This document shows, piece after piece, positions 1-64,000 of a stretch of DNA of 64,000 nucleotides. Position numbers and translations under genes: made by a program. Position 1 is the first letter of the stretch. Every line of letters begins with the position of its first letter. Source of the stretch: Spinacia oleracea (lineage: Eukaryota > Streptophyta > Magnoliopsida > Caryophyllales > Amaranthaceae); assembly GCF_020520425.1 (NCBI RefSeq), contig NC_079487.1, forward strand, positions 126,750,385-126,814,384. The letters run 5' to 3'. Under the pieces are notes generated by a model, which saw only the letters and a list, made by a program, of their open reading frames with translations, was not told the DNA's origin and made no database searches.

Positions 1-1620
1 AAGAAAAAATTATAAAAAGTTATATTTAAAAAATATGTATTGAGACGAATATAATAAGACCCCACAAGACTATGTTTTGCCTTATGTATAAACCACAAAA
101 TGAAGTCAAATGAGTTTTTTTGTATAGTGTCAAAAACTCAAATGTGTCATGTAAATAAGAACAAAGGAAGTATAAATTATAAATGGGGAAGAAAATTCGA
201 GCCAGTAGCATACCTCATTTGTTTTTTACAAATAAGAGTTACTCTGTATATTTATAGGGTTGTCACGTGAAAAAGTTAATTGTATATTGATTTTAGCGGT
301 ATTATATAAGGTACTCTCAATTGTTTGATGTGCTTGTTATTTGCACATAATTAGGGCAATTTGAACTGAATTTACGTGTATATTAGAGTACTTTAGTTGT
401 TCAGTTTGCATTTTGAGTATATCTTCTTTCTTTACTTATTTTATAAGGAGAGCTCATATCCCCCGTATTTCCATGTCAATCAAAGTGACGTAACGAAAAT
501 AGAAACCCACTAATCCAAAAGGAACAAGTCCCTAGTTCGAAGGATCAGGAATCAGGATTAACCCTGATACCCTCGGTTTCCTCCCCTCGTCATCCCAAGT
601 TATTCATCACAACTATAATATTTGGAGCTCCTTAGAAGAAGAAAACTCCAACCCGGTCTAAAGGCCCAATGCTAAGATGGACCCAAAGTAGCAAGTCATG
701 GCCCAAAGGAGAAGGAACGCAATTCAGGAGACAATATATGCACAGTCGTGTTATTAGAAACCAAGTGAGTTTGGAGCATATATATGGACGCACCGTCGCT
801 CTGCACCTACTCACGATAGTGCAAGACTCCAATTAAGATGCAAAGCAACAAGAAGATGTACGGCCTATTAGTGACGAATCTAAAAATTTGGGAATAGAGG
901 GTACGAAATTGGACTTTAAAAAAAAAAATACACTACGGCGCAATTTTTTTGCCGACTAAAACTTGAGTTATTAATTCTTTCACTATCTTAATTTTATTCC
1001 CTTGACGATTATTCCCTTTTCTTATACATGTTCCCTTTTGTATACCATAAGCAAAATTTACATTAACGACAAATTAATTTATTTACAGAATAGAGATTAA
1101 TTTCTTGCAATTGGTTTTTGTCTAAGAACTAAAGAGTGGTTGGTATGTTTTTGTTTGATGCGACGATGAGGAAATACATGGAACAATTTCTGAAGTTTTC
1201 TGATTAGGCTACTTCAAAATAATTTCAGATTTAACACCAAAAATCAGTGATGCTTAGGGAGTTCCTCTACCTGTCACCACCATACCATATTCCATATTCC
1301 ATATTCAGCACTTCAAAGGTCACTGGTTTACTACCAAGGATCTTAATTTGACACTAAAAAGCTCATTGGTCACGACACCTTTTATCATTTATAAAAGTAC
1401 AGGTGAAACAAGCTAACAAATTGGTTCCCGTGAGTTTTCTCAGCTTTGTTTAAAGGGAAAGAAATTTCAACAAATACTGCCATACTGCATAATCTAATGA
1501 CTAGAAAAAAATTGTCTGCCTGGAATGTCGGAAACAAAAAAAGGATGAATTTATTCTCTGCTCGATCCCAAATGAAATCTTCCCATTCAATAGAAACAAG
1601 GTCTTCACGGCAGACCAAGA
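1..1620. other. AT-rich intergenic left edge, no gene seen
   Basis: No open frame longer than about 77 codons and no recognisable protein family. Positions about 445-870 are richer in GC than their surroundings and contain short 'ggcccaa' and 'ccctcg' stretches like those in plant LTRs. I could not find paired ends or a second copy, so I leave it unassigned. The end of this interval is the presumed 3' flank of the spermidine synthase gene, which reads leftward and stops at 1621. Confidence 0.5.
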
Positions 1621-5450
<3,830 letters not shown>

Positions 5451-5742
5451 CTATCAATTTATAGGAATATTAATTAGAATAAATTTTTAAAATCTTTTTT
5501 CCTTTTTTGGGGGATTTTTTCTTCGTTTTGAAACCCTTTTCACACTCTTTTCTGTACTCCTCCGTAAAACCCTTCACTAAATCAGGGTGATTAAGGAAGG
5601 CCAAAAAATGAAAGAAATAATAAGGGGCCAAGATGTAATTCGGCGCACAATTTCGGTCCTTTGGTGATGTGTGAATACTCCGTATATTTTTACTTCAATA
5701 CTTCCTCTTTATACTTTAGTAACGTTTTCATTTGTGTATCGT

Positions 5743-6497
5743 TATTCGACGCCCGCCCACGCTAAAATCGCCCTACTATTTATAGCGAAAGTACAAAACT
5801 ACCCTTATATTTTTTTACCCCTCCCTTTCATTTTTTTACCCTTCTCACCTCACCTTTCCCTCACCTCTCTCCCCTCCCCCCCTCCCCACCGATCTGGCTG
5901 CCGGAAAATCGTCGGAAAAATGAAATTCCGGCGAGAATTTTTTTACCCCTTTTATAATTCGCCGGAAAACTGATATTCATACATGTTTCTTCATAATTCG
6001 CCGGAAAACTGAAATTCTGGAAAACGTTAGTATCTTCATAATTCGTGTGAGAGTTGCGGCGGTGTTTATAGTCGAGGAAGTTGTCCCGGGAAATCGCTCC
6101 CGGAAAGCTCGTAAGCTTCAATGGAGGAGGTAAAAATGGTGTTTTTTTTAAAAAAAAAAAAAAAATTATTCATTTCTGGCGCACAAGATTTGCACCGTTC
6201 ACATGTACCTGGCGCACGGAATTTGCGCCAGTTCCATGGACCTGGCGCAAATTCCGTGCGCCAGGTCCATGGAACATATGCAAATTTCGTGCGCCAGGTA
6301 AGGATCAGAGATGGGGCGGCGGAGATGGGGCGGCGTTGAGGGCGGCGGAGATGTTTATAGCCGGCAGGAGGAAGGGAGAGAGAGAGCAGAGAAGGAGAAG
6401 GCTCATGAAGGAGGGGGGGTGAATTTGAATTTAAAGGGTAGAATCGTACTTTAACGTAATAAATTAGGGCGTTATTAACGGAACAGGGCGTCGAATA
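5743..6497. mobile_element. Non-autonomous TIR element with internal perfect inverted repeat
   Basis: Inverted ends TATTCGACGCCC (5743-5754) and GGGCGTCGAATA (6486-6497) bound about 755 bp. Weaker symmetry continues inward ('gggcgattttagcg' against 'gggcgttattaacg'). Inside are two copies of 'ataattcgccggaaaactgat/aattc' near 5957-6016, and a perfect inverted repeat at 6209-6264 built from the 23-bp arm beginning CTGGCGCACGG. Small open frames on both strands come from this repeat content and match no family I know. The class is uncertain. It lies in the promoter-side flank of the spermidine synthase gene. Confidence 0.6.
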
Positions 6498-6856
6498 AAA
6501 ATCCCCTTTCATTTTCTCGATTGACAATTTTGGCAATACATCATTTCAATTACATAGACTTATAATTAAATTCAAACTCGGTTATGTTCACCTTATTTCT
6601 AACTATTAAGGATTATTCAGGTGTAACTAACTAAATTAAGTTCAGATAAAATAAGTTCATGAAAAATAAGTGAAATCGGGTGAATAGTACGCATCATTAC
6701 GAATACATCTCTCATTTGTTAAAGGTATTTGCAAAATGTATAATAGTTGATATTTTGAACATATACATTGTGTCAAATCTTATAATCCTTGCATAACTAG
6801 ATAGCCGTAGTTCTTTTCTTTAAGTATGAATCCTAACACTTATAAAGCCTTGAACT

Positions 6857-7263
6857 TCTATTACTATTCACCCAATAGTGCAATTACTTACATACCCCTA
6901 ATTTCCTTCTTTGTTTTTCTTTTGTCTTATTCTTATCAATAATGTCTATTTTCACCATTCTTTTTTGTCTTTGCTTTTCTATGAGATGCTCCCCCTTCCA
7001 TTTTCTACCTAACCACGTTGCTAATGTTTCATGTGTAATACTACAATAACAATTTTGGAGAGCTTAAAATTGCACGTGGAATGTTAAAATATAAATGAAA
7101 CCTCTTGTAAACGTATTTATAATCACATTTTATCAATTACGAGCAAATCGAGCTTTAGCTTTGTTTTCCTAGAGTTCACCATAAATTTGTAAAAGTCCTT
7201 TTACGAAATAATTTTTTTATACCTTGGGGGATCGTGCGCGCTAGCGCACGGTCCAATAACTAG
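6857..7263 (+). mobile_element. Helitron-like non-autonomous element (3' end clear, 5' end tentative)
   Basis: The 3' end has the layout known for Helitrons: an 18-nt GC-rich hairpin (7233-7250, 7-bp stem CGTGCGC with loop GCTA), ten bases later CTAG at 7260-7263, then a host T. The proposed 5' end is TCTATTACTATTCACCC at 6857. It begins with TC but is preceded by T rather than the usual A, so that boundary is a guess. No Rep/helicase is encoded. Confidence 0.55.
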
Positions 7264-7376
7264 TTATTAAAAATAGCCATATTATATATTGAGTTATATG
7301 AAACTCAAAATATTGCAACTAGAATTAGAAAGAAGTTTACTACGGAGTATTATTAAATGCTTCTTAGTTCGTGTAG

Positions 7377-8886
7377 TACTCCCTCCATTTTTAAATGTTG
7401 TATCCATATGGAATCAAGTTGGGTTTTTAAGAAAAATAGAATCTTGGTTTGTATGGGTATAAGTGTAATGATTGAGTGTAAGATAAATGATTGTGTGTAA
7501 GTGATTGGAATAAAAGAAGGAGAGAGAAAACAATGGAGATATTTATTATTATTACTAAAACAAATCAGATTTACTCAAAGGATTTATATACCGGAAAATT
7601 CGAACTAAAATATGAACAAAAAATCGACCCAGAAATTTCGAACAAAAATAAAAAAAAAATCAAAAAAATTCAAACAAAAATCAACAAAAAATCAACCCAG
7701 AAAATCAAGAAAAATCAACCCAGAAAATCAATTCGAACAAAAATCAAGAAAAATCAACCCAGGAAATCAAGAAAAATCAACCCAGGAAATCAAGAAAAAT
7801 CAACCTAGAAAAATCAACATAACTCAACCCAGAAATTCGAACAAAAACAAAAAGTCAAAAACTCAAGAACAAAAACCCAGAAAATTCGAAAACTCAAGAA
7901 CAACAACCCGGAAATTCGAACAAAAATATCAACAAAAAATCAAAAACTCAAGAACAAAAACCCAGAAAACTCGAAAACTCAAGAACAAAAACCCAGAAAA
8001 AATCGAAAACTCAACCCAGAAAATTCGAAAAATCAACCCGGAAAATCAACAAAAATATCAACCCAAAAATCAACAAAAACCCAATCAAAATCGAACAAAA
8101 AAAGTCAACAATTCGAACCCAGAAATTCGAGAAATCGAACCCAAAAAACAAGAACGCGAACCAAGAAATTCAAACCCAAAAAACACAAAACTCGAACCCA
8201 AATTCGAACCTAAAAAATCAACAAAATAAAATAAAAATCAACAATTTTACCATGAATACAAGATTTTGAAGATTTAGAAGTCAAATTCGACCATGAAAAC
8301 TCTAGATCTAGAATTTTTATGGTCGAATTTCACCATCTAAAGCTTTAATATAGAGTTTTATTTCCAGAGATGGCGGTGGAGGCACAAAGGCGGCGGAGGT
8401 GTGGTGGTGGTGGTTGCGGCGGAGAGGTTTTGGGAGGAGAGAGTGAAAAAATTGAGGGAGAAGATTGAGGTAGGAGAGAGAGTGAAAAAATTGAGGGAGG
8501 AGATTGAGTTAGGAGAATCGGAGATTGAGGGAGGAGAGAGAAAATGAAATCAGAAGAGGGAGGGGAGGGAGGGGAGGGACGTGAAATCCGGAGGGAGAGA
8601 GAGAGTGAAAATATGAGGGAGGAGAGAGAGTGAAAGTGATGGGAAGGTAATATGAATTAAATAATTATTTTTGGGAAAATAATTTGATTAAATATTATGG
8701 GTGGGAAAAATTAGGTGGGAATATGGGTAGAATCTTTAGGTATTTTGGTAATTAGATAGAAATGTAAGGGTATTTTAGGATAAAATGTATGTCCAAAAAT
8801 AGAATACTCCGTAGATTCTAAGTGGATACAACATTATGAAACGCCCAAAAAAGAAACGGATACAACAAAAAGAAACGGAGGGAGTA
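7377..8886. mobile_element. Large mariner/Stowaway-type MITE (1.5 kb) carrying an A-rich array
   Basis: Ends are TACTCCCTCCATTT (7377) and AAACGGAGGGAGTA (to 8886). Just inside them, 'tgttgtatccatatgg' matches the inverse of 'tggatacaacat'. The TA ends agree with the TA targets of the Tc1/mariner class. The interior holds a degenerate tandem array (about 7615-8235) of units such as 'aaaatcaacccagaaattcg', and then a purine-rich GGAGAGAG stretch (about 8385-8640). A 205-codon open frame across the array is lysine, asparagine and glutamine only and is not taken as a gene. Confidence 0.75.
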
Positions 8887-10070
8887 CTAGTAATATGTGT
8901 ATATGTGTGGTACGGTGTAGCCAATTTTTGCAATTTGCCAAAGCTAAGGAGAAAGAAAATAAAAATATATGTACTCTGATTTTGAAAAGTTAAAGGAAGA
9001 GCATATGATTTTAAAATGATAGGGTTCTCAATTAGGCTCGGAGAATTGAGAATATGACTACTTTTTATCTTTATGCCAGCTTTTTTTCTTTTACTATTAA
9101 AGCTATACTTTCAATATTTTGTAGGCAAGTAGGAAATTATTCGAGTATCTTATGATTTTGCATTGAATAATACCCTACTCAAGTAAACTCCATACTAACC
9201 AAGTTTGTTTGGTGTAGATGGGGGTAAAGATGGATGTGCATCGGGCACGACCCGAAAAAGGCTTAGCTCGACACGGCCACGAAAAAAGCACAGTCTTAGG
9301 TATGATTGTGCTTTTGGACCGCATTTTTTTGAAAAAACATACGACAAAACACGGTAACTTTAGTAAAAGCAAGCTTAAGCATGACGATCTGTGGCTTGGA
9401 CCGTGTCTGGGCCCTATTTTTAAATTTGTGGGGAGACACGATACCGAGTGGGCTTGGTGTGGGCCGCCCTGGCCACAATCATCTTTAGATAGTGGGAAGT
9501 GGGAACTCACCTTGGAGGTTGCAACTTTGAAGCTTTGAGCCCTATTATTTGCGTTATGCTTGGGAGTGGGAATTTCCTTACCATCCTCCATGTCCTCAAT
9601 CGTTGACTTGCATTGCTCGGATGGTTGGCTTATAATAGGCGGTGTACGTTACGCTTGGTAGTTTTACGGTACACTTTCTTACAGAGTACTCCGTAGATGT
9701 AAATCATATGCAACAAAATTTTCTCTCATCTTATTTATATGATGTTGTTATAAGAAAGATGGAAAGAATATTTTTTCTTCCTATTAAGTTAGTTTTATTA
9801 TATGTTAAATTTGTTGAATTAAATATGTCATATAGCCCAAAAAATTAAATTACATCAAACTAGGAAGGAAAATACTTAAATTTATGACATAAAAAGAAAA
9901 AAGAAAATAAAATGAAAAAAAGTGATGTAGGGAATGAATCAGTGGTGGTGCCAAGATTTTCTCCTTAAGGGCTCGAAATCCTCGAACGCATATAATAAAA
10001 TCTCATAATCCAAAATCCAAATTACAACTAATAATTCGTGGGGCATAAATTCTATTATAATAACATTAAA
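8887..10070. other. Intergenic, with a degenerate GC-rich 'cacgacccg' repeat
   Basis: Mostly AT-rich, without a gene. Positions about 9225-9480 are GC-rich and made of diverged units around 'cgacacggcccgaaaaagcac', a repeat type often seen as decayed non-autonomous element interiors in plants. Overlapping open frames on both strands (up to 138 codons) come from that composition and resemble no protein known to me. Confidence 0.45.
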
Positions 10071-10413
10071 AAAGGCAAATTTTTCAAAAATTACCTTATA
10101 AAAAAAATGTTCTAATTAACTACCTTATAAAAAAATTGTTGTAAAATACTAACTTTGGTGGGATTATAAGTATTGATTAAATATTATGGGATTGACTTTA
10201 CTAGGCGCATCTCACGGGGCATCTCATGGGAAATAGGTAATTAAATGACACGTGAGATACATATGACAAAGTCAATCCCGAATTTTGATTCAGCATTCAC
10301 AATTCGAAAAAAGGTAGTATCTTACAACATTTTTTTTATATAAGGTAGTTAATTACAACTCTTTTTATAAGGTAACAAATTTTATAAGGTAGTTTTTTGA
10401 TAAATTTGCCTTT
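10071..10413. mobile_element. Foldback MITE with about 100-bp inverted ends (MULE-like)
   Basis: The left end (aaaggcaaatttttcaaaaattacc, 10071 on) and the inverse of the right end (aaaggcaaatttatcaaaaaactacc, to 10413) match with small changes for about 100 bp. They continue through repeated 'taccttataaaa' blocks. Very long TIRs and no coding capacity fit a Mutator-like foldback MITE. I could not fix a clean 9-bp target duplication in the A-rich flanks. Confidence 0.7.
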
Positions 10414-10515
10414 AATTAAAAAATTACAATTAAACTCGACAAGTTTTCATATTTTGAAAGCGATCTATTGGGCATCTTGGGTTTCGCTTTGCATGTTAGA
10501 GTCGTGGGATTACAG

Positions 10516-10806
10516 TTAGGCTATGTTCTGTTCGACTTATTTCGAATTATTTCAGACAAAATAAGTTCATATAAGTTCATTTAAGTTCACATAAGTTCAG
10601 TTAAGTTCAGATAATATAAGTTCAGGAAAAAAAAAGTTTTTTCCACACATTTCACCCACAAATAAGTTTTTTCAGACAAAATAAGTTTTGTTAAGATAAA
10701 ATAAATTCAGATAAGTTAATATAAGTTTAGATGTTCGATCAATTAAGTTCAAATAAATTCAGATGATATAAGTTCAGTCAAATAAGTCGAATAGGACGAA
10801 GTCTAA
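10516..10806. mobile_element. MITE filled with 'ataagttcag' tandem units
   Basis: Inverted ends of about 27 bp: the left reads TTAGGCTATGTTCTGTTCGA and the inverse of the right reads TTAGACTTCGTCCTATTCGA, both followed by CTTATTT. The interior is mostly 10-12 bp units of the type 'ataagttcag'. Related ends or units recur near 6590-6665, 12843-12905, 27515-27625, 34775-34850 and 36655-36745, so this is a dispersed family. Class not determined (hAT-like is possible). Confidence 0.65.
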
Positions 10807-10835
10807 GTGAGAAAGAGAGGTGTAGAGTTATTGTT

Positions 10836-11119
10836 TACTCCCTCCGTCCCAGAATAGTCGTTACACTTACCTTTACACAAAGTTTTAGGTGATAAGTGGT
10901 TGTTTGGTTATCAATTGTTATTTTATTGAAAAAGTAGATGTGATAGGAGTTAGTGGGGTATTTTTTTAATTGAATGAGATAGGGTGTGGGGACAAAAAAA
11001 GTTAGTGGGAAGAGAGAGACAATATAATAATTGTGGGGTCATTTATAATTTAGAAGTGTAACAACTAATCTGGGACGGACGAAAAAGAAAAGTGTAACAA
11101 CTAATCTGGGACGGAGGGA
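10836..11119. mobile_element. Stowaway-type MITE with duplicated right end
   Basis: Begins TACTCCCTCCGTCCCAGAAT and ends 'ctgggacggaggga', the inverse. The right terminus is present twice: 'gtgtaacaactaatctggga' plus 'cgga' occurs at about 11056-11080 and again at about 11091-11115. Suggests slippage or a local repeat expansion of the terminus. Confidence 0.8.
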
Positions 11120-11543
11120 AGAATTAATGCCATTCGATCCATGTCATTTGTTATGATTAGTAAAGCAAAACCCACTGCAGTGCCCCTTTTGTTTGTTCTC
11201 ATATAGCACGTTTATTACTACTTGAGTCACTTGACCCTTTTGTTAATTTTTTAAATCTGACAATGTTTTTTTTAGCTAGTAAGGGTTCAGTTGAACCCAC
11301 TGAACCCTTACTAGCACCATCGCTGGAATGAATTTAGAAAACCAACACTCACATGGAATGTATTTAAAAAGAAAGAAAAAAGAAAATTAATAAAAGATAA
11401 GGCAAACATTAAATAGGAAAAGAAATGCAAGGAGAAAGAAAATAGGAAATTAAAAATGTTAATAAATATGGCACATAATCAAGTTTGATGTCTATAAGGT
11501 TGTACTAGAGGTGTTTAGAACAACACTTTGTTGGCTCATTACA
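11120..11543. other. Intergenic, no gene seen
   Basis: AT-rich spacer between a MITE and a LINE fragment. It includes a small inverted pair, 'agctagtaagggttcagttg' and 'actgaacccttactagc', near 11273-11314. That can form a 17-bp stem, but nothing else suggests function. Confidence 0.4.
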
Positions 11544-12410
11544 ATTGTACTTCTATTACTCTTGTTCCAAAGGTGCCTAACCCTACCAAAGTTACGAATT
11601 TCAGGCCCATAGCTTGCTGCAATATAATATACGGAGTTTAAGTTAGTGCCTAAAATCCTTACCACATTACCACCATAATGCATAGTGCTATAGGTGATGT
11701 CGCTAGTGAATTTCAATATGGGTTTATACCTGAAAGGCAAATTTCAGATAATATTCTCCTCTCTACAGTGCTGATTAGAGGATACACCAGGGCTCATGTT
11801 TCTCTTGGGTGTTTATTAAAGGTGGACTTGAAAAAGGCTTATGACTCCATTAATCGGTCATTAATTAAGGATATAATGGTGGAGCTTGGGTTCCCCGACT
11901 GCTTTATAAAATGGGTGTTTACTTGTATCACCACAGTGTCTTACAACATTTTGATTAATGGGAGGCCTACTAAACCTTTTAGTGCAAAGAAAGGGTTGAG
12001 ACAGGGGGATCTGATGTCTCCATTCATGTTTGCAATTGGAATAGAATACCTCACAAGGAATTTGCAACAACTTCAGGCTCAACCTGATTTTAATTTCCAC
12101 CTCAAATGTGAAAAGCTAGCTATCACTCACTTGATGTTTGCTGATGATTTGCTCATGTTCTCAAGGGATGACATTCAGTCAATTCAGATGATGTCAGCTT
12201 CCTTCACTTAGTTTTCTTAAGCCTCATGATTGGAAGCTAACCTAGATAAAAGTAACATTTATATTGGTGGTGTTTCTACTGCTGAAAGGGAAGCAATGGT
12301 GGCAAATGTGCATATTCCAAAAAGGTAGTTCCCTTACAAGTATCTTGGTAGTTCTCTTACCGCTAATGGCATAATGGAATGTTCATTACTTCATTCTCCT
12401 TAGATTCAAA
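11544..12410 (+). mobile_element. LINE (L1-type) reverse transcriptase fragment, broken
   Basis: One frame from about 11561 reads LVPKVPNPTKVTNFRPIACC, the entry to a non-LTR reverse transcriptase. The long open part (11678-12211) gives EFQYGFIPERQISDN, VDLKKAYDS, LRQGDLMSPFMFAIGIEYL and the catalytic MFADDLLMF box (F for the usual Y of YADD). In-frame TAA codons lie at about 11638 and 11653, and the frame is lost after the TAG ending at 12211. Homology resumes as ANLDKSNIYIGG and FPYKYLGSSL to about 12390. Neither the endonuclease domain nor a 3' poly(A) adjoins, so this is an internal remnant of an old copy. Confidence 0.88.
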
Positions 12411-13338
12411 AGGTGGGGCCCAGTGCAATAAAGCCCAAATTCTCTAAACTCGTATAGTCGTATTGCATCATTGTATGTGCATCGAGCTCAAAAACCCGTG
12501 ACAAAATCTTAGACCCGATTAATACAAGCCCAACCTGTTAACCCGACCCGAAACTTAGCGGGGCCGGACATAAACTTTAGGGTTGTTTTTGGGCCCGATC
12601 CGACCCGACCCGGTTTTAGAATTTTTGTCGAATCTTGGGCAACGAAAAAATACATTTGTAGTTATGAATTTTCCCTGCCCGAAAAGCCCGCTACTTTTAG
12701 CCCGAAATAGCGGGTTTTTGGCCCGACCCCACATAACGAGCTGATTTTTAGGAGTGGCTTGACCCGACCCACCTTTTGATCAGGTCTACTAGATCTAATT
12801 GCATGAGACATGTGTTTTAAATTTCTTATGATGATAACTCGTAGGCTTCGTTTTATTCGACATATTTTGTCTGAACTTATCTGAATTTGTTTTATCTTAA
12901 AAAATTGCACGAATTTATGAGGGAACATCAAAAGGTCATTTACCGTAACGATCTCAAGAGTTCTTTCATATCTCCTGTTAGAGTGTAGCGGTGAATAGTA
13001 ACGAATAACAATTAGATGTTAAAGTAGCGGTTAACTAGTACGAGTGTTCGATAAAAGTAGCGATTGATATTGTAAAATACAATAAAAAAACTACTATATA
13101 AGCATATTGTTTGTAACGTTACTATAAATTTGTCAAACTCTACCCGCTACCATTGAATGCTACTAATTTTTACGTTTGACAAATATTTTACCCAATCGCT
13201 ACATCTACCACTAAATCACTAACCGCTGCCTAAATCGCTAGCTTGCCAAACACTTACAAATTTTACAAGTTATATCTTAACTAGGTCAATATGCTACATG
13301 CTAACTCAAGCACTACCGCAAACACGACAATAGAATAA
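12411..13338. other. Intergenic with 'gacccgacccg' low-complexity patch
   Basis: About 12490-12790 is rich in 'cccgacccg' and 'gcccgaaa' motifs, like the patch near 9225-9480. About 12843-12905 carries a terminus of the 'ttcgtttTATTCGAC...gtctgaacttatctgaatttg' MITE family. No gene is seen. Confidence 0.4.
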
Positions 13339-14099
13339 GGGGCCGTTTGGTTCAATTTACTGGAATGGAATGGTATGGAACCTCATACCATGGGAGTATG
13401 GATTCAAATTCCCAAACCAGTTTGAAGTTGTTTGGTTTAATTTTGAAATGGATTATATATCATATTTATAATGTATGGTTTACTTTTGTAGCATATCTTT
13501 TGTATATTATAGATCAAAAATTAATAAAGTCTCCTAAAATTTGTATATATAAGCAAAATTCAAAATATCAACAAAAAAGGGGGGGGGGGGGGGGGGAAGT
13601 CAAACAAACCCTTAGAACAAAAGAAAGAAAGAAGCGACCTTTATGTAACAGAGGAAGCAATAAGGAAGAAAATTCAAATTCAATAGTTGAGAATATGCAT
13701 CTAAAAGGAAGAAAATGGAAAATACTCCACCAAATCACCAATAATAGCCAACAATAATCGATATCCGGAAAAAATAACGAGATTCATCCACATGTTGTCG
13801 GTCAAGGTTGTCGGAGAAGGAGAGTCGCCGGTCAGATCCAAAGTGGTGAGGCGACGACATCAACCTTGTAGAGTTGTCGTTTCTCTTTCCTCTTTTATTG
13901 TTAGGGTTTATATCATGGGTGGAATGGATTATGAATCTTAGGGGGTGAGGTGGGTATGAGATTTCATGGGAATGGGGTGGAATTAGAACCCTTTAGGTAT
14001 GAGGTTCCATACCAAAATGTCATAACCAAACAATAAAAAGGAGGGAATGGATTCTAACTCCATTCCAATCCTTTCTAAAATGTCCAACCAAACACCCCC
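13339..14099. mobile_element. Tourist (PIF/Harbinger-type) MITE with TAA duplication
   Basis: Ends GGGGCCGTTTGGTT and, inverted, GGGGGTGTTTGGTT (12 of 14 match) are flanked on both sides by TAA (13336-13338 and 14100-14102). TIR sequence and target duplication are those of the PIF/Harbinger superfamily. Subterminal 'ggaatggaatggtatggaacctcatacc' is mirrored at the right. The interior contains an uninterrupted run of 18 G (13579-13596). No transposase is present. Confidence 0.85.
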
Positions 14100-14572
14100 T
14101 AAAACTAGATTAGATCCCGTTCACGCACAAATTATGAATAGCTTTTTACGAAATATTTAACCGAATATCCCCAAACTACTGCATAATTATAGAGTTTTGA
14201 ATATACTCATTTAGTATGCATATTATATACGAAGTATGTGTAATATGTTAATGCGACCAACATATCAAGCGAATCTATTTTCCATATTAATATGCCGATT
14301 TGACTAAAATATTACAAAAAAAAGTTTAGCAAAATTATTATTACGTAGTATCTATTATTGTCATAATGTATAAACTAATATTTTTTCATACATAAATAGT
14401 GTATAAAAAAGGATAGAAAATAAAATAAAATAAACAGATATTTTTTTTAGGAAATTGATTTTTGGCGGAATTTTTTTACATAAAAAAGTAACACATGTCA
14501 GTTCTAGTATCTATTTTATTTATTTAGTATAAATAAAGAGTACAATAGATAGATATAGAATAGCCGACCAAC

Positions 14573-14915
14573 TGTAACAATTCTTTACAAGCTGAAGCTT
14601 TGGCCTGCCTCTATGGTATGAAATGGGCTCGACAGGCAAGTATGGAGAATGTTACAATTCTTACGGATTCCCAACAGTTGGTGCAAATGCTGGTGGAGGA
14701 GGATTCACAGGATATGCAGATTCGTTGAACCCTAGCAGAAATCAAGACCCTTGGTAAGGTTTTCTCTTGGTGCAGCATTCTCAAGGTGGACCGGGAGAGG
14801 GTGGATCGAGCTTATGATCTTGCAACTGGAGCATCACGAGATTTATTTGCTTTTCTAATTTTCCGTAATTTTATTTAGTTAGCTTTTGTCAAAAAAAAAT
14901 AAAATAAAATAAAAA
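14573..14915 (+). mobile_element. 5'-truncated LINE: RNase H-like tail with target-site duplication
   Basis: The 14-bp sequence AATAGCCGACCAAC occurs directly before (14559-14572) and after (14916-14929) this 343-bp insert, whose 3' end is A-rich. One frame reads LQAEALACLYGMKWARQASM, ENVTILTDSQQLVQMLVEED and later TLAEIKTLGKVFSWCSILKV, matching the RNase H-like domain (RVT_3) at the C-terminus of plant L1-type LINEs, with an in-frame TGA after 'EEDSQDMQIR'. All hallmarks of target-primed reverse transcription are present. Confidence 0.88.
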
Positions 14916-14929
14916 AATAGCCGACCAAC

Positions 14930-15325
14930 ATCAAATCATAGGTTCGAAACTCCTTCCAACATTCGTGATTTATATTTCGGGGAGATAAATACATCCGAGC
15001 TCAATAGGACGGTGGCAAAGCCGACCTACAAGCGTTACGCCTAAACCTGTAAGTCTGTAACCATTACCACACAGGTGCACAACCAACGCTAGAAGTTCAA
15101 CCTCTTCTTCACGAAGTGTCGCATCATCCCAACCGCTGTCTTCCGTCGCATTCTCTCACCAGAATTAGGTCAAACCACGAATTATTTCACTTCGTTTGTC
15201 AATTAGATTGTTATTCTCCCTTTTATTTCTGACTATTTGAACTACTTTTTATAATTTAGGGTTTGATCTACACTACCAGTTTCAGACGTCAAATTACTCG
15301 GCTATTTTGCCCGAATTTAATCGTA
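14930..15325 (+). promoter_or_regulatory. Probable promoter and 5' UTR of PRP31
   Basis: No coding sequence. The stretch from about 15020 is less AT-rich and pyrimidine-patterned like a leader. A possible leader-intron acceptor, 'tttataatttag', is at about 15250-15261. No clear TATA box is seen. The LINE insert with its duplication ends at 14929, only about 400 bp before the start codon. Confidence 0.35.
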
Positions 15326-18300
15326 ATGGTTAGTCTTCTGCAATTTCTCTGTCTTACGATTTTATGTGTTAATTTTGCATTTTCCTTATGCAATCTGCTT
15401 TGCAATTGAATTATACAATATTCAATATCTAATGTGTATTCGTACTAATTCCAGTGAAGAAAAATTGAATTAGCCCTCATTCATTTTGGTGTTAATTATC
15501 GAAAACCTAGCTTCCTGTATAACATCACTATTTTGAATGTAGCTTGTTATTATTCTAAGTTTTTCATGTGTTTGATCTGCTTCTTGGTTGAAGATTGTGT
15601 CGTCTTTGCGTTTTTCTGGGAAAAAGAGGGGTTATTTACCATAGATGGTGTGAACGGCACAATTTAAGACAATCGAGGATTCGAGGGGTAATGAAGTAAG
15701 AGGGAAGTCATATTCCTGATTTTGCGGTTGATATGAAATAATAATTAAAAGTGAGCTATCTATATTGTGAAAACTTGGAATGTGGCCTACGTAGTACATG
15801 GGAGCAAGTCGAACTTTGTGTAAATGTTTGAAAGCACTGGTTAGCTTGCTGTTCTTCTTAAATGATTTTTGAGTGATTTGTATCGATTTTTAGTTGTTGT
15901 GATTGAATGTCTGCTAGTGGCTATATTGAATAGTTTACATCTCTGGAATCTATATTTGACAGAATTTTAGATGCTGTATTGACTGGTTGATTTGGTTTAT
16001 CTCTGGGATTTGGACATGCTGGAGGTGTTGTGGATATTTTTCATGATAGTATAGGATGTCAATTTCCTCAACATAATAAATTTTAGTAATATCTGTGATA
16101 TATTTGATCAATTAACTGAACTTTATTGTTTTCTCTATTAAACCTTTCCTACTGCACAGTCATATTTGCCTCTTTTGTGTACTGGCTGAGTTTTCTGCTT
16201 TTGTTCCAGGCAACTCTAGCCGATTCTTTCTTGGCCGATCTCGATGACTTATCAGACAACGAAGCTGATGTCGTGGTGAGTTCATGACTTTTGGTTTGAT
16301 CTTATCCAGTTATCTTTACATTTTTTATATATTTATGTGTGATGATTATGTAGTTAGTTGGGTTAAAAATTGAACTACAATGCGAAGGTGATAGTGAGAG
16401 TAATTAAAAGGAGAAATTCTGTTAGTAGTTTGTATTTCTCTAATTTGATATTTTGTTTGTTTCTTTCACAGGTGGAAGAAGATGCGGATGGAGAAAACAT
16501 GGAGGAGGATATTGATGGAGAGTTAGCTGACATAGAATCCCTGAATTATGATGATCTTGATAATGTTTCCAAACTACAAAAGTCTCAACGTTACACTGAT
16601 ATAATGCAGGTTAGTTTTTACATGTTTAAATTTGAGTATTTGAGTCTTGGAGCTCATTAGGAGCTCTTGATATGGTGATATGTTGATTAGTTTCTTATTC
16701 TCTGTTCCAAGCCTCTAAAACGACGCGGCTGTCAACAGTTGTATATTCTGTGCATAATTTTATCTAGATGTAATGCATAGGTTTTTTGTCCTGTCGTGAA
16801 AGATTGTTTTAGTTTCATTTGCATGGCTTCCAGTCTGTGCTTTTTATTTGGTCTGTTGACTGCTAAGTCTCTTCTTCCTTTCCCTTCTGTTTGCCGTTCC
16901 TCCCTGGATAAGCAGGGGTGTTAAGCGGATGTTTAAACTTGTGGATATCTGAGATTTTAGCTATACAGTCACCAATAATCTGCTCATGACTTTTCAGAAA
17001 GTTGAAGATGCATTGCAAAAAGGTTCGGAGGTTCCTGATCATGGAATAGTTTTGGAAGATGATCCTGAGTATCAGTTGATTGTTGACTGCAACGCATTGT
17101 CAGTGGATATTGAGAATGAGATTATTATTATCCACAATTTCATCCGTGACAAGTACCGCCTAAAGTTTCCAGAGCTTGAATCTCTTGTTCATCACCCTAT
17201 TGACTACGCTCGTGTTGTGAAGAAGATTGGTAATGAAATCGACTTAACCCTAGTTGATCTGGAAGGGCTTCTGCCTTCTGCTATCATTATGGTAGTCTCA
17301 GTCACTGCTTCCACTACCAGTGGTAAGCCACTGCCTGAAGAAGTTTTACAGAAGACTGTCGAGGCTTGCGATCGTGCAATTGAGCTTGATTCAGCAAGGA
17401 AAAAAGTCCTTGATTTTGTGGAAAGCAGAATGGTATATATTGCACCAAATATTTCAGCAATTGTTGGAAGTGCTGTCGCAGCAAAACTTATGGGAACTGC
17501 TGGAGGTTTGTCTTCATTAGCTAAGATGCCTGCTTGTAATGTTCAGCTTCTTGGGGCCAAAAGGAAGAATACGGCAGGTTTTTCAACGGCAACATCTCAA
17601 TTTCGTGTTGGTTATATTGAGCAGACAGAGATATTTCAGAGTACGCCCCCTCCTTTGAGAATGCGTGCATGCCGTCTTTTGGCTGCAAAGACAACCCTTG
17701 CAGCCCGAGTAGATTCAACGAGAGGAGATTTAACTGGAAAGACTGGAAGGACATTACGTGAAGATATCCGCAAGAAGATCGAGAAGTGGCAAGAGCCACC
17801 ACCTCCTAAGATCCCAAAACCTCTTCCTGTGCCTGATTCAGAACCTAAAAAGAAAAGAGGTGGGCGAAGACTACGGAAGATGAAGGAAAGGTAAAGTAGT
17901 TCCTCTTTAGTGTGAGGGTGTTTTCTACTTGTACATTCTTTTCTTAGTGTGTTCCTGTCCTATTTTGCAGATATGCTGTCACAGATATGAGGAAGTTGGC
18001 TAACCGGATGCAGTTCGGTGTGCCTGAAGAGAGTTCTCTAGGTGAAATTTCTCTCTTTACCGCAGCAAAGCCTAAATTTTTTGATTCACATCCTTGTGTA
18101 GAATTCAGGGAATCCTGGTATGATTTGATTTAGAAAGCAGATAATAACCTAGGCAATGCTAATGAGGTTGCAGTTGCACATTCATATTAGATAAGAATTG
18201 ATAATTTTATCCTTCTTGTTGCATTATTCTCGTGCAAATGTAGTTTTTAAAACTTTCAACATTCTAATGTAAAAGGGTTTTTATTTATATTTTTTATTTC

Positions 18301-21300
18301 AACGTATTTTTGGTCAGTAGTTTCTTTGTTGGAATACCTTTCGTATCTTAATTTTCCTTTTTCCTTTTTTAGGTGATGGTTTGGGAGAAGGATATGGTAT
18401 GCTTGGTCAAGCTGGAAGTGGAAAGTTACGCATGTCTGCTGGTCCGAGCAAGCTTGCAGCAAAAGTTGCTAAGAAGTAAGCTGTCTTCTAGTTACTTATT
18501 CCCCTCGTAGTAGTGCAAGTGGATGGAAGTTTGTTTTGAGACCGTGTTGGGAAGGTTTACTTGTCTTTTCATGACAATCTCTTCATTGTCCTTTTCAGAT
18601 TCAAGGAGAAGCGCTATGGAAGCAGTGGTGCTACCTCAGGGTTAACGTCAAGTTTGGCATTTACTCCTGTGCAGGTTTGTACCCTATTTGATCTTTTGTT
18701 TGATTTATACCTTCAAGTACGCCCTTTGTCCCCCAGTTCCTTTTTTCCCCTCCTTGTTTATCCCTTGCAGGTTTGTACTATATTTGCCCTTATGTTTGAT
18801 TTATACCTTCAAACACGCCCTTTATTTTAGTTTGTGCCATTGTATTTCTCTCTTTAGTTGATGAATGTATATTCACTCAACTCTCTTTCTCTTATCCCAG
18901 TGTCCTAAAGTTTTGTTAGTTGATCTAAGCCAGATTACCCCTTTCCCATGTGACCAAAATCTTAGTGGAAACCTGATCCCTAATTCTTTTTTCACCCTGG
19001 ATGTTGCATTCCATATTTGTTTTAAAGTCAAATAAGAGACTCACTGTGGGAGGGAAGGAGTAGAAACTAGAAAGTAAAGCCAATTTTTCGGTTTTTGTGA
19101 AGCGCCTAGTATCTTCTTAATAGCAGTTAGTACTATGGTAAGTGTTCGCAATCTCTATTCCTTTAGCCATCAAAAGTCTTTACACTTATCCTTATACTTG
19201 CTAAATTTCTTACTTGGCTTAAAAAGCTGGGAATTCTAGAATGTGGGTTATTCTATGCTAGCTTATATCCCTCGTCTTGCTCATTTTTCCAATTATAGAA
19301 ATGTGATAAAATGTCCTTTTGACATCCAATATTATCCTTGATTTTTGACTATTTTGTAGGTTGATGTCTCTAGATATTTAGTCTGACATTTTATTAGGCT
19401 TGCTTGCATTTTTCTTATGACAAAGTACCATATTATAATTATTGCACGAACTGTCTGAATTTTCTTATGACAACTGCTCGTACAACTTTACTATAGGATG
19501 ACCTCTGAAGGCTCGGAGGCCAATCAAAATGTGAAGTATGGTTTTGTGTTGTTTTCTCCTTTTTTAAATTTAAAGTTTGCAAGGATGGATGATTTTATGT
19601 TGGGAAAATGATGGTTAATGAGTAATAACACTCCGATGACCCTAGGAATTTTTCATGAAAAGGGAAATCACTATGCTTTCGCCTTTGTATTTTGGCATAG
19701 TAATACACCTTTACAAACTTCAGCATCAATTGTCTTATATAGAAGTTGTGTACATCACATCTCATAGTGGTTGTTGTGCCATCTTGATAAGCTCTAGTCT
19801 AGTGGCGGGGACTGTACTTCAGAACTAGTGGATCTGTTGGGTGCACTGGAGATATGTATGCCCCAGCTGTAATAGCACTATTTACCTAAATTAGCAGCTC
19901 TTCTTTATCTAACTGCTCTTGGGATTTGGGAGCGTCTGTTTGAAACTCAATTCTTTTTTATTGACAACTGATAAAAACAGTGTCCAAAGTAAATTTCATA
20001 ACAGAGTCAGTCAAGTGCCAACCATGTCAAAGAGAAAAAGGCTCTAGATTTCCAATTACCAAGATCCCAAAAGTCCTTGTGAACTCAGCATCACACTATC
20101 ACCAAATTGATGTAGTGAGATACCTCCCAAAACTTCAAATCTTTGCAGGATTTGCATTCATTATACGTGGAAAAACCAACATATTTTGAAGAAGCAATTG
20201 AAAATCCTGAAGATATGCATGTCTATGCTATAATAGTACTTTTCACCTGAATTGATAGCTTTCCATATCCAACTACCATTCTTGTTTTGTTTCTATTTCT
20301 CTGTTGGGGGCCCTTCCCCCCCCTTAGTAATGGTCGGCACTTGGCAGACCCTGTTATAAATTTACTTTGGATACTGTTCTTGCCTCTTGTCAACCAAAAA
20401 GAATGTTTAAAGTCCTATTAGAAGACCCCAATGGTTTAGAAATGTAGAATGTCCAGATTAGAACATCAGTTGCAATTCTGATATCTTATGATGGTGACCA
20501 TGTATAAATAAGCTGATGTGTTCCACACTGAGGATTGAGCATTGATTTTTGAGTTTATGACACTGTCTCGTGTCTGATATCATAAATATAAAATGTAGTC
20601 TTAACCGGGTAAGTTGGAGCAATATATAGAATGAATATTTGATAGATTCTTAAGTTGTGTTACGTAATTATGTATTCAACCAAGCCTTGGTTCCAAAATG
20701 TGATTGGGTTGGCTAACATGAACCGTCATAAGGAACCTTCTGCGGAGCGTGAAGTAAGAAAATAAAAGGTTATGTTAAAGAGAGTAAATACGCATAGATG
20801 AGGAAGTGAATGCGAGGGTAACGAGGTACGAAAAATAGGGAACAAGAAAACAAGATAGGTTGGTGTAAAGAAGAGATGCAAATATGTTTCAAAAAAAAGA
20901 GAGAAGTTTGCAAAGAAAACAGGAAACAAAAAAAAAAAGAGGGAAAAAAAGTTCATGTTGAGTCGTCGACATATATTATCTCCCTCCACTCTGCCCTATC
21001 TAATGACCATATTTTCCTCAATCCATACTTATATCAACCTTGAACATATTTTGCTCCGAGGAGGAGTTGTCCTATGTGCATACAAGGTGCTAATGAATTG
21101 TTGGATGATGTGACAGGGACAATCAATCCTCCATACTCATACCTGTTTATTTTTTTTTGCTTTTTTTCCCCTGGGTGCAATTCATGGATTTTGGTAACAT
21201 CAGAATTGGAAATCGTTTATTTTTTTTGCTTTTTTTCCCCTGGGTGCTAATGAATTGTTGTCCTATGTGCATACAAGGTGCTAATGAATTGTTGGATGAT

Positions 21301-22012
21301 GTGACAGGGAAAATCAATCCTCCATACTCATACCTGTTTATTTTTTTTGCTTTTTTTCCCCTGGGTGCAATTCATGGATTTTGGTAACATCAGAATTGGA
21401 AATCGTTTATGCATAAGGCTCGCATACCAATATACCATGACCCTAGCCCCGTAACACCCTTAAGTTACGTTTTGGGAAGGAAGAGGTTAGCCTATGTGTT
21501 TTTATCGGTTTTGGCACATATTTGACCAATGCATTGTGTACATCAAGCATTCTCTTCCACCTGAAGTATGTGTTTTTATCGGTTTTGGCACATATTTGAT
21601 CAATCCTCACAGGGTGAGAGAGCATCCTTGTACCACAAACCCATATGAGAAGGATTCTTTCCTCAATGGGGGCTATATAAAGATTGTTTGTACAGCCTTT
21701 GCTTTTCTTAAATACGAGTAGCATGTATGTAAAAGTGTAAACCATCTCTTGTTGTGATGTTTTATGGTTCTCGAGTATAACCATTGGAAAACTTTAATAT
21801 GTAAGGTACCCTGTGAGATTTGATTTGCAAGGTTCTTTTGAGATGCTTAAGTTTTTTGCTGCTGATGTTGAGTTTCTGCACCTTTTCTGCAGGGCATTGA
21901 ACTTTCAAATCCGCAGGCTCACGCACATCAACTTGGCAGTGGAACTCAGAGTACATATTTCTCTGAAACAGGGACATTTTCAAAAATCAAGAGTAACTTG
22001 GGTAGACTTTGA
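15326..22012 (+). CDS. PRP31: U4/U6 snRNP splicing factor PRP31, 8 coding exons
   Basis: PRP31 binds the 15.5K/Snu13-U4 snRNA complex and is needed to build the U4/U6.U5 tri-snRNP in the nucleus. Coding exons: 15326-15328 (only the ATG), 16210-16275, 16472-16609, 16998-17890, 17971-18041, 18373-18475, 18599-18674 and 21893-22012. Phases agree and give 489 residues; plant family members are about 485. An acidic N-terminus (MATLADSFLADLDDLSDNEA) precedes NYDDLDNVSKLQKSQRY. The Nop domain is in exon 4 (PEYQLIVDCN, IENEIIIIHNFIRDKY, IAPNISAIVGSAVAAKLMG, GGLSSLAKMPACNVQLLGAK), then the basic EPKKKRGGRRLRKMKER and the PRP31 C-terminal region. The last exon ends FSKIKSNLGRL. Intron 7 is 3.2 kb, is full of repeats, and begins with a duplicated donor. 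Splitting after the ATG is forced by the conserved MATLADSFL start. Confidence 0.95.
18671..18830. repeat. 96-bp tandem duplication of PRP31 exon 7 donor region
   Basis: The segment starting GCAGGTTTGTAC at 18671 (last four exon bases plus donor) recurs at 18767. Both are followed by 'tttgatttataccttcaa' and 'acgcccttt'. The period is 96 bp, a multiple of three. The inserted stretch has no stop in the exon frame. Confidence 0.8.
19950..20404. mobile_element. Long-TIR MITE in PRP31 intron 7
   Basis: Inverted arms of roughly 80 bp. Left: 'ttcttttttattgacaact', then 'acagtgtccaaagtaaattt', 'ataacag' and 'caagtgccaacca'. The right arm (20331-20404) is the inverse with few differences. The interior has no coding capacity (an 69-codon frame is an accident of the left arm). 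Family not recognised. Confidence 0.75.
21066..21410. repeat. 192-bp tandem duplication in PRP31 intron 7
   Basis: Two near-identical units of about 155 bp (21066-21220 and 21258-21410) begin 'gttgtcctatgtgcatacaa' and end 'ttggaaatcgtttat'. They are linked by repeated 'tttgctttttttcccctgggtg'. A second small duplication follows at about 21495-21525 and 21567-21602 ('tatgtgtttttatcggtttt'). Intronic. Confidence 0.8.
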
Positions 22013-23755
22013 GCTTCTGCAGGTATTAAAGTTGTTGCCTGTATCAGTTTCAGTGCTTTATGGAGAGTGCCAGTTTACCGTGTGAATTGAAAATGCTCAA
22101 AACCGACGCTCTGAACTATCAATGTATCAATAGTTTCCAGTTTAATATTGCAAAGTTTTGTAGATGGCTAATTTATCGAATATAAATGGCTAATTTATCT
22201 GCCATCAGCTTGTGAATACGAGTCTCACTATACTGCAACATTTTCTGAACTTCAATTGCAAAAAGGAAGAATAGATTTTTTTTTAATACTGATGAAAATA
22301 ATTTCTGCTGAAGGAATCTTTTGGGTTTTTTGTAACTTGCGTTGCAAGATTTTGTAGGCTGATTCATGTTGGGGATCTATAGCTATGAAGTAATTCTGGC
22401 CCATGCTGCAAATGGATTGAGATTTTCAATTAATAGAATTAACAGTTAGGAGACTCATTTTATTCGATCTATAAATGCATGCTTCATGGATAACTACTAC
22501 GAAGTAGTTCACTATATTTTAATCAATATCTTTTGGTAGTGGTTTTAACACAACCAGCAGTCTGACACCTAAAACTAATTAATCATTCCTTCAATTCTAC
22601 AAAATAAAATACGGAGTATGATTTTGGATAATTAGCAGCTTTTTCGGGTATAAAATGAGCTATAAGGCCCATATAAATATAAAATTACAAATTGAAGAGA
22701 AGATATTACGGGATTTAAATCTATGCGTTACCGATAAACACCTTCAATCTTAACCGCTAGACCGAGATATTGTTAAGAAGGTGGGGTTGAATAAATTATT
22801 AGACGAAGTCATCTGAAGGAGATTGTTACTGTTAGTCTTTCCATATATAAAATTTATAGTTTTTCAAGTTTGAAATACTCGGTATTTCCTTTAAGGAACA
22901 GTAAAATATCCTAAAAAACTGCGGTTCGAGTCCAATTTCCGAGGGTAAAAAAATTTCCGTGGCGCGCAACTTACCATTTCAAAAGTTCGTTAGCTAGGAA
23001 AACATATTTGTCTCTCGGAAGATAGAACCTTGATTATTGATTATTTTTTGTTATTAAGTTTGAAATTCATGACAAAATGGTACGGAGTAGTATTAAGTTT
23101 TGAATTCATGACAAAAATCATGTACATGTATAAATTGTTTGGTTTTGCATGTTTGGTATTTCTACTTTGGGAATAATATCTATCACGAGAGCCACGCTAA
23201 TTATAGATTAGGGGAACTATTAGCTGTGCCATGTGAAGTGTATCTTATGTGATCTCTTCTCCTCAACTCCCGGGTTCAACTCTTCAATTGCTAACTTTTA
23301 TGCAATTTTTTTATTTTGCATTCTATATCTGAAGTTGTAATTATTTTAGTTAAACTACTTGGTCGTTTAGTTAGATCTATCCTAATGTCCGATTTTGCAC
23401 TTTCAGAAGTCAAACAAACTATTAGATGTTATGAATACGCGGTATAGGAGCTTCTTTAAGCGTTCTAGTTGGAGGAGTCGAGAAAATTAAAATACTGAAC
23501 GTGCTCGGAGAACCCTGTAGATAATCTAGATCTTGTAGATATTTACACAATATAAAAACACAAATGCAATGATTCCAAAATCATACTTAACTTAAAATAA
23601 GAGTAATAATCAACACTTTTAAATAGTTGGCTTAATCTGATGGGCTCAATAGTTAAGTAATTAATGAAGCTATGCAGAAGTTAATAGCTGCATTGTAACC
23701 TTTTCCTATATAAGTTCAAGTACTGTGTTTGTAGCAGAGGACAAGAGGCTGCAAA
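22013..23755. other. Intergenic between PRP31 and the ALDH array; possible SINE remnant
   Basis: The 3' flank of PRP31 comes first. On the minus strand at about 22700-22780 a tRNA-like pattern (A-box-like TCTAGCGGTTAAGA, B-box-like AGATTTAAATCCC) suggests a decayed SINE or tRNA-derived fragment. Otherwise AT-rich, with no gene seen. Confidence 0.4.
23706..23714 (+). promoter_or_regulatory. TATA box of ALDH copy 1
   Basis: CTATATAAG lies 42 bp before the start codon at 23756, so the leader would be only about 10-20 nt. Inference from position and consensus. Confidence 0.5.
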
Positions 23756-26700
23756 ATGGCAAATCAATTGCTCTCATCTTTCTTTTGTCGCGCACTGGTT
23801 TCTTCAACTCGTTCTACTCTTTTTCATGGTACTTCTTTCTTCTTCTCCTTTTCTTCATGAACTTATGGTTTATATGAACAAGTTCTTGTACTTGGAACTT
23901 GAAATATTCTGATGTTAATCTGCTGATATCTACCCTAGTTAGTAGTTAATCTATGTTGACAAGATGTATGATCTTCATTTTTCATTGTTATTATTGCTCT
24001 AGTTTGGTGAACATGATTGATGTTGCTTCAAAAATATCAAGTATTTTCATGGTTTCCAATGCATATATTTGACCGCTTATATCTTTAAATACTCTGCACT
24101 CTATTATAAATGAAGAAGATATTTGAAAAGTATTCATTTCAAGATCCGAAATGATAATGTATTTTCAAATTTTATAGTAGCAACTAGCAAAAATACAATC
24201 GAAGTTTTTAAAGTTTGTTGCACTTATCAAAGAGCGGATGAGGCGTTAAAAAAGAATTATACTTTCTCTGATTCAACATGATTGGCTATTAGGATGAGTT
24301 ATAGTAGTAAATTTGATCTTAAGATCAAGTCCTCTTTAGTAGTCTTTGTATTTGGTGTACATCAGTTTTATCTTAACATTCTTAAGTAAACATGATTTTG
24401 TTTAAGACTAATGCTGCGGCTTCTATAAATGTTTTTAAGGGAGAGCTTCTCAGTTGAGAAGAGTTATCTGCAGCTACAGCACAACTTCTTCCATTGAGGA
24501 ACCCATCACTCCGCCTGTAAAGGTGAAATATACTCAGCTTCTTATCAATGGACAATTTGTGGATTCAGCTTCAGGTAAGACTTCCACTGATATATTAATC
24601 AGTAGAAAAGATTTACTGTGCGTTTAAGGTAATTCAAGTTTCAACATTTTGCTGCGTTTTCAGGTAAAAAATTCAAGACACTTGACCCTAGAACAGGAAA
24701 TGTGATTACTGAGGTTGCTGAAGGTGATGCTGAGGATATCAACCGTGCAGTTGCTGCTGCTCGCAAAGCTTTTGATGAAGGGCCTTGGCCTAAGATGACA
24801 GCTTATGTAACTTGCTACTCTTTTTATCCTTTGACATTGTTTTTCTTTTCACTAAAGCTTCAATTTTGTTACTAATTCTGATACTTTAATTCTACAGGAA
24901 AGGTCAAGAATCCTGTTAAAATTTGCTGATCTCCTTGAGCAGCACACGGATGAGATTGCTGCCCTCGAGACATGGGACAATGGAAAACCATATGAGCAAG
25001 CTGCTAAAGTCGAACTACCAATGTGTGTTCGTATAATGAGATATTACGCTGGTGGGTAAATAAGCTGTTTTAACCAAATTAAAGTATATGATTTTGTGTT
25101 TAATTTGTTGACAGTTTTTCCATGTTCAAAATTTTATCAGGATGGGCAGATAAAATCCATGGTCTAACTGTGCCTGCTGATGGACCATATCATGTGCAAA
25201 CCCTCCATGAACCAATCGGTGTAGCAGGCCAAATTATCCCATGGAATTTCCCACTTCTTATGTTTGTATGGAAGATTGGTCCTGCCTTAGCTTGTGGCAA
25301 TTCCATTGTTATGAAGACAGCTGAACAAACACCCTTGACTGCCCTTTATGCAGCAAAACTTCTCCATGAGGTAACTATCTGATACAGTGATAGGTCCTTT
25401 TAACTTCATCTATTTCACACTATAAAGAGTAGAGAATAGAGAATAGATTTCATTGCAGTAGATGATATGTAAAAGTAGGCAATCTAATCTATGTTGCTCG
25501 TGTTTAACCTTATGAATGTTGTGGCAGGCCGGACTTCCTGATGGTGTCCTTAATGTGGTTTCTGGTTATGGTCCTACTGCCGGTGCAGCTCTTGCATCTC
25601 ACATGGATGTGGATAAGGTAATAACTAATAAACAACGTATATACATAAGTGTTTTATATATATGAATGTACTCCAAAAACAAGAAAAGATAAAATTGATG
25701 TTGCATTGTTGCAGCTTGCCTTTACTGGATCAACTGAGATTGGGAAACTGGTGCTTGAGATGGCAGCAAAGAGTAATCTTAAGTCAGTGACTTTGGAGCT
25801 TGGAGGGAAATCTCCTTTCATTGTGTGCAAGGATGCTGATATAGATCAAGCTGTTGAACTTGCACATTTTGCCCTCTTCTTCAATCAGGTTAGTCTGACT
25901 AACTTCTATAAAATAAATCAGTCCATTATTTCTATGCTTTTTCATATATGATAGCTCAAAGGATATGATCATGATGTTCCCATTGCTTTTACAGGGACAA
26001 TGCTGTTGTGCTGGCTCTCGTACATATGTACACGAAAGTGTATACGATGAATTTGTAGAGAAAGCTAAGGCACGTGCCATAAAGCGTGTTGTTGGCGATC
26101 CATTCAGGAAGGACATTGAACAAGGTCCTCAGGTATACTGACAGTTCTAATTTCTTACTAGCACTGTATAAGAAGTGGATGAAATGCTCACTTTTCCTGG
26201 ATTTTGTCAGATCGATTCAGAGCAATTTGAGAAGGTGATGAAATACATAAAGATCAGGCATTGCGAGTGGAGCTAAGCTAGAAACAGGAGGAGAACAGTT
26301 AGGTTCAAAGGGATACTACATTCAACCCACAGTTTTCTCCAATGTCAGTGAAGACATGTTGATTGCACAGGATGAAATATTCGGTCCTGTTCAATCTATC
26401 CTCAAGTTCAAGTGAGTTCATTCAATTCCTTTAAATCTAAACACCCATTTTTTATTATTACTAAATCGATCTTGTGTCGTCTGATCATATATAATAATGT
26501 AGGGACCTCGAAGAGGTGGTTCGAAGAGCCAATGCTTCCCAATACGGTCTAGCAGCAGGAGTGTTCACACAGGACATAGACACTGCTAACACCTTAGCTC
26601 GGGCCTTAAGAGTTGGGACGGTTTGGGTGAACTGCTTCGATATATTCGATGCTGGGATCCCCTTTGGTGGGTATAAGATGAGCGGACAAGGAAGGGAGAA

Positions 26701-26776
26701 GGGAATTTACAGTCTCATGAATTATCTGCAAGTCAAGGCTGTGGTTACTCCTTTGAAGAATCCTGCATGGCTTTAA
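23756..26776 (+). CDS. ALDH2B: Mitochondrial aldehyde dehydrogenase family 2, copy 1, frame-disrupted in exon 9
   Basis: NAD-dependent oxidation of aldehydes such as acetaldehyde in the mitochondrial matrix is the family role. Exons: 23756-23828, 24440-24574, 24664-24806, 24898-25051, 25141-25370, 25528-25617, 25715-25888, 25995-26132, 26211-26411 and 26503-26776. A Ser/Arg-rich presequence ([20 protein letters not shown]) comes first. Then come [29 protein letters not shown], the catalytic Glu in [10 protein letters not shown], the catalytic Cys in [14 protein letters not shown], and the C-terminal KNPAWL. Exon 9 is 201 nt against 200 in the sister genes. An extra A in 'atacataaagatcagg' (about 26247-26251) shifts the frame to a TAA at 26273, some 160 codons before the end. 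Exon 10 is intact in the old frame. It would encode about 536 residues otherwise. Either a very recent pseudogene or a base-call error. Confidence 0.9.
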
Positions 26777-27448
26777 TATGTCTGAAATAAAGAGGAGCAG
26801 AGTTTCTGCCTTAATTTTTATATTTGTTGGTCATTGTGTATGGTGTGTAATACTAGTTGATCGATTTTGGTAGGTTGAAGTCAATGTGCAAAATGGCAAG
26901 GAAACTTAGGAAAGAGTTTAATTTTTAGGCCAAGTTACATTAAGGTACAAGCACACAAAGAAGAAATAACATGGTTATGCACATGATATAATCGGTTGAG
27001 AATGGAAAATTGCCCTTGTTCAGAATCATCTATTTACAATAGGACGATGATTTTCACTTCTGTTCCTCAAAGTTTTTTACCTTCACTATTTGCACGGACT
27101 CAAATATAATACTTAAGTACTTAATCACATTATATCTAATTCGGTTATGTGAAAAAGTAATTATACTTTGTAAATATTTGATAGTTTGAATACCTACACG
27201 AATAAAACAAGATTTTACGTGATAATGTTTTGGCGTAATTCAATATAATAGCGAGACGAAATAGTGGATAGAGGATAGCCACTATCATCTTCTGAATTTG
27301 ATGTAAAGTAGCAAGTAGACGAAATAGTGGATCGAGGATACCTTTTTGATTTCATGATACTCCATATTTGCTGGTGGTTTAATTATAGTAATGTCCAAGG
27401 TACTAATTAACTAGCTGATGGGAATATTGAGCTGTTGTCTGCTGATCA

Positions 27449-27808
27449 TTCCTCCCTCCATTTTATATTACTTGTTGTTAAGTCATCCAAAGAAGGTTTT
27501 TGTTGATAAGACTCTGTTATGTTCAACTTATTTACCCGTAAAAAATTAATAATTATTCACTTATTTTAATTTAGTTTACAAAAACGAAAAATAAAAATAA
27601 ATAAATAAATGGAACAGAACATAAACATAAGTTTCTAAGATCGTGCGAAAGAATTTATAAATTGATACTCAAAATCAACATGTGCTAGTGTGCTAGTGTA
27701 TCAATAAAAATTCTAAGAGAACAAATAAAAAGCAGGTCTTTATATTTTAAGCAACTGATAATAAGAACTAAGAAAAAAATAGCCAGATAATATGAAATGA
27801 GGGGAGTA
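27449..27808. mobile_element. Stowaway-type MITE with a smaller nested element
   Basis: Ends are 'ttcctccctccattttatat' and 'atatgaaatgaggggagta', an imperfect inverted pair. Inside, about 27515-27625 carries its own inverted ends ('tctgttatgttcaacttatt' and 'aaatggaacagaacataaac') of the 'ataagttcag' MITE family, so one element appears to sit in another. Confidence 0.55.
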
Positions 27809-28226
27809 CATAATTTTTTTTAAGGGGGGAGTACGTAGTCGAAATATAACAACTCGTCAACTATAGATAAGAGTACATGCCTGGTGTTCGCTAGAATAAC
27901 ACAAACGCATATGTAAACTTGTAAAGAACAAGCCATTCCATAAAATATTATTCGATATAAATCGTTTATTTTAGTTATTACGTACCTTTACAAATAAAAA
28001 AAACATAATCCATGATTCCATGGTTTTTTGAGTAATGTCATATTTTTTATGCAAGCGCATGTGTTCTACCGAGTAGTATTTTACCGGCGCTAATGTTTAT
28101 TGTTCGTCCTTGTCCATTATCTAAATTGCGGAAGTATGAGTAAGTCATTGTTTAATCTTTCCCACTAATCGATAATTAAAATATTAATTTAAGGAAGTAG
28201 ATAGGAGTTAATTATAGCAGCATTTT

Positions 28227-28237
28227 CTATATAAAGT
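28227..28237 (+). promoter_or_regulatory. TATA box of ALDH copy 2
   Basis: TCTATATAAAG lies 170 bp before the start codon. A leader intron between 'agtg|gtgagt' (about 28291) and 'ttatag|caaagg' (about 28386) would make the mature leader short. Both are inferences from consensus. Confidence 0.45.
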
Positions 28238-28406
28238 TGATCACTATCAAGAATTCAAAATGTCATGCTTTGGTGTCTACAACTTCTAGTGGTGAGTTGC
28301 TAATTATGTCTTCACTTTTACTCTTTTCCCATTAATTATCTCATTAATTTTCTGCTAATCAAGTTAATTAGTTTTGTGTTTTATAGCAAAGGCAAAGAAA
28401 GTGGCA

Positions 28407-31400
28407 ATGGCAAGCCAAAAGATCTCATCTTTCTTATCTCGCACATTGGCTTCTTCCTCCATCCGTTCTCTGTCTCAACAAGGTACTTTCTTGCTCAAAC
28501 TTGGTTTTTATTTCATGCTTTAGAGATGAAATTGCTACTTACCTCTCTATTAGATGGATAAATTATTTTCTTTTATTTTCTTTTAGTTTAGCTTTGTTTT
28601 TCACTCGAATGATAAATCTCAGAAAAAATTAATTAATTGCGGATAGAGGAAGTAAGCCGGTCATAAGTTGTGACAAGAATTACTTCGTCCCTTTGAGCTT
28701 TTGTTTGTGAGGTTTAATACTAATCATTATAAAAGGGAGGTAGTAGATCTCAAGTTTATCAAGCTCATGTAAAACCAGTTTTATGTAGGAAGAGATCTAT
28801 TTTGTTAAAGTTTTTGAACTTAACTTTTGTAATGCACTAGTAGAAAAAACCCCTGTTGCAACCCCTTGTTGCAGCGTACATGTGTTAATACGCTTCAACA
28901 ACCAGTCGGTCAACGCGGGTCAAACCCTTTAAAGGGTTATTGCAGCGTACAATTTAATTGTTCCCTGCAAAAAAGTTTGTTGCAGCGTACATTTTAAAAG
29001 CCCGCTGCAATAGCTCGTTTTTGTTGCAGCGTACTTGTGAGAGCCCCCTGCAATAACCCGGGTAAAAAAAATTTCGCTGCAATATTCGTTGAAACTAATT
29101 CAAAACAAATTAAGCATCTCTCACTCTCAACTCCCTTCTTCTCCCTTAACTTTCCCTGCGTCATCCCCTCAAAAAAAAACCCTTTCTCTTCGTCGGTGGT
29201 TCTAGCCTCCTCGCCAGAGGCCACCTATTAGCTTGCTCGGCCGTTTTGATTCTGCCTATCATTCTGCCTTTTGATTTCGATTCCAATTTCACAACTAGGT
29301 TTTGGTATTGTAGATGTCGAGTTGCAATTTCTAATCAATTGGAATTGCGGAACTTGATTTTGGTGGATTCATACATTTAATTTTTTTTGTTTGTTTGAGT
29401 CCTATTCTTGATGTGCGGAAAAGGAAGGCGGTTCTACTAGATATGGAGTATAAAAGAATAAAAGGGCACGTTACAATAGTTTTTAAAACCAAAGTACTCT
29501 GTATTTCGAATGTCGTACCTTATAATATTGTAGTTTGTCTTTTCGTACATGTGACATATAAATTAAACCAAAGTTATTTTGAACGTTGTACCTTATAGTT
29601 AGTAGTCTGTTTTACATGTGACCTATTACAGTACCGGTCCGTAGAGCATGGAAAGTATGTTGTGATCTAGCAACAAGAATGTCAAAATCATTTCTCTTGT
29701 GGTACGGCCTAGTAATTAAGATTAAATCTTGTGTGATTCAAGGCTCAAGAGAATGAGATTGAACATCTATACGTGTGTGTTTACATGTAAGTAGTCCCAC
29801 ACCAGAGAAGACAATAGTTGGTTTTACTCCCTAATCGATGTGGTAATACAAGGCACTCCTAGTTCTTGAAGTTGAATTTTAACCACCAGTTTATGATGTT
29901 AGCTAGGCTCGTGTTTCGATCTGGCTTTTCTCATAAAATGAAGTTAAAAATTGATTGCAATGAGCAGCTGAGCTAATCATAAACATACCCTCTGTACAAA
30001 TATATGGTGTTTTAGATTAATGTTGCGCCTATTCACTGTATTTGTTCAGGAAGGACTAGTCACTGCAGAAGGGTGGTGAGCAGATACAGCACAACTGCTG
30101 CAACTGAGGAACCTATTACTCCACCTGTTAGTGTTAAATACACTCAACTTCTTATCAATGGAGAATTTGTGGATTCTGCATCAGGTGTGTTCTTATTATG
30201 CGCGATACTATAAATGACTAATCAGAAAGAAATATAATGTCTACATTTCTGAGGATTAATGAATTTCCATCTGTTTCAGGTAAAAAACTCAAAACATATG
30301 ATCCTAGGACAGGAAATGTGATTGCTGAGGTTGCTGAGGGTGATGTTGAGGATATCAACCGCGCAGTTTCTGCTGCTCGCAATGCATTTGATGAAGGGCC
30401 TTGGCCTAAGATGACTGCTTATGTAACTAGCTTAGCCAGTTTCTTTTCATCTGACATTATTTTGTTTGGAAAAGTAATATAATTAATTCTGAACTCTTAT
30501 TCTTCAGGAAAGGTCAAAAATTCTGTTCAAATTTGCTGATCTACTTGAGCAGCATACTGATGAGATTGCTGCCCTTGAGACTTGGGATAATGGAAAACCA
30601 TACGAGCAAGCTGCTAAAGTCGAATTACCAATGTGTGTTCGTCTAATGAGATATTATGCTGGTGGGTGTTATCATTGGCTCTTTTTCCCCTTTTCACAGA
30701 GGTCTACTTTAACCAATGTGTGTTTGTCTAAGAACATATGTTTTGTGTTTTTGTTGATAATTGTTTGATGTTGAAACTTCTTAGGATGGGCTGATAAGAT
30801 ACATGGTCTAACTGTTCCTGCTGACGGACCATATCATCTGCAAACTCTGCATGAACCAATAGGTGTAGTAGGCCAGATTATCCCATGGAATTTCCCAATT
30901 CTCATGTTTGTGTGGAAGGTTGCACCTGCCTTAGCATGCGGGAATACCATTGTTCTGAAGACTGCAGAACAAACCCCGTTAACTGCACTCTATGCTGCAA
31001 AGCTACTCCATGAGGTACTTACTCTAAGCAAGGCCCTTTTGTTTTTGGCTTAATTTCAATTTCAGGGCTTTTTTTTCAGTTAAGTTCAGTTCAATTCAAT
31101 TCAGTTCAGTTCAGCTCAAAAGGACAGGGTTTGCCCCACTATGGAATAGAAATGTATTTGGGTCAGAATTTTCTGACCATAACAGTATGGCATATATCCT
31201 GCTGCAGGCTGGACTTCCTGATGGTGTAGTAAACGTGGTCTCCGGATATGGTCCTACTGCTGGTGGAGCTCTTGCCTCTCACATGGATGTGGATAAGGTA
31301 ACTCTACATCTCAATGTCCTCAAAGGAAAGAATTAGTACTGATTAACATAATATTCATTAACATATATAGACTAACATGACATTCTAATTTTGCAGCTGG

Positions 31401-32491
31401 CTTTTACCGGATCAACTGTGACAGGGAAACTAGTGCTTGAGATGGCAGCAAAGAGTAATCTAAAGCCAGTGACTTTAGAGCTTGGAGGGAAATCACCATT
31501 TATTGTTTGCAAGGATGCTGATATAGACAAGGCAGTTGAATTAGCCCACTTTGCTCTCTTCTTCAACCAGGTTAGTTGACTTCCTAGATCGGGTTTCATG
31601 GGTCAAACACAGACATTTATTTGGTCATTTCTGTTGGTTTTTCAGGGACAATGCTGCTGTGCTGGGTCTCGTACATATGTACATGAAAGCGTACATGATG
31701 AGTTCGTTGAGAAAGCAACAGCACGTGCTATGCAGCGTGTTGTTGGTGATCCTTTCAGGAAGGACATTGAGCAAGGTCCTCAGGTAAGCCAATGTGGATC
31801 ATAAAAGACACATTTGCATATTCCTTCCTATATATACACATATATGTATACATGATGTTTTGTTTTTTTCTGTATTGTTGCCTGAATCAGATTGATTCAG
31901 AGCAATTCGAGAAGGTAATGCAATACATAAGATCAGGTATCGAGAGTGGAGCTAAGCTAGAAACAGGAGGAGAAAGGTTGGGGTCAAAGGGTTATTACAT
32001 TCAACCAACTGTTTTCTCTAATGTCAATGAAGACATGTTGATTGCACAGGATGAGATATTTGGTCCTGTTCAATCTATCTTCAAATTCAAGTGAGTATTC
32101 CCTTCTTTAACTGTTCAATCAACCAAGTTAATTAAGAAACAACCTGTTGTTTTTTCTTATAAATCGTCCAATCTAAAGAGTATGTATGTATGTATGTATG
32201 TATGTATTTACTTGTAGGGAATTACAAGAGGTGGTGCAACGAGCCAATAACACTCACTATGGGTTAGCAGCAGGAGTCTTCACCCAAGACATAGACACTG
32301 CTAATACATTAGCTCGAGCCTTGAGAGTTGGGACGGTTTGGGTGAACTGCTACGATGTTTTCGATGCAGCCATTCCATTCGGAGGGTACAAGATGAGTGG
32401 ACAAGGAAGGGAGAAAGGTATATACTGTCTCCAGAACTACTTGCAAGTCAAGGCTGTGGTTACTCCTCTGAAGAATCCTGCATGGTTATAA
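28407..32491 (+). CDS. ALDH2B: Mitochondrial aldehyde dehydrogenase family 2, copy 2, intact, 10 exons
   Basis: Exons: 28407-28482, 30050-30184, 30280-30422, 30508-30661, 30785-31014, 31208-31297, 31397-31570, 31646-31783, 31891-32090 and 32218-32491, giving 537 residues, normal for plant ALDH2B. The presequence ([20 protein letters not shown]) is rich in Ser and Arg and lacks acids, as for mitochondrial import. The Rossmann and NAD-binding part carries [10 protein letters not shown]. Catalytic Glu is in [10 protein letters not shown] and catalytic Cys in [14 protein letters not shown]. The C-terminal segment is [20 protein letters not shown] to KNPAWL. Exon lengths 2 to 10 match copy 1 exactly apart from copy 1's extra base, and the protein is closest to copy 1. 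Intron 1 (1.57 kb) contains a CACTA transposon end. Intron 9 contains a TATG microsatellite. Confidence 0.95.
28835..29290 (+). mobile_element. CACTA (En/Spm) element end with subterminal repeats, in ALDH copy 2 intron 1
   Basis: CACTAGTAGAAAAAACC at 28835 has the CACTA terminal motif followed by the A-run typical of plant elements. Downstream the motif TTGCAGCGTAC (or its 'gctgcaa' inverse) occurs repeatedly to about 29080, as CACTA subterminal repeats do. The GC-richer block to about 29290 would then be internal element sequence. No matching TAGTG end is found before exon 2 at 30050, so the element appears truncated and the right boundary is uncertain. Confidence 0.65.
32181..32206. repeat. 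(TATG)n microsatellite in ALDH copy 2 intron 9
   Basis: About 6.5 perfect TATG units, just before the exon 10 acceptor. Confidence 0.9.
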
Positions 32492-32708
32492 TACAGTATC
32501 AAATAAAATACTGTTGTTAAGTGTTCTTAATTATCTTCTGTATTTCTCACCAACTTAGTTGGTTTATAATAAAAGAGATGCCATTTTGTCTACCTTGATT
32601 TAATTTTCCATTAATATATATTGAAAATTGAGATTATTTATGTGTGTGATGGTGCACCTGATTTTCGGATACATATAAGAAATTTCACTTATGTCTGGGC
32701 AATATTTA

Positions 32709-33089
32709 TACTCCCTCCGTTTCTTTTTGTTTGTTACGTTTGGACTTTTGCACGTTTATTAACGTATAATAAAGATTTTTTTGCTTTTTCATTAATAAAA
32801 ATAAACCAAAGTAAAACCTCAATCCACTAATCATTACAACAACCAATAAGATTGTTTGATTTATCAAAATGAACCAATAATGGAAAAACACAAATATTGA
32901 TAACTTAACCTACTTGGGAAATTGTAAAGAAATTTAATGAGTTGTAAAAATTAGACCAATTAAAATTAAAGTTTGGCACAAAAAATGGTAGTATAATAAG
33001 TTTATAAAAGAAAAGATTCTTCTACGTAACAAACATTATGAAACACCCTAAAATAAATACGTAACAAACAAAAAGAAACGGAGAGAGTA
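32709..33089. mobile_element. Stowaway-type MITE
   Basis: Ends TACTCCCTCCGTTTCTTTTT and AAAAAGAAACGGAGAGAGTA are inverted repeats. The inner 'gttacgtttgg' is mirrored by 'acgtaacaaac'. About 380 bp, TA-ended, without coding capacity, 3' of ALDH copy 2. Confidence 0.8.
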
Positions 33090-35491
33090 TTACCTACCCA
33101 GCCTCTTAGCATTGAATTATAATTATGTTTGGCTCTAATTGCATTGGCAATCAACTATTGGTATAAATTCCTCTCAAATTATTGTCATTTAATCGTTATG
33201 GGAAAACTTGATTAATAGTGGAATTGATCAACACTGTATAAGACTATAAGGTTCCATTGAAATTAAGGGAAAAAACAAGAAAAGGAAGTTACAATTTATC
33301 ATTAGTAACACTGATCAAACTTACCAACAACAATAAAAACCAAACTAAATAGGGAGTAAAAAAGATTTGAAGTCTGTCAGACAACCGTGTGATCTTCCTC
33401 AAGTTCATGGGAAACTGAGGAACGATCATCTATAATTCATCCACCAAATTTGGTTTTCTGTCTCTTTAGAACTCAAAGATACAGAGGTACGAATACTATA
33501 GAACAGATCCTGTTCAAGTAAGGTCGTGCTATGTATACTTAACTCTACCGTTTATATAGATGAAGTCTTATTTCTAAAATATAAATGTGGGATAAACTTA
33601 TAGCACCAAGGTTCAGCACTCAGCAGTGAAGTAAGTTTTGATAAATAGACATATAGTATGATCTCATCCTCAACACTTTTCAAAGATTCATATGTCTAGC
33701 TCAAAAAATTTCATTGCTTATTCAGATTTACTTCAGCTGGAGGCGGGCAAAAATCTGCACACGGAAATATTATGTTTGTGTAGTTATATGATTCGTTTGA
33801 CATGGAGAAATTTGTATTAAAATCGCAATAAAATAAAATCAAAGTAAAGTAAACACAATTTCAAACAGAAGGCCTATAGCCTTGAATCATTAGTAGTTTG
33901 GTACCCTACACGACTACACGTTAGTGAGCGGGTCTCCCTTTTCATTATTGTGTTTTCTTGTTGTGCAGCTACCATATCTGTTTTTGGTATTAGTGAACAA
34001 TGGCGGTGTGTCAAGGACTCAAGGGTGGGCGGCCGATCACACAATTTTTAAAAAAACGTTTACGCCTTATATTTATTAGAAAAAGTAAATTAATACAGAC
34101 TAAATAAATGTTTTACTAACATGTCGACATCCAGACATCCGTTTCAAAATTTCAGGCTCCGTCACCATTAGTGAATGGTGATGAATGGTGAAGATGCATA
34201 TACAAAATTCTGCATTTTAAAAACATGCATAGAATATTATTTTATTCTTATCTCAAATAAAATCTTTGCCAACTAAAAAGTTGCATAATTGAGATCAAGT
34301 TGAAGCTGGAAGATCTTTTTTCTTATCCATGTTTTATACGTAGTACGATGGTCGATGGCCACCAAACACATCCACGGGCCATAGGGTTATCATCAAGATA
34401 AGTAATTTGTAAGATACTTCTTCCGATTAGAAATAATTATAACATTTTTCTAAGCTGTACGTGTTTTTAATTTTTTTTTGGGAATCACCATCAGTGACGA
34501 AGGCAGAATTAGAACTTTAAGGATATTTTTAAAGGGCTTGCGGAACTTTTTTTCCCTTTGGGGTGTTGGTGCACCCCATGCACCTTAGTGGCACCGCCAC
34601 TTATCACCACCATTTACGGGCACTATTTATTTTCTTTGTCGTAGAAAACTTACCAAAATAAGAAATAGTGCAACTGTGATTATGAGATTTTCAAATACAA
34701 AAATGGTGCAATTATCTCTATACATATGAGGTAAGAAACAAGATACACTTGATGAGAGAACTGTTAAAAGTTTATTTTTCCTGTTCAAACAAAATAAGTC
34801 GAGATAAGTTAAAGCAAAATAATTAAGTTGAATCAAACAGAGCCTCATTGGATTGAAGGCCAGTACATAACTCATTCAATTCATTTGTATGGTTGGATGA
34901 CTAGTTATGAATATTGAAATCTTGTTTGGGGTTTTGCATGGATGAAAGTTGGGGTGGCCCTTAATTGGCGTTTGAAGTTTGTTAAGAAGCTGATTTGTAT
35001 TTTTGTGTGTTTTGGTTCTTTTATTTACCTTGGTTGTTTATTTTCTTATTGTGTTTCCATGCATTAAATTGGGGGATCTTGTAAAGTTGTAATTACCTAC
35101 TGTGGAGGAAAGTCTTCAGGGTAGGTTATTATTAGAAAAAAGTTACTGCAGTAGGCAGGCTCATTAATTCATAATTACTTATTATGAACTTTTTGATTCA
35201 TTATTAGTCATCCCAGGAAAAATACTGGTCCTAGTTTTATAATCTACCCATTTTGATATTCATATTTGTTAATGTTGTTATATTTTATTTTGTTTTGATA
35301 TCTCTAATTATGGGTAAGTAAAATATAAAAGTTGAAGCACTAAGAAGGATCTTAACAACATTTCTCGTGACACATTTAACTTTACGCATAAATGACAAAT
35401 ATGGGCCAAAATAGAGTACTACGTGTCTACGTATATCGCAAAGGGTAACTTGTGTAAATTTGTTTATTAACGCTGGATTTATAACTTATAA
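33090..35491. other. Intergenic, no gene seen
   Basis: AT-rich. Contains a patch of 'aaaataagtcgagataagtt' type units (about 34775-34850) of the dispersed MITE family and a GC-richer stretch near 34540-34605. No coding homology recognised. Confidence 0.45.
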
Positions 35492-36273
35492 GGGGGTGTT
35501 TGTTTAGTGAGATAAGGAGGAAGGGACACATTTAGAGGAGTAGGGATAGGAGGAGGTCTATGCCAAAGAAGCTTCTGTTCAAAATGGACGAAAGTAACTC
35601 TTAGTGGTACTCATTAATTTAATATTGGTATTGGTATGCCAATACACTATTAAGTAATACCAATACGAGTCATTTGCGTTATCGGTACTGACATACACTT
35701 TGTTGGTATTAATAAAGATTGTATTGGATGACTTGTGTCCAATTTGATCACAAACCACTTGATGTTTAGAAAATCTCACGGGCATAGAAGAAATCTAATG
35801 TTTGTCTAGGATGATGGGAATAAGAAGGGGATAGGGATATATATGGACAAAAAAACCTTTTATCTCTATAATCCTATATCTAGATGGAGGAGAAACTTTT
35901 GTGTGAGACCGCCTCACAGGCCTTGTTGGCAATTTTGTTGGCATCCCCGTTGGCATCCCCGTTGGCACATGTGCTGACGTCATGGTGGTCTTACATGAAA
36001 GACCGCCTTATACAAAAGTTTGTATAGATGGAGTGGTACAAAGTACCCCTTCCGTCTCGCAATACTTACACCGTTTTGACTAGACACGCTTGTCAATTCA
36101 CAACTTTAACTATTAATATTTTTAACTACATATTATAAAAACTTATAAAATACCAAGGGATTACACTTATCTTTTCCTTATCCCTACACGGCCACACTCC
36201 GGAGTAATTCTATATCCTTAGCCCTACTTTTTTTTATCCCTTTTATATCTCCGTCCACACATCAAACGCCCCC
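35492..36273. mobile_element. Second Tourist (PIF/Harbinger-type) MITE with TAA duplication
   Basis: Ends GGGGGTGTTTG and, inverted, GGGGGCGTTTG are flanked by TAA on both sides (35489-35491 and 36274-36276). It is 782 bp, close to the length of the copy at 13339, but the interior is unrelated. Interior insertions include a small TIR element (35893-36021) and part of a 'ctccgtctcgcaatac' MITE (about 36045-36165). Confidence 0.8.
35893..36021. mobile_element. Small TIR element nested in the Tourist MITE
   Basis: AAACTTTTGTGTGAG at the left and the inverse of 'ttatacaaaagttt' at the right form 15-bp ends around 129 bp, with 'gagaccgcc' and 'aagaccgcc' just inside. The middle holds a tandem 'ttggcatccccg' pair. 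Confidence 0.6.
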
Positions 36274-36797
36274 TAAGAGTAAAAGTAAAAGATAGAATTT
36301 TGTTTGACATAAAAGGAAGGTACGAGTATAAAAGGAACACCCATGAATTTAAAAACGGAAGATAAATTGAGATTATACATCCCCTTCCAACTTTGCTACT
36401 TTGGGGTTGTTACAAATATTACTCCGTGTGTCCTTGTCCCAAAAGATATCATTTCCTTATCCTACAAAATATTACGGAATTTTTTTATTGGTTGTTACAA
36501 AGTAATAACCAATATAAATACGAATTGTGCAACAGAGAACTCAGATTATTGGGTTGTAATTAGTAAAGTGAAAACTTTATTGGATTGTAATTGGTAAATT
36601 TTCCTATTAATTAATAAATCTTTACAAAATAAAGTTACATTTGATTTGTCAAGGTCCTGTTCTATTTACCTTATTTCTACCAATTTCATGAAAAGCAGTT
36701 TTGGTAAGATAAGTTCAGTTCAATTTAAATAAGATAAGTTGAGGACTAAAATAATTTATACCTAATATAATTTTATTAAAAAAAAAAAAAGTGATAA

Positions 36798-37442
36798 TTT
36801 ATACCTAGTATTTAAAAAGGAAACCATAGATGATTAAATGACACGTCTCATCAATCCCAATCGTCCATCCATAAATTATTACCTCCTCTGTCCTTAAATA
36901 TAGCCCATTGGTTGACTTTTACTCTCCTAACACGTTAATTTGTCTCTTAATATCTCAAATAATGTATAACTAAAAGTTATAAAAAATTGATATTTAGAAA
37001 ATATACGACGATACGAATCTAACGTTACCCCACATGACTACAACTTGTTTTACGTATTAATTACAAAAATGGTCAAAGTTGTAGTGTGAATAGTGTAAAA
37101 ATAAAATGGTGCGACATTTAAAGAAGTGTATTTTTTTTCAATTTTTTTGTTTGTGGTTTGTTATACGAAATATTTTATTCTACAGCTTCAACACATCTTC
37201 CACTTAATCTGCCTCATTCAATATCGATTCTATATTGATTAACCTCTTCTACTCCATCTCCCCTTTAACACTCATTATTAATTCACATTCTAATTTATAT
37301 ATTTTGTCAACTTTCAAACTCCACCTCTACATAAATTGTATGTTCCCATTCAAATCATAAGGCCTCAATAAAATTAACACTTTATAAAACAGCTTAATAA
37401 TCATTATATAATTTTCGTTATTTGAACGAGCTCAAAAGTTAG
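36798..37442 (+). mobile_element. Helitron-like element, family A, plus orientation
   Basis: The 5' end, 'atacctagtatttaaaaa' followed by 'accatagatgattaaatgacacgt', matches the minus-strand copy at 43714-44142. So do an inner block ('aacctcttctactccatctc', 'tttaacactca', 'attaattcaca') and the 3' end 'tttgaacgagctcaaaag'. The end here is TTAG instead of CTAG, followed by T. The host base before the 5' end is A. About 36885-37125 looks like an inserted MITE. Confidence 0.65.
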
Positions 37443-37711
37443 TTAAATTAATAGTTACGGAGTATGGAGTACAAAACAAAATCACATTTGATTTGTCTAA
37501 AAACTAGTAGTTGTTGGTAGACTGGTAGAGTGAGTTGATTCCCCACGCACCTCCTCTCCCCCCACACTCTTTTCCCACTCTTCCCTTCATTTCTTTTCAC
37601 TTCAATCCCATCCCCTGCGTTTTAGGGGATCATCATATAAATCCACTCCATACCATAAAAAAGGAGCAAAAAGGCACAATCTTTTTCACTCTCTCTCCTA
37701 AGTCATTTGAA

Positions 37712-40700
37712 ATGGCAAGCAGAAGGATTTCTTCTCTCTTATCTCGCTCACTTTCAACTTATCTCACCTCTCCTGTTGGTAATTTTCAATAATCTACCCT
37801 TTATATTCCCCAATTTTGATTAACTTTTTTTGTTAATGATATTTGTTTCTTTGATCTTCTATTTGTTTTTCGTGGGGTTTGTTGTTTTTTTTTTCTTTTC
37901 ACAATTTTGTTTAGTTATTTATAGTAAATTCCTCTGTTTTTTTCCCTTCAGAAGTTGGCAATTTATTTCAATTTTGTACTTTTTATGTTGATTATGGGTT
38001 TGTTATTCAATCTGATTTGTTGGGTTTGTTGATCACAGTCTGCTGACTGTTCATCTGTTCTTGGATTTGAATTGGACCCCATAATTCTGGGTTTTTAGGA
38101 AAATGATATACCCTATGACCCTATTAAGAAGTCCGGATCCTCTACAAGGTACAGTTGTATTTAAACCATACAATTTAAAATCAATGGCTCATATTGATGA
38201 GAAAAAATAGGGAAATTTTGGAAAAATAATATATGAACCAATTGGTTTTTCATTCAATGGTTGATATGATCAAACTCTACCTTGTAGAGTTATTTTAGAA
38301 CTCTAGAGGATCCAAAACCTCTATTATGACAGTTAAACTCAAACATTAATAACACCGGTCGACGCCGCCCTTGGTTTATATGATGTTGGTTGATGAAGAA
38401 CTATATTTTCAGTTTGTGTAGTTCTCAGCCGCCTAAGAGGACTCTTTACTCTTGAATGTAATTGTAGAATTTTAAGATGTATTTCTTTGGTCAATGGAGG
38501 TTGTTGAAGGTTTAAGGTGTATAAGTTATCACTTTCCCTACTTATTTATAGTCATTATCTACACTTAATCATTTACACCATCCTAAAACGAATGTCACAT
38601 TTTCATATTGTTCTTGTGAGTCCATTCCGATTAGTGGCTCGTCGGCCGTCGGCTAGTTGTACTGGGAGTTCTAAGTTTCCAACCAAGTTGGTGTGATTTC
38701 AAGGATGTGGTGGGGGGAAATCAACAATGAAATGTCAATTATTTCACAAATGCAAAATGATTTGGAGGACAGAAATAAGGCAAATATTGATCTTTTCTTG
38801 TATTTTATCATATTTGGCTCCATTATAATGGTATCATTATAGATAGTGCTGGTCTTGAACTGTGTGCCGAGCATTTGTAGTGACGTGTATGGTTCTGATT
38901 TTGATCCCCCCTCTTGCTTGTTGTTATGTAAATATGTAATGCAAACAAGTAATATGGAGTAGGAAAAGTTGCTAAAAATTATCACATTTGCCGGGTTGAT
39001 TGTAATTGGCCTTCATCATTGTATAATGTAGCATACACATGATGATTAGAAGTGTTGCGTGAGTACTAGGAAACTCTTGGTGCATCTACTGCTTTCCTCA
39101 AAATAAGTTGGAGAAGTCTTGTGTTGTACAAGGTTGACACACTTGCTGTCTTTCTTTAAAGTAGTGTAGTGTTAGGTTGACACCCTATTTCGTGTACCCC
39201 ACCAGGTTACTTGTTGGATGGGTGGTTAAAACGTTTGCTTTTGCAAATGCCTCCTCCTGGCCTTCGTCAGATTCTTTTAATTTTCTCATCAGACGAGTAT
39301 TCATCATACTTGAATTCAGCTGTGCTTGTTCTTGAACCAATGAACAGGAGTTGTATATCCATTCTAGAAGAAATATGGGATACAAGCTAAGCCTTGTGCT
39401 TCATATTTTAACATAACATTTTGGAGAGCAATGATAATCCGATGCCATGAAAGCCACAGCTTGGGACTAGATGTTCTTTTGCCTTTTTAATCAAGGGACT
39501 AGGCAACGTAGGCATTCTTGAAATTTAAGTTTCCATCTTGGAAAATTTAAGTTAAGACTCACTTGACACAAACACAAGGAGGAAAAACATAGAATGACAA
39601 AGGTTTTGCCTCCTGCTTTAGGCCTTTTGAGTGTTTGCCCATTGAATTGTAGGTTACAAATGAATAAAGAGATCAAGAGACATGGAACTTTTGGTGATTC
39701 ACAGTAGCTCTAGGGTAATGTTATTTTTAATATTCGTAGACCAGAGTGATGCTTATTAGCTTGCCATACATCATACAGAATAAATGACATAATTATTTTT
39801 GTGCATCTATAGTCGAATCCATTTGTAGACGTGCATTAGTTAAATTTTATGTATATGTACGTAGTAACTAGTAAGTCACTAGATTTTGGGGTTCCGGTTT
39901 GAGATTCGGTGCAGTATGTGATTTATCAGATTTCTGAAAAGGGGGAACTGCTTTGATTAACATTCGGTGATGTACTGCTTTGATTTCTAGTAACCATTTG
40001 TAACATTTTGGCATTCAGAGAAGACTATTTCCTGCAAAACCTGTATCTGTTCTTTCAATGATCAATGAATTAAAATGTCTTGCCATTGTAATTATTAACA
40101 TCATCTAATTTGTTTTAAGTAGGGAGGACTTCTTGTGTCAGAAGGGGACTTCAAAGATACAGCACTGCTTCTGCTATAGATGAACCAATCACCCCACCTG
40201 TGGATATAAATTATACAAAGCTTCTGATTAATGGCAAATTTGTCGATGCAGCATCAGGTACGTACTTTCAAATTTCCTGTTTAGCTACCTGAGACAAATA
40301 TGATACGCTTCTGTTAGACTGTTACTAATGTTTGTGGTGATTTCAGGGAAAACATTTCACACAGTGGACCCTCGGACTGGGAAGGCGATAGCTGATGTTG
40401 CTGAAGGAGATTCCGAAGATGTGAACAGAGCAGTCTCTGCTGCTAGGAAGGCGTTTGATGAAGGACCATGGCCAAAGATGACTGCTTACGTAACTAACTA
40501 AATTTTCTCAAATTTTGTGAGATTATACTCCAATTTCACATTATGAATACACCTTAAGTCCAACTTCTTTGATGATTTACTGCAGGAAAGGTCAAGAATT
40601 CTTTTGAAATTTGCCGATCTTATTGAAAAGCATAATGATGCAATTGCTGCTTTAGAAACATGGGATAACGGAAAGCCCTATGAGCAAGCTGCCCAAATTG

Positions 40701-42811
40701 AAGTACCAATGGTTGCACGCCTTTTCCGGTACTATGCTGGTTAGTAAATATACTCCATAATCACTTGATTACCCCCTATGACAATTTCTTTTAAATTAGT
40801 AACTTACCAAGTGATCGGGGTTGCATTTCTTATACTTTCTGGGCTTAGAACATGTTACAATCGAAGAACTTAATTGTGATGGAATTCTGATCCTCAGGTT
40901 GGGCGGATAAGATACACGGCCTCACTGTTCCTGCTGATGGACCATATCATATACAGACTCTGCATGAACCAATTGGTGTAGCAGGGCAGATTATTCCATG
41001 GAACTTTCCCCTTCTAATGTTTGCTTGGAAAGTTGGACCTGCATTAGCATGTGGTAACACAGTTGTTATCAAGACAGCAGAACAGACTCCTTTGTCAGCC
41101 CTTTATGTTGCCAATTTATGTCACGAGGTACACGATTATGTTAGCTTGTGGTAACTGTTCGTCATTTTTATTTGTGAGAGAAATGTAAATACCGAAAGAG
41201 AGATTTCGTGGAAAATGATAATCTTTTTATTTATTATTATAGTCTCAGACAAATACTGATGACTTGTGTCGTGGCAGGCCGGAATTCCTCCAGGAGTTCT
41301 AAATGTGATTTCAGGTTATGGCCCAACTGCTGGTGCAGCTCTCTGCTCTCACATGGATGTGGACAAGGTAATTAGGAATGCATTTTCTTCTTTTGGTGCT
41401 CACCAAAACTTGTTGGAAACCCATTTTCTGAATCGTTGTCTTCTGAATGTTAAAGTTACATCATTCCTTCTACCAATTGATAAATAACGTTGTAGATTAC
41501 GCCTATTTTCTTTTGTAAATCATTTTATGCAACAGTTTGTTGTAGATAATGCTTACTAGTTTCGACCTATTATTTTCCACAGCTTGCTTTTACTGGATCA
41601 ACAAGCACCGGAAAGCTAGTTCTTGAATTAGCAGCAAAGAGTAATCTCAAACCTGTGACTTTGGAGCTTGGTGGGAAATCTCCGTTTATAATATGTGAAG
41701 ATGCAGATATAGACCAAGCAGTGGAGACCGCTCATTTTGCTCTATTTTTCAATCAGGTCTGAGGGGGGAAATCCATTTGTATGGGCTGGTTTCTGTTGCT
41801 GGTTTAAAAGTTCTGCTAAAATTAGAAATTTGTTTGCTTCACTTCTTCAGGGACAATGTTGTTGTGCTGGGTCCCGTACATTTGTCCATGAAAGTATATA
41901 CGATGAGTTCGTAGCTAAAGCAAAGGCGCGAGCTGCAAACCGATCCGTTGGAGATCCATTTAAGCAGGGCATTGAACAAGGTCCTCAGGTAACTATATCA
42001 TAACCTCTAAAAATCTCGTCTGACTATATTTTTCCTGGTATTTATTTGCAAGTAACCATTCTGTTCTTCGGATTTTTTGTTTGATCGTGTTTATGGTGGC
42101 ACTGTTGGATTACGTAGATTGATCCTGAGCAGTTTAATAAGATTCTGGGGTACATAAAATCTGGTATCAATAGTGGAGCAACACTGGAAACCGGGGGGGA
42201 CAAAATGGGCTCAAAGGGCTACTATATTCAGCCCACAGTTTTCTCGAATGTAACGGTATAGAAGCCTAAACTTGCCTCACTTGTCATCACTTTTCATGAC
42301 TATAAAATTCTATCATATGATCCATAGCTAAATCAGTTACAACTGGCCTCAGGATGACATGCTGATAGCAAAAGATGAAATTTTCGGTCCGGTGCAAACT
42401 ATCTTGAAATTCAAGTGAGTTTTATTCAGATCCTGATATTAACATACCTTTTATTCAGATAAAAAGGGAAATATATACATACAAAATGATTGCCAAATGT
42501 TTTCCTTAAATATCGTATGTTCTCGTTGTTTAATTAGGAGCATAGAGGAGGTGATACGTCGAGCAAATGCATCTGATTATGGTCTAGCAGCTGGAGTTTT
42601 CACTCAGAACATTGATACTGCTAATACTTTATCACGCGCTCTTAAAGCTGGTACGGTGTGGATAAACTGTTACGACATTTTTGATGCTGGAATCCCTTTC
42701 GGTGGTTACAAAATGAGCGGCATTGGTAGAGAGAAGGGAGAATACAGCTTGAGAAACTACTTGCAAGTGAAGGCCGTTGTGACTGCGTTGAAGAATCCAG
42801 CCTGGTTATAG
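37712..42811 (+). CDS. ALDH2B: Mitochondrial aldehyde dehydrogenase family 2, copy 3, intact, 11 exons
   Basis: Exons: 37712-37778, 40123-40257, 40347-40489, 40586-40739, 40898-41127, 41278-41367, 41583-41756, 41851-41988, 42118-42255, 42353-42414 and 42538-42811, giving 534 residues. The presequence [20 protein letters not shown] is mitochondrial in type. The core shows [29 protein letters not shown], catalytic Glu in [10 protein letters not shown] and catalytic Cys in [14 protein letters not shown], ending KNPAWL. Exon sizes equal those of the other two copies except that their 200-nt exon 9 is split here into 138 + 62 nt by a 97-nt intron (42256-42352). The protein is the most diverged of the three (for example [15 protein letters not shown] against [15 protein letters not shown] in the others), so it split earlier. 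Intron 1 is 2.3 kb and holds a MITE. Confidence 0.95.
38135..38313. mobile_element. Small MITE in ALDH copy 3 intron 1
   Basis: GGATCCTCTA at the left and TAGAGGATCC at the right, with further inverted similarity inward ('acaaggtacagttgta' against 'aaactctaccttgt'). About 180 bp, no coding capacity, family not recognised. Confidence 0.6.
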
Positions 42812-43243
42812 ACCATGGAAACGATTCTGTTTCTAAAAATAAGAGGTTAAGCTCAAAGCTGTATATGCTTTATTAGCTAATAGTTACGTTGATGGTAATT
42901 GATGATGGTGATAAAATCCTTATCTGTAGAATGTTGATGTCGATAATTTTGTTCTTGAACAATGCCGGAGTTTTGAGTACTTACACGTTTGTATTAGCAG
43001 TATCCATTTTCGCAACCTTAATAAATTCTGGGTTTTACTGTTTTAGTAATACTCTATCCTCCAACCAAAACGTCTCCAAAAATGTCAATAACTTTCCAAA
43101 AGGTTCTCCCTTGATTTCGTACCAACAACTCATTTGATAAGATAAACGGAGAATCTCTGTGAGATTTTTGCTGTAGATGTGGGAGACCAGTCTTGAGGAA
43201 ATGTTTTCCTGAGGTTCTTGATCTCTATTTCATTTCTTTCATA

Positions 43244-43443
43244 CCAACATAGAGTTGGCTCAAGTGGTAAGCAACTTGATGCCACTTAAGGGAGGTCTCG
43301 GGGTTCGAGCATCGCCGTATGCAGAAATTCTAGTTGGGAGACTCACCCTCCATAAACAAGGTGTGCGACTCGGGTCGAATCCGGATATAGTCGGAGCTAA
43401 GCTCCGGTGAACCGGGTGTGCTATACGTAAAAAAAAAAAAAAA
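43244..43443 (+). mobile_element. tRNA-derived SINE with target-site duplication
   Basis: The head carries an A-box-like GTTGGCTCAAGTGGTAAGC and a B-box-like GGGGTTCGAGCATC, as in tRNA-derived SINEs. The tail ends in 15 A. The flanks TCATTTCTTTCATA (43230-43243) and TCATTTCTTTGATA (43444-43457) match at 13 of 14 positions. About 200 bp. An internal stem ('cggagctaagctccg') precedes the tail. Amaranthaceae are known to carry several such SINE families; which one this is was not determined. Confidence 0.85.
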
Positions 43444-43713
43444 TCATTTCTTTGATAACATTCAATAATTAAGCAAACACCCTATAGAAGTTGTCAGCAA
43501 AACCTACTTATGAAGTAAGGAACATTGTTGAACGAAATAAACAAAACGTTCCCTAACGGGAGAATAATACAATGTTAATTAACTAAACGTGTAATATTTG
43601 AGAGGAAAAGTTAGCCAACTCTAAATTTAATCTAGAAAAGTTAACTAACCATGAAAATTTTAGAAGTCTTAATTTATTACTCCGTATGAAGTATGTTTCC
43701 AATTTTACTACAA

Positions 43714-44142
43714 CTAGCTTTTGAGCCCGTTCAAAGAACGGACAGTTATATTAGTGGTTATTAAGCCGTCTTTTAAAGTGTTAATTTTATTGAAGGTTTG
43801 TGATCTTGATTAATGGGAATATATAATTTATATATGAGTTAAATTTAAATTAAAAAACATATAGGTTAGATGGTAAATTAATATTGAGTGTTAAATATGG
43901 AGATGGAGTGGAAGAGGTTGAATGAATATATGAACTAAATGGTGAATTGATGTTGAATGGGGAAGATGAAGGGGATCAGGTGTTGAAGCTGTAAAATATT
44001 TTGTATAACAAAATGAAAAGGTAAAAAAAGAAAATTATGGAGGAAAGATGAAGTGACACGTGTTATCTAATGATATTTGAAAGATGGGTGACACGTGTCA
44101 TCTAATGATCTATGGTGTTCTTTTTTAAATACTAGGTATGGA
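43714..44142 (-). mobile_element. Helitron-like element, family A, minus orientation
   Basis: Read on the minus strand it starts TCCATACCTAGTATTTAAAA after a host A and runs through 'accatagatcattagatgac'. It ends with hairpin CCGTTC-TTT-GAACGG, ten bases and CTAG (43717-43714), then a host T. These are the Helitron hallmarks of a 5' TC, a 3' hairpin and CTRR inserted between A and T. 429 bp, non-coding. Shares both ends and an inner block with 36798-37442. Confidence 0.75.
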
Positions 44143-44300
44143 TTGATTCAGATGAAGTATTTAGATATCAGTAATTACTACTCCAACTAATATTATCGAC
44201 TAATGACATGTTTAAAGTATGTAAATCACACAAGGGTTTGGAAATTTTAGGAATCATAAATTCATAATTTTATATGTTCTACGATATATTTTTAGGTGTA

Positions 44301-44420
44301 CCAATGATGTCTTGACCTAATGGTTAAGACTGAGAGCCTCACAATAGGTCTCAGGTTCGAATCTCTCCGCCCCAATTTTGTAACTTATATTGCCCTCTTG
44401 GTTCATTCGCACAAAAAAAA
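44301..44420 (+). mobile_element. Short tRNA-like SINE
   Basis: The head, 'gacctaatggttaagact' (A-box-like) and CAGGTTCGAATCTC (B box), is followed by a short body and a poly(A) tail at about 44412-44420. Possible imperfect target duplication: 'atatatttttaggtgta' before and 'atatctttagatgta' after. Confidence 0.65.
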
Positions 44421-45580
44421 ACATATCTTTAGATGTAATAAAGATTGTTTTTGCCTATTTAATACTCCGTTATTTTTTATTTTAAAAATGGGCAAATAAA
44501 ACGTCATTTAGTACATTCAGCTCTAGTTATACTCGGGCACGTGAGGTAGAAGTTGATACTCTCAAAATATGGTTTATGATATGGAAAATAGTGGGGGATT
44601 TTTTAATTGAATGTGAGATGATGTGGGTCAAAGCTTTTGGTAGTGGAAAGAAAGATGTATACGGAGTAAAATATTAGTGGGTCCATTTCATAAAAAAAAA
44701 CGTGACAATTAAATTGAGACGTACCTAACGTTTCTAAGTCAGTTTTCTTAAAGTTACTCATAAACTACTGGGATGCGAAAGGTATGCAAGGTGAGTTTAA
44801 TTAAACCATACTTCCTCCATGTTTTATTTCTATCACTGCTGGCAACGCAAGACGTCAATCATTAATAATTTTAATTATCTATATAAAAGTTGATATTATA
44901 AAGCTATACAATGAGACAATTCTAATATTATTTCACATGACTATATTTTTTATTTACGTATAAATCAAAACTAACGGTCGATAATCAATATAAATTATAT
45001 AAATAATGTCAAAATTAAAAACACCTCAGAGATACAGATGAAGTATTCATCTTGATCAACTTTATATACCCACCTTTATTTCTTTTGAAAAACTTCAAAA
45101 GATTTCCAATCACTTTCTATTACCTTTAAGATCGTATAATAGTCAACTTATGGAACACCGCAATTTCGTTCAAGCCCAAATTGCCCCCACAAAAAGGATT
45201 TCAGGAATCATAAGTATTTTGTGATCCAGCTCATTAGATTTATGTTCATCTTTTAGTTCAATAATATTTATAGCTGTCTATGATTTAGACATTATTATGT
45301 TTATAAATTAAGTAGATACTTAACAGTTAACAACAACAAAATGCATGCTAAAAACAAAAAAAACTTTACTTTTTTAAATTAAATTTCATGTGGAATCGCA
45401 GTAGTTTCTTTGTTTTTATGCATAAACTTTGTTGGATAAAACTTTACTACTATTAGAATCTATGCCAAAAGACAACAAAAGAATCGCAAACATAAACAAG
45501 TTGTTACACTGTTTTCAAACAGTTCACGTATGATACAACAGGTATAGCTAAAGACCACGGAATATTTTAGAGAGAAAAAA

Positions 45581-45777
45581 TAGTCCGTTCGGTATCACTA
45601 TCAATTTTCAGTTTTTGGTGTTATGATTTTGAAACTTTTAAAGTTACATGTATTGCCGTCACGTTGATTTTAAAATTAACAACAAAAACTGGAAATTAAT
45701 TTATGTGGTTTGCATATTTTTATTTTTAATTTTCCAAAAACAGAAAGCTGAAAACAAAAAACGATATAGAACATGAC
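45581..45777. mobile_element. MITE, 'ggtatcact...aacagaaa' family, copy 1
   Basis: The left end, 'tccgttcggtatcactatca' then 'attttcagtttttggt', and the right end, 'aaaacagaaagctgaaaaca' then 'aaaaacgatata', are inverted relatives. The whole element aligns with 62239-62459 in the same orientation. Non-coding. Confidence 0.65.
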
Positions 45778-45951
45778 TTAAATTGCCGATTTCAGAAACT
45801 TGATTTTGATACTATTTGAGTATTTTCAAGTCGAAGAGTAGTAATTACATAAATAATCTTCACCCTAAAAATTATATAATAATGGGATAAAAAATGTTAC
45901 AAAAAATATGTATATATCAAAAAAAAAATAAAGAAATTAATTGAATCCTAG

Positions 45952-48278
45952 TTATTTTGTGGTGCATTCTGGTGGTAAAACATTGTACCTATGTTTATCT
46001 TTACAATAAGAGTAAATCATTTGTTTGCTTCTTGCCCATTGAAGTCCCTGAATTTGTTGATTTGATAACTTAACAAAATCTTGGCCATCAACTGGGTCCA
46101 AACTTGATGGACTACTACTCTTCGAACACGATTTACCCGAAAGATCCTTCGGGTCGTATGCGCAACCGGCCATCTCCATTTGCCCTAAGGAAGCGGTAAA
46201 CGGGGCGTACTTATAGTTAACCGGGTATTTTCCCCCGTGGGTCGCCCACGGGGATGCATCCCATATTGTGGCATAAACAGCCATAGGTTTTGATGGATAG
46301 GATGAGGAAATTGCTGGTGTGTTTTGCACTTCCCTCACTGGGATATTGTCCACTAGAAACCTGCATTTCGAAAAAGAAAAGGTTAAAAACATAAAATTTC
46401 ATCGTAAAGTATTACAACTGGTTAAACTAGTTGACATCCATTAAATTAATAATTTTGTTATAAGATACTCCCTCCGTCCCGAAATACTCGACCCGGTTTG
46501 ACCGGCACAGAGTTTAAGGGACTTGAATTGACTTATTTAATTTAATAGGAGTAGTTGATAGTGGAGTATTATTTTAATGTAGTTAGTGGGAGGTGGGTTG
46601 AGAGGTGGGGTTGGGGGAGAGTAGGGGTTGAATTTTTAATTATTTTTTGTATGGAGTAGGGGGTAGGTGAGTTAATAGGGGTGGAGTGAGAAATAATATA
46701 ATATTGTTAGAATATTTCCATTTTTAGAAACAGGTCAAGTATTAAGGGACGACCCGATAAGGAAAACAGGTCAAGTATTCCGGGACGGAGGGAGTAATGT
46801 AATTACACAAAGAAATACCTCATTTAGCCTATATGTAGGTGTCAGTCATGATGTTGTTTAATTTCTTCTAGTAGTTTGTTACTATGTTGCTAGACATTTA
46901 AGGTATGTGTGGGGGAGTTTGTGTCTAGTTGTTTGTTATGGGCAAGTTCAAGTGATACAATACAACTCATTTTGTTTTGGCCATGAAGTCCACAATCATG
47001 CAACAACCTTACCAATAAAATTTTATTTACATTTGTTACTCTTATTGAGCTATGACTTTTACAGCACCGTTGCCGATTGAGATGCATGTTTTTCTCCTAA
47101 TCGATACCATAAAAGTCAATTCAAGTACTTTAAAAAATTAATTATTTTACTGTACCGTTGTTTTAAATTTCCTACCTGTTTTTTTATAAAAAAAAAGTTG
47201 GAATGAAGATTGGTTAGAAGTTAAAGCAAGTTGTCAAGTAACACAATAAGCAATAATGTACAACAAATTGAATTAAATGACATGTAGTTTTCTGGTAGGT
47301 ATAGTATAAGCTTAGAGGTTGAAGTTTGCTTACACAATATGATGACTATTCCAAATGATGGTATATTCATGAAACTCTGTAGTCGGGTCGAACCATAGCC
47401 GAAACTTCTCTTCTCTCCCTGTTTTTACACTTCCATTTCCGTACATGTTTGTTTGCAGAATCCAATTCCTGCTTTTCTGATGTCCAAGTAACTCGAAGTC
47501 AATCTCATCATGGTTGTGTGGGAAAACATCCGAATTCGACATCTGGTGGCGAAAATGAACACAAAAAAAAAATTAATTGATCCATGATTAGTCCGTTGGA
47601 TAGTTATATATTGTGCAACCGTTGTATTCTACGTGGTACGACCGTACGGGAGGACTTACATAGAAGGCAACAACAACACCAGAGGTGAAACCAGAGGGAA
47701 GTTTGATAGCTGCACTAAAGAAACCATAATTGTAGTGATTCTTTGAAGCAAAACCTGCACCTGTATGTTTTGATCATGTTAGATTATATTATTATAAAAT
47801 ACACCGACGAATTAAAAATCATAAATAAAACGTATAAAGTTCGTATCCACTGCATAAGGGAACTGATTTTGGCACACTGTCTTGTGAGTATAGCATGGAA
47901 AACAGTGTTTGTTAAAATCACTCCCTGCTGCATAAGGCTCCCGCGATTTAGCGCAGAGTTTGGGGGGAAGAGGGGAAAAAATACATGAAAAGAATTACCA
48001 GTTTTTTTGTCTAGGGAGATCTTAGCATTAGAACCATTGGCATAAATTTGGGCATTAGAGTCTCCAAATATTTGTGAGTAGTCCCGGTCGAAGGAAAGGT
48101 GAGGGAAGAGGCTAGTCAATCGAGTCGAGCTCGGCGGCACACCCTGAGCAGTGACTATGGTGAGAAAATTGCCATGGTTTGAAGTTAGGAGTATGAATGT
48201 GTACAAAATTATGGGTTGTAAATAGAGGAAATTGGTATGTAAGTATGCCATTTTTGTGTGTGTTTTTGAAAGAGTCAT
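45952..48278 (-). CDS. XTH: Xyloglucan endotransglucosylase/hydrolase (GH16), 4 exons
   Basis: Secreted enzyme that cuts and rejoins (or hydrolyses) xyloglucan in the cell wall. Exons on the minus strand: 48278-47999, 47760-47660, 47542-47334 and 46360-45952. Phases agree. The first ATG gives 332 residues; the second, at 48251, gives 323 and puts the hydrophobic signal peptide ([10 protein letters not shown]) nearer the start. With a TATA box at 48320-48330 the second ATG is more plausible. Exon 3 holds the catalytic motif [10 protein letters not shown] (nucleophile Glu, then Asp, then acid/base Glu), followed by the N-glycosylation site NGS a little downstream. Exon 4 has [23 protein letters not shown] and the XTH C-terminal extension with paired cysteines ([17 protein letters not shown]). 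The catalytic motif ends ELLG where most members have EFLG. The subgroup is uncertain; overall it looks group III-like. Intron 3 contains a MITE. Confidence 0.93.
46466..46796. mobile_element. Stowaway-type MITE in XTH intron 3
   Basis: TACTCCCTCCGTCCCGAAAT at the left and the inverse of 'attccgggacggagggagta' at the right bound 331 bp. It is the simple form of the element at 63127-63667, which is in the opposite orientation and carries an extra insert. It lies wholly inside the intron 46361-47333. Confidence 0.9.
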
Positions 48279-48319
48279 AAAAACAGAGGAGCGTGGTGTT
48301 GGACAAATAAGGTTGTGCT

Positions 48320-48330
48320 CTATTTATATA
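48320..48330 (-). promoter_or_regulatory. TATA box of XTH
   Basis: On the minus strand the sequence reads TATATAAATAG, 42 bp upstream of the first ATG (48278) and 69 bp upstream of the second (48251). With transcription starting about 30 bp downstream, only the second ATG has an ordinary leader. Confidence 0.55.
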
Positions 48331-50094
48331 TTTGTACACAAGAGTAAAGAGGCTGCTGGAGTGCTGACATGGCGCCGCTGAGTTGGCGCAAGCTGGACTT
48401 TTCCTTTTTTCTGTTTATTTATGTCATTGTTGTTTTATTGGATGCAACTCTTGGTACTTAAAAGAAAACAACTCACTTGATTTTGTGTATTCTCTTCACG
48501 TTATTTCTATTGTATCATTAAAAAAAATAATTCAAAATCAGATCAGATTTGACCTTCTTCTTTCTGTTTCTCATTGCCATATATTTGTAATTCTGTATTT
48601 GTAAATAAATATGAAAATTAGATATTAAAAAAAAAATGAAAAGGAGGTAAATAGAATGTATATCAAATTTCAAAATTGCTGTCAATTATGATCATTAGAT
48701 ATGAAAAATTTCTTTTCTTATTTACAGTGTGCTTATCTAATGAGCAAATATACAAGTCAACGCTTGAGAGTAGAGGAGGAAAGTAAGAAAATCCCCACTT
48801 TTAATCATAAGCAGACGATAAAGCTCGAACTTGTGACCTCACAGACAGTTACATGTGAGTTCCCTGACATCTTTATCAAGCTTGAAGCGGCAAACCTAAA
48901 TCGACCACTCACGTAGCTACACAAGTAACACAACCGGCCACTTGAATCGGTCAATTCAGGGCTAGCTAGGTATTATAATCAAGGTAACTGTGGTGGATAC
49001 TTCTTCGATAGTTACATTCTTTCTTTTAATTGACACAATTTCAATTATTAAAATAAAAAGAAATTGTACTTGGTATTACTGAATCGTATAATCAAACTCA
49101 AGCAAGTAGGAAATCTAGGGATTGGAATGCTGGATTGGGTATGTTTGGCTAGAGAACAAATGCACGACATTTAGGACAACTAATGCTGATAGCTATAGCC
49201 TATACGCCTTCTGCCAAGCGCGGCAAGCGGCAAACATATACTTTCCTGTTTTTAAAAGATTGCCTCATAACCAAACTCACTTTATTAAGAAATGGTGGTA
49301 AAATAAACACATGAATTGAAAAAATGGACCCATTAGAAAAAAAAGATAGAGAGAAATCAAGTGAAAAAATTTACCATTTAATATATGGAGCAAATTTAGA
49401 GGGACATCTAGAAAAGGAATACGAGACAAATTTTTAGGGAAGGAAAGAGTGTGAGAGTATAAATGTATAATTAGGGGTTGTTTGATTGATCGTGAGAAGT
49501 AGAACTTATTAGAAATAAGTTTTTCTCATGTATAAGCATTTCTCACGAAGTGAGTGATATTGTTTAGTTAAACATGAGAAATTTCATTTACCTAAGAGAA
49601 CTTAGGTAAGCAACTTCCTCCCTTTTGCAGGAAGTGAAACTTCTAGGAAGTATGATTTCCCATGTTTTTGTCAACCCAACAATCCTACAATCTTCCACTT
49701 CCTAGAAAGTCATATTTCCCATGTTATTTCATGTAAACCAAACATCACCTTTGTCTGTAAGCGATATCTCGGGTTTTTATTTTGAAGTGTATGATTTGAC
49801 TTTAGCTTGAACAAAAGTAAAAGATTGTCCAGTTGCAATTTTTTGGGTCAAATTTTGAGAACTTTGACCATGAATTGTCAATAGCCTATAAGAAATAATA
49901 GTCATGTGAGGTATTGTTAGAATCATTTCAATACTCCGTATATTAATTTTGGAATATCAACTTTTTTTAATTTTTATACGCGTGTAGAATTAGAGTTATT
50001 TACGTTTTAAGTCGTGTCTTGGAAACCGTGAAAAGTCATGGAGCAGTCTTTTAAGGATTGAGGGAGTATTTTTTTAGGGAAGTGACGGAGGGAG
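48331..50094. other. Intergenic with decayed repeats
   Basis: At about 48805-48920 the minus strand shows a B-box-like 'ggtcacaagttcgagctt', a possible SINE remnant. About 49483-49748 may be a MITE ('ggggttgtttgattgatcgt' left, 'aaccaaacatcacc' right) without a proven duplication. About 49255-49440 is a diverged 'aaaagattgcctcataacc' MITE. No host gene. Confidence 0.4.
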
Positions 50095-50296
50095 TACTCC
50101 CTCCGTCCTAAAAGATTGTCTCATATACCATAAATGGATGTCCCTATTTGTTTGCCCCATACCTTTTTTTGGTTTGTGGTCCCCACATGACTCTCCTCAC
50201 ACATTATTATTTAATCTAACTAAAAAATAAATCTACCCCCATTTTATTAAACAATTGAAAAAAATTTATAAGTTAGTACACACAGTTGACGGAGTA
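50095..50296. mobile_element. Stowaway-type MITE sharing its TA with a neighbour end
   Basis: Begins TACTCCCTCCGTCCTAAAAG at 50095 and ends GACGGAGTA at 50296. Directly to its left another right-hand terminus, GTGACGGAGGGAGTA, ends on the same TA (50095-50096). Two elements therefore abut tail-to-head. Confidence 0.65.
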
Positions 50297-52445
50297 ATAA
50301 ACGTTCGGCCGGTTGTTTCAAGTTATTTATATTTATTTGGAATAAAAAGCATATCTAGAGATTTGTTAAGATATGTAACCTTATATCTTGTTAGTCTCAC
50401 GTCCGAATCTTAATATATAAAGTGTAGAGAAGAGTTTAACGGGGCACATAGTATACTTTATTAAAAACGATTTTTAATATATATACTCCGTAGTATAGAA
50501 ACACACTCAAATAAAATGTGAATGAGGAATACGGAGTACTGTATATAGGAGTCCAATTTAACCATAAAGTTATAATGTGAATTTTCTACTAAAGTATACC
50601 AAATACGATAAAAGAAAATTACTTGCATATGGGTTAGAAATAGTAGTCACGCACTCCATCTCTGTTATTTACGTTACACAGGCTCTCAATCTTAATCTAG
50701 AACTAGATTAAGACCTCGTTAATTAGTTGTCATATACATCAATGTGAACATACAAAGATTACATTTCAGGTCATTGACAAAAGGTGAAGTTTGGGTGTGA
50801 AATATTCAACTGGAGTAGTACTAGTACGGAATAGTTACTAATGTCAAATATGTGAATTAAATTTGGTGACCTCAAAAATCAAATAGAAGAAATTAAAACC
50901 GCTGACCTCAAAAAAGAGAAAAAACAGGCCGTGTCAAACTTTCAAAAGGCAAAACTCTTGCACTCAAGGCTCTCACCGCTTCGCCACTCGAGCATCGTGA
51001 AGAAGGTAATTTAAGTTACATCATATGCTTCAATTGGTAAATGTATAAGGAGTTACGTTGTGTTTTTCAAAAGATTTAGACTCTAAACACGCTATGAATT
51101 TTAAAATTAATACAATATACTCTTTTTTATTTTTTTATTACTAACTGAGCTATACGTCGGATGACAGTGTCAAAGTTGCCTTTGACTAGAAACGTCTAGG
51201 ATTGGCCAACCGTGTGAAAACTGGATAGTGTGCTTGTATTTTACCGGTAAAGCATAGCTTTCAATCTTTATGGTTTTTGTGAAACTATTATGGCGGCTCT
51301 TGCTTTTGTACTACTACTGTGATTAATACGTAGTTGTAGTTCCTTGTCATCTTTGTCTACACTTGTGAATTTTCTCTGACTTTTCTAACTTTACAATTTA
51401 AATTCATATAATCTTTTAGGTTATAAATATTCTATGATGACATTTTAGCCCAAGCCCGAAACATTTGCACCGGCCCGACCCAGTTTGGTAAGCATGGGCA
51501 TAAGTTTTCCGGTCCGGAAATATACCCGTCCAACGATCCCTAGGTAAAAGTTGGTTACCATTTTGTTACCAAAAGCCTAATCTTTATTTATTGACACCTT
51601 TACTAACGCGTCCAATTTATTTAAATGACAAAACAAAAATAATTCATCTACCTTTGAGAAAATATACGAGTAATTTTTTTTTTAAAAAAAGTAGTAAAAT
51701 GTCGCACACGCGACGTCTGCACTAGATACTAGTACATACTACATGCTACGAAGATAAGAAACTCCGACGGATTAGGAAGAAAACTTCAAACATTCTAAAA
51801 ATCCAAAAAATGATGATAATAGCAATGAATTTGTTGTTAGTGATAAATATCACATGAACCACTAGATAACTATCCCACTCAATTAGTCAATTATAGTGAG
51901 AATTCTCTTATAGATGCAAGTTCATTGTGATCTGTGATATTGGATTTAGAATACATGCACAAGTAGCTAAAGAATGAAAGATCTTATCAACCACAAACAA
52001 TTTTAGCAATTTGTGGTCCAAATTCCAGAAAAAATATTGAGGCGGTACCATACCATGCATTATGCCAGCTAATACAATTTGCTTAATGCTTTGGTTTATA
52101 CTCGAGTTTATATAGTGACATTTTGCATGGCACAATGTTGCTATCTCATCATTGGTAAGTTAAAGGTAGCATCATGCATGAATGGCACATTGCCATCTCA
52201 TCATCTAGTAGGCACAAAAATTCGGATTTTTGCCATCTCATCATCTCACAACCTATGAAATATTAAGAGAAGATTGACCATTGATCCACAAATCAATTAC
52301 GTATCTTCTATTTGCACGATTTACTATATAACCAATAATTAGGCTATGTAACTTACCACTATTGTGTTTTGGGCCCCAAATATGTTGGAGGTCCTATTAG
52401 ACCTACCTATAGACGGCCCTACAAGTACCCTACCCGACTAGCAAC
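50297..52445. other. Intergenic, no gene seen
   Basis: AT-rich. About 50935-51000 has, on the minus strand, an A-box-like GAGTGGCGAAGCGGTGAGAG (tRNA-like head). About 51450-51500 is a 'gcccgaaac...cggcccgacc' patch. At 52130-52250 'ttgccatctcatcat' repeats three times loosely. No coding homology. Confidence 0.4.
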
Positions 52446-52708
52446 TACTCCCTCCGTCCCGGAATACTCGCAGCGGTTTGACTTTTTGCACTATTCACAT
52501 AATTCATTTTGACTCTATTTTATTTATAGTATATGAAAATAAGTGTTAGCATATAATATATTGCTGGCTTCACCTTAATATATATTTTCAAAATATTAAT
52601 ATTTTATCAGTTTTTATAATATATAATTGAAGATATTGATGGTCAAAGTTGTGCACTGACAAGCGTGTCCAGTCAAATCGTCGTGAGTATTCCGGAACAG
52701 AGGGAGTA
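52446..52708. mobile_element. Stowaway-type MITE
   Basis: TACTCCCTCCGTCCCGGAAT at the left and the inverse of 'attccggaacagagggagta' at the right. The inner 'cgcagcggtttgac' is mirrored by 'gtcaaatcgtcg'. 263 bp, non-coding, about 470 bp left of the LTR retrotransposon. Confidence 0.85.
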
Positions 52709-53181
52709 AAAGGCAACACTAGTACGTACCCACCCTATGATTGCCAGAACATAAGTGGTTAGAAAATCTAATACTCAAAGTTAATTTTAGGTTTCGTGAG
52801 TGAAGGTGTAATGGAGGGAATTCATTTCTATTAATTGTACCCCAATAGGCCAATAATGAGAAAGTGACTTTGGTGGTTTAAGTTTTTATTCCCCAAAAAA
52901 AGAATGTGGCATTCCTTACATTTATGCAATTGCAAATTATTCGCAACTTTTGGCAAGTGAGCTTAGCTCCTTTTAAGTTTTAGTTCTTTGGAGCTTCAAC
53001 TTTTCCCTTTCAATTAATATATGAACTCCATAATATCAGATCCAAAAACTCCAAAGCTTATGTAGTAAAGTAATTCATGTGCAGTGCACTAAGTTAGCCA
53101 CTAGATGATGATCTCAGATATTTGGCCACATTGTCTAAATTTCTTTAAATTTAGGAATAATTCACTTTTGTATTTAATAAT

Positions 53182-53610
53182 TGTTTGGGCTCCCAATTGA
53201 TTCTCAATTGGGCCACTAAGTCCAAAGCCCAATGGCTCTAAACAAACAGCATCAAACCTACCAATGGCTAGTCAGCCATCCATCAAGGCCCAAGGCCCAA
53301 AAGCAATAAATGACCTATGGGCATTTATTGTGCAAACACTATAAATAGGCCGCCAAGGCTCACACCTCAAGGTACGTCCAATTTACCGCCTTAAGACTAC
53401 TCTTCTAGAGAACTTCTCTCTCTAGAATCCGAGCATCGTTCTTACTTAGGCATCGGAGGGGCTTTCCTCGGAAACACCCCCGAGGCTAGTGACTTTGCTC
53501 TTGTGCAGGTGAATTCGGACTCTACTCATTCAAACAAGCAAGATCTTCAACACATACAAAAGGGGCCTTCATTCGAAGCCCATTGTTTCCATCTTTACAA
53601 CACCGGAACA
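53182..53610 (+). repeat. 5' LTR
   Basis: 429 bp. Contains a TATA-like CACTATAAATAGG at about 53338 and an inverted CCCAATTGA/TCAATTGGG near its start. Seems identical to the 3' LTR. Confidence 0.95.
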
Positions 53611-53680
53611 ATTTGGCGCCGTCTGTGGGGAAGAACACTTCAAAGCCTTTGAAAGACATCAATCACCTCTTTCCGCGAAA

Positions 53681-55717
53681 ATGGTGAATGATGTTGTTAA
53701 CAACAATGACGACGATATGATGGTGCGGTCAGATTCAGAATCTGACCAAGAGGAGCACCCTCAACCGATGGCGAGGTCACAGCCAAACAGAGCTACGACC
53801 GCCACAAATGCAGGACCTCCGATTCCAACCAGGGAAGAGCTCACTGCGGCCATGACCATCATGCAAAACTTCCTCTTCAATGAGAAGCAGCAAGGACTGG
53901 CAAATGACCGCAGAGAAGAGAGGAGGACCAGGCGAAGGCTGAACGAGCCACCCAGTGCGGAAGTGTCCAGACCCGAACGAGAACTCCTTCCCTTGACAGG
54001 TACACACTTGACGTCGAGGTGGATGGAAAGCACGTGGGACACCCAAAAAAGGGCACAACAGCAACCAGATTGGTTTGCGAGACCATCGCCTACTCCAACA
54101 GCTCTCCAAAGCGAATCGACTACTCGTAACACTCGGGTCCGAAGCTCGGTGCTCAGCAGGTTGAGGCCCTCGGTCCACTCAAGGTTAAGACCCTCGATCC
54201 ATACGAGACTCGGGGTGGGCGAGCCAAGCAGATCTGGCGAACGACCCGAGGTCAGTAGCCGAGAGAGAAGAAGAGACAGGAGGCATGATCGAACCCCTAG
54301 CCCCCATCGTACGCCCGAACGTTCTAATCACAGAACCTCGGCAAACGAAGGCATCAGGGCTAGACTCGGGAAAAGAATCATGACTCCCACGTCATCCCCT
54401 TTCTCGGACGAGCTGATCATGGAAGAAATACCGAAGGTAAGACTGCCAGCGCACCTGACCTACAGCGGAATCACAGATCCGAGGGATCATGTCATCTCCT
54501 ACGAGCAGCAAATGTTCTTGAGTCCCTACTCCGAAGCATGTTGGTGTAAATATTTCCCAACCACGCTAACCGGAGTGGCGGGAGAGTGGTTTAGATCGCT
54601 GCCGAAGGGATCGATCAAGAGCTGGAAAAAGCTGAAAAAGAGATTCTGCACACAGTTCGTGAGCAACAATCGCCCCGAGCGAACCACAGCAGAACTGACC
54701 TCAATCCAACAAGAAAGAGACGAAAGTCTGAGAGAATTCATGGCCAGGTTCATGAAGGAATCAACAAACATACCGAACTTGCAGCCAGACGTGGCCATCT
54801 TCGCCTTGAAGCACGCGCTCCAGGAAGGGAAGTTCCGTGACGAACTCTCAATGAAGAACCCCTCCAGAATAGCTGACGTGCTCCAAATGGCTGATGCGTT
54901 CATCAGAACCGAAGAGTTCAACAAGGCCGCTGCAAGATTGAAAGGATCGTCGGATCCGAGAGACACAAAGAATACCCAGAGCAAGCCCGAGGGCAGCTCA
55001 AGGAAGGGGAAAGAGAAAGTAGGAGCTAGAGAGATGAGCCCGAAGAAAGACGGGAGAAGGGGTGAACTTCAACCCAAGTACACCAACTACACTCCACTAG
55101 CTCTGCCCCGAAAAGAGATATTTAGCCTCAACAGAAATGACGAAAAGTGGAAACTACCTGGGAAGCTCAAGTCCAACCCAGCTCGGAGAAACAAGAACAA
55201 ATGGTGCGAGTTTCATGATGACTTCGGTCACCACACCGAAGAATGCAACTCGCTGAAAGACAACATTGAGGACCTCGTTCGCCGAGGCTACCTGAAACAG
55301 TACTTGTTAGACCGAAGGGAGGAAAAAGAAAAGGCCGCAAGCGGCAAACAACACGAGCAACCCCAGAAAAGGGTCTACGAAGCAACAGGGCACAAGAAGA
55401 ATGACATCCTAGTGGTGTTCGGGGGACAGAAGTCTGGCCAGGCCAGCAAAAAACACCTAAGAGCCCTCTCCCATCGGGTCAACTTCAGCGCGGTGGGAGA
55501 CAACCAGCCACACCCCCCGAACATGACCTTCACTGCTGATGATTGCTTCGGAGTCCAGTACAAACACGACGATCCTCTAGTCATTTCCATGGACCTCAAT
55601 AACCACAAGAGATCGGAAGAACAATCCAGACCTCTGAGCAGATCGACGGATTTGAAGAGTCTGGAAACTAAAGAGTCTCTTAGCAGATCTACGGATTTGA
55701 AGAACTCGCAAAACTAA
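53681..55717 (+). CDS. gag: Gag of the Tat-like LTR element
   Basis: A single open frame of 678 codons begins about 70 bp after the 5' LTR. The first 250 residues are Arg/Ser/Thr-rich and disordered. Residues about 250-420 are the retrotransposon gag (capsid) domain: LPAHLTYSGITDPRDHVISY, WCKYFPTTLTGVAGEWFRSL, ERTTAELTSIQQERDESLRE. Next come a Lys/Arg-rich linker and the variant zinc-knuckle WCEFHDDFGHHTEECNSLKD, followed by IEDLVRRGYLKQYL, a layout typical of Tat and Athila gag proteins. The C-terminus runs into the first units of the 46-bp tandem array. No protease or polymerase follows. Confidence 0.93.
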   Translation: MVNDVVNNNDDDMMVRSDSESDQEEHPQPMARSQPNRATTATNAGPPIPTREELTAAMTIMQNFLFNEKQQGLANDRREERRTRRRLNEPPSAEVSRPERELLPLTGTHLTSRWMESTWDTQKRAQQQPDWFARPSPTPTALQSESTTRNTRVRSSVLSRLRPSVHSRLRPSIHTRLGVGEPSRSGERPEVSSRERRRDRRHDRTPSPHRTPERSNHRTSANEGIRARLGKRIMTPTSSPFSDELIMEEIPKVRLPAHLTYSGITDPRDHVISYEQQMFLSPYSEACWCKYFPTTLTGVAGEWFRSLPKGSIKSWKKLKKRFCTQFVSNNRPERTTAELTSIQQERDESLREFMARFMKESTNIPNLQPDVAIFALKHALQEGKFRDELSMKNPSRIADVLQMADAFIRTEEFNKAAARLKGSSDPRDTKNTQSKPEGSSRKGKEKVGAREMSPKKDGRRGELQPKYTNYTPLALPRKEIFSLNRNDEKWKLPGKLKSNPARRNKNKWCEFHDDFGHHTEECNSLKDNIEDLVRRGYLKQYLLDRREEKEKAASGKQHEQPQKRVYEATGHKKNDILVVFGGQKSGQASKKHLRALSHRVNFSAVGDNQPHPPNMTFTADDCFGVQYKHDDPLVISMDLNNHKRSEEQSRPLSRSTDLKSLETKESLSRSTDLKNSQN

Positions 55718-56030
55718 AGAGTCTCTTAGCAGATCTACGGATTTGAAGAACTCGCAAAACTAAAGAGTCTCTTAGCAGATCTACGGATTTGAAGAACTCG
55801 CAAAACAAAAGAGTCTCTTAGCAGATCTACGGATTTGAAGAACTCACAAAGTTAAAGAGTCTCTTAGCAGATCTACGGATTTGAAGAACTCATAAACTAA
55901 AGAGTCTCTTAGCAGATCTACGGATTTGAAGAACTCGCAAAACTAAAGAGTCCCTTAGCAGATCTAAGGATTTGAAGAGCTCGCAAGATCAAAAGGCTTT
56001 CAGCAAGTCTACGGATTCAAAGAAAAGCTC
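55636..56030. repeat. 46-bp tandem array within the LTR element
   Basis: About eight to nine units, each containing TTAGCAGATCTACGGATTTG and 'agaactcgcaaaac'. Starts of successive units are 46 bp apart (for example 55682, 55728, 55774). The last units are diverged. Tandem arrays between gene blocks are common in Tat-lineage elements. Confidence 0.9.
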
Positions 56031-56309
56031 GAAAGTACAAAATTGAAAAGCAGCCAAGTAACTAACACTCATTTTTCATTCAATATTTGGGGGAAGTACA
56101 AATACATTGAAAACCTCAAAAATTGAAAACAAAATGAAACAGTTAAAATCGGCAGCCATCAACAGACAATACCGGCCTACCGAAGTACTAAGAAAGCAAA
56201 AAGAAACGAGTACAACGCAGCGCCGAGGCAAAAGGGGGAAAAGCAAGCACATATTCGGAAGTCCTCAACTGGAACCGACCGACTCTGAAGAAGACGACTG
56301 CCCGAATCC

Positions 56310-57872
56310 CTAACTCTTGGGAGTCTCAGGAGCGGCCCCTAGGGGAGCATCCTTCGAAGAACCCCCAGCAGTAGTATCACCCTCGGAAGTTGCCTTCTGG
56401 GCCCGAGCCTCTGCGAGAGCAGCTTGGCGTTCAGCTTCAGCTTCATCTCGATCAGCTTGGCATTCCACCAAGTGGTCCTCGGCCTGCATCCATAGGGGAA
56501 CTTTCTCGTTCCAAGGGAAGTGAGGCATGTGCTTCGCAAACATGCGCCGAGCACCCAGGATGCCGTTCCAGTACTGCTCTCTACACTGATCAGCAGTGTA
56601 GAGGTCGACTCGCTCCTGCTCCAACTTCCGAATATAGTCATCCTTTTCCCGAAGCTTCAGCCGAAGGACAGGCACCTTATCAGCTTGCTGCTGGATCAGC
56701 TCCCGATGCTGGACAAAATGGCAAAGCCTTAACTCTGCCTCTTTATGCTCCTTGTCGGCCGCTTCAAATTTAGACTTCATCTCCTGGAAGAGTCTATCTT
56801 TTTCCTCAAGTTCGCTAGCGAACTTAGCGGCCATATCCTTCTTTTCCTCAGCAAAGGAAGCGATCTTCTCAGCATCCTCTTCAACTCGGAAGATGAGCTG
56901 GCCAACCTCGGCCCCAATCTTCTCAGCAGACTCTCTAGCCTCGCGACTATACTGAAGGTACAGCTGCTTGACTTCCGTAAGCTCGGAGAGGAGTTGCCCA
57001 GCCTTCTGGTCCAAAATGGGAATATCACGAGCATAAGCCTCACGATATTTCCTCAATTGTTTCTCCTCAACCGAGCTACACTCGGAAGCGTACGAGGACC
57101 AGAAAACAGCCTGGGAACGAGAGAAAGATGAGCAAAAATAGGAAAAACATAAAACAAAAACACAACTCAAAGAGAAAAATCTAGCAATTACCTCGTTCAG
57201 ATAGTACTGGGCCATCATAGCCGGATTCCTCTCTTCGGCCCCAGGAACCCTCCACTGCGGGTTAGCACGAAGCAGATTCTCCCGAGCAGCCTCGGGGCCC
57301 ACCAAGGATCCCACGTGAGCCAAGGGGTCCTCTCCCAAAATCGGAGCCCTGGCATACCGAGCCATCGCCTCCCTTACTTCTTCGGGGATCCGTTTTAGCG
57401 GAACATCCGAACAGGGATCAGCATGGATCAGCCTATCCAGGGCCGAGGTAGAAGTAGAACCCAAAGTTGAGTGGCGCCTCTTCCTCGTCAGACCTTGCTC
57501 GGGCTGCTCCTCCTCTCCAGCAGAGGGAACCTCCTTCTGAACCTCGGGAACCGCAGCTTCGGGGCCCGTGAGATCTATCATCTCCTTGTCTGGACTCTTC
57601 TCTCTCTCGAAGGGAAGATCAGCAGACTCCTTCTTCTCCCCAGCTACCTCAGGGACATCCGAACCAGGAACAAAATCGGCTTCAATCGCCTCCATCACCT
57701 CGGTGATATCCTGGATTTCGATCCCCAAAGCAGCAGATGGTTTCAGTGGAGAGGGGATGATATCTTCCCCGATCAGCGGCTGGTCCACGGGCGGCGGTTC
57801 AGCAACCACCACACTCTTTAACTTCTGCCCTGGCAAGGGCATGAAGTGAAGAAGATTCTTAGGAGGAGGCAT
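56310..57872 (-). CDS. Antisense open frame of the LTR element: acidic and coiled-coil protein part
   Basis: Open frame of 520 codons on the strand opposite gag. The N-terminal half is Pro/Glu/Ser-rich and acidic. The C-terminal half is strongly helical with heptad-like Leu/Ala/Glu patterns over about 200 residues, such as EKIGAEVGQLIFRVEEDAEK, consistent with a long coiled coil. A hydrophobic stretch near residues 230-250 is bounded by GT and AG and looks like an intron read through in frame. No enzymatic motif recognised. Part of the antisense gene block typical of Tat-lineage elements. Confidence 0.7.
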   Translation of the reverse strand: MPPPKNLLHFMPLPGQKLKSVVVAEPPPVDQPLIGEDIIPSPLKPSAALGIEIQDITEVMEAIEADFVPGSDVPEVAGEKKESADLPFEREKSPDKEMIDLTGPEAAVPEVQKEVPSAGEEEQPEQGLTRKRRHSTLGSTSTSALDRLIHADPCSDVPLKRIPEEVREAMARYARAPILGEDPLAHVGSLVGPEAARENLLRANPQWRVPGAEERNPAMMAQYYLNEVIARFFSLSCVFVLCFSYFCSSFSRSQAVFWSSYASECSSVEEKQLRKYREAYARDIPILDQKAGQLLSELTEVKQLYLQYSREARESAEKIGAEVGQLIFRVEEDAEKIASFAEEKKDMAAKFASELEEKDRLFQEMKSKFEAADKEHKEAELRLCHFVQHRELIQQQADKVPVLRLKLREKDDYIRKLEQERVDLYTADQCREQYWNGILGARRMFAKHMPHFPWNEKVPLWMQAEDHLVECQADRDEAEAERQAALAEARAQKATSEGDTTAGGSSKDAPLGAAPETPKS

Positions 57873-58285
57873 GACTTCCGAAACCGCTTCCTACATAGCA
57901 AGTGTTCAAAGATTAGTTTCGGAAAAAGGGAGAAACGAACTACAAAAAACTCCAAGTCAGAACAAATACCTTCTCCGAGGGCTGAGAAGCCTTTGCTTTC
58001 TTCGGATGCGTGGAAGGCCTCAAAAGAGTGCTACCCTTCCTTTTGCGTTGATCCTAAAAAGGGGAGACCAAGGGTCAACGAATGTAAAAGAAGAAAAAGG
58101 AGGAAATAGAGGAAAAAGCGTGAAGTACCCGGTTCCTAGATAAAGAGATATCTATCCGAGCCGGAGATGAAACCGAAGGAACGGCACGCGGCACAGCGTC
58201 AGTCCCAGGACCCTAAAAGATGGTCCAGGACCAAGACGTTAGCCGACGGCCAACCGAAAAGAAGAAGACAAACAGAAAATCGAGC

Positions 58286-58576
58286 CTATAAATGAACACT
58301 TACCGGGTCCGAAGTTGTCTTCAACACAGGAAGCACAACCTTCACAGGAACAGCTTCAACAGAGGAGGCGGAATCCCACGGATCAGCTCGAACTTCGGAT
58401 ATCCGAGCAACCCCCGAAGGAGACAACACGTAATCCTTCAGGCGAGGATTACGAGGGTTATCTTTTCCGAACTTGTACTCGGGAGCCGGGTCGTGAATAG
58501 TCTTCAAATCCAAAGAAATGCCCAACTTCTTAGGATCAATGCAGCTAAAGCCGTACTCTGCAAAAACAAAGCACAA
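58286..58576 (-). CDS. Antisense frame of the LTR element: short middle segment
   Basis: 96-codon open frame between the two larger antisense frames (IDPKKLGISLDLKTIHDPAP, YVLSPSGVARISEV). Splice-like borders suggest it is an internal exon of the same antisense gene. Splicing of extra frames is plausible in this lineage. Function unknown. Confidence 0.5.
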   Translation of the reverse strand: MCFVFAEYGFSCIDPKKLGISLDLKTIHDPAPEYKFGKDNPRNPRLKDYVLSPSGVARISEVRADPWDSASSVEAVPVKVVLPVLKTTSDPVSVHL

Positions 58577-59727
58577 AACATGTCAGCAAAACGAAGCAGG
58601 AAAGAGAAGGACAAACTCACTGAAAAAACGGTCTCAGCCGAAAGACACCTACCCCTGTCAAAAATCCTGCTGAGACCGGCAACAGCAAGAATGTCCTCCC
58701 TCAAAATGTAATTGAGATTCGGGAGCCAGCTAGACGGCAGTCGATGGTTATCCTCTTGAGCCAAGAACCACTGAAGGAGGTCCACATAGTGGCGATGATT
58801 CCGATCTGGAGCTGCCACACCCCTCATATCAGGATCAGGAGCCACGAACCACTTCGGAGGACGATAAAAGTTGGGATGCTTCGGATCCGTCGGCACACGA
58901 ACGAGCAACCACTCCGTCTTCCAATTGTGGTCAGAGCTAAGGTAGGGGTACGCCGTGATGTAGTTCGGATCCCCCCTCTTTCGGGACTTCTTGTTGACAA
59001 TGGTCCACCAACCATACCCATCACCCTTGGAAGCATGGTTGAGAACCAGATCGTGAAGATCCCGAAAAATAGCGACAGAGCAAGGGAAATTGACGAAGTC
59101 ACACACCCATCTAAATCCGATTATGTGCCTCATAGATTTGGGTGTGAGCTGGGCCAAACTAATGTTGTACGACACCAAAAGCTCGGATACGAACGGATCC
59201 AAAGGAAAGCGGAGACCATTCTCCAAATGGTGAGTGTACACGGAAATGAACCCCCTCGGTGGATGAGTCACCCGAGGACGCTCTTGTTCAGGAAGCTCGC
59301 ACCAGTACCCCAAGGCATGCTGAATTCCGTATAGCTCCTCGGCCTTCCGATGATAATTCACCAACTTCGCTTCCACCAACCAGTCACCGCTGACCGATTT
59401 CTCCAACGGACCGTCGATCTTGGTGGTCTCGTGCAAAATTGAGGCATACCTGCCCTTCGGATCAGCTTCCGACCAATGAGCTGGAAACTCGGGGTAACGA
59501 CGACGAGCACCCGAAAAGCCAGCTCTCTCACCAGAGGTTGCGCGTTCAGACACGCCAGACCCACCAACTACATCATCTTCGGAAGCATCCCAACCAATCG
59601 AACGCTTCTCCAACGGCCGCGCCGAAGGCCGACCCCTCGAAGTTTTCGGTAACCTCCCCGAAGGCACGTTCTCCCTCTCACTAGAGGAGCCGACGACGAA
59701 CTTGCTTTTGCCCCTGTTCTTTGCCAT
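58504..59727 (-). CDS. Antisense open frame of the LTR element: 'putative gypsy-type transposon' domain
   Basis: 407 codons reading away from the 3' LTR. A basic Ser/Arg-rich start (MAKNRGKSKFVVGSSSEREN) is followed by a folded-looking region with PRVTHPPRGFISVYTHHLEN, RFPLDPFVSELLVSYNISLA and LTPKSMRHIIGFRWVCDF. This resembles the plant domain annotated as 'putative gypsy type transposon' (Pfam PF04195 by memory). The strong Trp/Tyr pattern downstream (WWTIVNKKSRKR, WKTEWLLVRVP) is also typical. Its role is not known. The family link is from recall and needs a profile search. Confidence 0.7.
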   Translation of the reverse strand: MAKNRGKSKFVVGSSSERENVPSGRLPKTSRGRPSARPLEKRSIGWDASEDDVVGGSGVSERATSGERAGFSGARRRYPEFPAHWSEADPKGRYASILHETTKIDGPLEKSVSGDWLVEAKLVNYHRKAEELYGIQHALGYWCELPEQERPRVTHPPRGFISVYTHHLENGLRFPLDPFVSELLVSYNISLAQLTPKSMRHIIGFRWVCDFVNFPCSVAIFRDLHDLVLNHASKGDGYGWWTIVNKKSRKRGDPNYITAYPYLSSDHNWKTEWLLVRVPTDPKHPNFYRPPKWFVAPDPDMRGVAAPDRNHRHYVDLLQWFLAQEDNHRLPSSWLPNLNYILREDILAVAGLSRIFDRGRCLSAETVFSVSLSFSFLLRFADMFCALFLQSTALAALILRSWAFLWI

Positions 59728-60169
59728 GGTCGCGAAATCTCGATCTAGGGTTTAGATTGAGGGGTAGAAGGAAGAACGAAGAAAAAAAGGAGAACTCAGA
59801 AACAAATTACCTTTCTCCGAAGCGGAATTCGCCGATAAAGCGAACAACACAAGTTCCCGAAGTCTAAAGTTGGCCGAATTTCGTAGATCTGAAGAAACAA
59901 ATTGCACTGCGATCGCCGGAATTTAGAGAGAGAATGGGTTTGAAAGAAGGAGTAAAAAGTTCGAAAAGAGCAAAGCACCCAGTATTTATAGAAAAGAAAA
60001 AGGGCGCATCAACTTCCTCAACCCACGATCTCCACGACACAATACAACTCCCAACACTTGTCATCAATGCAAATCATCCCTTTTCAAAAAAAGAGAGGGA
60101 ATTTTCGGACTTCTGACAGCTGGAAACCCACCCATTTAATTCTAAATGGACCGGGTCTGGGGGGCATGT

Positions 60170-60598
60170 TGTTTGGGCTCCCAATTGATTCTCAATTGGG
60201 CCACTAAGTCCAAAGCCCAATGGCTCTAAACAAACAGCATCAAACCTACCAATGGCTAGTCAGCCATCCATCAAGGCCCAAGGCCCAAAAGCAATAAATG
60301 ACCTATGGGCATTTATTGTGCAAACACTATAAATAGGCCGCCAAGGCTCACACCTCAAGGTACGTCCAATTTACCGCCTTAAGACTACTCTTCTAGAGAA
60401 CTTCTCTCTCTAGAATCCGAGCATCGTTCTTACTTAGGCATCGGAGGGGCTTTCCTCGGAAACACCCCCGAGGCTAGTGACTTTGCTCTTGTGCAGGTGA
60501 ATTCGGACTCTACTCATTCAAACAAGCAAGATCTTCAACACATACAAAAGGGGCCTTCATTCGAAGCCCATTGTTTCCATCTTTACAACACCGGAACA
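60170..60598 (+). repeat. 3' LTR
   Basis: 429 bp, by eye identical to the 5' LTR. Followed by the ATAAT duplication at 60599-60603. Confidence 0.95.
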
Positions 60599-60603
60599 AT
60601 AAT

Positions 60604-61430
60604 TTACGGAGAATCTACCATCTATGGAGTAATCGTGGACGACAAAGGATTATCATCATTTAATTAGGGTTTTTTTTTTCTAACTCATTTCAGCAAAAAT
60701 AAGTTTAGGTACGTTTAATTTAGTAAATTTATTTTCCCCTCGGACTAGCCACTAACCTCCCCTTTTCTCATTAAGGTTTACAACTTTCAAAGGTTTTCTA
60801 GGCCGAAAGTAGGCAAATTACCTTTTATTTTAATTTTTTCATGTTTTTGTCTTTAGAATTAATAAAACATCATCGATTAAGTGTAGTAAGTTCTCCTATG
60901 GTGGGATTAGTTGAGTATTTTGGTTTTAGAGTAGCTTTGGTGGAGTATCGTCGTGATTTTGATTTGTTAATAAAGAATTATTCGAGATTAATTGCATCAA
61001 CTATCAATTTTTCAAATTGAGTAAGATTAATCAGATGAAAATCGTCATGCCCAACTAACAAAACGTTAAACCGTCTCTCTAAAAAGGTTGTATATTCAAG
61101 TGATACGTGCGAGAGATATCCCATAATGCAAGATGTATCTTCCCATGACATACTTTTAATGAAGAAATACCTCTTTTTGATTCACTTGTTATGTATTTGT
61201 TAAATTCGAAATTAAAGTATTGTAGATGTTGTATTGTAAAAAATAAGTTTAGTTTAGTAAAAAAACTCCGTAAGTTTTTTCAAATAATTTACACGTAAAT
61301 CACAAAAAATCAGCAATTTTTTTTTAAAAAATTTAGGTGAACCAAAGAGAGCCTTAATTAATAAATTTCATACTTGCACATGTTGGGATTTGGCCTATTT
61401 TTTTGAGCATATAATGCCTCAATGTCATGA
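60604..61430. other. Intergenic, no gene seen
   Basis: AT-rich flank to the right of the LTR element. The retrotransposon's insertion site lies in a plain 'tttaataattta' context. No open frame with homology. Confidence 0.5.
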
Positions 61431-61700
61431 TTTTTAATTTCAGTTGATTTAATTTAATTTAATTTCAGTTAACTTAATTTAATTTCAGTTCAGTTAATTT
61501 AATTTCAGTATATTTAATTTAATTTTAGTTCATAAGTATTTAGTTAATTTAATTCAGTTTTAATTCAATACAAATCATTGTTATTATTTTTATTATAATT
61601 ACTCCGTAATACAATTATTATTATTAATTATTGCAGTACTTATTAAAAATAATAATTATTATTATTTGTTATTATTATATTATTATTATTATTAGTATAC

Positions 61701-61734
<34 letters not shown>

Positions 61735-61891
61735 TATTTTATTAATTATTATTCTTATTATTTTTTATACCTTTATTATTGTTATTAATAATTTTTTTTA
61801 TTATTACTATTATTTATTATTATAATAATAAAGAAACGATTACACAAAGTTGGATGGGAGCCTAGCCACTAATTGGGCTCCGACACCCTTA

Positions 61892-61927
<36 letters not shown>

Positions 61928-62045
61928 CATTATTGTTATTATAATAGTAATAATAAGTATTATATTATTATTGTTATTATTATTATTATTTAAGTTAGTT
62001 TAATTTAATTTAATTTCAATTTAGTTAATTTAATTTAATTTCAAG
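61431..62045. repeat. 'ttaatttaatttcag' tandem stretch and (ATT)n microsatellites
   Basis: At 61440-61560 and 61993-62045 the sequence is made of 'ttaatttaatttcagt' units. Between them lie imperfect ATT/TAT microsatellites (61610-61830 and 61893-61990) that sandwich one unique GC-richer stretch, about 61848-61890. The 64-codon frame here is only the microsatellite. Confidence 0.9.
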
Positions 62046-62238
62046 AAATTTTATCCCAAAAGAACTACGCCTTAATGTGATTGAAATTTTTTATATGCAC
62101 CTATGAATAAGGTGTACTCTTACTTATTTTAAATCCATAATTCAACTCAAATCATAGCACCTAGAACAGAAAAATGAAAATGAAAATGAAAATGATGGGC
62201 TATACCCTCAAAAGAATTGAGGCTCAGTAGATAATTTA

Positions 62239-62459
62239 GGGCTCGTTTGGTATCACTGTTAGTTTTAAGTTTTTGGTTTTGCAAATCATGATCATATTAT
62301 TTAGATTAAATCCTGAACTAAAAATAATCATACTGATAGTATACCTGTTGATTTTGAAAACTAACAACAAAAAACTGGAAACTATTCTATGTTATTTTCG
62401 TTTTTAGTTTTGAAAAAAAACAGAAAACTGAAAATAAAAAATGATACCAAATAGGCCCC
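62239..62459. mobile_element. MITE, 'ggtatcact...aacagaaa' family, copy 2
   Basis: GGGCTCGTTTGGTATCACTG at the left, inverse of 'atgataccaaataggcccc' at the right. Interior shares 'gttttaagtttttggttttg', 'aactaacaacaaaaaactgg' and 'cagaaaactgaaaa' with 45581-45777. Non-coding. Confidence 0.75.
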
Positions 62460-62828
62460 GTTTGGTCCTATACGTACTAGACCTGGATGTGAGATCGAGC
62501 CCAACAACATTATCATATCTCCGATTCACGGATCTTGGCCATACTTTTTTTGTAAGGTAGCATTACGAAGAACAACTCATACAAAAATATTCATGAATGA
62601 ACCAATGATTCCAAAATACTATAATTAGCATAAAACATATTCCAAATCCAATAAATCTTAATAATTAAATCCACTAGAATAATCTGAATAAGGTCAAGTA
62701 GTATCAAATAATAACTATACTAATACTATAGCACCCTGGTTCTAGATTCCTATACATATAAACAGTGATTATTACAGAATTAATCAAATTTTTTATTATT
62801 ATAATCTACGGCATTAATTATCTTATGA

Positions 62829-63076
62829 TACTCCTTCCCTTTTTCTATGGTTACACTTTGTCTTTCACTCTTTAATGTACACGTTCGACCATTAATATAA
62901 ACAATTACATATGAATTAATTTTTTTCATAAAACTTTTAATATTTTGAAAATACATATTAATAGGAACTCAAACATATTATTCTGATATTGTAATAGCGT
63001 GTGAGAATTTATGGCTAAAGTTCATAAAGTTTGACCTTAAAGTTAAAGTGTAAACATTAGAATAACAGAGGGAGTA
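62829..63076. mobile_element. Stowaway-type MITE
   Basis: TACTCCTTCCCTTTTTCTAT at the left and 'tagaataacagagggagta' at the right. 248 bp, diverged, non-coding. Confidence 0.65.
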
Positions 63077-63126
63077 TATTTTCTTGAGGGAGTATATTAA
63101 TACCGAGTATGATTTTATTTTCATTA

Positions 63127-63667
63127 TACTCCCTCCGTCTCGGAATACTTGACCTGTTTTCCTTATCGGGCCGTCCCTTAATACTTGACCTGTTTCTAAA
63201 AATGGAAATATTCTAACAATATTATATTATTTCTCACTCCACCCCTATTAAGAGTGCGTCGAGGCGGATATCGGGCATGCAACAACAAACACATATCAAC
63301 TAAAAGACAAATAGCTAAAAGACAAAAAAGGAAGTACCATTCATGTAAAAAAAGTACCATTCTGTAAAAAAAAAATACCATTCTGTAAAAAAAGTACCAT
63401 TTGTGTTTAGAAAAGTACCATTTAATTTTTTTTTTGTCCTTTTTCCTATTTTGTCTTATGTTCTGATATGTATTTGGACACACAAAAAATAATTAAAAAT
63501 TCAACTCCTACTCTCCCCCAACCCCACCCCTTTACACATTTCCCACTAACTACATTAAAATGATACCCCACTATCAACTACTACCTATTAAATTAAATAA
63601 GTCAATTCAAATCCCTTAAACTCTGTGCCGGTCAAACCGGGTCGAGTATTCCGGGACGGAGGGAGTA
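63127..63667. mobile_element. Stowaway-type MITE with a 231-bp novel insert
   Basis: TACTCCCTCCGTCTCGGAAT at the left and 'attccgggacggagggagta' at the right. Both halves align with the element at 46466-46796 in inverse orientation. Between 'cacccctatta' and 'caaaaaataattaaaaattc' the 23 bp present there are replaced by 63251-63481. Confidence 0.85.
63251..63481. repeat. Insert with 'aaaaagtaccattctgt' array inside the MITE
   Basis: Five loose units of about 20 bp around GTACCATTCTGTAAAAAAA (63335-63425). These are preceded by a GC-richer head ('gagtgcgtcgaggcggatat') and 'aaaagacaaatagc/aaaaagg' repeats. No inverted ends seen. Confidence 0.75.
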
Positions 63668-63675
63668 ATTAAACA

Positions 63676-63881
63676 TACTTCCTCCATCTTAAAAAGATCT
63701 TTACAGTTACTATTTGCACGAACTCCAATGTAATATTTAACTACTAATATATCTTATTTCGTATTTGAAAAAATTACTCGTAACGTTTTGATGAATATAA
63801 TAGTGAAAATTTACGGTTAAAGTTTTTATACTTTGGACACATTTTTCAAAGCGTAAAGAACTTTAAAAAACGGAGGCAGTA
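63676..63881. mobile_element. Stowaway-type MITE
   Basis: TACTTCCTCCATCTTAAAAA at the left, 'ttaaaaaacggaggcagta' at the right. 206 bp. Interior ('actatttgcacgaactcc') is related to about 27020-27235. Confidence 0.7.
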
Positions 63882-64000
63882 TAAAATTATTGATATGGTG
63901 TCTATTTGTCTAATTAAGGTGGAGCAATCCTGTTATATGATATGGAAATTAAGAGTATATTCCTTCCATATCTTTCATCACGAGCTTGGTTGCATGAAGT

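Follow-up and report, generated by a model that had tools for sequence, protein, structure and literature searches.

The window studied here, a stretch of 64,000 nucleotides of Spinacia oleracea DNA, contains at 53182-60598 an LTR retrotransposon that retains gag and a block of minus-strand frames and is devoid of the polymerase region. An initial annotation had taken the open state of the antisense block in a recently moved, polymerase-free copy as a sign that this block has a selected role. The locus thus raises the question of whether the loss of pol is common to a lineage or private to one copy, and on what evidence the antisense block can be regarded as a gene under selection. Taken jointly, we consider it probable that the element is a recent Retand-type insertion with a one-off deletion of 4,190 bp that removed all of pol and with a minus-strand accessory gene organized as in the model presented below.

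Organization and family of the element

The features of the element, in window positions, are the following:

53177..53181, target site duplication, 5' copy (ATAAT), identical to 60599-60603
53182..53610, plus strand, 5' LTR, 429 bp, TG...CA, 429/429 identical to the 3' LTR
53614..53631, plus strand, predicted primer-binding-site-like stretch TGGCGCCGTCTGTGGGGA, from its position just 3' of the LTR; begins TGG
53681..55717, plus strand, gag frame of 678 codons (PF03732, E 3.6e-17); portion beyond 55608 foreign to gag
55601..55608, deletion junction with 8-bp microhomology AACCACAA; 4,190 bp absent as compared with L009, a full-length relative
55620..56024, tandem array, 9 units of ~46 bp
56310..57110, minus strand, antisense gene exon 7, last coding exon, 266 codons and stop; open frame, phase 0, AG acceptor
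57192..57890, minus strand, exon 6, 233 codons
57970..58053, minus strand, exon 5, 28 codons, K/R-rich by eye
58129..58212, minus strand, exon 4, 28 codons, almost the same in the two types of the gene, A and B
58304..58557, minus strand, exon 3
58653..59727, minus strand, exon 2, with start codon and PF04195 (Transposase_28/TRP28; E 1.5e-10 and 1.4e-10)
59745..59810, minus strand, predicted 5' UTR intron, GT...AG; GTAA start in 8/9 other copies, L074 being without the region
59982..59990, minus strand, TATA-like box TATAAATAC of the antisense gene; kept in 8/9 other copies, L074 being without the region
60156..60169, plus strand, purine-rich polypurine-tract region preceding the 3' LTR
60170..60598, plus strand, 3' LTR, 429 bp, 429/429 identical to the 5' LTR
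60599..60603, target site duplication, 3' copy (ATAAT), identical to 53177-53181

The LTRs had been described as identical over 429 bp, the target duplication as perfect and the element as very young, and all of this held: 53182-53610 and 60170-60598 match at every position, ATAAT is present on both flanks and the LTR differences are zero. Substitutions accumulate in rice at a rate of 1.3e-8 per site per year, by which the insertion is probably younger than ~0.3 million years. The final ~37 codons of the gag frame consist of sequence of the 46-bp repeat, downstream of the junction.

A search with the LTR across the window's own genome (894,210,420 bases), in which 40 of 1,656 candidates were scored, revealed nine LTR pairs 11.09-11.31 kb apart with 98-99% identity. 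A full-length partner of the kind that the annotation proposed to look for thus exists, and one of these copies, L009/L010, exhibits gag-pol as a single open frame of 1,950 codons. Its pol contains, by domain search, RT, RNase H, a second RNase H between RH and INT, and INT, which is the domain order described for Ogre/Retand elements (PMC6317226). The second (archaeal-type) RNase H characteristic of Retand was located in L009 as RVT_3/RNase_H after RT_RNaseH, with the integrase in the next piece, and the antisense TRP28 ORF between pol and the 3' LTR was also found (PF04195, E 1.5e-10; position by alignment to L009). The label Tat-like can accordingly be specified as Tat group, Retand type. 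L009 carries the same antisense block at 98%, but with a 1-bp deletion in exon 6. The LTR variant of the window is not private, with 63 exact places in the genome and 209 with up to one mismatch.

The element is most likely one copy of a ~11.5-kb Retand (Ty3/gypsy, Tat) family, probably the published cluster "Spinacia oleracea 1" (PMC11963269; Vicient, 2025). The likeness is one of sizes and features: Table 1 of that paper gives an LTR of 425 (426-429 here), an internal region of 10,719 (as against 10,659 for C6:138617514-138629024, a copy of this family), gag, AP, RH, INT, TRP28 and one tandem array. Unlike that cluster, the window copy is without pol.

Elsewhere in the window, direct repeats 5.6-5.7 kb apart with 80-88% identity at 24470-32507 are probably an old tandem duplication, and 46466-46653 and 63479-63667 form an inverted pair of ~189 bp with 93% identity.

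Loss of the polymerase region

The absence of the polymerase region was corroborated by colinear alignment to L009, of which the window lacks 2540-6729, the part that holds RT, RNase H and integrase. The left flank of the joint matches L009 up to 2539 and the right flank from 6722, and AACCACAA occurs on both. A 30-base junction pattern, searched with as many as 3 mismatches allowed, had a single match in the 894-Mb genome. With a 101-base junction query, for which 40 places of 945 candidates were scored, the window alone spans the joint, the remaining 39 places matching the right side of the query only. In addition, among 26 same-strand neighbour pairs less than 60 kb apart, typed by hand from the 63 exact LTR matches, a spacing of 6,988 bp was seen once, while seven pairs were 11.09-11.35 kb apart, it being noted that neighbours may belong to different elements.

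These data bear on the possibility of a non-autonomous, pol-free Retand lineage that lives on borrowed enzymes and has retained gag and the antisense gene as two necessary components. The identical LTRs and the perfect duplication would fit such a lineage, as would the tabulation, in other species, of Retand clusters missing some domains (PMC11963269, Table 1). However, a family of this kind is recognized by several copies with a common internal structure, and here one junction was found genome-wide and one LTR pair of the 26 with the corresponding spacing; the pol-free lineage was therefore rejected and must be regarded as very unlikely. On the evidence of this genome, the loss of pol happened a single time, in the window copy or its immediate template, and it is a private deletion of 4,190 bp at an 8-bp repeat in one copy of the family. 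Lying between two 8-bp direct repeats, the deletion may have arisen by a template jump in reverse transcription or by recombination after insertion.

Since the loss of pol was found in the window copy only, no pol-free lineage is seen in which the antisense gene could have stayed open, and in a copy this young, whose LTR differences are zero, decay would not yet be visible. Therefore, its open antisense gene is uninformative about selection. The argument of the initial annotation fails on this point, while the selection that it proposed is borne out by comparison among copies of the family, as described in the next section.

The antisense gene and its conservation

The separate minus-strand gene with apparent introns that had been proposed could be modelled as six predicted coding exons, which fit one frame of 999 codons (2,997 nt, 998 aa) with consensus splice sites. 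This coding length exceeds that of the 678-codon gag frame, in agreement with the earlier remark that the antisense frames outsize gag. In the window and nine other copies the coding introns begin with GT in 50/50 cases and end with AG in 49/50, the exception being L074, which bears a ~650-bp insertion within the intron concerned; the splice sites thus persist between copies that are ~12-17% different. Exon 2 ends in a phase-1 donor, that of the first coding intron. Among 30 other TRP28 loci of the genome, 23 align to within 6 residues of the last residue of exon 2, with ungapped extension where the alignment was short, and 22 of these have the donor at the same place and phase (L053 is the exception; donors alone were compared). 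Thirteen of the 23 are, where aligned, 23-29% identical to the window, and by eye the 23 fall into three groups of 4, 11 and 8. That this donor is maintained across such distant loci is, in our view, the best indication of real and old introns, and the antisense block looks like a real intron-bearing gene. The wider genome search with PF04195 scored 150 TRP28 places out of 2,698 first-look candidates.

In the predicted protein the TRP28 domain is N-terminal; a basic stretch is also present, and the C-terminal part is long and helix-like, exon 7 resembling a coiled coil by eye only. A search by sequence for relatives of solved structure found none, with matches only at E 0.46-0.86, and exon 2, modelled by AlphaFold from its own sequence alone, reached a pLDDT of 33.9. 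An antisense gene between pol and the 3' LTR, as here, is described for Silene Retand (ORF4), rice RIRE2 and maize Grande (gene23), and the Silene ORF4 has, by its description, the same Pfam domain (PMC7264820). Ogre elements also combine membership of the Tat group with an extra ORF (PMC6317226), but the domain of that ORF is the Plant Mobile Domain, which is different from TRP28. A relationship between the two domains was rejected by profile comparison (14 TRP28 vs. 5 Plant Mobile Domain rows, probability 0.1%), and no Plant Mobile Domain match was found in the 14 TRP28 members up to E 5. The genome search with PF10536 gave 126 Plant Mobile Domain matches, several of them clustered at C4:141.7-142.1 Mb.

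Plant LTR elements are generally without introns, Ogre and EVADE being the exceptions named in one review (PMC12786077). In the available text of PMC11963269, which speaks of antisense ORFs, the word "intron" occurs 0 times, and likewise 0 times in that of the review PMC7264820. The literature surveyed, namely titles and beginnings of abstracts among the matches listed, with older papers outside its scope, contained neither antisense introns nor swapped types. In this limited sense, the introns of the antisense gene and its two old types are absent from the literature examined.

The comparison among copies made use of the 40 places scored with the junction query, consisting of the window itself, 29 copies with sequence (L012-L040) and 10 without. 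According to exon 7 identity the 29 copies are 15 of type A and 14 of type B; they were picked by an exact 60-base match beside pol, which favours such copies and is blind to type.

Equal silent and non-silent change was not seen in the codon-position test across copies, and it is shown that the antisense gene is under purifying selection at the family level. For exon 7, dN/dS was 0.14-0.16 within and between copy groups (raw) and 0.09-0.15 with single-copy changes masked, while the integrase gave 0.05-0.06 raw and 0.03 masked; the antisense gene is less constrained than pol. Between the window and 30 other copies the exon 7 ratio was 0.06-0.17 where dS exceeded 0.1, with a scatter reaching 1.15 among near-identical copies, and 7 of the 30 have a premature stop in this exon. 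Against four B copies the ratio was 0.14-0.17 in frame and 1.14-2.72 in four of the five wrong frames. The opposite-strand frame "opp1" gave 0.21-0.27 in the same four pairs, probably as a result of the third positions that it shares with the antisense gene. Exons 2-6 showed 0.10-0.14 against five B copies (dS 0.39-0.56), from which the coding introns differ by 0.19-0.27, and 0.18-0.23 against four closer A copies. For gag, the single pair window-L009 gave dS 0.098 and dN 0.006.

With the gapped copies L013 and L014 omitted, single-copy changes in exon 7 comprised 53 non-silent ones, among them 3 stops, and 28 silent ones, as against 44:84 for shared or fixed changes (p 1.7e-5), the corresponding integrase counts being 34:56 and 8:49 (p 0.0025). 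From this contrast, selection seems to operate on those lineages that transmit and to be relaxed after a copy has landed. Ten deletions were recorded in exons 2-6 of nine copies, six of them multiples of three and four not.

Exon 4 (58129-58212, 84 nt) has a dS of 0-0.04 to the five B copies, with flanking exons and introns that differ by 4-19%. Its conservation is possibly due to a splicing or sense-strand signal, or to a small conversion patch.

Two types of the antisense gene and their possible significance

Where both exon 7 and integrase were needed, 27 of the 30 rows (L009 and L012-L040) were used, L027, L032 and L038 being without an integrase row. In these 27 copies, types A and B differ on average by 14.3% in exon 7 (3.4 and 4.0% within types) and by 2.36% in the integrase (2.0 and 2.2% within types). 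Silent divergence of exon 7, again with L013 and L014 left out, was 0.52 between types vs. 0.09-0.11 within them, and that of the integrase 0.09 between types. Type A as one clade was supported by 100/100 in exon 7 and rejected by the integrase data (p-AU 2.5e-6). It is thus shown that the antisense type and the integrase have different histories. The integrase does not group by type, yet it still clusters: the types need 3 changes on the integrase tree, a number as low as which was reached in 0/500 shuffles, and the nearest integrase neighbour is of the same type in 21 of the 27 copies. This clustering speaks against free mixing of the types, and the tree calls for a minimum of two to three exchanges. 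Along the gene, the A-B difference sets in inside the final ~30-60 codons of exon 7 and dies away close to the start codon, and in ten rows with partial LTRs the promoter and LTR differ from the window by 2-7% in B copies and 0-4% in A copies. Changes fixed between types were 23:22 non-silent to silent vs. 21:62 for other shared changes (p 0.006), a comparison biased by saturated silent sites; the types may differ adaptively. In one type A copy (L078, C3:8391668-8395068), the 5' part of exon 2 (window-equivalent 59450-59849) differs by 12-29% from both types and has a 39-bp deletion, which may reflect a third source, a rearrangement or a faulty alignment.

Two alternative readings have to be weighed here. 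The antisense frames could be the by-product of a constrained signal, the real product being an antisense RNA that triggers small-RNA silencing; antisense RNAs can indeed yield small RNAs (PMC7264820), and exon 4 is conserved even at silent sites. Nevertheless, 63 of the 83 shared changes in exon 7 lie at third positions of the predicted frame, the splice sites are kept while the introns diverge, and one 3-bp deletion in exon 6, at a single position, is common to 4 of the 5 B copies, so that a pure RNA function appears very unlikely. The two types, on the other hand, could descend from two old families between which gag-pol and LTRs became homogenised afterwards through a few recombinations, with no meaning for the function of the gene. 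Plant LTR elements recombine (PMC5668417), and the residual clustering of the types on the integrase tree, both in the number of changes needed and in the same-type nearest neighbours, indicates that a few exchanges suffice. What this history leaves unexplained is that the divergent block is bounded near the ends of the coding gene and that the types are nearly equal in frequency in the sample; we hold it to be quite possible, although we stop short of calling it probable. That the antisense gene is an exchangeable specificity module, both types of which persist near-equally on one recombining gag-pol/LTR backbone in a manner that recalls the swapping of retroviral env genes, is a tentative proposal that we regard as rather unlikely.

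Returning to the gene model, the antisense gene would probably be transcribed from its own promoter, with the TATA-like box near the 3' end of the element, and spliced, removing a leader intron and five coding introns. These introns would escape loss during retrotransposition, since the RNA that is packaged as the genome has the opposite strand, where they are no splice sites. As regards function, maize Grande gene23 is described as having its own promoter and a nuclear product (PMC7264820), and DNA binding has been predicted for TRP28 (PMC11963269). On these grounds, it might be guessed that the antisense protein is a nuclear regulator or cofactor that acts in trans on the element.

The role of the antisense genes of Retand elements is a standing question in the field. 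Selection at the family level, an old donor site and a separate history turn what was an "antisense ORF" into a testable gene model. In addition, if the introns owe their persistence to a gene orientation opposite to that of the genomic RNA, they would constitute a natural marker of element replication.
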